From: Mesonia sp. K7
GTDB taxonomy: Bacteria > Bacteroidota > Bacteroidia > Flavobacteriales > Flavobacteriaceae
DNA length: 39,137 nucleotides
Assembly: GCF_003233725.1 (NCBI RefSeq)
Contig: NZ_QKQV01000018.1
Location: 1-39,137 of the forward strand
Reading direction: 5' to 3'
Part shown: positions 1-39,137 of the stretch, one piece after another
How the letters are laid out: every line of letters starts with the position of its first letter
Numbering within the stretch: the first letter of the stretch is position 1
Program-made: the position numbers and the translations under genes
The notes under the pieces: model-generated
What the model was told of the DNA's origin: nothing
Database searches by the model: none
What the model saw: only the letters and a program-made list of their open reading frames with translations

Positions 1-54
1 AAATGCTTCGGAAAACTTACGTTGTTTCTTGATTAATTTTAAATTAGCTTTCAT
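1..54 (-). CDS. IS transposase OrfA, 5' fragment (cut by window edge)
   Basis: Only the first 18 codons are present: a Lys/Arg-rich start (MKANLKLIKKQRKFSEAF) typical of the small HTH OrfA of IS3-family transposases. The ATG is at 54-52 and the frame is open to the window edge. The same 54 bases occur in inverted orientation at 39084-39137. The fragment is too short to fix the IS family with certainty; the TG end of the terminal repeat agrees with IS3. Confidence 0.6.
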   Translation of the reverse strand, partial: MKANLKLIKKQRKFSEAF

Positions 55-95
55 ATAAATTGACTTTAGTGGTCAACCTATATCAGGGACGTACA
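1..95 (-). mobile_element. Terminal part of an insertion sequence (left copy)
   Basis: Bases 1-96 are the exact reverse complement of 39042-39137. Read on the minus strand the IS outer end begins TGTACGTCCCTGATATAG, contains the untranslated leader and then the transposase start. The IS body lies outside the window. Both copies point their transposase outward, so the window is the DNA between two inverted IS copies, or it stops at a collapsed repeat. The bases just inside the two ends do not match, so no target duplication can be shown. Confidence 0.85.
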
Positions 96-145
96 ACGAT
101 TAACTATTAACTATTCACCACTAACCATTAACTTTCAACTAAAGG

Positions 146-1234
146 CTACAGCCATTTCTTCCTTTTAAAATACCAAATCATGATAAAGAAAACGATAATC
201 ATAGCACCCCAAAGGTAAAAGTAGCCATATTTAAATTGCAGTTCGGGTATGTATTCAAAATTCATCCCGTAGATTCCAGCCATAAACGTAAGTGGAATAA
301 AAATACTCGCCATAATGGTCAAGACTTTCATCACTTCATTCATTTTGTTGCTAATGGTCGTCATATACATATCCATCAATCCCCAAATCATCTCTCGATA
401 AACCTCTATGTTTTCAGAAACCTGAATGATGTGGTCGTTTAAATCTTTGATGTAACTAAAGGTTTTGGGTTCAAAAAGCGGACTTTGTGTGTTTTCGATA
501 CGCGAGATCACTTCGCGTAGCGGATTGACTGCTTTTCGCATTTTGATGATCTCCCGTTTCATTTCCTGGATGTCTTGTGTGATGTCTTCACTGGAGTTTT
601 CAATAAAGAGGCTTTCCTCAAGATTTTCTACTTTTTCTCCTAAGTTTTCAATCACCAAAAAATAGTTATCGATGACAGCATCCAAAATGGCATACGTCAA
701 ATAATCTGCACCGGAATTACGAATACGGCCTTTAGCATTTTTTATCCTTTCGCGTAAGCCGTCAAAAACATCGCCATCGGCTTCCTGAAAAGTAAGCACA
801 TAGTTTTTACCCATTACCAAGCTCAAATGCTCTTTGACAAACTCTTGTTGGTCGTCAAAATAAATCATTTTAAAAACGATAAATAAGTAGTCTTCGTATT
901 CGTCTATTTTGGGGCGTTGTTGGGTATTGACAATATCTTCAATCAAGAGCGGGTGAAGGTTGTAGTGCTTCCCGAGTTTTTCGATTTCGCCCGTATTATT
1001 CAACCCATTGACGTTTATCCAGGTGATGTTTTCGATGTCTTTATAACCAAAAGCTTCTTCGACATCATTCACATGCTGCACCAGGATTTTGTCGGGGTCG
1101 TAGTCAAAAATTTCGAGTATGGTCTCTTGGTTGGATTTTTGCCCGACGTAGGTTACTTGTCCAGGCACTTGGTTCAGTGCCGTGTTTTTGACTTTCTGCT
1201 CTTTTTTCTTATGCTTTCGCTTTAGTTTTGCCAT
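146..1234 (-). CDS. corA: CorA-type magnesium/cobalt transporter
   Basis: A 362-aa protein of normal CorA length. It has a long charged, helical cytoplasmic N-terminal region, then two membrane helices at the C-terminus. The signature GMN motif (residues 323-325, context GIYGMNFEY) closes the first helix, and the protein ends in a basic tail (FKRKKWL). CorA forms pentameric Mg2+ channels in the inner membrane; Co2+ and Ni2+ can also pass. It starts 4 bp after the stop of the 136-aa gene upstream, so the two are probably one transcript. The call rests on the GMN motif plus topology. Confidence 0.95.
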   Translation of the reverse strand: MAKLKRKHKKKEQKVKNTALNQVPGQVTYVGQKSNQETILEIFDYDPDKILVQHVNDVEEAFGYKDIENITWINVNGLNNTGEIEKLGKHYNLHPLLIEDIVNTQQRPKIDEYEDYLFIVFKMIYFDDQQEFVKEHLSLVMGKNYVLTFQEADGDVFDGLRERIKNAKGRIRNSGADYLTYAILDAVIDNYFLVIENLGEKVENLEESLFIENSSEDITQDIQEMKREIIKMRKAVNPLREVISRIENTQSPLFEPKTFSYIKDLNDHIIQVSENIEVYREMIWGLMDMYMTTISNKMNEVMKVLTIMASIFIPLTFMAGIYGMNFEYIPELQFKYGYFYLWGAMIIVFFIMIWYFKRKKWL

Positions 1235-1238
1235 AGGC

Positions 1239-1649
1239 TTATGCGCAGGTTTTCTGAGGTTCCAAAAGTTGAATGTTGTCTAAAATTCTGTTCTTTACCA
1301 AATTCATCATACGTTTGTTGAGCGCCGAAGAATTCTGAATGTAAACCTGATATTCCTCTATGGTGAACTGTCCAATCACCATTCCTTTTAGACTGTTACG
1401 GAATTTCATGTCTTTCTGAATCGCATTTTCTACATACAAAAAACGTTTTTCTAGGCTTAGCGAATAAAAAACATTTTTATGTTTTTGAATATAATTTTTA
1501 AAAGCCTCAATCAATAAGTACTGTTGAAGCTTAATCACAGGGCGTAATGTAAGATTTTGAAATCTTTCGTCTGCACACATGTTTTTTTCAAAGTCAACCT
1601 CTTGAATTTCAGGTCTCAAAAGAAGTAAATGTTCATCTCTGTTTTCCAT
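1239..1649 (-). CDS. Conserved flavobacterial protein, function unknown (136 aa)
   Basis: A soluble, largely helical protein without signal peptide or membrane segment. The N-terminal pattern ENRDEHLLLLRPEI and the block DMKFRNSLKGMVIGQFT are what I recall of a short flavobacterial family that databases sometimes label 'glyoxalase'. I see no glyoxalase metal-ligand pattern here, so that label looks unsafe. It lies 4 bp upstream of corA on the same strand. A possible -7 element (TAATTTTA) lies at 1666-1673, close to the ATG. Confidence 0.7.
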   Translation of the reverse strand: MENRDEHLLLLRPEIQEVDFEKNMCADERFQNLTLRPVIKLQQYLLIEAFKNYIQKHKNVFYSLSLEKRFLYVENAIQKDMKFRNSLKGMVIGQFTIEEYQVYIQNSSALNKRMMNLVKNRILDNIQLLEPQKTCA

Positions 1650-1809
1650 AATAGTAAGGTTTTACTAAAATTACAAAACCTAACCGCTGGTTTTAAGCAG
1701 AAACAAAAGAGGTTATCAACTAGTTTTTCACAATTTTAAGAGAACGTTATCGGTTCCAAAATCTTCATATGGTAAAGATTTCTTAACTTTATTTTTCAAA
1801 TAAAAACTT

Positions 1810-3168
1810 ATGATGAGATCGATTAATCCTTATACAGGAGAGGAAATAGAAAAATTTAAACAAGACTCCAAAAGTGAGGTCAATAAAAAAATAAAAAAGG
1901 CAGACAAAGCTTTTGAATTTTGGCGCATGCTTTCTTTCGAAAAAAGAAAGCAATACATTCTAAAGGTTGCCAAAGTGCTAGCATCACAAAAAAATGATTT
2001 TGCCGCGGTAATTTCAAAAGAAATGGGAAAACCCATTACACAAGCTATCGCAGAAATAGAGAAATGTGTTTGGGTGTGTCAATACTATGCCGAAAATGCT
2101 AAAAAGCACCTCGCAAAAGAAAATATAAAAACCGACGCTGCTGAATCTTATATTACGTATGAGCCTTTAGGCGTTATTCTTGCGGTAATGCCCTGGAACT
2201 ATCCTTTTTGGCAAGTTTTTAGGTTTGCTATTCCTGCGCTTATGGCGGGAAACACCTGTGTTTTGAAACATGCCAGTAACGTCATGCGCAGCGCTTTAAA
2301 TATAGAGCAGGTGTTTAAAGATGCCGGTTTACCCGAAGGTTGCTTCGAAAACCTTCTGATTTCTAGTAAAAAAGTAGAACACGTGATTACCAATAAACGT
2401 ATCAAGGCGGTGACGCTTACGGGAAGTAAACCCGCAGGAAGCGAAGTGGCTGCGTTAGCTGGTCGAGAAATAAAGAAAACGGTGTTGGAATTGGGCGGTT
2501 CGAATGCGTTGTTGGTTTTTGAAGATTGCGATATCGATAAAACGGTGGATATTTGTGTGCAAGCAAGATTTCAAAACACTGGGCAAAGCTGTATTGCTGG
2601 CAAACGCTTGTTAGTTCACGACAGTATTTATTTGGAATTTATCGAAAAGTTTATCACCAAAGTCCGAGAACTGAAGAGTGGTGATCCTCTTGAAGAGGAT
2701 ACTTTTGTAGGGGTTATGGCAAAAAAAGAATTTGCCGAAAACTTAGAAAGCCAACTCAAAGCAAGCCTTAAAAAAGGAGGGAAGCTGGTTTTAGGCGGAA
2801 AGCGTAACAAAAGTTATTTTGAACCAACGGTAGTGATCGATGTCAAAAAGACATCGCCTATTTTTAAAGAAGAAACCTTTGGTCCGGTGATCGGAGTAAC
2901 GCCTTTTAAAAATGATATGGAAGCTATCGATTTACTCAATGCGACGAATTTTGGTTTAGGGGCAAGTATTTTCACCAAGGATTTAGCACGTGCCAAAGCG
3001 ATGATTCCCCATATTCAAGACGGAGCTGTTTTTATCAATGGACTGGTCAAAAGTGACCCACGTTTGCCTTTTGGCGGCACAAAAGAATCCGGTTACGGAC
3101 GTGAATTATCGGTCGCGGGAATACGTGAATTTGTGAATATAAAGACCGTAGTGATCCAGAAAGGCTAG
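1810..3168 (+). CDS. NAD(P)-dependent aldehyde dehydrogenase, succinate-semialdehyde type (Sad/GabD-like)
   Basis: A complete 452-aa aldehyde dehydrogenase. Visible landmarks: substrate/cofactor Asn in MPWNYPFWQ (N130), the nucleotide-loop motif VTLTGSKPAG (about 201-210), the general-base Glu in LELGGS (E227), the catalytic Cys in NTGQSCIAGKR (C261) and EETFGPV near the C-terminus. Length and opening (SINPYTGEEI) resemble E. coli Sad (YneI), which oxidises succinate semialdehyde. Two consecutive ATGs (1810, 1813) leave the exact start open. A possible -7 element TAACTTTA is at 1784-1791. Substrate is inferred from resemblance only. Confidence 0.9.
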   Translation: MMRSINPYTGEEIEKFKQDSKSEVNKKIKKADKAFEFWRMLSFEKRKQYILKVAKVLASQKNDFAAVISKEMGKPITQAIAEIEKCVWVCQYYAENAKKHLAKENIKTDAAESYITYEPLGVILAVMPWNYPFWQVFRFAIPALMAGNTCVLKHASNVMRSALNIEQVFKDAGLPEGCFENLLISSKKVEHVITNKRIKAVTLTGSKPAGSEVAALAGREIKKTVLELGGSNALLVFEDCDIDKTVDICVQARFQNTGQSCIAGKRLLVHDSIYLEFIEKFITKVRELKSGDPLEEDTFVGVMAKKEFAENLESQLKASLKKGGKLVLGGKRNKSYFEPTVVIDVKKTSPIFKEETFGPVIGVTPFKNDMEAIDLLNATNFGLGASIFTKDLARAKAMIPHIQDGAVFINGLVKSDPRLPFGGTKESGYGRELSVAGIREFVNIKTVVIQKG

Positions 3169-3193
3169 GGGTAAAAAAATTTAAAAAATAGAA

Positions 3194-3223
3194 TTGTATT
3201 ATTTAAAAGTATTAATATATTTG
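3194..3223 (+). promoter_or_regulatory. Promoter of tRNA-Arg (Bacteroidota type)
   Basis: A -33 TTG at 3194-3196 and a perfect TAnnTTTG -7 box (TATATTTG) at 3216-3223 are separated by 19 bp, the usual Bacteroidota spacing. The tRNA begins 17 bp after the -7 box. Confidence 0.75.
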
Positions 3224-3240
3224 CACTCGCTTAACGCAAT

Positions 3241-3314
3241 GGTCTCGTAGCTCAGCTGGATAGAGCATCTGCCTTCTAAGCAGACGGTCACAGGTTCGAA
3301 TCCTGTCGAGATCA
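3241..3314 (+). tRNA. tRNA-Arg (anticodon TCT)
   Basis: A 74-nt cloverleaf. The acceptor stem GGTCTCG pairs with CGAGATC (one G-U pair), the D-arm is TAGCTCAGCTGGATAGAG, the anticodon loop CTTCTAA gives TCT, and the T-arm is ACAGGTTCGAATCCTGT. The discriminator base is A and CCA is not encoded (the next bases are CGA). Codons read are AGA and perhaps AGG. Confidence 0.97.
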
Positions 3315-3325
3315 CGAATAAATTG

Positions 3326-3358
3326 AAAAGCAAGCTAAAATATAAAGCTTGCTTTTTT
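3326..3358 (+). terminator. Rho-independent terminator after tRNA-Arg
   Basis: The stem AAAAGCAAGC / GCTTGCTTTT is followed by a T run, starting 12 bp after the tRNA. Confidence 0.85.
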
Positions 3359-3381
3359 ATTTTAGCGGCTTTTCAATTTTT

Positions 3382-3526
3382 AAAGCGGAACGCTTTGGGA
3401 TCTTCAATCCTGTCTACAAAAATTTAGATACTTAAAAAGTAGTTACCAAACTTGTTTGAGTTTTTTTTTTGACGTTATTTTCAAAGCGAAACGCTTTGGG
3501 ATATCCAATCTTGACAAGGAAATTTA
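3382..3526. repeat. Two degenerate direct repeats with a small hairpin
   Basis: Copies at about 3382-3425 and 3483-3526 (period 101 bp) share AAAGCG-xAA-CGCTTTGGGAT, CAATC and TTG/CTGxC. Each contains the hairpin AAAGCG...CGCTTT. They fill the 290-bp gap between the tRNA and the next gene. No gene was seen there. Confidence 0.6.
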
Positions 3527-3603
3527 TTTTCCAAAAATTTTCTAGGTATACTATCTTCGTACCTACTATCTAGGAGGTAATTAAAATAATTTAAAAATAA
3601 ATA

Positions 3604-3948
3604 ATGGAAGAAAAACCATTACTATTTAAGAAAAAGGGATTTCCCACGATCAGAGTTTTTGATAAATATTTTGAAATTAAGGCAGTGGATTATTGGGAGT
3701 TTAGAGTATTTGAATATGCTCAGGTTAAGGACATCATCTATTATGATCCTAATAAAAAATGGTGGAATAAATTATATATTTTGACTTCTTTCACTGCTCA
3801 AATATTCGCTAAAGATGATCCGTGGATTTTAAAGGTTATAAAAGCTAATGGAGGAGATTGGGATTATAAAATTTCGCCTATATCAGATCCTTATTTTAGA
3901 AAAGTCATTGGGATTATAAAAAATAAAATCAATAAAGATTTGAAATAA
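3604..3948 (+). CDS. Hypothetical protein, 114 aa
   Basis: I do not recognise this family. It is soluble and rich in aromatic residues (many Trp, Tyr, Phe) with alternating hydrophobic pattern in the first 80 residues, which would suit a small beta-rich domain of PH-like shape, then a basic helical tail (KNKINKDLK). It stands alone between tRNA-Arg and the 4018-4047 terminator. Upstream is TATCTTCG (near 3551), a weak -7 candidate, and AGGAGG about 25 bp before the ATG, too distant for a standard ribosome site. Confidence 0.6.
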   Translation: MEEKPLLFKKKGFPTIRVFDKYFEIKAVDYWEFRVFEYAQVKDIIYYDPNKKWWNKLYILTSFTAQIFAKDDPWILKVIKANGGDWDYKISPISDPYFRKVIGIIKNKINKDLK

Positions 3949-4013
3949 TCATTTACTCTATCTAAATTCCTGTCATGCTATTTTAAGAATAGACATCAAT
4001 CAATTGATTAAAA

Positions 4014-4047
4014 GCAAAAAAAGCCAAACTATCCAGTTTGGCTTTTT
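4014..4047. terminator. Bidirectional terminator
   Basis: The hairpin AAAGCCAAAC / GTTTGGCTTT with a loop of six bases has A and T runs on both sides. It lies between the convergent 114-aa gene (+) and the 1195-aa gene (-), and can serve both. Confidence 0.9.
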
Positions 4048-4066
4048 ATAAAATACTATTTAAAGT

Positions 4067-7000
4067 TTAGAACCTAAACCCAACCGAAAATAGTACGCGT
4101 TGGTCTTCATCACTTACATAATACCCGATATTGGCCGTTAAGGCATTAAAACCATTGACGAATACCGAACCACCGTAACTCGTATGCCATTTTTCGGAAT
4201 TGTCGTTATCCAACCAGACTCTACCGTAGTCAAAACCTCCGGTAACCCCCAGTCTGATGGGGACAAAATTGGTTTTAAATTTGGTTAATCCGACCCGTAG
4301 GTCCGTGGTTTGATAAAAAGAAGTTTCTCCTAAAAAGCGGTCATTTCTAAAACCTCTTAAACTTTGGTTGCCACCCACGGTAGCCGCGTGGTAAAATTCG
4401 TATTGGTCCCCAATGATAAAATCTGCCTCCGCTTTGGTTGCTATTACCGCCGCGCCACTTTCGTGGATCGGGTAGATAAAGGACACTAGTGGATTTACAT
4501 AAGCAAATTGGTTATCAAACTCGCTATCGATCGTACTTTTATAGCCTCCGTTGATCCCTAATTCAATTCCTCTTCTGGGGTAAGCAATTAAAGTACCCTT
4601 GTTGTTATAGTTCAACCCAACTTCACCACCCGCATAAATTTGATGGCGGTAGACATCGTTGGTGCCGATCGGCAATTCGTCGATCAATTGGTTGTTATCA
4701 CTTTCGTTAAGCTCAAAACTTTCGATAAGCGGCTTGACATAAAAAGAAAGATTCGGATTGTTTTTATACATCAGGGAAGGAGCAAAGGACCACTGTTGCA
4801 TTTCTACACGGTTATAGTCCCTATCAATATCGTTGTCATATTCGGTTTCATTACCGACCCCAAAATAGTTAAGAGCATAGCTTTCATTAGTGATTCTGGC
4901 TTCAATCCCAAAATTCCAATTATTGAAAAAGTGGGCAAACTCTCCAAAATAGTTCAATTCCAAACCGTTTGTTGCGGAGTAGTAATTCAAGGAGGTGGTA
5001 TGTTGTATGGAAAAAGGATTTCTTACCAAGCCATATTTGGTCCATACATGGGTCAAACCCGCTTTAAAACCAGCGTCAGGATCGGATCCTACCACAGGTA
5101 AAAATGAACTGGTGGTAAAAGTTTTCTTGGTGTAATTATAGTTATTGGTATCGTAATCGTCGGTTAAGCGTTTTATACCTACATTTTTAAAAGTATTGTC
5201 TTTCGAAACGTAATCATACACGCGGGTCTTAGTAGTTCTATCAAAATCGTAAATATCATTTTCTTCACCCCCTAGTATTTTGAGTTTTATAAGTCGATTG
5301 CCATCTCCTGAAATTTTAAACGTATCATCTCCATCGAGCCCATATACCCATACTTCTTTGGTTTGATCTTTGGAATACACTACGCTTCTGACCATTTCAT
5401 CGTCCTCTAAGATTTCGATACGGGTCACTCCGTTATCCTCTCGAGTAATGTTAAAGGTATTGTCTTCGTTGGTTCCAACAATTACTTCGTGCTTCTTGAA
5501 ATACTCAAAATAATCCCTAGTGATGTCCACGAGATTTTTTCTACGTTCTCGTAAGGTCACTTTGATCTGCTCAATGGTTTCATCTTGTGCGTCTGCAGGT
5601 AAATTTTCACGGAAAGAACGTTCGATTACTTCATCGGTGATTTGGGCTTGGACATATTTTGCTTCCCTTTCCCAATCTTCCCAAGTGGCTTCGTTGATAA
5701 ACAATTTATCAATCGGATAACCGGCATCGTTAAACCATTTGGTGCTTTTAACTGTAGGCTCGTAGGTTTGCATCACTCTCAACGCAGGAACACCTATTTT
5801 TAGGAGACCTACCATAAACCCATCGTACTTGGAGTAGGGTTGATCGCGGTCTCTAGGGATGGCTTTGTATACTTTTTTGCCATCTTCTTCAAACTCAGCC
5901 CAACGCCACTGGTCTTGGTGTCGGTCCCAATCACCCACCAACATATCAAAGATACGCGCTCGTATGTAAGTGCTTTCATCAATCTTGACATCTTTGTCAT
6001 CCTGAAATTTGAGGATCATATCTTTGGTGCTCAAGATATCATCTGCATTTCCAAAAATCTCTAAATCTTTGTTTTCGTCTCCCACATGGGCTTCAAACAT
6101 ATAGAGTTTATCCCCATAATCTTCATTAAACACCCCTAAGTTCTTCTGTTTAGGAACATAAAAGATTTTGGGTTTGGCGTGGTAGATGTCTACTTGATCC
6201 AACAGGTCATTGATCGAATATGTCGCATAGGGGTGAGCCGTGGTGTAATAATCCTTGACCAAATCTTCGGCAATGGTGTTTTGCATATAATCGATCACAT
6301 AGTGATCCTTGATACTCGCCTGGATAAAACGCACGGCACTTTTCTCTAACTCTCTAATGGTATACTCGTGATCGTTCTCGTCTCTTAGTCTAAGTGATCG
6401 TGATTGTTTTCCGCCGCCTTCTGTAATCGCCACAGGATTGTTCGGTAGATCGTCTAAGAACAATACTGGAACTTCAATTTTCTTGCTGTAGACCTCCCGA
6501 TAATGATCTCCCCAAAGCAACTTGTACAGTCCACTTTTATCGGTTTCTTCTTCGGTATACACAGAAGCTTTGATGGTGGGACCATACGTACTTTTATCTT
6601 GCCAATCGACCTCATCAATCGTGATCCTTTTGCTTTTGATATTTTTAGAAAAAGACAATCGGAATTGATTATTGTCTTCCAGCGTATAAAAATCTACTTT
6701 AGAACTCCCATCCTTATAAGCGGTGAGTTTGGAGAACCCGTTTTTCTTGCTCGCATAATGCCCTTTATCTTCTTTGGCACGAGCCCCTTTAATCTTATGG
6801 CTAGCCCCACTAATGATTTGAGGTACCCCATCGTCATCTAAGTATTGTAGGTTACGATGATTTCCAGAAACAAAAATAACATCGTTAAACTGTTCCGCTA
6901 AGGTCTCTAACTGCCCTATTAACTCCTGCATTTTTGTGCTATAATAATCCTGACTTGAAAAGCCACCCATACGACCGATAAATCCTTTTTTATTATTACT

Positions 7001-7654
7001 CAAGACTGGGTGGTGTATGGCCACGATGATAGTCTTGTTTTGTTCATCTTTCAATTCGTCCTTAAACTGGGCGATAAAATCCTTTCTCGTTTTGATCTCA
7101 CATTTGTTATTGATATAAGGGTGGTCATCCCAATCTTCGAGATACCATTGCGAGTCGACCATTACGAGCTCCACCTGATCACTTAAAGTCTCCCGTTCAA
7201 TCGGGCAACCGTCGTTGGGCCAAAATTTAGCTTCGCTATTGTCCTGAAGGTAAGATTCTAAATCGTCTATACTTTTATGACCTTTTGCATTCCACTCATT
7301 TTTACCGGGTATAAAAATGATTTTTCCTTTATAGCCTTTTAAGGGTTCTAAGAGGCTTTCCTTTAAGAATTTTTCTTCGTTTTCTCGACCATTATCCTTA
7401 TCGGGATAACCTACCTTTCGGGTAAGGTTCCCTAAAACAACAACGGTAGAACTGTCTTGGCCTTCTTTAGAAAACTCTAAAATTTTTCCAAGTACTTGAT
7501 CACTCACAGAATTTTTTTCTACACCAGTATTGGCCGTGAAGTAAATGGTGTGTGACACCTCTTTTTCTTCTTGTGCAAAAGCAAAAGCGGTCAATAAAAA
7601 ACTTAAAATTAGGGGAAGGAAATTTTTTGATCTTGGGTAAATTAGATGCGTCAT
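4067..7654 (-). CDS. Secreted fusion: degenerate metallophosphoesterase, kinase-like middle domain, outer-membrane beta-barrel
   Basis: 1195 aa. Residues 1-27 look like a signal peptide (cut after FAFAQ). Residues about 35-325 align with the metallophosphoesterase found in this family, but the metal sites are mostly gone: ANTG (41-44) where GDxG is expected, GNL (75-77) for GDN, GKNEW (117-121) for GNHDW, SGNHR (263-267) for GHxH; only HHP (214-216) remains. Residues about 400-660 carry GGGKQSRSLRLRD (413-425), VGDWDRHQDQW (573-583) and IPRDRDQ (599-605), reminiscent of the catalytic loop and metal Asp of HipA/FAM20-type kinases. From about 880 to the terminal Phe (SVGFRF) it is an Omp85/BamA-like barrel. 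Activity is unknown. No partner gene is adjacent. Confidence 0.85.
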   Translation of the reverse strand: MTHLIYPRSKNFLPLILSFLLTAFAFAQEEKEVSHTIYFTANTGVEKNSVSDQVLGKILEFSKEGQDSSTVVVLGNLTRKVGYPDKDNGRENEEKFLKESLLEPLKGYKGKIIFIPGKNEWNAKGHKSIDDLESYLQDNSEAKFWPNDGCPIERETLSDQVELVMVDSQWYLEDWDDHPYINNKCEIKTRKDFIAQFKDELKDEQNKTIIVAIHHPVLSNNKKGFIGRMGGFSSQDYYSTKMQELIGQLETLAEQFNDVIFVSGNHRNLQYLDDDGVPQIISGASHKIKGARAKEDKGHYASKKNGFSKLTAYKDGSSKVDFYTLEDNNQFRLSFSKNIKSKRITIDEVDWQDKSTYGPTIKASVYTEEETDKSGLYKLLWGDHYREVYSKKIEVPVLFLDDLPNNPVAITEGGGKQSRSLRLRDENDHEYTIRELEKSAVRFIQASIKDHYVIDYMQNTIAEDLVKDYYTTAHPYATYSINDLLDQVDIYHAKPKIFYVPKQKNLGVFNEDYGDKLYMFEAHVGDENKDLEIFGNADDILSTKDMILKFQDDKDVKIDESTYIRARIFDMLVGDWDRHQDQWRWAEFEEDGKKVYKAIPRDRDQPYSKYDGFMVGLLKIGVPALRVMQTYEPTVKSTKWFNDAGYPIDKLFINEATWEDWEREAKYVQAQITDEVIERSFRENLPADAQDETIEQIKVTLRERRKNLVDITRDYFEYFKKHEVIVGTNEDNTFNITREDNGVTRIEILEDDEMVRSVVYSKDQTKEVWVYGLDGDDTFKISGDGNRLIKLKILGGEENDIYDFDRTTKTRVYDYVSKDNTFKNVGIKRLTDDYDTNNYNYTKKTFTTSSFLPVVGSDPDAGFKAGLTHVWTKYGLVRNPFSIQHTTSLNYYSATNGLELNYFGEFAHFFNNWNFGIEARITNESYALNYFGVGNETEYDNDIDRDYNRVEMQQWSFAPSLMYKNNPNLSFYVKPLIESFELNESDNNQLIDELPIGTNDVYRHQIYAGGEVGLNYNNKGTLIAYPRRGIELGINGGYKSTIDSEFDNQFAYVNPLVSFIYPIHESGAAVIATKAEADFIIGDQYEFYHAATVGGNQSLRGFRNDRFLGETSFYQTTDLRVGLTKFKTNFVPIRLGVTGGFDYGRVWLDNDNSEKWHTSYGGSVFVNGFNALTANIGYYVSDEDQRVLFSVGFRF

Positions 7655-7789
7655 ATGATGGTTAAATATTAGTTTATTACGTAAAGGTTAGAAAAAAATG
7701 TGAATAGTAAATTTTTTTTAACGCTTTGTTATAATACTTTAAAATACTTTTTGAAACTTTAACATTTACCTCACAACCCCATATAGATA

Positions 7790-8731
7790 CTAATCTTTAT
7801 TCCATAAACTATCTACAAAATAATGTTTACAATCCTTGAAATTTTCTTTGACCTGAAAGCCTGTTTTTTGCGCCATGGTTTCAATTTCCGAAAGACTATA
7901 CTTTTTGGATATTTCGGTCCAAATCAATTCATTTTGTTGAAAACGAATCCCCTTGTTTAACTTTTTAAAGGTAACGATTTGTTCTTTCAGGCTTACGATA
8001 TAACTTTTTACTTTTCCGTCGTCAGGATTATAATGGCAATAAAAATCAAAATCATCCAGTTGGAAATCTGCACCTAGCTCTCGATTCATGCGGATCAATA
8101 AATTCATATTGAAGCGTTTGGTAATCCCATGTGGGTCGTCATAGGCATTTTGTATCGTCCGCGGATTCTTCCGTAAATCGATACCGATGAGCAATTTGTC
8201 ATCCGTTTTCATATTTTGATTGAAAAGCCTTAACAATTCTAAGGCATCTTCTTTGAGGTAGTTGCCAATATTACTTCCTAAAAACAGCAATAGGCTAGGC
8301 CATTGGCTGTCGTTATTTTGTTGGAGGATTTCAAAATAATCGCCTACTTTGGGCTCAATCATGATGCCAGGAAGTTTTCTTTTGAGCTTCTCGACCAATA
8401 TGTCCATCGCTTCTTGTGAAATATCAATCGGGATATAATTGAATTGAATGCTACTTTTTGTAAGGTACTCTAAAAGTTTAAAGGTTTTAAAACCATCGCC
8501 TGCGCCCAATTCAATAATGTTAAAAGGTCGATTGAATGCTAGTGCCTCAGTAATTTGTTTCGCTTGTAAAGATAGGATTTCAAATTCGCTATCGGTGAGG
8601 TAATATTCAGGCATGTTCATAATTTCCTGAAAGATCCTGCTACCGTTATCGTCATAAAAATATTTAGAGGAAAGATGTTTTTCAGCAGCGGTGAGCCCAT
8701 CTATCACATCCTTTGCAAAAGTGTGGTTCAT
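7790..8731 (-). CDS. egtD: L-histidine N-alpha-methyltransferase EgtD
   Basis: A 313-aa SAM-dependent methyltransferase of the EgtD family. It begins with the typical FAKDVIDGLTAAEKHLSSKYFYDDNGSRIFQEI segment region (residues 4-35) and PEYYLTDSE; the SAM-binding motif is IIELGAGDGFKT (about 97-108). It trimethylates histidine to hercynine, the first step of ergothioneine synthesis. The ATG lies one base after the egtB stop, so the pair is translationally linked. The length fits the family. Confidence 0.95.
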   Translation of the reverse strand: MNHTFAKDVIDGLTAAEKHLSSKYFYDDNGSRIFQEIMNMPEYYLTDSEFEILSLQAKQITEALAFNRPFNIIELGAGDGFKTFKLLEYLTKSSIQFNYIPIDISQEAMDILVEKLKRKLPGIMIEPKVGDYFEILQQNNDSQWPSLLLFLGSNIGNYLKEDALELLRLFNQNMKTDDKLLIGIDLRKNPRTIQNAYDDPHGITKRFNMNLLIRMNRELGADFQLDDFDFYCHYNPDDGKVKSYIVSLKEQIVTFKKLNKGIRFQQNELIWTEISKKYSLSEIETMAQKTGFQVKENFKDCKHYFVDSLWNKD

Positions 8732-8732
8732 A

Positions 8733-9878
8733 TTATTTAGCTAGTCGTATACCAGAAAACTGCCATCTCATATCTGGATGAAAAAAATTCCGGTAGGTGT
8801 TTCTACTGTGGTTTTTTGCGGTAGCTACAGAAGCACCCCGTAAAACCATTTGATTGATCATAAATTTACCATTGTATTCTCCTAAAGCACCAGGAGCTTT
8901 TTTAAAGTTGGGGTAGGGAAGGTAAGCACTATTCGTCCATTCCCAAAGTTGTCCCCAGTTAAATTTTTGCGAAGCAATTTCCCATTCAAATTCGGTAGGT
9001 AACCTCATTTTTTTCCATTCCGCGTAAGCAAAAGCCTCATAAAAACTAATATGGGATACCGGTTTATTGTTTTCTACAGGAACAAAACCATCGAGGGTAT
9101 AATAATGCCACTTATTTTTAACCTTATGCCAATAGAGTGGAGCTTCTATTTGATTTTGTTGGATGAAATCCCAGCCTTCTGCATGCCATAAATTAAAATC
9201 TTGGTAACCACCACTTTCTATAAACGCTATATATTCTTGGTTGGTGGTCAGTTGTGAACTTATTTGAAAACCTTCTGAATAAACCTGATGCCTTCCTAAT
9301 TCATTATCATAACAAAACCCATTAGCTTTATAACCAATTTCATACAAACCTTTATCAATCGTGATCAAAGCTGCTTTTGAGGGAACAGCTTCTAACTGGA
9401 CGTTATTACTTATACTGGGAAATGTAGGTTGATTTCCTAAAATATACTTGATATCGTAATAAAAGAGTTCTTGGTGTTGCTGCTCGTGGTGAATGCCCAA
9501 AGTAACTACCTTCAATGCTTTTTGAGAAGGATTGTTTTGGAAAAACAGCATCATTTGTTCATCGACATAAGCGCGATAATCGTACACTTGCGCTACAGTA
9601 GGTCTAGTCATGAGTCCGCGATTGGGTCGTAAGACCCGTTCTCCCGCGTTGTTGTAATAACTATTGAATAAGTAAGCAAAGTCTTCGTTATATACGCTGT
9701 AGTCTTTTACAAAACTCTTCAATACAAACTGTTCAAAAAACCAAGTGCTGTGTGCCAAATGCCATTTGGGCGGAGATACAAATATGGCAGGTTGTACCGA
9801 AAAATCTTCTGTCTTTAAAGATTTACAAATAGCTAAAAAACGTTTTCGGGTATTTATATATAGCTCTTGAATGTTCAT
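8733..9878 (-). CDS. egtB: Ergothioneine biosynthesis protein EgtB (iron-dependent sulfoxide synthase)
   Basis: 381 aa from the ATG at 9878. The N-terminal DinB-like helical domain carries the iron ligands: WHLAHSTWFFEQ and GIHHEQQHQEL (His pattern of the three-His site). The C-terminal FGE-sulfatase-like domain includes LPTEFEWEIAS, WEWTNSAY and the closing FHPDMRWQFSGIRLAK. EgtB joins hercynine to a cysteine thiol donor. A longer GTG frame begins at 9932, but the promoter at 9907-9936 would start transcription inside it, so the ATG is preferred. No egtE or egtC gene is in the window. Confidence 0.93.
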   Translation of the reverse strand: MNIQELYINTRKRFLAICKSLKTEDFSVQPAIFVSPPKWHLAHSTWFFEQFVLKSFVKDYSVYNEDFAYLFNSYYNNAGERVLRPNRGLMTRPTVAQVYDYRAYVDEQMMLFFQNNPSQKALKVVTLGIHHEQQHQELFYYDIKYILGNQPTFPSISNNVQLEAVPSKAALITIDKGLYEIGYKANGFCYDNELGRHQVYSEGFQISSQLTTNQEYIAFIESGGYQDFNLWHAEGWDFIQQNQIEAPLYWHKVKNKWHYYTLDGFVPVENNKPVSHISFYEAFAYAEWKKMRLPTEFEWEIASQKFNWGQLWEWTNSAYLPYPNFKKAPGALGEYNGKFMINQMVLRGASVATAKNHSRNTYRNFFHPDMRWQFSGIRLAK

Positions 9879-9906
9879 TAAAAAGTGCTTCTCTTTTTTA
9901 GCATCC

Positions 9907-9936
9907 GTAAGATACACAAAAACTTTTTGCACACAA
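9907..9936 (-). promoter_or_regulatory. Promoter of egtBD
   Basis: On the minus strand TTG (9936-9934), 19 bp, then TATCTTAC (9914-9907), a TAnnTT match to the -7 box. Transcription would begin near 9900, about 20 bp ahead of the ATG at 9878, which decides the egtB start. Confidence 0.6.
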
Positions 9937-10004
9937 GTCTGAATGCTATAAAGTATCCTTAAAAAAACGGATCAGGTATTTTTTCACCACTTTCTTAAAA
10001 AAAT

Positions 10005-10012
10005 TATATTTG
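10005..10012 (+). promoter_or_regulatory. -7 box for the DUF3667 gene
   Basis: A perfect TAnnTTTG (TATATTTG). The TTG of a longer reading frame (10010) lies inside this box, so translation must start later, at the ATG 10037. Confidence 0.6.
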
Positions 10013-10036
10013 TGTAACCAATCCATCTTTCTTGTT

Positions 10037-10864
10037 ATGCCAAAAAACACCTCTATTCAGCCGATTACACCCTGGGAGCAGGAAACCATCACCATCACCG
10101 AATCAAGGGAGATCCGAAGACTACAACTCAACACCTTTTCCGACGAAATTGGAGAGGCCTTAAATGTAAACAAAGGTTTGCTCTATACCTTTAAAGGTTT
10201 AACCATAGCACCAGGGAAAACCATCAGGAATTATCTAGGAATAGGAAGGTATAAGGTGATGAATCCCTTAAAATATTTGTTGGTCCTGATGACTATCTTT
10301 TTATTGATTGCTATTCCCGGCGGTTATTTCGAATCGATTGAAAAGCTACAAGAAATAGGAGGTATAAATATAGAAAATAATGGCAAAAATGTCACTTCAG
10401 CAGAAGCCCAAGAAGTGCAAAAAATGATCATGGATTACATGCATTATTATCAAGAATTATTCGCTAACTATTTTAACTTTTGGATGATCTTGACCGTAGG
10501 TTTTATTTCGGTATTTTCTTATTTATTGTATAAGAAAAGAGGTTATAATTTTTTAGAACACTTAGTCGTCAACCTTTTTGCCCAAGCCCATGTAGTCATT
10601 TTTATGATTGTATCGGCAATTTTTACTCCTTTTGTTTCTTTTGAAATAAATTCTATGCTCATAGGAATCACTACTTTTTTGGGGTACCTTTATTTTATAT
10701 GGGTGTACAAGCAGGTATTTCAACAAGGTTTACTGAAAACCATTATAAAATCTACCATCGCCTATGTATTTGGCGCCTCTATTTTTTCAATTCTTCTTGC
10801 CATGATCATTTTTGTGATCTTTTTTATAACACATCGGGAAACCTTTACGGCTATAGGTTTCTAA
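10037..10864 (+). CDS. DUF3667 family membrane protein
   Basis: 275 aa from the ATG at 10037. The N-terminal part has the DUF3667 pattern (NKGLLYTFKGLTIAPGKTIRNYL, then GRYKVMNPLKYLLVLMT), followed by about five hydrophobic helices: one just after the motif, others in the last 130 residues. The family is common in Bacteroidota and its role is unknown. It is divergent from egtBD with separate promoters, and convergent with the small membrane gene at 10871-11155 only 6 bp away. Confidence 0.85.
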   Translation: MPKNTSIQPITPWEQETITITESREIRRLQLNTFSDEIGEALNVNKGLLYTFKGLTIAPGKTIRNYLGIGRYKVMNPLKYLLVLMTIFLLIAIPGGYFESIEKLQEIGGINIENNGKNVTSAEAQEVQKMIMDYMHYYQELFANYFNFWMILTVGFISVFSYLLYKKRGYNFLEHLVVNLFAQAHVVIFMIVSAIFTPFVSFEINSMLIGITTFLGYLYFIWVYKQVFQQGLLKTIIKSTIAYVFGASIFSILLAMIIFVIFFITHRETFTAIGF

Positions 10865-10870
10865 GTGTTT

Positions 10871-11155
10871 TTATGCTATGAGGTGATAAATGATGATACT
10901 TATATTTACGAGGAGGCTTAAGAGCAAGGCATGAAAAACCACTTTAGGCTTTAAATTGGCCAATACCGTCGAGTTAAAGCCCATGCAGGCAACCGTAACG
11001 ATGAGTAGTTGTAACATTTCGGTAAATCCGTGTCCTTGCATTAACGCCAACATGGCTGCGGCAGAACCTATGCAGCTGGATAGAATAATCCCTAAAGGAA
11101 TGTACATATAAAATGACTCCTCAAAATCGATGTAAAATTTTTGATAGTAATTCAT
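10871..11155 (-). CDS. Small integral membrane protein, unknown function
   Basis: 94 aa from the ATG at 11155. A longer frame begins with TTG at 11185, but that TTG is the end of a perfect -7 box (TAATTTTG on the minus strand), so the ATG (MNYYQKFYIDFEESFYMYIP) is taken. It has three hydrophobic helices: about 20-42, 48-68 and 72-93. I recall similar short proteins in flavobacteria, without function. Its gene follows the Crp/Fnr regulator on the same strand, though its own promoter is visible. Confidence 0.75.
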   Translation of the reverse strand: MNYYQKFYIDFEESFYMYIPLGIILSSCIGSAAAMLALMQGHGFTEMLQLLIVTVACMGFNSTVLANLKPKVVFHALLLSLLVNISIIIYHLIA

Positions 11156-11182
11156 GATATCATTAGGTTTAAAAATGAATAT

Positions 11183-11190
11183 CAAAATTA
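11183..11190 (-). promoter_or_regulatory. -7 box for the 94-aa membrane protein
   Basis: On the minus strand TAATTTTG fits TAnnTTTG exactly and lies 27 bp upstream of the ATG at 11155. No clear -33 TTG is seen. Confidence 0.5.
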
Positions 11191-11236
11191 TGTTGGCTAT
11201 TCAGCTTATTTTATGACCATAATCATAAGGCCTATT

Positions 11237-11833
11237 TTAGCGATAAACTTTTCGGCTTTTTATTTTTATCATGCCTTTTCTTTCCAAACTTTTGATGGCT
11301 CTAATGACCGTTTCGACGCGTAAACCGGTGAGATCGGCAATTTGTTGTCGGGTTAAATTTACCTGAAAAGAAAAAGGCGCCGTCAGTTGATAGATATCGT
11401 GTTTTAAATAATCCAGCATTCTTAAAATCCGGTGTTCGGGCTCTTGTGAAGACATTTCGGAAGCCATAATAGATTTATAATACAATCTCGATGCAAGCGC
11501 TTCGGTCACTTTTAAATGAATTTCCGGATGCGCCAATAGCAATTCGAAAAAAGCCTCTTTTTTTAATTGAATCAATTCAATATCAGTTATCGCAATTGCA
11601 TTGGCAGGGTAAGTGATTTGAGCAAAGAGTGGCGGTTCGCCAAAACTTCGTGGAGCCGAAAAAATACCTTGAATAAACTCTTTTCCGTTTTCGAGGTAAT
11701 TGTTCATTTTTACTTCCCCAGAAATGAGCTGAAAATAATAATGCGCCTGTTGGTTTTCTTTAAAAATAGAGTCGCTTTTGGAAAACGCTTTTCTTTCGCC
11801 ACCAAATTCATATAACAGGTTTTCGGGAATCAT
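11237..11833 (-). CDS. Crp/Fnr family transcriptional regulator
   Basis: 198 aa. The N-terminal cyclic-nucleotide-binding-like barrel (about 15-110, with LISGEVKMNN and PRSFGEPPLFAQ) is followed by a C-terminal winged helix (about 150-195) whose recognition region is LTRQQIADLTGLRVETVIRAI, a clear Crp-type HTH. There is no N-terminal cysteine cluster, so it is not an iron-sulfur FNR oxygen sensor. Typical residues for cAMP binding are not evident. Its targets are unknown; the nearest candidate is the small membrane gene downstream. Confidence 0.92.
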   Translation of the reverse strand: MIPENLLYEFGGERKAFSKSDSIFKENQQAHYYFQLISGEVKMNNYLENGKEFIQGIFSAPRSFGEPPLFAQITYPANAIAITDIELIQLKKEAFFELLLAHPEIHLKVTEALASRLYYKSIMASEMSSQEPEHRILRMLDYLKHDIYQLTAPFSFQVNLTRQQIADLTGLRVETVIRAIKSLERKGMIKIKSRKVYR

Positions 11834-11913
11834 AAGGTATTTTTAATGAATGTAAAGTTACGAATCATGAGATGATCCTACATAATAGGCTAAGGGAAAA
11901 CTTACAACACAAG

Positions 11914-12077
11914 TATAGCTTCCCCCTAGTAAAAGCAGGGATAGTGTATAGCTGAACCGATGCTAACCCGATACTCCTTCGATGCTGGCTCGTATAAAGT
12001 CCCTGTTTACGGGGAAACTACGGTCTAGTATCGAAGCAGCATCGGTTTAGCTATAGGCTTAATAGGGGTGAACTATA
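11914..12077. repeat. Large palindromic element (~165 nt)
   Basis: Nested inverted repeats: an outer pair of about 15 bp (11914-11929 with 12061-12077, imperfect), a middle pair TATAGCTGAACCGATGCT / AGCATCGGTTTAGCTATA (11947-11964 with 12038-12055, one mismatch), and an inner pair CGATACT / AGTATCG (11969-11975 with 12027-12033). The centre holds a CCCTG-TTTA-CGGGG hairpin. It is either a structured RNA or a non-autonomous palindromic transposable element. No ORF crosses it. Confidence 0.75.
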
Positions 12078-12315
12078 AGCTTGCATGGAGGAGTTAGGCT
12101 TCTTCTTAGTAGTAAAACCATAGGGTTTATGGAGAAAGATTTTGATTAATAGGCAGGTTTCAAAACCTTGCTAGGTCTTTCACTTCGATTATTCCTGCAT
12201 TTTTTGGCTTATTGATGACCAAGAACTTTTTGGTTATAGTTTTCTTCATATAAAATTTGAGGTACAAAGCTCCAAAATGAATTAAAAATAAATGCACATC
12301 CAACAAAGAGGAGGA
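12078..12315. other. Intergenic DNA without recognisable gene
   Basis: Between the palindromic element and repeat B. Short stop-rich frames only; I see no RNA gene or conserved site. Confidence 0.5.
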
Positions 12316-12384
12316 AAGCCCATATCTTTCACAAGCACTTTTATCTAGGGGCTTTGAAGCGTAACTTGCCGTAGCGGTTATTTT
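12316..12384 (+). repeat. Repeat B, copy 1 (69 nt)
   Basis: A degenerate copy of 38133-38201, same length. It begins AAGCCCATATCT, has the imperfect stem AAGCCCATA / TAGGGGCTT, and is followed by the fully conserved GAAGCGTAACTTGCCGTAGC and GGTTATTTT. The layout (hairpin plus conserved 3' tail) resembles REP elements mobilised by TnpA/RAYT proteins, but no such gene is in the window. Confidence 0.8.
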
Positions 12385-12460
12385 TTATAATAGAAATAGA
12401 AGCTTTTCGGTAGGACCAATTAGTAGAAAGACTCCAATAAGGATGTAAACAAAAGAACCA

Positions 12461-12481
12461 AGTGGTTAAAAGTTACCCACT
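12461..12481. promoter_or_regulatory. Candidate enhancer dyad upstream of pntAA
   Basis: AGTGGTTAA - AAG - TTACCCACT, 8 of 9 bases paired. It lies about 80 bp upstream of the sigma-54-like site, where NtrC-type activators usually bind. Assignment to the response regulator at 16552 is inference. Confidence 0.4.
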
Positions 12482-12558
12482 CCAATTTCATGTCGATGAT
12501 TTCTTAAGTCTCAGAATATCAATCATCTGTGTTTTTATCTATGATTTTTATAAAAAAA

Positions 12559-12573
12559 GGCACAATACTTGGC
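12559..12573 (+). promoter_or_regulatory. Sigma-54-like promoter of the pnt operon
   Basis: GGCAC, five bases, then TTGG: the -24/-12 form (GG-N10-GC) with a single mismatch in the second element. The GG lies 46 bp before the ATG. A sigma-54 activator gene is encoded in the same block, which supports the call. Confidence 0.5.
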
Positions 12574-12604
12574 TAGCGGCATACTCTAAAAACAAACTAT
12601 ATTT

Positions 12605-13684
12605 ATGGGGTATTCTATAGGGCTCATTAAAGAGCCTATTTACGAAACCAGAATAGCACTATTGCCTGATGAAATTAAAAAACTGAAAGCGCAATATCAG
12701 GTTGAAGTTTTACTGGAAAAAGACTATGGTACATCCGTAGGTATTTCTGATGAAGCATTTATGGGTTCAGGTGCTGTTCTGCAACCAGTAGAGGTAATTC
12801 TGGAAAAAGCGGATTTTATTTTATCGATTAACGATGTGTTATCAGAAGAATTACCTATCCCTCCCAAAGCTAAATTTATAGGTGTTTTCAATGCTTTGTT
12901 TTTCCCTGAGCGCTTACAAAAGTATGAGAAAAGTGAAGCTTCGGTATACAGTTTAGATCAACTTCCTAGAACTACTATAGCCCAAACGATGGATGTACGT
13001 TCCTCTATGGATGCACTTTCAGGTTATCAATCTATCCTAAAAGCAGCACAACTTTATGGAGATATCTTTCCGATGATGACCACTGCTTCCAAAACTTTAC
13101 AGCCTGTAAATGTTTTGGTTTTGGGAGCTGGCGTTGCAGGTTTGCAGGCCATAGCCACTGCCAAACGCTTAGGTGCCGAAGTATATGCTTTTGACGTTAG
13201 AAAAGCTGCAGGAGAAGAAGTAAGAAGTTTGGGTGCTCATTTTATAGAAGTAGAAGGGAGTACCGAATCCCATAACGCGGGAGGATATGCTGTAGAACAA
13301 AGTAGTGATTATAAAAAGCGACAAGAAGAAGAAATTAAAGCAAAACTTGCTTCTACAAATATTGTGATCTGTACTGCAAACATTCCAGGAAAGAAAGCAC
13401 CGTTGCTTCTAAACGAAGAAAGTTTAAAATGTATGCCCCCTAATAGTGTGGTGATTGATTTAGCCGCAGAGCAAGGAGGGAACTGTAGTTTGACAAAGAA
13501 TAATGAACTTACTTCCTTTGATTCCATCACTATTTATGGGAACTCTTATTTGTCTCGTGAATTACCCATGGCAGCATCAAAACTATTAGCGGCAAATTTT
13601 TATAATTTTTTAAAATATATGATCGAAAAAGGAGAATCGCACGAACTGATCTCCGCTTGTCAAGTGACTTTTAATCTAAAATAA
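12605..13684 (+). CDS. pntAA: Proton-translocating NAD(P) transhydrogenase, subunit alpha part 1 (NAD-binding domain)
   Basis: 359 aa, the soluble domain I of the split alpha subunit. It opens IGLIKEPIYETRIALLPDEI, typical of the alanine dehydrogenase/PNT N-terminal domain, and has a Rossmann motif VLVLGAGVAGLQAIATAKRLGAEV (about 168-192), then the mobile-loop region around HNAGGYA and an NIVICTANIPG segment. The enzyme couples hydride transfer between NADH and NADP+ to proton movement across the inner membrane. Next gene starts 7 bp on. It is probably under the sigma-54-like site at 12559. Confidence 0.95.
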   Translation: MGYSIGLIKEPIYETRIALLPDEIKKLKAQYQVEVLLEKDYGTSVGISDEAFMGSGAVLQPVEVILEKADFILSINDVLSEELPIPPKAKFIGVFNALFFPERLQKYEKSEASVYSLDQLPRTTIAQTMDVRSSMDALSGYQSILKAAQLYGDIFPMMTTASKTLQPVNVLVLGAGVAGLQAIATAKRLGAEVYAFDVRKAAGEEVRSLGAHFIEVEGSTESHNAGGYAVEQSSDYKKRQEEEIKAKLASTNIVICTANIPGKKAPLLLNEESLKCMPPNSVVIDLAAEQGGNCSLTKNNELTSFDSITIYGNSYLSRELPMAASKLLAANFYNFLKYMIEKGESHELISACQVTFNLK

Positions 13685-13691
13685 TTTTACC

Positions 13692-13997
13692 ATGATTTTA
13701 TTTTTACAAGAAAATTTAGAAAGCATTTATATTGTATTGTTATGTGTCTTTATAGGTATTGAAGTACTATCTAATGTGCCTACTGTCTTGCATACCCCTT
13801 TGATGTCAGGGGCTAATGCTATTAGTGGAGTAATTACCATAGGCGCTATCGCTCTTATGTTACAATTACCAGAAGACACTTCGATTTGGATTCAAATTTT
13901 AGGAGGGATAGCTGTTTTCCTAGGAGTTTTAAATATTGCAGGTGGATTTATGGTCACTCAAAAAATGTTACAAATGTTTCAACCAAAATCCAATTAA
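13692..13997 (+). CDS. pntAB: NAD(P) transhydrogenase subunit alpha part 2 (membrane domain)
   Basis: 101 aa with three hydrophobic helices (about 8-28, 38-60, 65-90). The conserved stretch EVLSNVPTVLHTPLMSGANA is the hallmark of this membrane subunit. It forms the proton channel together with the membrane part of PntB. It sits 7 bp after pntAA and 3 bp before pntB in a tight operon. Confidence 0.95.
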   Translation: MILFLQENLESIYIVLLCVFIGIEVLSNVPTVLHTPLMSGANAISGVITIGAIALMLQLPEDTSIWIQILGGIAVFLGVLNIAGGFMVTQKMLQMFQPKSN

Positions 13998-14000
13998 ATT

Positions 14001-15392
14001 ATGCAGGTAATTACTGATGTGGGGTATTTGTTAGCTTCCTTTTCCTTTATCATAGGCTTAAAGCTGATGAGTTCACCCCAAAAAGCTAAAAAGGGAAATA
14101 GGGTTGCAACTATAGGAATGGGAATAGCCTTAATTACCGTGTTGATCGGAGGGATTTCCAAAAATATAAATTACACGAGTTTACTTATTCTCTCCATCGC
14201 TATTTTGGCAGGGGTAATCGTAGGAAGAAAAATGGCCTTTACGGTAAAAATGACCGCTATGCCTCAAATGGTATCTCTTTTGAATGCCACAGGGGGCGGT
14301 TGTGCCATGCTTTTAGGTTATATAGAAGCCTCACAAATTAGTGAATATTTATACAGTTCATCTCTCCTGTTATTGAATTTAGGAGTAGTTACCGGTGCCA
14401 TTGCTTTATCCGGTAGTATAGTTGCCTACTTAAAACTTGGTGGGAAAATAAGAGATTTACATCAGGGTGGGGTACACTGGTTTTCTAGAGTTCTATTTCT
14501 GTGTATTGTCCTACTCCCTTTAGGTTATTTTTTACAAATTATTCCTTGGTCGTTTTACGAACTTACGTTGGTTTTAATCTTTATAGGATTGTTATATGGT
14601 GTATTGTTTGTGGTGCCTATAGGAGGAGCAGATATGCCGGTGGTCATCTCCTTGTTAAACTCTATTACCGGTATTGCTACGGCTTTAGCCGGCTTGTTGT
14701 ATGCCAATAAAGCTATGATTGCAGGAGGAATATTTGTAGGAGCTGCAGGTATCTTTTTGACTATGTTGATGTGTAAAGCAATGAACCGTTCTTTATGGCG
14801 TGTGATTGTAGGAAACACAGGTTCAAAAACTCAAAATATAGGTGGAGAAACATCCCAAGAAATCCGAGAAACCAGCGTGAGTGAAGTAGTCACACAACTT
14901 CTACTTTCCAAAAAAATAGGAATTGTACCCGGTTATGGAATGGCTGTAGCCCAAGCACAACACACTTGTGCACAGTTGCAAAATTTATTGCAAAATAAAG
15001 GAAAAACCCTTGATTATATTATTCATCCAGTGGCAGGAAGAATGCCAGGGCATATGAATGTATTATTAGCAGAAGCTAAAATTGGTTATCACTATTTAAA
15101 AGAGATGCATGAAGTAAATGATGAGATGGGCAGCTATGATATGATATTTGTAATAGGGGCAAACGATGTGGTCAACCCAGCTGCAGAATCCAATCCTGCT
15201 AGTCCTATTTATGGAATGCCTATTATAAAAAGTCATTTAAGCAAACAGGTGGTGGTATTTAAAAGAAGTATGAAACCAGGTTATTCTGGTGTTTCGAATG
15301 ATTTATTTGAATATGATAATTGTCAGTTATTATTTGGTGATGCTCAAGTGAGCTTACAAGAAATTGTCACCCAACTGAAAGCATTAAATTAG
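14001..15392 (+). CDS. pntB: NAD(P) transhydrogenase subunit beta
   Basis: 463 aa. The first two thirds hold about nine membrane helices, with MPQMVSLLNATGGGCAM and GADMPVVISLLNSITGIAT; the C-terminal third is the NADP-binding domain III (KIGIVPGYGMAVAQAQHT, HPVAGRMPGHMNVLLAE, VIGANDVVNPAAESNP, KRSMKPGYSG). It completes a three-gene enzyme. The kinase gene follows after 44 bp, so the operon may continue into the two-component genes. Confidence 0.96.
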   Translation: MQVITDVGYLLASFSFIIGLKLMSSPQKAKKGNRVATIGMGIALITVLIGGISKNINYTSLLILSIAILAGVIVGRKMAFTVKMTAMPQMVSLLNATGGGCAMLLGYIEASQISEYLYSSSLLLLNLGVVTGAIALSGSIVAYLKLGGKIRDLHQGGVHWFSRVLFLCIVLLPLGYFLQIIPWSFYELTLVLIFIGLLYGVLFVVPIGGADMPVVISLLNSITGIATALAGLLYANKAMIAGGIFVGAAGIFLTMLMCKAMNRSLWRVIVGNTGSKTQNIGGETSQEIRETSVSEVVTQLLLSKKIGIVPGYGMAVAQAQHTCAQLQNLLQNKGKTLDYIIHPVAGRMPGHMNVLLAEAKIGYHYLKEMHEVNDEMGSYDMIFVIGANDVVNPAAESNPASPIYGMPIIKSHLSKQVVVFKRSMKPGYSGVSNDLFEYDNCQLLFGDAQVSLQEIVTQLKALN

Positions 15393-15436
15393 TTTATAAT
15401 TAAAAAATAAACCGAGAAATAGTATCTTTATCTTCT

Positions 15437-16555
15437 ATGAATGATCAAGTTATAGATAGCCATACCACCAAGGAGCATTTGATTGAACGGGTAAAAGAGC
15501 TTAGTTGTCTTTATGCAATTTCAACGCTTTTTCAGAAGTATGAGGAAGAAGATGATTCGGATAAACTTTTAGGGGAGATTGCTTTTGTTTTGAAAGAAGC
15601 TTGGCGGTTTTCAGAAGATGTGCTAGTAGTTTTAGCTATTCTTGACCATCACCTAATGACAGGTGACTTACCTTCTAAAACCGTTTCACAAAAAGGAACC
15701 CTTTCTATTTTTAAAAAACCAGTAGGGTATATAGAAGTACATTATCCTGGTACTGATTATAAAAAAACAGATTTCTTAGAAGAAGAACAAAAATTGCTTG
15801 ATAAGGTATGTCACGAAGTAGGTACTTATTTTGAAAAAAAAGAGCAGTTAAAAAAAGAAGCCCTTTTAGAGCGTAGTGCACAACGACACGATCGTCTTGC
15901 TATTTTAGGAGAAATTACCGCAGGAATTGCCCATGAATTGAATACTCCCCTAGGTAACATTTTGGGGTTTGCAGAATTTATTGAAGAAAAAACAACACAA
16001 ACTTCCATTAAGAGGGATATCAAAAAAATTATAGAAGCTGCCATCTTCTCAAGAGAGGTTGTAAAAAACTTAATGTTTTTTGCGTGTGAAATGCCCCAAA
16101 ACCGGGAGCATATAGATATTAGACCCATAATTAAACAAGCTTTAAGCTTATTGAGCCAGAGCTTTAAAAAGGCACAAGTAAAAGTTTCTTTAGAAGCTGA
16201 TGAAGCTGTATATGCCCCTATCGATAGCGTTCAACTCACGCAAGTGATGTTTAATTTATTGATCAATGCGATTTACGCTTCTCCGCCCCATAGTTCGATT
16301 AAATGTATCTTGACCCAAGATGTTGATTCTTTATACATAGAAATCATAGACCAAGGGAAAGGCATCCCTGCTGAAAACATTGAAAAGATATTTGAGCCTT
16401 TTTTTACAACGAAGCCAGTAGGAGAAGGTTCTGGTTTAGGCTTGAGTGTCGTTCACGGAATTGTTAAAAGCCATAAAGGAAGCATCAGTGTACATCAAAA
16501 TATCCCACAAGGATCTATATTTCGTATTTGTATCCCTAAAAATACAAGTGTATGA
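15437..16555 (+). CDS. Soluble sensor histidine kinase
   Basis: 372 aa without membrane segments. The N-terminal half (about 15-135) resembles a GAF-type sensor domain. A HisKA helix carries the phospho-acceptor H166 in GIAHELNTPLGN; the ATPase domain shows the N-box NLLINAIYA, the G1 box IDQGKGIPAENIEKIFEPFFTTK start and G2 GSGLGLSVVHGI. Being cytoplasmic, it should sense an internal signal; with pnt and gdh as neighbours, redox or nitrogen state is likely (inference). Its stop overlaps the regulator start by 4 bp (ATGA). A weak -7 (TATCTTTA) lies just ahead. Confidence 0.93.
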   Translation: MNDQVIDSHTTKEHLIERVKELSCLYAISTLFQKYEEEDDSDKLLGEIAFVLKEAWRFSEDVLVVLAILDHHLMTGDLPSKTVSQKGTLSIFKKPVGYIEVHYPGTDYKKTDFLEEEQKLLDKVCHEVGTYFEKKEQLKKEALLERSAQRHDRLAILGEITAGIAHELNTPLGNILGFAEFIEEKTTQTSIKRDIKKIIEAAIFSREVVKNLMFFACEMPQNREHIDIRPIIKQALSLLSQSFKKAQVKVSLEADEAVYAPIDSVQLTQVMFNLLINAIYASPPHSSIKCILTQDVDSLYIEIIDQGKGIPAENIEKIFEPFFTTKPVGEGSGLGLSVVHGIVKSHKGSISVHQNIPQGSIFRICIPKNTSV

Positions 16556-17889
16556 GTTTAAAACGTGAGAATATACTTATTGTTGATGATAATTATGATA
16601 TGCTTGAGGTCATTCAAAGACAGCTCAAAGCACTAGCATATCACGTTTATAAAGCTTCTTCTGTAAATGAGGCTATCGATTTACTACAATCTGGAAGCAT
16701 CGATTTGCTGATTACCGATATCCAGATGCCTGGAGTCGATGGGTTTGAGCTGATTAAATATGTAGAGGAACATTATCCCTTTTTACCTACCTTGGTCGTT
16801 ACGGGCTTTCCCTCTGTTAATTCTGCTGTAACCGCTATGAAATCCGGTGCAACCGATTATTTGGTAAAGCCTTTTACCAATAAAGAATTGAAAAAGGCGG
16901 TAGAAAAATCATTTCGTTCTAAAAAGGCGAGCAGGGTATCTCTTTCCCACCTTTCCTTGCCATCTCCTCAAAACCCTATTTCTTATGCCGGTATCATTGG
17001 GCAATCTAAAAGTATACAACAGGTTATTGATTATATTGAACGCGTAAAAAGTAACCGGGCGACTATTTTGATCCAGGGTGAAAGTGGAACGGGAAAAGAG
17101 TTGATAGCACGTGCCATTCATTATAAAGGCTCGTTCGCTGGCAATCCTTTTATCGCTGTGAATTGTGGTGCCATTCCAGAAAACTTATTGGAATCGGAAT
17201 TGTTTGGTTATGAAAAAGGGGCTTTTACTGGAGCCCAACAAGCCAAAGAAGGCTTTTTTCAAGCAGCCCATACCGGAACCATTTTTTTAGATGAAATAGG
17301 AACTGCACCTGCTTCCGTTCAAATACGGTTGCTACGTGTTTTGCAAGAAAAAGAAGTAACGAAGATAGGGGCTACGAAGGCACAAAAAGTTAAACTTAGA
17401 ATTATCGCAGCTACCAATGAGGATTTGTACCGACAAGTGCAACAAGGAACTTTTAGAGAGGACTTATACTATCGTTTGAATGTGGTGGATATCAACGTAC
17501 CTTCTTTACGAGAACGAAAAGAGGATATCCCTTTACTGGTTGATTTTTTTCTTAGCAAATATGCTAAAGAATATGCCAAAAAGAAATTGGAACTGAATCC
17601 TCGTGTATATGAAATTTTCGAACGTTATCCTTGGCCTGGAAACATTAGAGAACTAGAGAATTGCCTCCAAAAGCTCACCATCATGCATGAAGAAAAAGTG
17701 GATATATCCGAACTCCCTGAGCATTTTAAATATAAAATAGATGCCTCTGGAAGCGATGAACTTATTTCACTTGAAGCCATGGAAAAAAAGTACATCCAAA
17801 AAGTACTCGCTGCTGTTAACAACAATAAAACCAAGGCTGCAGAAATCCTTAACATCACCAGAAAGACTTTGCGTAACAAACTTTCCTAG
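16552..17889 (+). CDS. Sigma-54-dependent response regulator (NtrC family)
   Basis: 445 aa with three domains. Receiver: VDDN near residue 12, phospho-acceptor D56 in LLITDIQMPG, K106 in YLVKPF. AAA+ domain: Walker A GESGTGKE (176-183), sigma-54 contact loop GAFTGA (223-228), Walker B TIFLDEIG (243-250), and RLNV/PSLRERKEDIPLL. The C-terminal Fis-type HTH ends TKAAEILNITRKTLRNKLS. It is a cognate partner of the overlapping kinase. Sigma-54-like sites flank it before pntAA and before the cysteine-rich gene, so these two operons are the natural targets. Confidence 0.96.
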   Translation: MSLKRENILIVDDNYDMLEVIQRQLKALAYHVYKASSVNEAIDLLQSGSIDLLITDIQMPGVDGFELIKYVEEHYPFLPTLVVTGFPSVNSAVTAMKSGATDYLVKPFTNKELKKAVEKSFRSKKASRVSLSHLSLPSPQNPISYAGIIGQSKSIQQVIDYIERVKSNRATILIQGESGTGKELIARAIHYKGSFAGNPFIAVNCGAIPENLLESELFGYEKGAFTGAQQAKEGFFQAAHTGTIFLDEIGTAPASVQIRLLRVLQEKEVTKIGATKAQKVKLRIIAATNEDLYRQVQQGTFREDLYYRLNVVDINVPSLRERKEDIPLLVDFFLSKYAKEYAKKKLELNPRVYEIFERYPWPGNIRELENCLQKLTIMHEEKVDISELPEHFKYKIDASGSDELISLEAMEKKYIQKVLAAVNNNKTKAAEILNITRKTLRNKLS

Positions 17890-17929
17890 AGCATTCGTTT
17901 TGGTAAAGGAAGTTATCTTTATGCAAGCG

Positions 17930-17957
17930 TGTAAAATAAAATAATTTTTATTTTACA
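17930..17957. terminator. Perfect 28-bp AT-rich palindrome after the regulator gene
   Basis: TGTAAAATAAAA, loop TAAT, TTTTATTTTACA: a 12-bp perfect stem 40 bp past the stop of the response regulator. There is no T tract after it, so it may be a weak terminator or a protein-binding dyad. Confidence 0.45.
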
Positions 17958-18011
17958 AGACCTTATCTATATATTTAAAATATGCCGTATCGCCTTGATG
18001 GTACAAAATTA

Positions 18012-18023
18012 TACCCTTGGGTA
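18012..18023. promoter_or_regulatory. Small dyad upstream of the cysteine-protein/gdh operon
   Basis: TACCC-TT-GGGTA, perfect, about 100 bp upstream of the sigma-54-like site at 18122. Its position suits an activator site, but it is not clearly the same motif as 12461-12481. Confidence 0.3.
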
Positions 18024-18121
18024 ATTATAACTCAATCTATCTTTTGCCTTCCCTAAAAGATAAAAATTTAAGTAACTGTTAATCAGCCGTATGTAGGATA
18101 GTGTTCTAATTTTTTTATATC

Positions 18122-18137
18122 TGGTACACCAATTGAA
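18122..18137 (+). promoter_or_regulatory. Sigma-54-like promoter of the cysteine-protein/gdh operon
   Basis: TGGTAC, ACCAA, TTGAA against the consensus TGGCAC-N5-TTGCA (two mismatches, correct spacing). The GG is 43 bp before the ATG at 18166, almost the same distance as in front of pntAA. Confidence 0.5.
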
Positions 18138-18165
18138 TAGGTATGAAAAAATAAATGTAGAATCA

Positions 18166-18300
18166 ATGGAAATCACACCCACAAAAACAATTAAACCCCT
18201 TTCTTCAAAAATCATGTCGGGGTTATGCCTTACCTGTGCAAACCATCAAGGATGTATTTTAAAACACCATGCAAAATTATATTGCGAAATTTATCAATAA
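18166..18300 (+). CDS. Cysteine-rich mini-protein (44 aa)
   Basis: A short gene easily missed by gene callers. After a 20-residue polar lead it reads GLCLTCANHQGC (C-x2-C-x5-C) and ends LYCEIYQ, giving a four-Cys pattern C-x2-C-x5-C-x9-C-E. I recall tiny proteins of this form, ending CEE[FY], in many bacteria; a metal (Zn or Fe) site is likely. Its stop is one base before the glutamate dehydrogenase ATG, so the two are probably coupled, and the sigma-54-like site lies 43 bp ahead. Function is not known to me. Confidence 0.75.
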   Translation: MEITPTKTIKPLSSKIMSGLCLTCANHQGCILKHHAKLYCEIYQ

Positions 18301-18301
18301 T

Positions 18302-19582
18302 ATGAATCAGATTAAAGAAAAAAAGGCTGCGACGATGTATGAAAATGTGATGCAGCAATACGAACAAGTAGCTAACTTTATTGAGTTAAATCACAACATC
18401 AAAAAAATTTTAGGAATCACCAATAATGAGATTGTTGTAAATTTTCCTGTAAAAATGGATAATGGGGAAGTAAAAATCTTTACCGGTTACCGTGTCCAAC
18501 ACAACAATGCATTAGGACCTTATAAAGGAGGCTTGCGTTATCACCCAACTATTGATGTCAACGATGCCAGAGCATTGGCCATGTGGATGACATGGAAAAC
18601 CTCATTGGCAGGTTTGCCTTTTGGTGGTGCCAAAGGAGGCATACAGCTTGACCCTCGCGATCATTCTTTAGCCGAGTTGGAGCGAATCACCCGACGATTT
18701 ACTTATGCTTTAGGAGAGAATATAGGTCCCGACCAAGATATACCCGCCCCTGATGTAAATACAAACCCACAGACGATGGCTTGGATTTTAGATACCTATA
18801 TGTCTACCAAATCCCCATCTTCCCGTTCTTTAAACAGCCATGTAGTTACAGGTAAACCCGTGGGATCAGGAGGATTGGAAGGACGGGATCGAGCTACTGG
18901 GTTTGGCGTTTTTTTGTGCATCAAATTATATTTAGCATCGCAAGGAGAAAGCCTGTCTGGTAAGACTTTTATCGTGCAAGGCTTTGGCAATGTAGGACAA
19001 TGGGCTTCCCATTTTATGGTAGAAGAAGGTGCTCGTATGATTGCCGTGCAAGATGCCCATGCGACCTTATACCATGCAAAAGGCATCGACCCTGCAGCGT
19101 TACAGCTTCATTCGGCTCCTCGAAAAGGTTCGATTGCAGGATTTACAGGGGCTGAAGAAATAGATCCTTCTACTTTTTTTGGTTTAGCGTGTGATATTCT
19201 TATTCCTGCGGCTTTAGGAAACCAGATACACCTGGATAATGCAGGTAGCATTGAAGCTAGGCTTATTGCAGAAGGAGCAAATGGCCCTATTACCAAGGAT
19301 GGAGAAGAAATATTATTAGAGCGAAACATTCCTATTATTCCAGATATCTTATGTAACTCAGGCGGTGTTATAGGAAGCTATTTTGAATGGTTACAAAACC
19401 GACATGGAGAGATTTGGTCTTTGGAGGAAGTGATGCAAAAAATAGAAAAGAAATTAACTGAAAATTATCGAAAAGTGGAAGGTGCAGTACAAGAACACGG
19501 TGTAGATTGGAGAATGGCAGCTTACCTTATCGCAATCAAGCGAATTGAGTTGGCTTACACACAACGAGGAATATTCCCATAA
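18302..19582 (+). CDS. Glutamate dehydrogenase (Glu/Leu/Phe/Val family)
   Basis: 426 aa from the ATG at 18302, chosen because it follows the mini-gene stop at 18300; an upstream in-frame ATG at 18269 would overlap that gene. Substrate domain: YRVQHNNALGPYKGGLRYHP and KTSLAGLPFGGAKGG with the catalytic Lys region. Cofactor domain: a Rossmann motif IVQGFGNVGQW (about 228-238). It reversibly converts 2-oxoglutarate plus ammonia into glutamate. Whether NAD or NADP is used is not settled by sequence here. Pairing with a transhydrogenase points to NADPH balance during ammonium handling (inference). Confidence 0.93.
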   Translation: MNQIKEKKAATMYENVMQQYEQVANFIELNHNIKKILGITNNEIVVNFPVKMDNGEVKIFTGYRVQHNNALGPYKGGLRYHPTIDVNDARALAMWMTWKTSLAGLPFGGAKGGIQLDPRDHSLAELERITRRFTYALGENIGPDQDIPAPDVNTNPQTMAWILDTYMSTKSPSSRSLNSHVVTGKPVGSGGLEGRDRATGFGVFLCIKLYLASQGESLSGKTFIVQGFGNVGQWASHFMVEEGARMIAVQDAHATLYHAKGIDPAALQLHSAPRKGSIAGFTGAEEIDPSTFFGLACDILIPAALGNQIHLDNAGSIEARLIAEGANGPITKDGEEILLERNIPIIPDILCNSGGVIGSYFEWLQNRHGEIWSLEEVMQKIEKKLTENYRKVEGAVQEHGVDWRMAAYLIAIKRIELAYTQRGIFP

Positions 19583-19609
19583 TGCTATTATAGCGCATAG
19601 CACAGCAAC

Positions 19610-19999
19610 ATGAAGTACAAACATTTAATTATTGAAAAAAGAGAATATGATTTGCTCAAGAAGCTGATCTCGGAAGGGCAATATCAAAAAGACGTAAGTT
19701 ATAAAAACTCAATACTCAAACTCAAAGAGGAGCTATTGAATGCGAAGATTGTCAAGAAAGAAGAATTACCTGACGATGTAGTTCGATTTAATTCGATGGT
19801 GACCATTCAGACGCCTTTTTTAAAGAAAACCTATCAATTGGTTTCCCCAAGCCATAGTGATCTAAGGGAGAATAAAATTTCCGTATTGGCCCCTATGGGT
19901 TTGGCGTTGTTTGGGTATTCCACAAATGATGAAATTACATGGGAATTTCCTTCTGGAGAGAACAAAATAAAAATTATAGATGTAACCCAACAAAATTAA
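19610..19999 (+). CDS. Rnk / GreA-GreB C-terminal-like protein
   Basis: 129 aa, close to Rnk length. The first 60 residues are a short helical part without the full GreA coiled coil; the C-terminal part has the Gre/Rnk barrel pattern APMGLALFGYSTNDEITWEFP and ends IKIIDV. Rnk-type proteins bind RNA polymerase in the secondary channel or affect nucleotide kinases. It is 27 bp after gdh and 4 bp before the next gene, so it belongs to this operon. Confidence 0.85.
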   Translation: MKYKHLIIEKREYDLLKKLISEGQYQKDVSYKNSILKLKEELLNAKIVKKEELPDDVVRFNSMVTIQTPFLKKTYQLVSPSHSDLRENKISVLAPMGLALFGYSTNDEITWEFPSGENKIKIIDVTQQN

Positions 20000-20003
20000 G
20001 TAT

Positions 20004-20414
20004 ATGAATCAGCCTATTCAGGAACATCACGACGATGAAGAAATACAAATGATGACTTTTCACGATGAGTTGAGACAGTGGAAAAAGGAATTAAAGTTTA
20101 TAAATCGAGAGCTCCAATTCTTAAGTAAATTGTTAGATTCTAGACTTGTTAGAAAAGCAAAAGCGAACGAAGAAGATGGCTCGTATGTTTTGACCTCGTT
20201 GGAGCAGATGTTACAAAAAAATAAAGATTTTTTATTTCAACTCATACAGTTTAAAAATGAATCGGAGAAGATTCGAGAATGTGAAGACATGCAATGTGAG
20301 ACTTATTTTTTGAACGAACATATTTTGTTCAAAAAGAAATATGTTTCTCATATCGCACAAATTCAAAATATTAAGGATATTATCTTTAATTTCTTTGAAA
20401 AATCCTTACACTAA
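20004..20414 (+). CDS. Hypothetical coiled-coil protein, 136 aa
   Basis: Not recognised. It is acidic at the start (EHHDDEEIQ), then nearly all helix with heptad-like hydrophobic spacing at about 18-55 and 70-130, and it has two Cys (CEDMQC). No signal or membrane segment. It is 4 bp after the Rnk-like gene and closes the operon before the terminator at 20474. Its position suggests a role in the same stress/redox response. Confidence 0.75.
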   Translation: MNQPIQEHHDDEEIQMMTFHDELRQWKKELKFINRELQFLSKLLDSRLVRKAKANEEDGSYVLTSLEQMLQKNKDFLFQLIQFKNESEKIRECEDMQCETYFLNEHILFKKKYVSHIAQIQNIKDIIFNFFEKSLH

Positions 20415-20473
20415 AATTTTCCCGATTAAATTTAGTTTTTCTAAGTTTAAATAAACTGTTGTTTTTTTCGTAG

Positions 20474-20504
20474 CCCGTAAAATGAAATGTTTTACGGGTT
20501 TTTT
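20474..20504 (+). terminator. Rho-independent terminator of the gdh operon
   Basis: CCCGTAAAA, 7-nt loop, TTTTACGGG, then TTTTTT. Confidence 0.92.
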
Positions 20505-20513
20505 ATATTACAA

Positions 20514-20611
20514 GGTTATGGTGCCTACAGCGTGTGAAAGTTGAAGTTCTGGTGAATGATTTTTTCAATGCTAGCATATTAACAAGGTTGCGTTGTCTTG
20601 ACCGCGATTAC
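20514..20611. repeat. Repeat C, divergent copy 1
   Basis: Shares only the ends of the 118-nt repeat C: GGTTATGGTGCCTACAGCGT on the left and CTTGACCGCGATTAC on the right (copies 2 and 3: CTTGACCACGAYACC). The middle is unrelated. Conserved ends with a replaced core suggest that the ends carry the function. Confidence 0.6.
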
Positions 20612-20659
20612 AGTGAGGTCAGTTTGCTGTCAAAATTTGATGTTTATTGTAGGTAATCT

Positions 20660-22126
20660 CTATTTTGATATTATAATAGAATCGTCAACCTTTTCAAAAT
20701 CTTCCTGATTATCTGCAATCACCATTAAAATGTCTTTTGCTTTTAATTCAGTTGAACCGCCTGGGCGGATATACTCACTGCCTCTTTTTATCATTACAAT
20801 AAATGCAGATTTAGGGAAATTTAAATCAACAATTCTTTTATTTACCGCACCAAAATCGGGCAAAATTTCAAACTCCCGCAAAGATGATTTCGGTAACTCT
20901 AAAGTTAGTTTATCTATTTCTGTTATCTTTTTTACTTTTTCGGGCAAAGCAACGTTAAGCCCTTTTGCTATTATAGATAGTGTTGTACCCTGAATGAGAA
21001 TTGATGTAACCGATATAAAAAAAACAATGTTGAAAATAATATCAGCTTTTTCGATACCAGCTATAAGTGGGTAAGTTGCAAATACAATAGGAACAGCTCC
21101 ACGTAAACCAACCCAAGAAATATAAAAACGTCTTCTTAATTTCATTTTAAAAAACACCAAACTGAGAAAAACCCCAACAGGTCGGGCAATCACAATTAAG
21201 AATAAGGATATGAGAAGGCCTATCGATAAATATGGGATGATTTGTGAGGGAAAAACGAGTAAGCCCAAAGTGAGGAATAATACGATTTGCATTAACCAAG
21301 CCAAACCATCAAACATTTTCAAGATTGTTTTCTTATGGATTAAATCTTGATTTCCTAAGTAAACTGCACAAATGTATATGGCCAGAAACCCGTTTCCTCC
21401 AAAAAAATCGGTTGCAGCAAATGTAATAAACATTAGTGCGATCACTAAAACAGGATAAAGCCCTTCAAAGTCAAGTTTAATTTTGTTGATGATATATTTA
21501 CTAAGTTTACCAAAAGCAAAGCCAGCGATACCACCCAAAACCATTTGTTGAAAAAATAAGGGAATAACTGAAAGAACGCTTTGGTCTTGATTTATAACGA
21601 GTGTTAAAAATGCAATGGTCAACACGTAAGCCATAGGGTCGTTACTTCCACTTTCCAATTCTAAAGTTGGGCGTAAATTGGTTTTTAGCGCAAGACTTTT
21701 TGAACGTAAAATTGAAAACACGGCCGCCGCATCTGTTGATGACACTATTGAACCCAGTAACATACTTTCGTAAATGGTAAAGTCTGTAACCAACCACACA
21801 AAAGAGCCAAGAGAAACAGCTGTCAATAAAACGCCTAATGTAGACAATGCAATTCCTTCTTTAAGTACAGGTTTAACGGTTTCCCAATTGGTGTCAAGCC
21901 CCCCTGAAAAGAGAATAAAGTTAAGTGAAACGATACCTATAAATTGTGCAACTTTTGGATTGTCGAAATTAATGCCCCCAATTCCGTCAGAACCTGCCAG
22001 CATACCTATTGCTAAGAAAAGTAATAAAGTAGGTACACCAAATTTATAAGAAGTTTTACCAACTATAATGCTTATGAAAAGTAATAAAGAACCAACTAAT
22101 ACTATATTTTCTATGGTTAAATTCAT
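20660..22126 (-). CDS. Potassium/proton antiporter (NhaP2/CvrA type, CPA1)
   Basis: 488 aa: about 12-13 membrane helices through residue 390, then a cytoplasmic TrkA_C-like domain (about 400-485, with FEILPDFGAVNKRIVDL and LKAKDILMVIADNQEDFEKV). The ion-binding region shows SSTDAAAVFSIL and ESGSNDPMAYVLT, the pair typical of CPA1 exchangers. It should export K+ (or Na+) for H+ across the inner membrane. A perfect -7 box TAAATTTG lies at 22148-22155 on the minus strand, about 22 bp before the ATG. Confidence 0.92.
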   Translation of the reverse strand: MNLTIENIVLVGSLLLFISIIVGKTSYKFGVPTLLLFLAIGMLAGSDGIGGINFDNPKVAQFIGIVSLNFILFSGGLDTNWETVKPVLKEGIALSTLGVLLTAVSLGSFVWLVTDFTIYESMLLGSIVSSTDAAAVFSILRSKSLALKTNLRPTLELESGSNDPMAYVLTIAFLTLVINQDQSVLSVIPLFFQQMVLGGIAGFAFGKLSKYIINKIKLDFEGLYPVLVIALMFITFAATDFFGGNGFLAIYICAVYLGNQDLIHKKTILKMFDGLAWLMQIVLFLTLGLLVFPSQIIPYLSIGLLISLFLIVIARPVGVFLSLVFFKMKLRRRFYISWVGLRGAVPIVFATYPLIAGIEKADIIFNIVFFISVTSILIQGTTLSIIAKGLNVALPEKVKKITEIDKLTLELPKSSLREFEILPDFGAVNKRIVDLNFPKSAFIVMIKRGSEYIRPGGSTELKAKDILMVIADNQEDFEKVDDSIIISK

Positions 22127-22147
22127 CTATTTTTATATCAATCTGTA

Positions 22148-22155
22148 CAAATTTA
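22148..22155 (-). promoter_or_regulatory. -7 box of the antiporter gene
   Basis: TAAATTTG on the minus strand, exact to TAnnTTTG; no good -33 TTG at the usual spacing. Confidence 0.45.
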
Positions 22156-22514
22156 TTTTTCTACTTTTTATATTGGTATGTTGTTATAAAGCTCCTTTCA
22201 AACTCAAAATTTCTACCTACAAGATGTCCTTTCAGAATTGATCTATTTTATAGCCACTTAAAGCGTAAGCGTAATTCTGCTTAGAGAGATGAAAGGTAAT
22301 AAATTCTTCTGCAATAGGACTTGCATAGCGAGATGTAAATTGTAAAGTCTATTAGTTTGGCTTTTAGAAGGTAGTACCAAACTACTTTTGTAGACGCTTA
22401 GATTCGAAGATCGTCGAAGGAGATTTATTGTGTTTAGTGATATATAGTATTTTAGTCTAATTCTTGTTTGTTTTTAGGGTCAACAATTGTTTGGGTTTTA
22501 TATGATTTAATCCA
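22156..22514. other. Intergenic DNA, no gene seen
   Basis: Stop-rich on both strands. I found no RNA gene, terminator or repeated word that I could support here. Confidence 0.5.
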
Positions 22515-22632
22515 GGTTATAGTGCCTACAGCGTGTTTGAGCGTAGCGAGTACTAGGTGAAGCCGCCTGGCGAGTGCTGTTGCCGACGTGGGCATCTTGG
22601 CAAGCTACGCATTGCCTTGACCACGATACCAA
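22515..22632 (+). repeat. Repeat C, copy 2 (118 nt)
   Basis: Identical to 38338-38455 at 115 of 118 positions. Internal stems: AGTACT / AGTGCT, inside it AGGTG / CGCCT (AGGCG / CGCCT in the other copy, so pairing is kept through a wobble), and a 3' region with TTGGCAAG and GCCTTG. It has no open frame of note and is much richer in G and C than its surroundings. Confidence 0.9.
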
Positions 22633-22988
22633 TAGGACGGGTCAGGACTATAAAAATATGATAATCCTAAATTTTAGGATTAAGAAAAAGAGTTGTATAA
22701 TTATATCAGGATTTATTTAATAACCTGTATAGTTATTTTAGGACGGGTCATAAACTATGGCTGACCCATAGATAAGCCATAGATACGTCATACTGAATCC
22801 ACATTTATGTGGACAAGTGTGAATAGGGTATACTATAAGGTGGAAGAAGACTGGATAGGATATAAGTGAGGAGGGAATGAAACGAGAAGGAACCCGCTCG
22901 CATGTGGGGCAACTACCGCGTAGGAAGCGATTGCTCCATTCCTATGCAAAAGAAAATCGCCAAATAAGTCGTAAGAGGTTGATGTTCC
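22633..22988. other. Repeat-rich intergenic DNA
   Basis: Holds a direct repeat AGGACGGGTCA (22634-22644 and 22740-22750), a perfect stem CTATGGCT / AGCCATAG (22755-22762 with 22775-22782), a hairpin TCCACAT / ATGTGGA (22798-22813), and AATAGGGTATACTATAAG (22822-22839), which resembles the outer arm of the palindromic element at 12061-12077. No gene seen. Confidence 0.55.
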
Positions 22989-23261
22989 TTACAACTTCAT
23001 AGCCTTCTTTACAGGAGGGCATAGGTTATCTTCCAAGACTTCTGTTTCGAAACCGAGTTGGTGCAATAAAGAAATGATTTTATTGCTTTCCAGCAGCGTT
23101 TCACTTTTTACCCGTAGGATACTGTGTTCGCAAGGATAATTCCCTACCGGTCCTTCTGCCTCAAAATCCATGGAGAGGAATGGGAAAGCCTTTTGTATTT
23201 TTTTGATCACTGGCTTGGCTTCTTTTGAATTTGGGATATTGGTGGTAAATACTTCTATCAT
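22989..23261 (-). CDS. Small HMA-like-fold protein, 90 aa
   Basis: A soluble beta-alpha pattern (EVFTTNIPNSKEAKPVIKKIQKAFP, HSILRVKSETLLESNKIISLLHQLGFETEVLED) like a heavy-metal-associated ferredoxin fold, but without the MxCxxC metal motif; two lone Cys (NYPCEH and NLCPP). It follows the FAD oxidoreductase with a 3-bp gap and should be co-transcribed with it under the Fur-type operators. Role unknown. Confidence 0.75.
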   Translation of the reverse strand: MIEVFTTNIPNSKEAKPVIKKIQKAFPFLSMDFEAEGPVGNYPCEHSILRVKSETLLESNKIISLLHQLGFETEVLEDNLCPPVKKAMKL

Positions 23262-23264
23262 TTT

Positions 23265-24179
23265 TTAGGCGATTAAAAATTGTTCTTGGGCTAATTCCAT
23301 ATTGATCATCGCGCCGGCTACATTCCCGGTGTACACCGCATTGCTTAGGGCACGCATCATCGATGAGTTATCGCCGCATGCGTAGACACCCTCGACCGTT
23401 GTTTTTTGGGTGTGTTCTATTTCGAGGTAGCCTAGTTCGTTTAACTGGCAGCCTAAGGCTTCGGGCATATGGCTGTGTTGCTCAAAAGGAAGGGCTGCAT
23501 ACAAAGCATCAAAGGCTTGCGAACTTCCATCTTCAAAAAGGAGAGTGGTCATCTTCCCATCGGTATGGACCACTTCTTTTATGTTTTCGGTGAGGAGCGG
23601 AATCTTGTGGGCTTTCAATTGCCTCAGCTGTTCATCGGTATATTCATTGGGGTCGGAGATAAGAAGGCTTACTTCTTCGGTAAGATTTTTAATGAGCGGA
23701 AGCAAGTGCAAGGCTTTTTCGGCCTTGGCCAAAATGGCTGTTTTTTTGCCCTTGAATTCATAGCCATGGCAATACGGACAATGTACAATGCTCTTTCCCC
23801 AACATGCAGCAAAACCTGGTACCTCTGGAAGGATGTCCCTGATGCCCGTAGCAAAAATCAATTTCTTCGCTTCAAACGCTCCCCCGTTTTCAGTGGTGAG
23901 GGTAAAACCCTCAGCCGATTTTTCGGCATGGACTGCCTTATCGGTAAGGAAATCAATACTCGGGTATTGCTGCACCTGTGCTTTGGCTTTTTGGGCAATT
24001 TGACTGGGCGGAATACCGTCCTGCGTCAAGAAATTATGAGCATAAGGGGTAAAGCGGTTACAGGGCTTACCACTGTCGATTAGCAATACTTTTCGGAGTG
24101 AACGCCCTAAGGCCATAGCGGCGGATAGTCCGGCATAGCTGCCGCCAATAATAATGACTTCGTACGTATTTGTTGCCAT
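23265..24179 (-). CDS. FAD-dependent NAD(P)H oxidoreductase, thioredoxin-reductase-like
   Basis: 304 aa. FAD motif IIIGGSYAGLSAA (9-21), redox pair CPYC (134-137) with the following HGYEF, second ATG motif FATGIRD, and C-terminal VEGVYACGDNSS. The shape matches short thioredoxin-reductase-like flavoproteins, but the pair is CPYC rather than the usual CATC of TrxB, so the partner may not be thioredoxin. It is first gene of a two-gene operon, divergent from a Fur-family repressor, with an operator just after its start site. Confidence 0.88.
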   Translation of the reverse strand: MATNTYEVIIIGGSYAGLSAAMALGRSLRKVLLIDSGKPCNRFTPYAHNFLTQDGIPPSQIAQKAKAQVQQYPSIDFLTDKAVHAEKSAEGFTLTTENGGAFEAKKLIFATGIRDILPEVPGFAACWGKSIVHCPYCHGYEFKGKKTAILAKAEKALHLLPLIKNLTEEVSLLISDPNEYTDEQLRQLKAHKIPLLTENIKEVVHTDGKMTTLLFEDGSSQAFDALYAALPFEQHSHMPEALGCQLNELGYLEIEHTQKTTVEGVYACGDNSSMMRALSNAVYTGNVAGAMINMELAQEQFLIA

Positions 24180-24196
24180 AAGCTAGGAATATTATT

Positions 24197-24217
24197 AAAT
24201 GCGATATTGTCGCAATA
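24197..24217. promoter_or_regulatory. Fur-family operator 1
   Basis: AAATGCGATA then TTGTCGCAATA; it shares TGC-x-A-xx-TTGTCGCAATA with operator 2. It contains the dyad TGCGA-N5-TCGCA. It lies between the start site and the ATG of the oxidoreductase gene. Confidence 0.65.
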
Positions 24218-24223
24218 GTTATT

Positions 24224-24257
24224 TTGCAAATATAGAATAGTTTTGTAATATTGCAAC
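24224..24257. promoter_or_regulatory. Overlapping divergent promoters
   Basis: Plus strand (regulator): TTG at 24224-24226, 19 bp, TAATATTG at 24246-24253. Minus strand (oxidoreductase): TTG at 24257-24255, 19 bp, TATATTTG at 24234-24227. The two promoters interlock, and operator 2 covers the -7 box of one and the -33 of the other. Confidence 0.7.
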
Positions 24258-24269
24258 CTTGTCGCAATA
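24249..24269. promoter_or_regulatory. Fur-family operator 2
   Basis: TATTGCAACC then TTGTCGCAATA: outer TATTGC / GCAATA and inner AC / GT pair, 8 of 9 symmetric positions. It overlaps the regulator's own promoter, which implies autoregulation. Confidence 0.7.
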
Positions 24270-24275
24270 AAAGTT

Positions 24276-24680
24276 ATGAAAAGAAGAACCACCTCCTCCA
24301 AGACCGAGATCCTCGAAGTATTAAAAAGTTCCGGGAATGCCATGAGTCACGAGATGATTCAAACGGAATTACACCGTAAGGTAGATCGTGCCACCATCTA
24401 TCGGGTGTTGAATCAGTTTTGTGAAGACGGGAAAGTACACAAGATCGTGGGCGATGATGGCAAACAATACTTTGCCTTCTGTATGAACTGTGGGGAGAAA
24501 AAACATGTCCATTCGCATAAGCATCTTCACTTTCGTTGTTTGGAGTGCGGAAAAGTGGAATGCCTGGAAAGTGAGCTTTCCCTACCGCTTCCCTCAGGCT
24601 ATATTGGTAAAGTCCATAACCTGTTGGTTTCCGGCTATTGCAGGGAATGTGGGAGTGAGGAAGGGAATAATTTCAGCTAG
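24276..24680 (+). CDS. Fur-family metal-responsive repressor
   Basis: 134 aa. Winged helix (about 8-75, with HRKVDRATIYRVLNQFCEDGKVH), then the metal part: HVHSHKHLHFRCLECGKVECLE and a second Cys pair GYCRECG for structural zinc. The order matches Fur/Zur/PerR. Which metal it senses is not decided by sequence; Zur-like is plausible. It is divergent from the FAD oxidoreductase and shares both operators. Confidence 0.92.
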   Translation: MKRRTTSSKTEILEVLKSSGNAMSHEMIQTELHRKVDRATIYRVLNQFCEDGKVHKIVGDDGKQYFAFCMNCGEKKHVHSHKHLHFRCLECGKVECLESELSLPLPSGYIGKVHNLLVSGYCRECGSEEGNNFS

Positions 24681-24771
24681 TCTATCCCATGAATTTTTGT
24701 CTATATTAGTACATCATCATATACGGATGTTTCCAAATATTACTTATCTTTAAGTTATCATTCTAATTCCT

Positions 24772-24936
24772 ATGAATCAAAAAAAACACGACATACATCC
24801 CGTAGGGGATAAAAGTTTTAAAAAAAAATATCTTTCTGAAGAAGAAATTGCTGAAAATAACAACAAAGACCAAGAGCCAACTTCTTTTATAGAACGTATG
24901 CTAAAAAAACTAAAAAAATTATTTTCGGCTGGATAA
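24772..24936 (+). CDS. Small charged protein, 54 aa
   Basis: An ATG frame with a -7-like TATCTTTA at 24745-24752. The product is polar (KKHDIHP, KKKYLSEEEIAENNNKDQE) and ends in an amphipathic basic helix (FIERMLKKLKKLFSAG) that could touch membrane or nucleic acid. I do not recognise it. It precedes the SDR gene by 132 bp on the same strand. It could be a stress-induced small protein. Confidence 0.55.
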   Translation: MNQKKHDIHPVGDKSFKKKYLSEEEIAENNNKDQEPTSFIERMLKKLKKLFSAG

Positions 24937-25068
24937 TTCTTGCAAAGGGTAAGTTGATTTAACATTTCTCCAACTTTTAATTTGAGGGATCCTTCGTATC
25001 TTTCTGTGGTCTTATGGCTTGTTATCCTAGGACTAGAGAAGACTATGAATAAATCAAAATGAACTCCT

Positions 25069-25917
25069 ATGGCAAAACCCAAAAAATTTCCGGAACAGCA
25101 ACAAACGCAACCTGGAAAAGAAAGTAAGATGCACCCCGAACCCGAGGTGATTCGTCAAAATTATAAGGGAAGTGATAAACTAAAGGATAAAGTCGCCTTG
25201 ATCACGGGCGGTGATAGTGGTATTGGTCGCAGTGTAGCGGTACATTTTGCCAGAGAAGGTGCGGATGTTGCGATTGTCTACCTTTTCGAAGACGGTGATG
25301 CCAAAAGAACCCAGCAAATGATTGAAGCGGAAGGTCGGACCTGTTTGCTTATCAAAGGGGATTTAAAAGAGGAGCAATTCTGTCAGGGGGCCGTGCAGAA
25401 ATGTGTAAAACATTTGAAAGGCTTACATATTTTGGTGAATAATGCCGCGATGCAATTTCCCAAAGATTCGTTAGAAGCGATTGATGTCAAGCAGCTTCAC
25501 CAAACCTTTGAGACCAATATTTATCCCTATTTCATGATCACCCAAGCCGCGTTGGAACACCTCACCAGTGGAGACACCATCATCAATACCAGTTCGGTAA
25601 CGGCTTATCGGGGTAGTGATCATTTATTGGATTATTCCAGTACCAAAGGGGCGATTGTAAGTTTTACGCGTTCCTTATCCCAGATGTTGGCCAAGAAGAA
25701 CATTCGCGTGAATGGCGTAGCTCCGGGTCCTATTTGGACGCCGTTAATTCCCGCTACCTTTGATGATGTTTCCGATTTTGGACAGGATACGCCATTGGGA
25801 AGAGCAGGACAACCGAGTGAAGTAGGTCCTGCCTATGTATTTTTGGCTTCCGAAGACAGTAGCTATATCACTGGCCAGTTTATCCATGTAAATGGGGGAG
25901 AGATGATTGGCGCATAA
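25069..25917 (+). CDS. SDR family oxidoreductase, general-stress type (YghA-like)
   Basis: 282 aa. A 40-residue polar extension (KKFPEQQQTQPGKESKM) precedes the Rossmann fold, as in the YghA/YdaD group. Motifs: TGGDSGIG (46-53), NNAA (124-127), catalytic Ser in INTSSV (about 175), Y189 and K193 in DYSSTKGA, and the cofactor-end PG-PIWTPL. It reduces or oxidises a carbonyl/alcohol with NAD(P); the substrate is unknown. It heads the stress island. Confidence 0.92.
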   Translation: MAKPKKFPEQQQTQPGKESKMHPEPEVIRQNYKGSDKLKDKVALITGGDSGIGRSVAVHFAREGADVAIVYLFEDGDAKRTQQMIEAEGRTCLLIKGDLKEEQFCQGAVQKCVKHLKGLHILVNNAAMQFPKDSLEAIDVKQLHQTFETNIYPYFMITQAALEHLTSGDTIINTSSVTAYRGSDHLLDYSSTKGAIVSFTRSLSQMLAKKNIRVNGVAPGPIWTPLIPATFDDVSDFGQDTPLGRAGQPSEVGPAYVFLASEDSSYITGQFIHVNGGEMIGA

Positions 25918-25936
25918 TTTTAAACTTTGAGTACGC

Positions 25937-26377
25937 ATGAAACTTATACCTCAAATTTTAATAGGGATTTTTTTACTGTTTATCTCTTGTACTTTTCCCA
26001 AAGACCCGCACGATACCTTCTTGACCACAAAAGAAGAAGGGCTTCGGATAGGTGTGGTTCACAACCCTCCCTATACAATTATTACCGACAGTACCTTTTC
26101 GGGAAAAGAAATCACACTTCTGACCCAATTTTGTATGAAAGAACAGCTTACTTATCACTTTGAAACAGGAACTGAAACTACCCTTATTCGTCAATTGAAA
26201 GACTATCAATTAGATGTGGTAGTAGGGGGATTCACTAAAACCTCCCTGTGGAAAGAAGAAATAGGAATGACCAAGCCTTACGACCGTCATCATGTGTTCT
26301 TTGTTCCGAAAGGGGAAAATCGACTGGTCTATGAATTAGAAACATTTCTTCATCAAAACCATCCGTATGGGAAATAA
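25937..26377 (+). CDS. Short solute-binding lipoprotein (SBP_bac_3 N-terminal part)
   Basis: 146 aa with lipoprotein signal: hydrophobic helix then LFISC (lipid-anchored C18). The body (LRIGVVHNPPYTI, FSGKEITLLTQFCMKEQ, LDVVVGGFTKT, KEEIGMTKPY) is the first lobe of a family-3 amino-acid-type binding protein, but the second lobe is missing (usual length 230-260 aa). It overlaps the CDF gene by 11 bp with no remnant left of a second half, so it may be a real short form. Ligand unknown. Confidence 0.8.
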   Translation: MKLIPQILIGIFLLFISCTFPKDPHDTFLTTKEEGLRIGVVHNPPYTIITDSTFSGKEITLLTQFCMKEQLTYHFETGTETTLIRQLKDYQLDVVVGGFTKTSLWKEEIGMTKPYDRHHVFFVPKGENRLVYELETFLHQNHPYGK

Positions 26378-27326
26378 AAAGTCACCTTACGAACTGCCCG
26401 ATAGATTGAAACCAGTATTAGAAAAGGCAAAAAAACTAGAATGGATAACGATTATTTATTTAAGTACGGTAATTCTACTGATGTATGTGGTGATGGGGGC
26501 TTCGCAAGCCATGAAAACTGCTTGGTTGGAAGACGCCTTAAGTTTATTGCCAGGTATTTCATTTTTGATCGCGACCCGAATATATGACAAAGCCCCGAAT
26601 ACTAAATTTCCATATGGTTACCATCGCGTTTATAGCATCGCTTTCTTAACAGGAGCCGTCGCTTTGTTTTCGATAGGCATGTATTTATGTATTGATTCTA
26701 CGCTCGCTTTGGTGATGAAAGAACGACCCACCATCGGAAGTACAGTAATCTTCGACAAACAAATTTGGATGGGATGGCTCATGATTTTGGCGCTCATGTA
26801 CAGTTCACTTCCTGCCATGCTATTGGGCTATAAAAAAATGCCTCTTTCTAAAAAGCTCCACAATAAAATATTATTTACCGATGCCCAAACCCAAAAGGCA
26901 GATTACATGACTGCTTTTGCAGCGATGATAGGAATTTTGGGAGTGGGGGCTGGCTTTTGGTGGGCAGATGCTGCGGCCGCCTTGTTTATATCGGTTTCTG
27001 TGATTAAAGATGGATACCATAATCTTGTGGAGGCCATTAAGGATTTGATGGACCGGCGTCCGGTACATGTGACCGATCCTACCCATGATGAACTGGTGGA
27101 AAAAATAGCGCAAGAAGTAGCCCAATGGGATTGGGTAAAAGATTCGGAAGTACGCTTCCGGGAACACGGACAGGTATATTTTGGGGAAATATATGTGATT
27201 CCAAAACAAAAGGAAATCTCCAGTGTAGCAATTGAGCAGGGAATAGCCAAGGTGAAAAAACTTCACTGGAAAATATACGATCTTACCGTTATGCCTGTTT
27301 CTTCGCTGAAAGCTTATCGTTTTTAA
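26367..27326 (+). CDS. Cation diffusion facilitator (CDF) transporter
   Basis: 319 aa, six membrane helices (about 22-240), then a cytoplasmic domain (245-319). The metal positions are unusual: LEDALS in helix 2 and DAQTQKADYMTAF in helix 5, where Zn transporters have His/Asp pairs. The K in KxD suggests a different ion (Fe, Mn or no His site). It is coupled to the lipoprotein by an 11-bp overlap. It converges on the DUF1989 gene with a 4-bp overlap of ends. Confidence 0.88.
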   Translation: MGNKKSPYELPDRLKPVLEKAKKLEWITIIYLSTVILLMYVVMGASQAMKTAWLEDALSLLPGISFLIATRIYDKAPNTKFPYGYHRVYSIAFLTGAVALFSIGMYLCIDSTLALVMKERPTIGSTVIFDKQIWMGWLMILALMYSSLPAMLLGYKKMPLSKKLHNKILFTDAQTQKADYMTAFAAMIGILGVGAGFWWADAAAALFISVSVIKDGYHNLVEAIKDLMDRRPVHVTDPTHDELVEKIAQEVAQWDWVKDSEVRFREHGQVYFGEIYVIPKQKEISSVAIEQGIAKVKKLHWKIYDLTVMPVSSLKAYRF

Positions 27327-27916
27327 GGGGTATCCCTACGAATAATCTCATAATGAATAGGCTTAAAGCTTCCGTTATTGCTATCTTCTGCAGAACAGGC
27401 AGTCAGTCCCACAATCAAATCCATTTGGGCTTCGAGCAATACATAATCACCTGCGGTACTCATGGGAGGCCTGACGCTTAGTTTTCCATCTTCCGCAAAT
27501 TGTACATTCATAAAAATATTGAAGGCGGTCGGGATATCGTCTGGTTCGATGCCAAAGGCCTTTAAATGGGTGTAAAGGTTTTCGAAACAACTCGGGTGAT
27601 ATGTTGGATTATTGTACATGATCTGAAAAGTTTCGGGACTGCATGGCGCTAATAAAAAGTCATTTCTGCCATTGGTGTCTTCGAGTATTTTCATCATTTT
27701 TCGGCTTCGATTGCTCCACAGAAAATGTCCTTGGGTAATGAGAAGGCTTTCTTCAAAATCCAATGTCTTTCCGGAAGAAATTTTTTCCCGGATATCTTTT
27801 TCATTGAAGAGTACCATATCACTTACCTGTTCCCCCTTAGGGTCAATGACTTTTAGTTTTTCTCCTTTTAAAATTTTAAAAGCCGTTCCGGACTGTATCG
27901 GAATTTCTTTGATCAT
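27323..27916 (-). CDS. DUF1989 / urea-carboxylase-associated family protein
   Basis: 197 aa of the single-domain DUF1989 type. Landmarks: GEQVSDMVLFNEKD near the start, FLLAPCSPETF, and the end SVRPPMSTAGDYVLLEAQMDLIVGLTACSAEDSNNG. In other bacteria such proteins accompany urea carboxylase, but no such gene is here. Its role in this island is unknown. Confidence 0.85.
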   Translation of the reverse strand: MIKEIPIQSGTAFKILKGEKLKVIDPKGEQVSDMVLFNEKDIREKISSGKTLDFEESLLITQGHFLWSNRSRKMMKILEDTNGRNDFLLAPCSPETFQIMYNNPTYHPSCFENLYTHLKAFGIEPDDIPTAFNIFMNVQFAEDGKLSVRPPMSTAGDYVLLEAQMDLIVGLTACSAEDSNNGSFKPIHYEIIRRDTP

Positions 27917-28059
27917 GTTTTTTCTATTTTTGGTTATGCTTGAGGTCTTAAACCGATAATGGACTTCGGGAAGTTCCTCTTGAGGAGGAGCTATAATTTC
28001 CTTTGGAATAGTTAACGCAACCCGTTTTCACTACCCGCTAGTACCAAAAAGGCAAAAGG

Positions 28060-28167
28060 TAATAGGAGGAATGTAGTTCACCATAGCTTACTTCCTTTCT
28101 TGCGATAGTTCCCGTGGGAACAAGAAAAATCCCTAAGTTCAGCTAAAATAATACATTCCTCCCATTA
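28060..28167. repeat. Hairpin element with 16-bp terminal inverted repeats
   Basis: TAATAGGAGGAATGTA (28060-28075) pairs with TACATTCCTCCCATTA (28152-28167) at 15 of 16 positions. Inside lie the perfect palindrome GTTCCCGTGGGAAC (28108-28121) and a flanking TTTCTT / AAGAAA pair. It is 108 nt with no ORF, in the 278-bp gap between DUF1989 and katE. It could be a small palindromic transposable element or a structured RNA. The lack of a T tract speaks against a plain terminator. Confidence 0.75.
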
Positions 28168-28194
28168 CGACTCATGCGAAAGGGAAATTTTACT

Positions 28195-30330
28195 TTATAC
28201 AGGGATATGGGCTACCTCTTTTTCTCTTTTCCAATTTCGGTGTTTGGCAATAGCTTTGATGAATAAATCCGGCTCTTTATTGATTATAATCGTTTCATCG
28301 TCCTTAAAGTCCTTCGCATAGGTGCTGTCTAATAATTTTTCTCCTTCACCATTCACAGCGATGGCTTTACAATGTTTTAAAGCCTCATTGATAAATTTCT
28401 TAGCCTTGTCGTTTTTTTCTAATTGCTGCATGCTTTGCTTTCCTCCGGGGATATAGATCGCATCAAACAGCACACTTTCGGTAGTCATCAATGCGGCATC
28501 TACCTTGTGTTTCTTGTTCTGGTGACATGTAACTTCTCCTCCATGGGGCGCTAGGATCATGAGCTGTGCTCCTTGATCTTCCAAGGCTTTTTTCATGGCC
28601 TCTACCTCATTACTGTCAAAACCTTCCGCCACAATCGCCGCTATTTTACGGGTTACTATACTTTCGACTTTGATATGGGTTTGACTTAAAGCTTTTGATT
28701 CTTTGAGGTATTCTTTTCGCTTTCCGGGCTGGTTTTTTTGGGTATCATCGTCTGCTCCAATTGCACGATTGATGGGCTTCTGAATGTCTGAAGGAACTTT
28801 CATTCCCAGGTTATCGGCTACTTTTTGTGCCAACTCTTCATGGATTTGGTGGATCAACCATAGCATTCGCTCTTTGATATGGTCATAGGTACATTTTCCT
28901 AATTCAAACGAATAGGCATTGGCCACGTGTTCTTTTTCCCAATCCGTCAAACTTCTGTAAAACAGCGCGGGTTGTGAAAAATGATCGCTGAAGCTCTCAC
29001 TTCTGGCTCTTATTTTTTTGCCATCCTGGCGTTCTTCATAGCTGGTAAATCCTCCCTCGCTCATTTTAGCCAAGTAAGGGCAACCTCCCCCAAGGGAATT
29101 AGGGAAATAAGCCGTCTTCCCTTTGTTGATGGTCATCCGCATCTGGGCATCGCGTTGGTTGTTATGTACTGGACTAATACTACGGTTAATGGGAATCTCG
29201 TGAAAATTAGGACTTCCTAATCGAGAGAGCTGGGTATCCGTATAAGAGAATAACCTCCCTTGCAAAAGGGGATCGTTCGTAAAATCAAGTCCCGGGACAA
29301 TGTGTCCGGGATGAAAAGCCACTTGTTCTGTTTCTGCGAAGAAATTATCGGGATTTCGATTTAAGGTCATTTTACCAATTCTCGTGACCGGCACCATTTC
29401 TTCTGGAATCAACTTCGTAGGGTCTAAGAGGTCAAAATCAAATTGATGTTCATCGGTTTCCGGAACTACTTGTATCCCTAATTCCCATTCGGGATAATGA
29501 CCTGCTTCGATGGCATCCCATAAATCCCTTCTATGGAAATCGGCATCTGCCCCATGAAGTTTTACGGCTTCATCCCAGGTAACCGAGTGAACGCCTAATA
29601 AGGGTTTCCAATGGAATTTTACAAAATGTGCTTTTCCTTCTTCGTTGATCATGCGAAAGGTATGAATCCCAAAGCCCTCCATCATTCGAAGGCTACGGGG
29701 AATAGCACGATCACTCATTACCCATATATGGTTGTGAAGTGTTTCGGTGGTTTGGGAAACAAAATCATAGAAGGTATCGTGGGCAGAGGCTGCCTGTGGA
29801 ATTTCCCGATCCGGTTCGGGCTTGACCGAATGGATGAGGTCAGGAAATTTCATCGCATCTTGAATAAAAAAGATAGGCATATTGTTTCCTACCAAGTCAA
29901 AAACGCCTTCCTCGGTATAAAATTTTACGGCAAATCCCCTCACATCCCTTGCCATATCTGCTGATCCCTTAGAACCCGCGACAGTCGAAAAGCGCACAAA
30001 TACTGGGGTTTTCCTCGTAGTATCGGTAAATATTCCAGCTTTTGTATATTTCTTTTGGCTTTCATATAATTCAAAATAACCATGGGCTCCACTTCCTCGG
30101 GCATGTACGATACGTTCTGGAATACGTTCGTGGTCAAAATGCGTAATTTTTTCCCGCAGTATAAAATCCTCTAATAAGGTAGCTCCTCTTTCTCCTGCTT
30201 TTAAAGAATTGTTAGCGTCATTGATTTTAACACCTTGATTAGTTGTCATCGTTTCTTTATGGGCACTGGAGATATTATTTTCCAGGTCTTTTAGCTTTTG
30301 GTTGGTTTTTTGTTTTTTTTCTTCTTTCAT
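28195..30330 (-). CDS. katE: Large-subunit catalase, HPII/KatE type
   Basis: 711 aa. Catalase core: catalytic H76 in IVHARGSGAHG, N150 in GNNMPIFF, and heme-ligand Tyr 363 in RLFSYTDTQLSRLG. The C-terminal 150 residues (after about 565, KIAAIVAEGFDSNEVEAMK onward) are the DJ-1/GATase-like domain found only in large catalases. It removes H2O2. A long hydrophilic N-terminal tail is normal here. A perfect -7 box lies at 30402-30409, about 72 bp upstream. Confidence 0.97.
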   Translation of the reverse strand: MKEEKKQKTNQKLKDLENNISSAHKETMTTNQGVKINDANNSLKAGERGATLLEDFILREKITHFDHERIPERIVHARGSGAHGYFELYESQKKYTKAGIFTDTTRKTPVFVRFSTVAGSKGSADMARDVRGFAVKFYTEEGVFDLVGNNMPIFFIQDAMKFPDLIHSVKPEPDREIPQAASAHDTFYDFVSQTTETLHNHIWVMSDRAIPRSLRMMEGFGIHTFRMINEEGKAHFVKFHWKPLLGVHSVTWDEAVKLHGADADFHRRDLWDAIEAGHYPEWELGIQVVPETDEHQFDFDLLDPTKLIPEEMVPVTRIGKMTLNRNPDNFFAETEQVAFHPGHIVPGLDFTNDPLLQGRLFSYTDTQLSRLGSPNFHEIPINRSISPVHNNQRDAQMRMTINKGKTAYFPNSLGGGCPYLAKMSEGGFTSYEERQDGKKIRARSESFSDHFSQPALFYRSLTDWEKEHVANAYSFELGKCTYDHIKERMLWLIHQIHEELAQKVADNLGMKVPSDIQKPINRAIGADDDTQKNQPGKRKEYLKESKALSQTHIKVESIVTRKIAAIVAEGFDSNEVEAMKKALEDQGAQLMILAPHGGEVTCHQNKKHKVDAALMTTESVLFDAIYIPGGKQSMQQLEKNDKAKKFINEALKHCKAIAVNGEGEKLLDSTYAKDFKDDETIIINKEPDLFIKAIAKHRNWKREKEVAHIPV

Positions 30331-30378
30331 GATTATTTAAGTTTATTGGTTTATGGTAAGTAGTGAACAGCATTTTAT

Positions 30379-30525
30379 TTAAAATTCAGTAGCTAAGAAT
30401 GCAAATGTACTGATGACTAAGATACTGAAAAATAGTGATTTATAAAAGCAGTGTACGTGTAAATTTTCCCTCATTGATGACATCCGATCGTAAGTGGGGG
30501 ATATCGTCTTTTTATTTTGTTCCAT
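30379..30525 (-). CDS. Possible small single-pass membrane protein, 48 aa
   Basis: From the ATG at 30525: a polar start (MEQNKKTISPTYDRMSSMRE) and a hydrophobic C-terminal helix (FFSILVISTFAFLATEF). It lies between the GntA-like gene and katE. Against it: the katE -7 box is inside its 3' end, and it is short. The upstream in-frame ATG at 30663 would overlap the GntA-like gene and is unlikely. Confidence 0.3.
   Translation of the reverse strand: MEQNKKTISPTYDRMSSMRENLHVHCFYKSLFFSILVISTFAFLATEF
30402..30409 (-). promoter_or_regulatory. -7 box of katE
   Basis: TACATTTG on the minus strand, exact to TAnnTTTG, with TTT (not TTG) 19 bp upstream. Confidence 0.45.
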
Positions 30526-30571
30526 AGGTTTGGTGAGGTTTTCTATGTGACGGAATCCATATTCCTGTGGG

Positions 30572-31267
30572 TTATCTATGTTTTTTGGAAGGGTGAAAAG
30601 GACATTTCCAGTCTTCTTCAACCTTTCTCCCACTATACTGTTTTGCTTCGGTGTCCTGCCCAAAATCCTTCAATACCGGGTTGATGGATCCCTGAAGCTT
30701 TTTATCCCTTTTTCGTATCTTATTCCGAATCCGATCATAGGTTCCCATTTCCCGCAATTTTTCAAATTGCCAATGCAAGTTAAACACCATGGTAGGGAAG
30801 GGTGCTTGCCGTGCTAATCGGAAACTTTGTGGGTGCATCCCGACGATATAAAAAGCTTTACCGGCCAAACTAAAACTAAATTGATGATGATCGGGATTGT
30901 CACTAACGGAAGGATCCCAAGCTTGATCATCCACCTCGTGAAGCCATTGCAGCTGTTGCCATAATAATTCTTCGAAAACTCTTTCGGAAGGGATGGGAGT
31001 GAAGGGAAAAGTGGCGATAAAGGTTTGAAAATTGTTTTCTTCAAAGTCATAACTACCGAGGTAGTCTTTGATGTCCTCCAGCATCTGAACTGCGGAGGCT
31101 TTGCTGCCCATTTCCGGGTATTGTTTTATCGTGACCTCTTTCATTTGAAAAACAGTCTGTGCCATCAGGCAAGGGTGGTTTTTTCCTAAAATAAATTCTT
31201 TAAATGGCGTTAAAACTTCAGCTGGCGAAGCTCCTTCTATCGGCCTATTTTCTATCGTCTTCTTCAT
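30572..31267 (-). CDS. YqcI/YcgG (GntA) family protein
   Basis: 231 aa. Family marks: KNHPCLMAQTVF near residue 30, the block NPDHHQFSFSLAGKAFYIVGMHPQSFRLAR in the middle, and the C-terminal WKCPFHP. Some members (GntA, DcsA) are heme enzymes that N-hydroxylate arginine-type substrates, with Cys/His as heme ligands; whether this one does is unknown. It stands between the ferritin-like gene and katE in a stress context, which suits a heme or redox role. Confidence 0.85.
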   Translation of the reverse strand: MKKTIENRPIEGASPAEVLTPFKEFILGKNHPCLMAQTVFQMKEVTIKQYPEMGSKASAVQMLEDIKDYLGSYDFEENNFQTFIATFPFTPIPSERVFEELLWQQLQWLHEVDDQAWDPSVSDNPDHHQFSFSLAGKAFYIVGMHPQSFRLARQAPFPTMVFNLHWQFEKLREMGTYDRIRNKIRKRDKKLQGSINPVLKDFGQDTEAKQYSGRKVEEDWKCPFHPSKKHR

Positions 31268-31313
31268 ATACTATCTATTTTCTAGGTTCGTATTAGGGGT
31301 GCTCTAAAAAAGA

Positions 31314-31338
31314 AGCCCATTTCAACATTAAATGGGCT
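31314..31338 (-). terminator. Terminator after the ferritin-like gene
   Basis: On the minus strand AGCCCATTT / AAATGGGCT, then a TTCTTTTTT run (plus-strand A run at 31305-31313). Confidence 0.85.
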
Positions 31339-31357
31339 CTTAAAAATCAGTTTTTAT

Positions 31358-31843
31358 TTACTCCTTTGCTTTTTTGTTCAATCTTTCTTCAGCAAGGTCA
31401 TTCAATTCTTGATCTGCTTGGTACTCTTCGTCCAATGTTTTTTGCAATTTAGCTGCGATACTTTGGTGTCCTAATTCTTTTGCATAGCGAACCGCGGTAC
31501 CGTAAGCAGAAATTTCGTAGTGTTCTACCCGTTGGGCTTCTGCAATCATGCCAGCATTTTTCACGTCATTGGTGGTGTCTTCGTTTAAGAAGTCTTCTGC
31601 TTCTTTTATCAGCCCTTCTATCGCCTTACACATTTCTCCTTCTGGATCAATACCTAAGTCCTCACAAATTTCTTCAATGCGTTTTTTGTGCACTTTGGTT
31701 TCTTCTAAATGATTTTCAAAAATCTTTTTGAGGTTACTGTCCTTTGCATTTTTCACCATCTTTGATAAAGCATCGGTAAGTTGATCTTCTGCACTATAAA
31801 GATCTTTTAATTGATGTTCGAATAAATCCTGTAAATCTTTCAT
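31358..31843 (-). CDS. YciF-type ferritin-like protein (DUF892)
   Basis: 161 aa, four-helix bundle. The ferritin-like carboxylate/His pattern is seen in LYSAEDQLTDAL, HLEETKVHKKRIEEI, AEAQRVEHYEISAYG and LDEEYQADQEL. YciE/YciF proteins are induced by stress (RpoS in enterics) and can bind a di-metal centre. It is ended by its own terminator, so it is transcribed alone. Confidence 0.93.
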   Translation of the reverse strand: MKDLQDLFEHQLKDLYSAEDQLTDALSKMVKNAKDSNLKKIFENHLEETKVHKKRIEEICEDLGIDPEGEMCKAIEGLIKEAEDFLNEDTTNDVKNAGMIAEAQRVEHYEISAYGTAVRYAKELGHQSIAAKLQKTLDEEYQADQELNDLAEERLNKKAKE

Positions 31844-32078
31844 AATGTTAATTTTTATTTTTTTGTTTTAAAGAAAATCAGAGGGTTTTCTATATAGGTT
31901 GGTTGATTACAAAGTATTTGAACCTCCCATAGCATTTATGCTCATTTTCCTTTATGATTATGGTTGTTGAAAATTATTGTTTCTCCCTCAATAAGAATAG
32001 CACAATCGCTATATATGTTAACACATATGGTATCCTAATTAGTGATTTGTGAATTTATTAACATTTGAAATAGAAATT
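31844..32078. other. Intergenic DNA between ferritin-like and AraC genes
   Basis: AT-rich; should contain the promoter of the 161-aa gene, but I cannot name a convincing box pair. No gene seen. Confidence 0.4.
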
Positions 32079-33098
32079 TTAAGGCGAAAAGCCTTTCTTT
32101 TTAAATTCTGAAGGAGCTATTCCATATTCCTTTTTAAATATTTTAGAAAAATAACTGCGACTGGAAATCCCTAGTTTATAGACGATTTCAGAAATATTCA
32201 ACTCTGTTTCTTTCAAGAGGAGCAAAGCAACTTCTAAACGCTGTTGTTGTAGATATTCATTTACCGTTTTCCCATAGAGGGTTTTAAAACCTGCTTGAAG
32301 TTTGTTTTCCGGGATACCGAATTGGGAAGCAAGTGCTTTTACCGTCTGCGAAGTAGATAGATTTGTTTTTATATAATTGGCTATCCTTGAAATGTTTTCT
32401 ACCTCTTTTTGGCGAATGATGGGCTCGTTGCCTTCTGAATTGACGTCCTCATAATATTCTAGGATCTGTTGTGCTAAAATATTGTAGGCCTTTCCTTCCA
32501 AGAAGATCTTTTTGATCAAATCATTCTGCTGAAAATCTCGGATTTCCTGAAAAATAGTATAAAGTTGCAAAGAGAAAAACCCCTTATAGAAAAAAGCATT
32601 CTCTGCTTTTCGGTCTTTAAAGATGTTATGCAGTGTCGCATCGGTATGTTGAAATTCACATGCCAACTGCTTTCTAAAATCGTGACGTACAATTTCGAGA
32701 CTGGACAAAATCGTGTGTACCCCGCCTTTAAACCTCAGGACGTGACCCAAATGATTTTCACTGGCTACAATGCAACCTTGGTACTTTTCTATTTCGTGCA
32801 CTTCCTCTCCTTTCTCAAAAATATGATCAAAACTTCCTTTTATACCATACAGAAATTTTAACGGATGCACTTGACGTACTGTAAAATGGACGGCAAGATC
32901 ATTCTTAAAGGTACAATCGTATTGAAGGATCCCCAATCCTTCCTTAAAATTCATCCCTTTGATGTATCCCGTACCCCATTCAGCAGGTATTTCTACTTTG
33001 TATTCGTTGCAATTTTCCGAATAGGTCGTATGGAACGCTTTCGCAAAATCATAAATGACATCTTTTAGCGGCAGGGAAACTACTTTAATCTGATTCAT
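32079..33098 (-). CDS. AraC family transcriptional regulator
   Basis: 339 aa. The first 220 residues are an unassigned sensor domain; the last 100 are the double-HTH AraC domain (IANYIKTNLSTSQTVKALASQF through LNISEIVYKLGISSRSYFSKIFKKEYGIAPSEFKK). Its place inside the stress island makes it a candidate local regulator. Confidence 0.93.
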   Translation of the reverse strand: MNQIKVVSLPLKDVIYDFAKAFHTTYSENCNEYKVEIPAEWGTGYIKGMNFKEGLGILQYDCTFKNDLAVHFTVRQVHPLKFLYGIKGSFDHIFEKGEEVHEIEKYQGCIVASENHLGHVLRFKGGVHTILSSLEIVRHDFRKQLACEFQHTDATLHNIFKDRKAENAFFYKGFFSLQLYTIFQEIRDFQQNDLIKKIFLEGKAYNILAQQILEYYEDVNSEGNEPIIRQKEVENISRIANYIKTNLSTSQTVKALASQFGIPENKLQAGFKTLYGKTVNEYLQQQRLEVALLLLKETELNISEIVYKLGISSRSYFSKIFKKEYGIAPSEFKKKGFSP

Positions 33099-33164
33099 TT
33101 TAAGTTCGTTTTGATTGACTAAGTTTTTATTTTTTTATATTTCTAATCATTTTATCATCTTACT

Positions 33165-33707
33165 TTAATCCGTTTCTTCTTCTTCTATCACTTCTTTGGA
33201 AATCAATTCATGGTCTTTTCCCAGCCCCACAATTTTAATAATATTGGTTACGGTACTATAGAGAAGTAAAACCACTGTAATCATCATTCCACTTAATAAA
33301 GAAGAAAAAAACAGGGTGATCCAATAGATGGTCGTATACCAAGAGGTAGGAACCTTATCGGATTCCGTAATCGGAATGTTGAAAAACTGAAATAAAAGGA
33401 GCGCCCCTACAAATAAGATAGTATTGAACTTGGCAATGTTTAAGACTTGTTGGTAGTGGGCGTTTTTCAAACGGGATTTCGTACCGGTGCTTATTCCCAA
33501 TAAGGTTAGCAACAAGGCGAGAATGGTAGCCGAAGCTAACACAATGGTATTGCAGAGCATGTTGATGCCTGAAAGTGAAGAGGTGATCAGTTGTTTCGCT
33601 TCATAGCCCGGAACATTGCCCAATATAAACACACCAGCACCGGTAAAAAGTGTGGCTATGATACCTCCGTAAATTGGTTTTTTGTTTTTTTTGAAAAAGC
33701 CCTGCAT
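33165..33707 (-). CDS. Membrane protein of unknown function, 180 aa
   Basis: Four hydrophobic segments (about 12-32, 50-72, 90-108, 125-155), a basic start (KKNKKP) and an acidic cytoplasmic tail (SKEVIEEEETD). I recall similar proteins in flavobacteria but no function. It lies upstream of the AraC gene on the same strand (66-bp gap). Confidence 0.7.
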   Translation of the reverse strand: MQGFFKKNKKPIYGGIIATLFTGAGVFILGNVPGYEAKQLITSSLSGINMLCNTIVLASATILALLLTLLGISTGTKSRLKNAHYQQVLNIAKFNTILFVGALLLFQFFNIPITESDKVPTSWYTTIYWITLFFSSLLSGMMITVVLLLYSTVTNIIKIVGLGKDHELISKEVIEEEETD

Positions 33708-34047
33708 TCCCTTAAACGTTTATCATACAAGCATTGTTTCGTCCCGGAAGCCATCCCATAATAAGAAGAATCATACGGATGGGGATCCTACTTGCTAAAT
33801 CTTGCTTTAACACTACGAAGAGCGGGTGGTAAGCATTTCCATATAAAATAGTAAAGCGTGTCATAGGTTTATAAATGCTTTATTTGTTTCCCCCTAAATT
33901 AAATCAATTGGGAATTTAACTCTAAGGAGTTAACATATTATTAAAAGTATTTTATTATTAATTAACTAAAAACAGGGAGGGGATTGTTTGTATGATTTTT
34001 GGGCTCGATGAAAAGCCACGGCTGATGGTGTATTTTGGTTCAAAACG
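33708..34047. other. Intergenic DNA, no gene seen
   Basis: Holds a loose stem GCCATCC / GGATGG (about 33748-33782) and an AT-rich stretch at 33890-33970. A long plus-strand frame here runs on through the SemiSWEET gene in antisense and is not credible. Confidence 0.45.
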
Positions 34048-34133
34048 GTTCTCATATGGTCAGTTCGAGCCTTGCCTGCGGCAGGCAGGTGATCCCGAGT
34101 CCCGAAGCTTCGGGACGGGATCGTATCGAGAAC
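34048..34133. repeat. REP-type compound palindrome (86 nt)
   Basis: Outer GTTCTC / GAGAAC (34048-34053 with 34128-34133), TGCCTGC-G-GCAGGCA (34073-34087) and the perfect 18-bp palindrome GTCCCGAAGCTTCGGGAC (34099-34116). I recall this combination as a common intergenic repeat in flavobacterial genomes. It lies just downstream of the SemiSWEET gene. Confidence 0.8.
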
Positions 34134-34158
34134 TATTTCAGATGTTCACTACAAAAGT

Positions 34159-34434
34159 TTACTTTGTGTTGGATTTCTTTTTCTTAAAATGGAGGAATAA
34201 GTACAACATCAAGAAGTTAAGGAGTAGGGAAAGTCCATTAGTAGCGATGATAGGAATATCATTTTTGAGGATGCCATACACCACCCACATGCCTACACCC
34301 AATAATAAAATGGCGAACATAAAGGGAGATACATCTTCTACTTTCTCGGTTTTCCATGCCTTTCTTATTTGGGGGATCACTGCGGAAGTAGTACATATTC
34401 CGGCGAGAAGACCTAAGATATCAATCCAATCCAT
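34159..34434 (-). CDS. SemiSWEET-type transporter
   Basis: 91 aa with three membrane helices, as in bacterial half-SWEETs. The PQ motif SAVIPQIRKAWKT (about 17-29) and VSPFMFAILLLGVGMWVVYGI and TNGLSLLLNF match the family. SemiSWEETs dimerise to pass sugars across the inner membrane. It follows the DUF421 gene with 3 bp between, so one transcript. Confidence 0.92.
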   Translation of the reverse strand: MDWIDILGLLAGICTTSAVIPQIRKAWKTEKVEDVSPFMFAILLLGVGMWVVYGILKNDIPIIATNGLSLLLNFLMLYLFLHFKKKKSNTK

Positions 34435-34437
34435 GGC

Positions 34438-34956
34438 TTAGTTTTCTGCGACATCTTTTAATAACCACTTTTCCAATTCTTTAGTTTCATCACTACAATG
34501 GAGTACGCTAATATCTCCTGTGGTTTCAAAAACGACAGCACGAATTTCATGAAATTCTATTACATTCGCCTCTCGTAATTTAGATCGTAAATCCCCTTCG
34601 GTCACCCGTGCCTTTCTCAAATTATCGTATAAAATCTTCTCCCCATGCATCAGTAGTAAGGGCTGGTTGTCTATGAGCTGTTGAAAAAGTGGATACCGTC
34701 GTAAGAGCGCTGCTATGAGTTGAAATACATACACCGCGAGCAGTCCTACCACGCCTTGCCACAAAGTAACGGAAGAACTCAGGATGGTCGTGGCAATAAT
34801 CGAACCGATGGCCACGGTCATGGCAAAATCAAAACTGGACATTTTAGAGAAACTCCGTTTCCCGAACATACGGGTATAGCAAATGACGGCGATGTAAATT
34901 CCTAAGGTGGAAAGTATAATCGTGGTGAAAGAGGTAAGTGTTATCGATAATTCCAT
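34438..34956 (-). CDS. DUF421 (YetF-like) membrane protein
   Basis: 172 aa. Membrane helices at about 10-28, 45-62 and 65-85, with GKRSFSKMSSFDFAMTVAIGSIIA, the DUF421 signature; the soluble end (LRKARVTEGDLRSKLREANV, FHEIRAVVFETTGDISV) is the YetF fold. YetF/YrbG-type proteins are linked to stress and spore membranes; exact role unknown. Confidence 0.9.
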   Translation of the reverse strand: MELSITLTSFTTIILSTLGIYIAVICYTRMFGKRSFSKMSSFDFAMTVAIGSIIATTILSSSVTLWQGVVGLLAVYVFQLIAALLRRYPLFQQLIDNQPLLLMHGEKILYDNLRKARVTEGDLRSKLREANVIEFHEIRAVVFETTGDISVLHCSDETKELEKWLLKDVAEN

Positions 34957-35216
34957 GAGATATAATTTTTTTATAGCTTATGAAGCTTAGCCTAAGCTAA
35001 CTTTAGCTTTCTTATGATCGGGTTTCCCCGAGGAATTAGGACAAAGCTTTTTTCCAAAGATAGCCATTGTTATGGTATTCTGATACTTAACCTTCAGAAA
35101 TGAGGGTTTAAATGCAGGCATTGCCCAAAGCGCGTGCCGAGGAAAGTGATTTGCGATGAAAGGGAAGGGATATGTTTACTTAAAATCAATATATAGATTC
35201 TATCCTTGCCTCATTT
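34957..35216. other. Intergenic DNA, no gene seen
   Basis: Contains a short palindrome AGCTTA-GCC-TAAGCT (near 34985) upstream of the DUF421 gene; otherwise nothing recognised. Confidence 0.4.
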
Positions 35217-35405
35217 TTACTTTCCCAATTGCTTGAGTATTTTTACATGATCGGAAACGGCATGAAAAAAAGAAGGTTTGACATCGTAAGGGATATTATG
35301 TGCCTCTGCCGTCGCTTTGACAATCGGAGAAATTTTATGATAATGTACATGGCAAATATGCGGGAAGAGATGGTGTTCTATATTTGATAATTGAGGCCTC
35401 CGATC
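35217..35405 (-). pseudogene. Fatty-acid desaturase, C-terminal remnant
   Basis: Read on the minus strand, the third His box and tail of a membrane desaturase survive: GGLNYQI, then a TA insertion that shifts the frame, then EHHLFPHICHVHYHKISPIVKATAEAHNIPYDVKPSFFHAVSDHVKILKQLGK region to the stop at 35217. Upstream the frame is stopped and the other ~300 residues are absent, replaced by the repeat region at 35463 onward. The gene is dead by both truncation and frameshift. Confidence 0.85.
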
Positions 35406-35469
35406 AGCTAAGAGAATACTTGTTCGGCAATCGGCTATATTTCTTATAAATTATGAGAGGATTAGTTGA

Positions 35470-35640
35470 CAGTGATCCTGAATTGGGGTCGTTGCTCAAA
35501 AAAATCCCATCACTGGCTTTCACCTGTATTGTCTTTTGCTTCAGAGTTTAAGGATTACCTAGCGGTGATCCTGAAATGGGGTATGTTGCTCAAGAAAATC
35601 CAATCACAGGCTTATCGCCTGTAAGTCTTTTTTTATTTCC
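35470..35640. repeat. Tandem ~80-bp repeat beside the tRNA scar
   Basis: Copy I from 35470 and copy II from 35562 (period 92) share GTGATCCTGAAWTGGGGT, GTTGCTCAA, AAAATCC, ATCAC, GGCTT and CCTGTA. The GTGATCCTGAAATGGGG words could be multiple terminal repeats of an IS21-like element, a weak suggestion only. Part of copy II is also the mirror of the tRNA-proximal terminator at 35698. Confidence 0.65.
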
Positions 35641-35714
35641 AGCCCTTAAGTGCTTGGCAGCTCTACGAGCTGGAAATAAAAAAATCCAATCACTTTTGTG
35701 ATTGGATTTTCTTG
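35591..35714. repeat. 17-bp perfect inverted repeat pair
   Basis: CAAGAAAATCCAATCAC at 35591-35607 and its exact reverse complement at 35698-35714. A third arm (AAAATCCAATCAC, 35681-35693) forms the terminator hairpin with the second. Confidence 0.75.
35681..35710 (-). terminator. Terminator of the lost tRNA
   Basis: A perfect 13-bp stem AAAATCCAATCAC / GTGATTGGATTTT with loop TTTT; on the minus strand a T run follows (35674-35683). Confidence 0.85.
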
Positions 35715-35727
35715 GTCGGGGTGGCAG
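35713..35727 (-). other. tRNA 3'-end fragment (attachment-site-like scar)
   Basis: On the minus strand CTGCCACCCCGACCA, the last 15 nt of a tRNA including CCA, followed directly by the terminator. No tRNA body lies upstream; it is replaced by ATAATTTGGGG and unrelated DNA. This is what a tRNA-targeting integrative element leaves at one side. The isoacceptor cannot be told. Direct GTTAACC repeats at about 35788-35807 may be part of the same arrangement. Confidence 0.6.
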
Positions 35728-35900
35728 CCCCAAATTATGTTTGAAAAACCTAGTGATAACAAGGGTTTTCAAGGTTTTTTATAAACCTGTTAACCGAATT
35801 GTTAACCAATGATTAATAATGAAATAGTATTATTTGAAAGAACGTCTGTTACAAAGATAAACATTATAACTCACTAAATCAATATAATAGCTATGAAATG

Positions 35901-36104
35901 TTAGGGATATTTCTCTATATATTCATTGATGATTTCTTCTTCAATGCCGCTGTATTCGGAGAACTCCTTAACGGTGATGAACTGATGTGGCTCTTTATCG
36001 AAGTAGGACTTGATGTCGTTTAAGAGCTTACGACCATAGCGTTCACTTCGGCCGGTGATGAGCTGAATGTCTTTTGGGTATATGCATATCCTAGTGAGTT
36101 TCAT
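35901..36104 (-). CDS. Small HTH-like protein, 67 aa
   Basis: A short helical protein (TRICIYPKDIQLITGRSERYGRKLLNDIKSYF, then HQFITVKEFSEYSGIEEEIINEYI) with two segments that look like MerR/excisionase-type helix-turn-helix. I recall it as recurring in flavobacteria, often in accessory DNA. It lies divergent from the four-gene cassette and could regulate it (inference). Confidence 0.7.
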   Translation of the reverse strand: MKLTRICIYPKDIQLITGRSERYGRKLLNDIKSYFDKEPHQFITVKEFSEYSGIEEEIINEYIEKYP

Positions 36105-36253
36105 ACTATATCCATACTTTATCTACGCTATAACCCTACTACAAATACGGCAATAAAATCCTTTTTCGGAGGGAAGGTTTTTAAGCGGAAGTAGATTTTT
36201 CTTTTTCAATGATGAAGTTAGTTGTTTTGGCTTAATAATCAAAATATGAAGTT

Positions 36254-37009
36254 ATGGCAAGACAAACCGGAATTATCAAATTGAAAGGAACTATCGGAGA
36301 TATTTCCTTTTACAAAACGGCAGACGGACACCTGGCAAGAATCAAAGGTGGACCTGATGCGAATCGAATTGCAAACGATCCTGCGTTTCAAAGAACGAGA
36401 GAAAACGGATCGGAGTTTGGAAGAGCAGGGAAAGCAGGGAAACTGCTTCGCGTTGCTCTAAGGGTACTGATGCAGAATGCCTCGGACAAAAGAGTGACCA
36501 GTCGATTGACCAAGCAATTGGTCGCAATTACCAAAACCGATACGGTCAATGAACGTGGGTTGAGAACCGTCCAAGATGGGGATTTAAGCCTGTTGAATGG
36601 CTTTGAGTTCAATATCAATGGGAAGTTGGCGTCGTTGTTTTTTATTGGCTATACCTCAGCGATAGACCGTGTTGCTGGTACGATGGAAGCCGATATCCCG
36701 GACTTTATTCCTGTGAATGATATTGTTGCTCCAGGTGGTACCACCCATTTTAGACTTTCTGTAGGTGGAGCTGAGGTTGATTTTGAAAACGAAACCTATG
36801 TTTTCGATAGTGAATCGACCGCCATTTTACCTTGGGATGGTACGACCGTACCGACGTCGACTTTAACCGCTAGCTTAACCGCTAATTCGACCTTACCGAT
36901 GGTGCAGGTGATTGGCGTAGAGTTTTTCCAAGAGGTGAACGGACAAATGTATCCGCTTAAAAACGGAGCTTACAATGCCTTGGGTGTGGTAGGTATAGAC
37001 ACTCCATAA
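36254..37009 (+). CDS. Unknown 251-aa protein, first gene of a compact cassette
   Basis: Not recognised with certainty. The N-terminal 70 residues are distinctive: GIIKLKGTIGDISFYKTADG, RIKGGPDANRI, FQRTRENGSEFGRAGKAGKLLR, with conserved-looking Gly/Arg; the layout recalls the short N-terminal motif of DUF6266-type Bacteroidota proteins. The C-terminal half looks beta-rich (TTHFRLSVGGAEVDF, STLTASLTANSTL). No signal peptide or membrane segment. The next gene starts 2 bp on. It may be a structural or phage-derived protein; that is a guess. Confidence 0.75.
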   Translation: MARQTGIIKLKGTIGDISFYKTADGHLARIKGGPDANRIANDPAFQRTRENGSEFGRAGKAGKLLRVALRVLMQNASDKRVTSRLTKQLVAITKTDTVNERGLRTVQDGDLSLLNGFEFNINGKLASLFFIGYTSAIDRVAGTMEADIPDFIPVNDIVAPGGTTHFRLSVGGAEVDFENETYVFDSESTAILPWDGTTVPTSTLTASLTANSTLPMVQVIGVEFFQEVNGQMYPLKNGAYNALGVVGIDTP

Positions 37010-37011
37010 GG

Positions 37012-37473
37012 ATGGAGCTTGTTTTAGAACGCGCTTATTTGAAAGAGGGTACCAACGGTACTCTCTTTATTTCCACGGAAACGATAGGGCAACCAAAATT
37101 AAAGTTTCTGTGTTTTACCCTAGAACTGCCGTGGAAAGAAAATCGGCGATCGGTGTCGTGTATTCCGGAAGGGATTTATGAGCTGCAGCCCCGGTTTTCA
37201 AAAAAATTCAAGCATCACCTCATCGTGAACGATGTGGTGGGTAGAAGCTACATTTTGTTTCATCCCGCGAATGATGCCCAAAAAGAATTGCGGGGTTGTA
37301 TTGCTCCGGTAAGTTGTTTAACGGGTATCGGAAAAGGCATTTATTCCAAGGATGCGATGCAAAAACTCTTGGCCTTGGTGTACCAAGCCCAAGACCGCAG
37401 AGAAACCATTTTATTAACGATTAAATCAGTGAATTATGAATCTTGTAGAACGATATCAACAACCCACTCCTAA
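37012..37473 (+). CDS. DUF5675 family protein (possible L,D-transpeptidase-like fold)
   Basis: 153 aa. DUF5675 marks: ERAYLKEGTNGTLFI, FTLELPWKENRR, IPEGIYELQPRFSKKF, VGRSYILFHPANDAQKELRGCIAP. The pair H84 (FHPAN) and C96 (RGCI) sits where L,D-transpeptidase-type enzymes have His and Cys, so a peptidoglycan-directed activity is possible, not shown. The gene overlaps the next one by 38 bp. Confidence 0.8.
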   Translation: MELVLERAYLKEGTNGTLFISTETIGQPKLKFLCFTLELPWKENRRSVSCIPEGIYELQPRFSKKFKHHLIVNDVVGRSYILFHPANDAQKELRGCIAPVSCLTGIGKGIYSKDAMQKLLALVYQAQDRRETILLTIKSVNYESCRTISTTHS

Positions 37474-37675
37474 GTTTTTTAAAATCCTTCGAAATATTGG
37501 GATTGCTCTAGCTACTGCTGGAGGAGCCATTATCGCTGCTCCCATTGCAATGCCTGCCTTAGTGGTGAGTATTGCTACCTATATGACCGTTGCTGGAACA
37601 GTGGCCACAGCTGTGAGTCAAGCGGTGGTGAGTGATCAAGAAAACAACTCTTCCAAAAAAGAAAAACAAAAATGA
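37436..37675 (+). CDS. Small Ala/Gly-rich membrane protein, 79 aa
   Basis: A basic amphipathic start (ERYQQPTPKFFKILRN), then about 46 hydrophobic residues (IGIALATAGGAIIAAPIAMPALVV and following) that make two close helices, and a polar, Lys-rich end (KKEKQK). The shape is that of holin-like proteins. It is coupled on both sides: a 38-bp overlap with the DUF5675 gene and ATGA with the next. Confidence 0.7.
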   Translation: MNLVERYQQPTPKFFKILRNIGIALATAGGAIIAAPIAMPALVVSIATYMTVAGTVATAVSQAVVSDQENNSSKKEKQK

Positions 37676-37848
37676 TGGATACCTGTACAAAATCAGGAGT
37701 GATTGGCGGAACCCTGTTTTCCGCCATTTTTAATATTACCTGGGACAATATTGTCTTTACCGTGGTGATGGCTGCCATAGGTGCTATCGTGAGTTATTTT
37801 GTCTCGTTATTGCTGCAGAAGTTTACGAAAAAGAAACCTCACAAATAA
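37672..37848 (+). CDS. Small holin-like membrane protein, 58 aa
   Basis: Starts in the ATGA overlap with the previous stop. Two hydrophobic segments (SGVIGGTLFSAIFNI and IVFTVVMAAIGAIVSYFVSLLL) and a basic tail (KFTKKKPHK), the usual order of class II holins or phage-like pore proteins. It is shorter than common gene-calling cut-offs and would often be left out. It ends the cassette. Confidence 0.65.
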   Translation: MMDTCTKSGVIGGTLFSAIFNITWDNIVFTVVMAAIGAIVSYFVSLLLQKFTKKKPHK

Positions 37849-38063
37849 GTATCGATATGGCTTCCGTAAGTGACATAAAAATGTTTGCACGCCCATTGGT
37901 ATAATCTTTTTAGTTTTAGTCTTTTGTTGGCGTTGTATATATTATTTTCAAGTTTCATAAAGTCCTTATTCATGTTCTTAACCTCTTGTATGAATTCCTT
38001 TTTACTGATGAGCATCATCTGTGATTTTACGACGGCGAGATTAATTTTCTTATCTGTTTTCAT
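37839..38063 (-). CDS. Hypothetical basic protein, 74 aa
   Basis: From the ATG at 38063 (the longer frame to 38093 lacks support). A Lys-rich helical protein (MKTDKKINLAVVKSQMMLISKKEFIQEVKNMNKDFMKLE...). No known family. It converges on the cassette and overlaps its last gene's end by 10 bp. The length and coding character are modest, so it may be chance. Confidence 0.4.
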   Translation of the reverse strand: MKTDKKINLAVVKSQMMLISKKEFIQEVKNMNKDFMKLENNIYNANKRLKLKRLYQWACKHFYVTYGSHIDTYL

Positions 38064-38132
38064 AATTAAAAAATTTAAGTTGAAAAGCCACACGATGGCT
38101 TAAAATAAACGCATAGGCGACCAAAACGAGAG

Positions 38133-38201
38133 AAGCCCATATCTGTCGCAGGCACCTGTGCTTATGGGCTTTGAAGCGTAACTTGCCGTAGCGGTTATTT
38201 T
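38133..38201 (+). repeat. Repeat B, copy 2 (69 nt)
   Basis: Perfect stem AAGCCCATA / TATGGGCTT with inner GCAC-CT-GTGC, followed by GAAGCGTAACTTGCCGTAGC and GGTTATTTT, the tail shared with copy 1 at 12316. Confidence 0.85.
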
Positions 38202-38337
38202 GTGCTGAGAAGTAAACTTAAAATGAGTAGTGAAGTAGATAGTTTTTTAGTGAATAGTGGTGAGAGGTGAGTATAAAAGTTTGCATTGTTCAGTATATCA
38301 GTAGTCAGTTTTTAGGGATTCCATAACTTGGAAAAAA

Positions 38338-38455
38338 GGTTATGGTGCCTACAGCGTGTTTGAGCGTAGCGAGTACTAGGCGAAGCCGCCTGGCGAGTGC
38401 TGTTGCCGACGTGGGCATCTTGGCAAGCTACGCATTGCCTTGACCACGACACCAA
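38338..38455 (+). repeat. Repeat C, copy 3 (118 nt)
   Basis: 115 of 118 bases identical to 22515-22632. It lies 137 bp after repeat B copy 2, so this segment concentrates dispersed repeats. Confidence 0.9.
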
Positions 38456-38843
38456 CAAAAAGGATGTTCCTACTCTTTCTATTATTCCTTTGTGACTTCG
38501 ATACTTCGATTAACTCAGCACAAGTAGTCTCAGTCTCATTTTTATATCTTTTTTGTGCAGACGGCAAACAGCCGCAAGGCGAGCCCAAATAATGCAGCAC
38601 GGTTGGATTTTGTTTGGTAGGTGTTTTTGAGTTTTAAATATATGTTGATGCTTTATGGGATGCTGAAATGAATTCAGCATGACGAAAATTGGTTTTGATG
38701 TAGAAAACCATACCAAACACAAATACAGAAAAGTGCGGGTGACGGTTTGCGGCGAATGGAGCAAAAGCTTTTTTTGCTAAAAAAGTTTTGCATAGCTGGG
38801 CAACACCGGAACACCTTATAACCTTGCAATCACGAAGTTGCGG
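38456..38843. repeat. Non-coding repeat block with ATGCTGAA hairpin
   Basis: Holds the stem ATGCTGAA / TTCAGCAT (38660-38680). In translation it gives words such as RHAEFISASHKAS and HYLGSPCGCLPS, which I recall as frequent translations of non-coding repeats in many bacterial genomes, not real proteins. Confidence 0.6.
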
Positions 38844-38973
38844 GCAAAGGCAACAAGTACAGGCTGTGATTGGAAGCGTCATACCCCAGTATGGTGCGCC
38901 AAGATACAGCTTGTACTGCGGGGAACGTTTGCTCTTGCGATACAGGTGTGTAGCTTTAGCGGAAACACTGTAT
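38844..38973. other. GC-rich structured block (candidate RNA or DNA hairpin)
   Basis: Stem GCAAAGGCAA / TTGCTCTTGC (38844-38853 with 38929-38938, two mismatches) encloses AAGTACAGGCTGT / ACAGCTTGTACT (38855-38867 with 38906-38917, one mismatch) and the tip CATAC-CCCA-GTATG (38880-38893). A second hairpin ATACAG...CTGTAT (38940-38973) follows. It is richer in G and C than the rest of the window. Confidence 0.55.
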
Positions 38974-39042
38974 GGGCAAGGGCATGGAGTGGGGAGGTAG
39001 TGACTAGGAATTAAGTGGTTAGTGATTGGTGGTCAACGCTAT

Positions 39043-39137
39043 TGTACGTCCCTGATATAGGTTGACCACTAAAGTCAATTTATATGAAAGCTAATTTAAA
39101 ATTAATCAAGAAACAACGTAAGTTTTCCGAAGCATTT
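39043..39137 (+). mobile_element. Terminal part of an insertion sequence (right copy)
   Basis: Begins TGTACGTCCCTGATATAG and is the exact reverse complement of the left end of the window; the IS body is outside. The element points outward to the right. Confidence 0.85.
39084..39137 (+). CDS. IS transposase OrfA, 5' fragment (cut by window edge)
   Basis: The same 18 codons as at the left edge, MKANLKLIKKQRKFSEAF, open to the window end. Basic, HTH-type start of an IS3-like OrfA. Confidence 0.6.
   Translation, partial: MKANLKLIKKQRKFSEAF

Follow-up and report, generated by a model that had tools for sequence, protein, structure and literature searches.

Phage satellites such as PICI, P4-like elements, PLE and PICMI combine an integrase, HTH- or excision-type regulators and replication genes with a fixed att site. 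The genomic island described here shares all of these features, and scans of three such elements found no virion genes. In contrast to the satellites, it carries a lysis-type gene module headed by a conserved protein (A), comprises about 17-50 kb and has no known helper. A second related group are the integrative elements of Bacteroides with RteC, which are of the CTnDOT/NBU type. The island resembles them in its RteC (PF09357), its HTH_17 protein and its Arm-DNA-bind_5 integrase, but it has the lysis-type module instead, and no family of relaxases or conjugation proteins was recovered from the three scanned elements. Small membrane proteins accompanying a hydrolase without a hydrophobic segment form the holin-endolysin layout. 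Our locus also resembles type 10 secretion and comparable release cassettes of the holin-endolysin kind, which have chromosomal holin-like and hydrolase-like genes and a partner without obvious signal; here, however, the genes belong to a mobile island, and A corresponds to no known toxin or enzyme. In PLE, LidI has a role in lysis. The accessible part of PMC10945586 does not mention LidI. Islands integrated at tRNA genes, satellites and release cassettes with holin and endolysin are already known kinds of systems. Among the matches listed in our search of open-access texts (titles and abstract openings), we found no description of a Bacteroidota island family that encodes a lysis-type module of its own with a protein outside the known families at its head, and no described Bacteroidota satellite. 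The element of PMC12324425, judged from the accessible part of that paper, is different from the island reported here.

The stretch of DNA analysed (the window) comprises 39,137 nucleotides of Mesonia sp. K7 (contig NZ_QKQV01000018.1). It contains a compact cassette of four ORFs, A to D, whose positions and spacing are as described in the first-pass annotation, with a divergent HTH-like gene, E, in front. The features are, in window coordinates:
36254-37009, plus strand: gene A, 251 aa, protein without family heading the operon
37012-37473, plus strand: gene B, 153 aa, DUF5675 protein and probable endolysin; 2-bp gap after A
37436-37675, plus strand: gene C, 79 aa, holin-like membrane protein with two hydrophobic segments; 38-bp overlap with B
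37672-37848, plus strand: gene D, 58 aa, one-span membrane protein, holin- or antiholin-like; ATGA overlap with C
35901-36104, minus strand: gene E, 67 aa, HTH-like, divergent to A, probable excision factor or repressor
36109-36130, no strand: two repeats with 11-bp period, TATCCATACTT / TATCTACGCTA, upstream of E, possible operator
35788-35807, no strand: integrase arm-type site TGTTAACCGAATTGTTAACC, 20/20 identical to positions 10865-10884 of contig C7 of the same genome
35715-35727, minus strand: att core GTCGGGGTGGCAG, formed by the final 13 nt of tRNA-Pro(tgg); the intact tRNA-Pro of contig C7 has the same 3' end
35678-35713, minus strand: terminator-like hairpin, an inverted repeat with arms 35678-35693 and 35698-35713

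The tRNA scar left of the cassette, noted earlier, is therefore real though short (13 nt), and we read the hairpin beside it as the terminator of the former tRNA-Pro locus, lying outside the island. The repeats previously noticed left of the cassette exist as well, as stretches of 39 and 32 nt recurring 93-94 nt apart.

Neither A nor C, D or E exceeded the curated cut-off of a family model in Pfam or NCBIfam. B belongs to DUF5675, as first annotated (PF18925, E 6.7e-29; 100.5 bits with a curated cut-off of 26.7), and also matches phrog_1501 (E 4.5e-22). Seven residues (E38, Y56, H84, N87, G95, C96 and S112) are invariant in 65 B-like sequences, those of phages included. The His and Cys residues on which a likeness to L,D-transpeptidases had been based are thus conserved; the fold gave no support, as the model of B (pLDDT 93.7) found no solved structure in the PDB at E <= 0.001 with Foldseek. 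There was no YkuD match in Pfam either. Two uncultured gut phages, cr10_1 and cr50_1, encode relatives of B that carry a transpeptidase annotation. In a 4.9-kb microvirus record a relative of B is located between the capsid and pilot genes, which supports a function of B as lysis enzyme, probably an endolysin. Unlike the phage DUF5675 genes, B sits behind A in an operon of a bacterial island.

In a simple hydropathy scan, 14 of 22 C rows showed two hydrophobic segments and the other 8 a single one; there was one segment in 20/20 D rows and none in 22/22 B rows, and A lacked such a segment in 24/30 rows. In terms of layout, this is a hydrolase-like protein without its own export signal followed by small few-span proteins, as in holin-endolysin modules. 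The proposal of a lysis, release or competition device fits this arrangement of a hydrolase-like gene, two small membrane proteins and a 251-aa leader.

A has no match among Pfam, PHROG or NCBIfam models. Its AlphaFold2 model (mean pLDDT 86.7, pTM 0.76) predicts an N-terminal three-strand sheet, helices and a C-terminal eight-strand sandwich. Foldseek searches with this model against the PDB and viral models returned nothing at E <= 0.001; the best partners were generic C2/Ig-like sandwiches (E >= 0.0027 in the PDB, >= 0.0067 among viral models). RecA chains appeared in the PDB sequence search (down to 2.2e-6), but no stretch passes alone and we regard them as an artefact of long repeated chains. 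DUF6266 (PF19781) has a similar size and a glycine-rich start, and in several of its loci an HTH gene and an HFFILNKG protein adjoin. It shows no profile similarity to A (hhalign probability 0.07%, from shallow alignments), none of ten divergent A relatives matched it, and it was rejected as the family of A; among open-access full texts no paper on DUF6266 was found, as against two for DUF5675. In plasmids we detected one match of A, on Marivirga p1, where it is accompanied by a small divergent gene in the place of E and a short DUF5675 gene.

A was present in 44 of 198 genomes comprising the own genome and its relatives, and in 32 of 395 genomes evenly sampled across the phylum, with carriers in the own family, order and class. 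Some genomes contain several copies of the cassette. From at least 586 stretches confirmed in a scan of the genome collection with an alignment of A, the best 80 loci were compared, so that the following counts describe the closest relatives of A. A, B, C and D occur in this order in 66 of the 80 loci, and E is found divergently upstream in 77, which bears out both the divergent gene and the expectation that the four genes occur together elsewhere. The A-B gap has a median of 1.5 nt, and C and D overlap in 49 of the 66 loci. By the criteria used, B, C and D are missing from 12 of the 80 loci and two are partial. Eight loci of Chitinophagaceae or other Bacteroidota and one of Flavobacterium (L129) comprise only A and E; the remaining loci without B-C-D are one with a short B fragment (L073) and two at contig ends (L077, L124). 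Most members of a more distant A clade (29-47% identity) stand alone, and neither integrase nor rep was seen at the 11 loci of this clade that were read further. These loci indicate that A can do without the lysis genes.

Median pairwise dN/dS values were 0.096 for A, 0.135 for B, 0.225 for C, 0.290 for D (widely spread, 0.147-0.640 between quartiles) and 0.187 for E, so A is the most conserved of the five genes. These values point to purifying selection on the cassette ORFs. Together with the same ORF order elsewhere, they show that the cassette is more than a chance arrangement.

Inspection by eye of most of the upstream regions showed a minus-strand tRNA 3' end, preceded by a terminator-like hairpin, bordering many cassettes on the left. 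Using 27 tRNA 3' 17-mers as queries (<= 2 mismatches), a tRNA 3' end was located at -850 to -430 in 39 of 78 stretches, compared to 3/73 and 0/70 in the controls; of 81 stretches, three (L102, L105, L114) were left out for lack of room. The matches belong to tRNA-Pro, -Ser and -Arg. The window itself fails this 17-nt test with 4 mismatches, its match being 13 nt long. In six of the loci with A and E only (L071, L102, L105, L113, L115, L131; the contigs of L102 and L105 are nearly identical and come from one MAG), the cassette is preceded instead by an intact tRNA-Asn or -Val on the plus strand. The gene flanking the window's tRNA end (34438-34956) had matches in 14 of 15 genus relatives, and no tRNA was found at any of the 20 loci (own included), so no empty site emerged by this route. 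A search for direct repeats within about 10 kb on the right-hand side, covering the window and the 80 loci, gave only L073, where a second element starts, and a few matches of 15-16 nt.

The own genome contains one match to the tRNA-Pro 3' end within two mismatches. It is exact and lies on contig C7 at 10986, in the following surroundings:
C7 5696-6424, minus strand: dnaC
C7 6801-7265, minus strand: rep
C7 7277-7636, minus strand: HTH gene (HTH_17-like)
C7 7807-8634, minus strand: rteC, confirmed by Pfam
C7 9554-10780, minus strand: int, confirmed by Pfam
C7 10865-10884: arm site TGTTAACCGAATTGTTAACC, between int and tRNA-Pro
C7 10987: intact tRNA-Pro, after int and the arm site

The arm site is 73 nt away from the core in the window and 122 nt on the integrase side. 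The window and C7 most likely contain the two ends of one island, with the middle missing between the contigs. We base this pairing on the 20-bp arm site, since the left ends of other elements match the core on C7 better (18 nt).

Reading as far as 60 kb rightward from other cassettes revealed that they often form one end of an island with a conserved backbone order: tRNA 3' end, arm site, E, A-B-C-D, cargo, DnaC-like loader, Rep, HTH_17, RteC, tyrosine integrase, arm site and intact tRNA. The loader and the replication initiator were identified by PHROGs, the HTH_17 protein, RteC and the integrase by Pfam. The 25 loci read this far were chosen for long contigs and not at random; the set omits three loci on short contigs without int, rep or dnaC rightward (G015_C30, G015_C21, G009_C90) and all 11 loci of the distant clade. 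In 12 of the 25, dnaC, rep and the HTH gene follow to the right, in 10 of these together with an integrase and in 9 with a subsequent intact tRNA. Among the 80 closest loci, dnaC and rep were seen in eight, at most 10.7 kb to the right (including L056, the record behind G044). tRNA 3' repeats of 13-17 bp were present at both ends in 8 of the 9 complete elements (not in G344), and an arm-type repeat of 10-21 nt (e.g. TGTGAACCGAATT) in 7 of 9 (not in G391 and G344), although it measures merely 10-11 nt in G099 and G101. The distance between this repeat and the core is 72-75 nt on the cassette side and 110-123 nt on the integrase side. As a control, 90 mismatched pairs of ends shared at most 18 nt, the long matches being the tRNA core itself; many elements use the same tRNA, so the core alone cannot pair two ends. 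The complete elements comprise about 17 to 50 kb, and in G253 two of them lie in tandem at one tRNA-Ser. The arrangement of a tRNA-integrated mobile island was thus found in 8 of 9 complete elements and, across two contigs, in the own genome. These data show that the cassette and E form the att-end module of a family of tRNA-targeting integrative islands in Bacteroidota. These islands encode a tyrosine integrase of their own along with RteC, an HTH regulator, a replication initiator and a DnaC-like helicase loader; their cargo varies and includes defence genes in several cases.

In the other 13 of the 25 loci dnaC and rep are absent to the right, some of these lying among ordinary-looking chromosomal genes. 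The cassette consequently stays intact without mobility genes, and these 13 could be domesticated or decayed copies. For the cassette in general, the label "domesticated" given to it at first is at least incomplete: 12 of the 25 cassettes end islands with replication genes (10 with integrase), and the window looks like such an end. We also considered an independent mini-element some 2.3 kb long, a model first suggested by several pairs from Flavobacterium in which the DNA similarity spans only about -609 to +1650; in other pairs it extends further. This model was dropped, as longer stretches have an integrase and a tRNA at their far end, which explain the data better; solo copies would then be remnants or other types of elements.

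In three elements the genes behind D were scanned, covering 12/12 listed ORFs in G044 (Pfam and PHROGs), 10/11 in G064 (either) and 16/20 in G418 (Pfam). No credible capsid, tail or terminase family was found in them, and they do not look like prophages; P-loop proteins gave weak terminase matches (E 0.005, and E 4.5e-5 and 6.6e-5 without a passing stretch). Relaxase families of Pfam, which would point to an ICE or IME, were likewise absent from G044 (12/12 ORFs), G064 (5/11) and G418 (16/20). Four of 10 proteins in one scanned set and 2 of 10 in another have no Pfam family; an unrecognised relaxase or particle gene is possible among them.

A gave no match in two scans of IMG/VR or in 50,697 phage records. 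B has relatives in 233 stretches of viral contigs and in 150 phage records, and C in 35 places of viral contigs but in none of the phage records. Of 115 viral loci, 79 comprise only B, 33 only C, two both and one neither, while A or D was found in none. The alternative that the cassette represents the ordinary lysis genes of full prophages finds no support in these counts or in the three complete islands, where no credible virion family was seen. The absence of A from viral collections also speaks against regular packaging into virions. Such collections favour contigs with viral hallmark genes. The element length of about 17 to 50 kb is, moreover, too variable for one fixed capsid size.

E exhibits a weak match to a Cox-like excisionase PHROG (E 0.023). 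At least two copies of TATC[CT]A[TC] occur in 16 of 78 E-A spacers compared to 0 of 66 control stretches. These repeats with 11-bp period suggest that E binds there, which in the window would be at 36109-36130. Probably, E acts as an excision factor or repressor.

Several features favour a release step: the constant position next to att, the divergent regulatory gene, the layout of a holin-endolysin module, the replication genes and the lack of conjugation families. The lysis-like module may help the island to leave its host cell, and we see about even chances that it is an inducible holin-endolysin module releasing a non-conjugative, satellite-like island, with A as partner. E, possibly with HTH_17 and RteC, would keep the divergent A-B-C-D operon shut and/or act as an excision factor. 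Upon induction the island would excise and replicate, and in its circular form the cassette would be placed next to the integrase across attP. A would be made in the cytoplasm, C and D would open the inner membrane and B would cut the wall; without a hydrophobic segment of its own, B would need C/D to do so. The lysing cell would free the island, perhaps with A bound to the island DNA, or forming or altering a carrier particle. The lack of a matching solved fold for B, the 13 of 25 loci without dnaC and rep, the solitary A loci and those with A and E only, and the missing empty site are observations that speak against a release function.

The genes next to the cassette may suggest another role. 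In abortive infection, A (or E) would sense a phage and B, C and D would lyse the cell early, the island protecting the population like its neighbours Gabija and Shedu. The second cassette copy of the own genome, on contig C28, is followed by GajA, GajB and SduA (Gabija, Shedu) and a tRNA-Met, with no integrase found between the cassette and this tRNA. The cargo of G044 includes a clear MksE and a weak JetD match besides an ABC/UvrA-like protein and RibD_C, and that of G418 comprises, among other things, aldo/keto reductases and an Eco57I-type methylase accompanied by an HNH-like gene. Purifying selection on the cassette even without replication or integrase genes and the several copies per genome agree with such a role. 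G064, for its part, carries a Schlafen/AlbA protein, an M36 peptidase and other secreted proteins. We nevertheless consider abortive infection somewhat unlikely, as the cassette has a fixed position next to att and is not among the variable cargo, neither A nor B matched a known defence system in a PADLOC scan covering these two proteins, and A has relatives without lysis genes.

The release reading can also be taken further. As a widespread class in Bacteroidota, the islands might lyse their host by the onboard module without conjugation genes or a helper capsid, and A might bind or coat the replicated island, which would be exported as a nucleoprotein, vesicle-borne or in a self-made particle and thereby spread defence systems between genera. 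In this full form we think it unlikely.

A further explanation is a satellite of a helper phage, in which A would remodel or join the helper particle and B-C-D would tune when lysis occurs. With its integrase, excision-type HTH, Rep and DnaC-like genes and no virion genes found, the island is similar in content to the satellites described in the accessible part of PMC10803314, and one satellite protein, TcaP, is enough to redirect capsids (PMC10945586, as far as accessible). A was, however, never found in the viral contigs or phage records searched, the length of about 17 to 50 kb mostly exceeds the 7-20 kb given for satellites in the accessible text of PMC13376191, and there is no terminase beyond the weak P-loop overlaps, which makes a helper-dependent satellite quite improbable.

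Even less probable, in our opinion, is a secretion of type 10 kind, i.e. the export of A as an effector or surface protein by B-C-D without lysis. In its favour, A is the first gene of the operon and lacks a hydrophobic segment in 24/30 rows, and secretion by a holin plus a hydrolase is known (accessible parts of PMC9527704, PMC10847048 and PMC10109510); against this, A occurs without B-C-D in most of the distant clade and at some closer loci, and to be the most conserved of five genes would be unusual for an effector. Finally, a remnant of a prophage lysis cassette, for which the viral-contig relatives of B and C and the 150 phage records with B could be quoted, is highly improbable and was set aside, because A is absent from every phage collection searched, 0/115 viral loci contain A or D and two B with C, and the gene set and its att geometry are conserved across genera at low dN/dS.

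What we favour is the release of the island by its own lysis-type module. To our knowledge, the movement of non-conjugative defence islands in Bacteroidota is an open question. The present data describe a recurring element whose ends are defined. It brings along replication genes and an integrase of its own, carries a lysis-type module on board and includes one strictly conserved protein for which no fold match was found. A and the geometry of the tRNA end provide a marker for finding such elements at large, and excision, replication, lysis and extracellular island DNA are each testable in cultured Flavobacteriia.

Two further features of the window flank the island module that carries the cassette of A (251 aa, no known family), the DUF5675 protein B and the small holin-like proteins C and D:

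35458-35613: two imperfect repeats of 39 and 32 nt with a spacing of 93-94 nt, immediately left of the att core
37839-38093, minus strand: 84-aa ORF behind D, no family above the cut-off

Among the 52 loci compared, the only match of this ORF was the ORF itself.

Close by on the left of the cassette, integrase genes or fragments of such genes are present in the loci L063, L077, L093, L108, L127 and L128, as well as at the left end in genome G059. They are probably parts of adjacent elements, or of older ones, that share the tRNA. A single tRNA-Ser with two tandem islands, each containing an integrase and a cassette, was found in G253 (contig C1, 606500-646499; L377 and L378). In L071, L102, L105, L113, L115 and L131, A and the HTH-like gene E are preceded by an intact plus-strand tRNA-Asn or tRNA-Val, and the lysis genes are absent.

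DUF6266 is encoded in the Mesonia sp. K7 genome itself on contigs C22, C19 and C4. It exhibits no similarity to A. Inspection by eye showed that in several of the loci L309-L319 the DUF6266 gene has two neighbours, an HTH gene resembling excisionase genes and the gene of an 'HFFILNKG' protein of 146-157 aa. In G042_C1 and L072, a look-alike of this protein was also noticed 3' of the A-D cassette.

On the 25-kb plasmid p1 of Marivirga sp. BKB1-2 (L248), a short DUF5675 gene accompanies a gene related to A, and a gene nearby bears the annotation 'site-specific integrase'. The 4.9-kb microvirus L249 harbours a DUF5675-like gene (3009-3419) between the capsid gene and the pilot gene, which may represent a single-gene lysis function.
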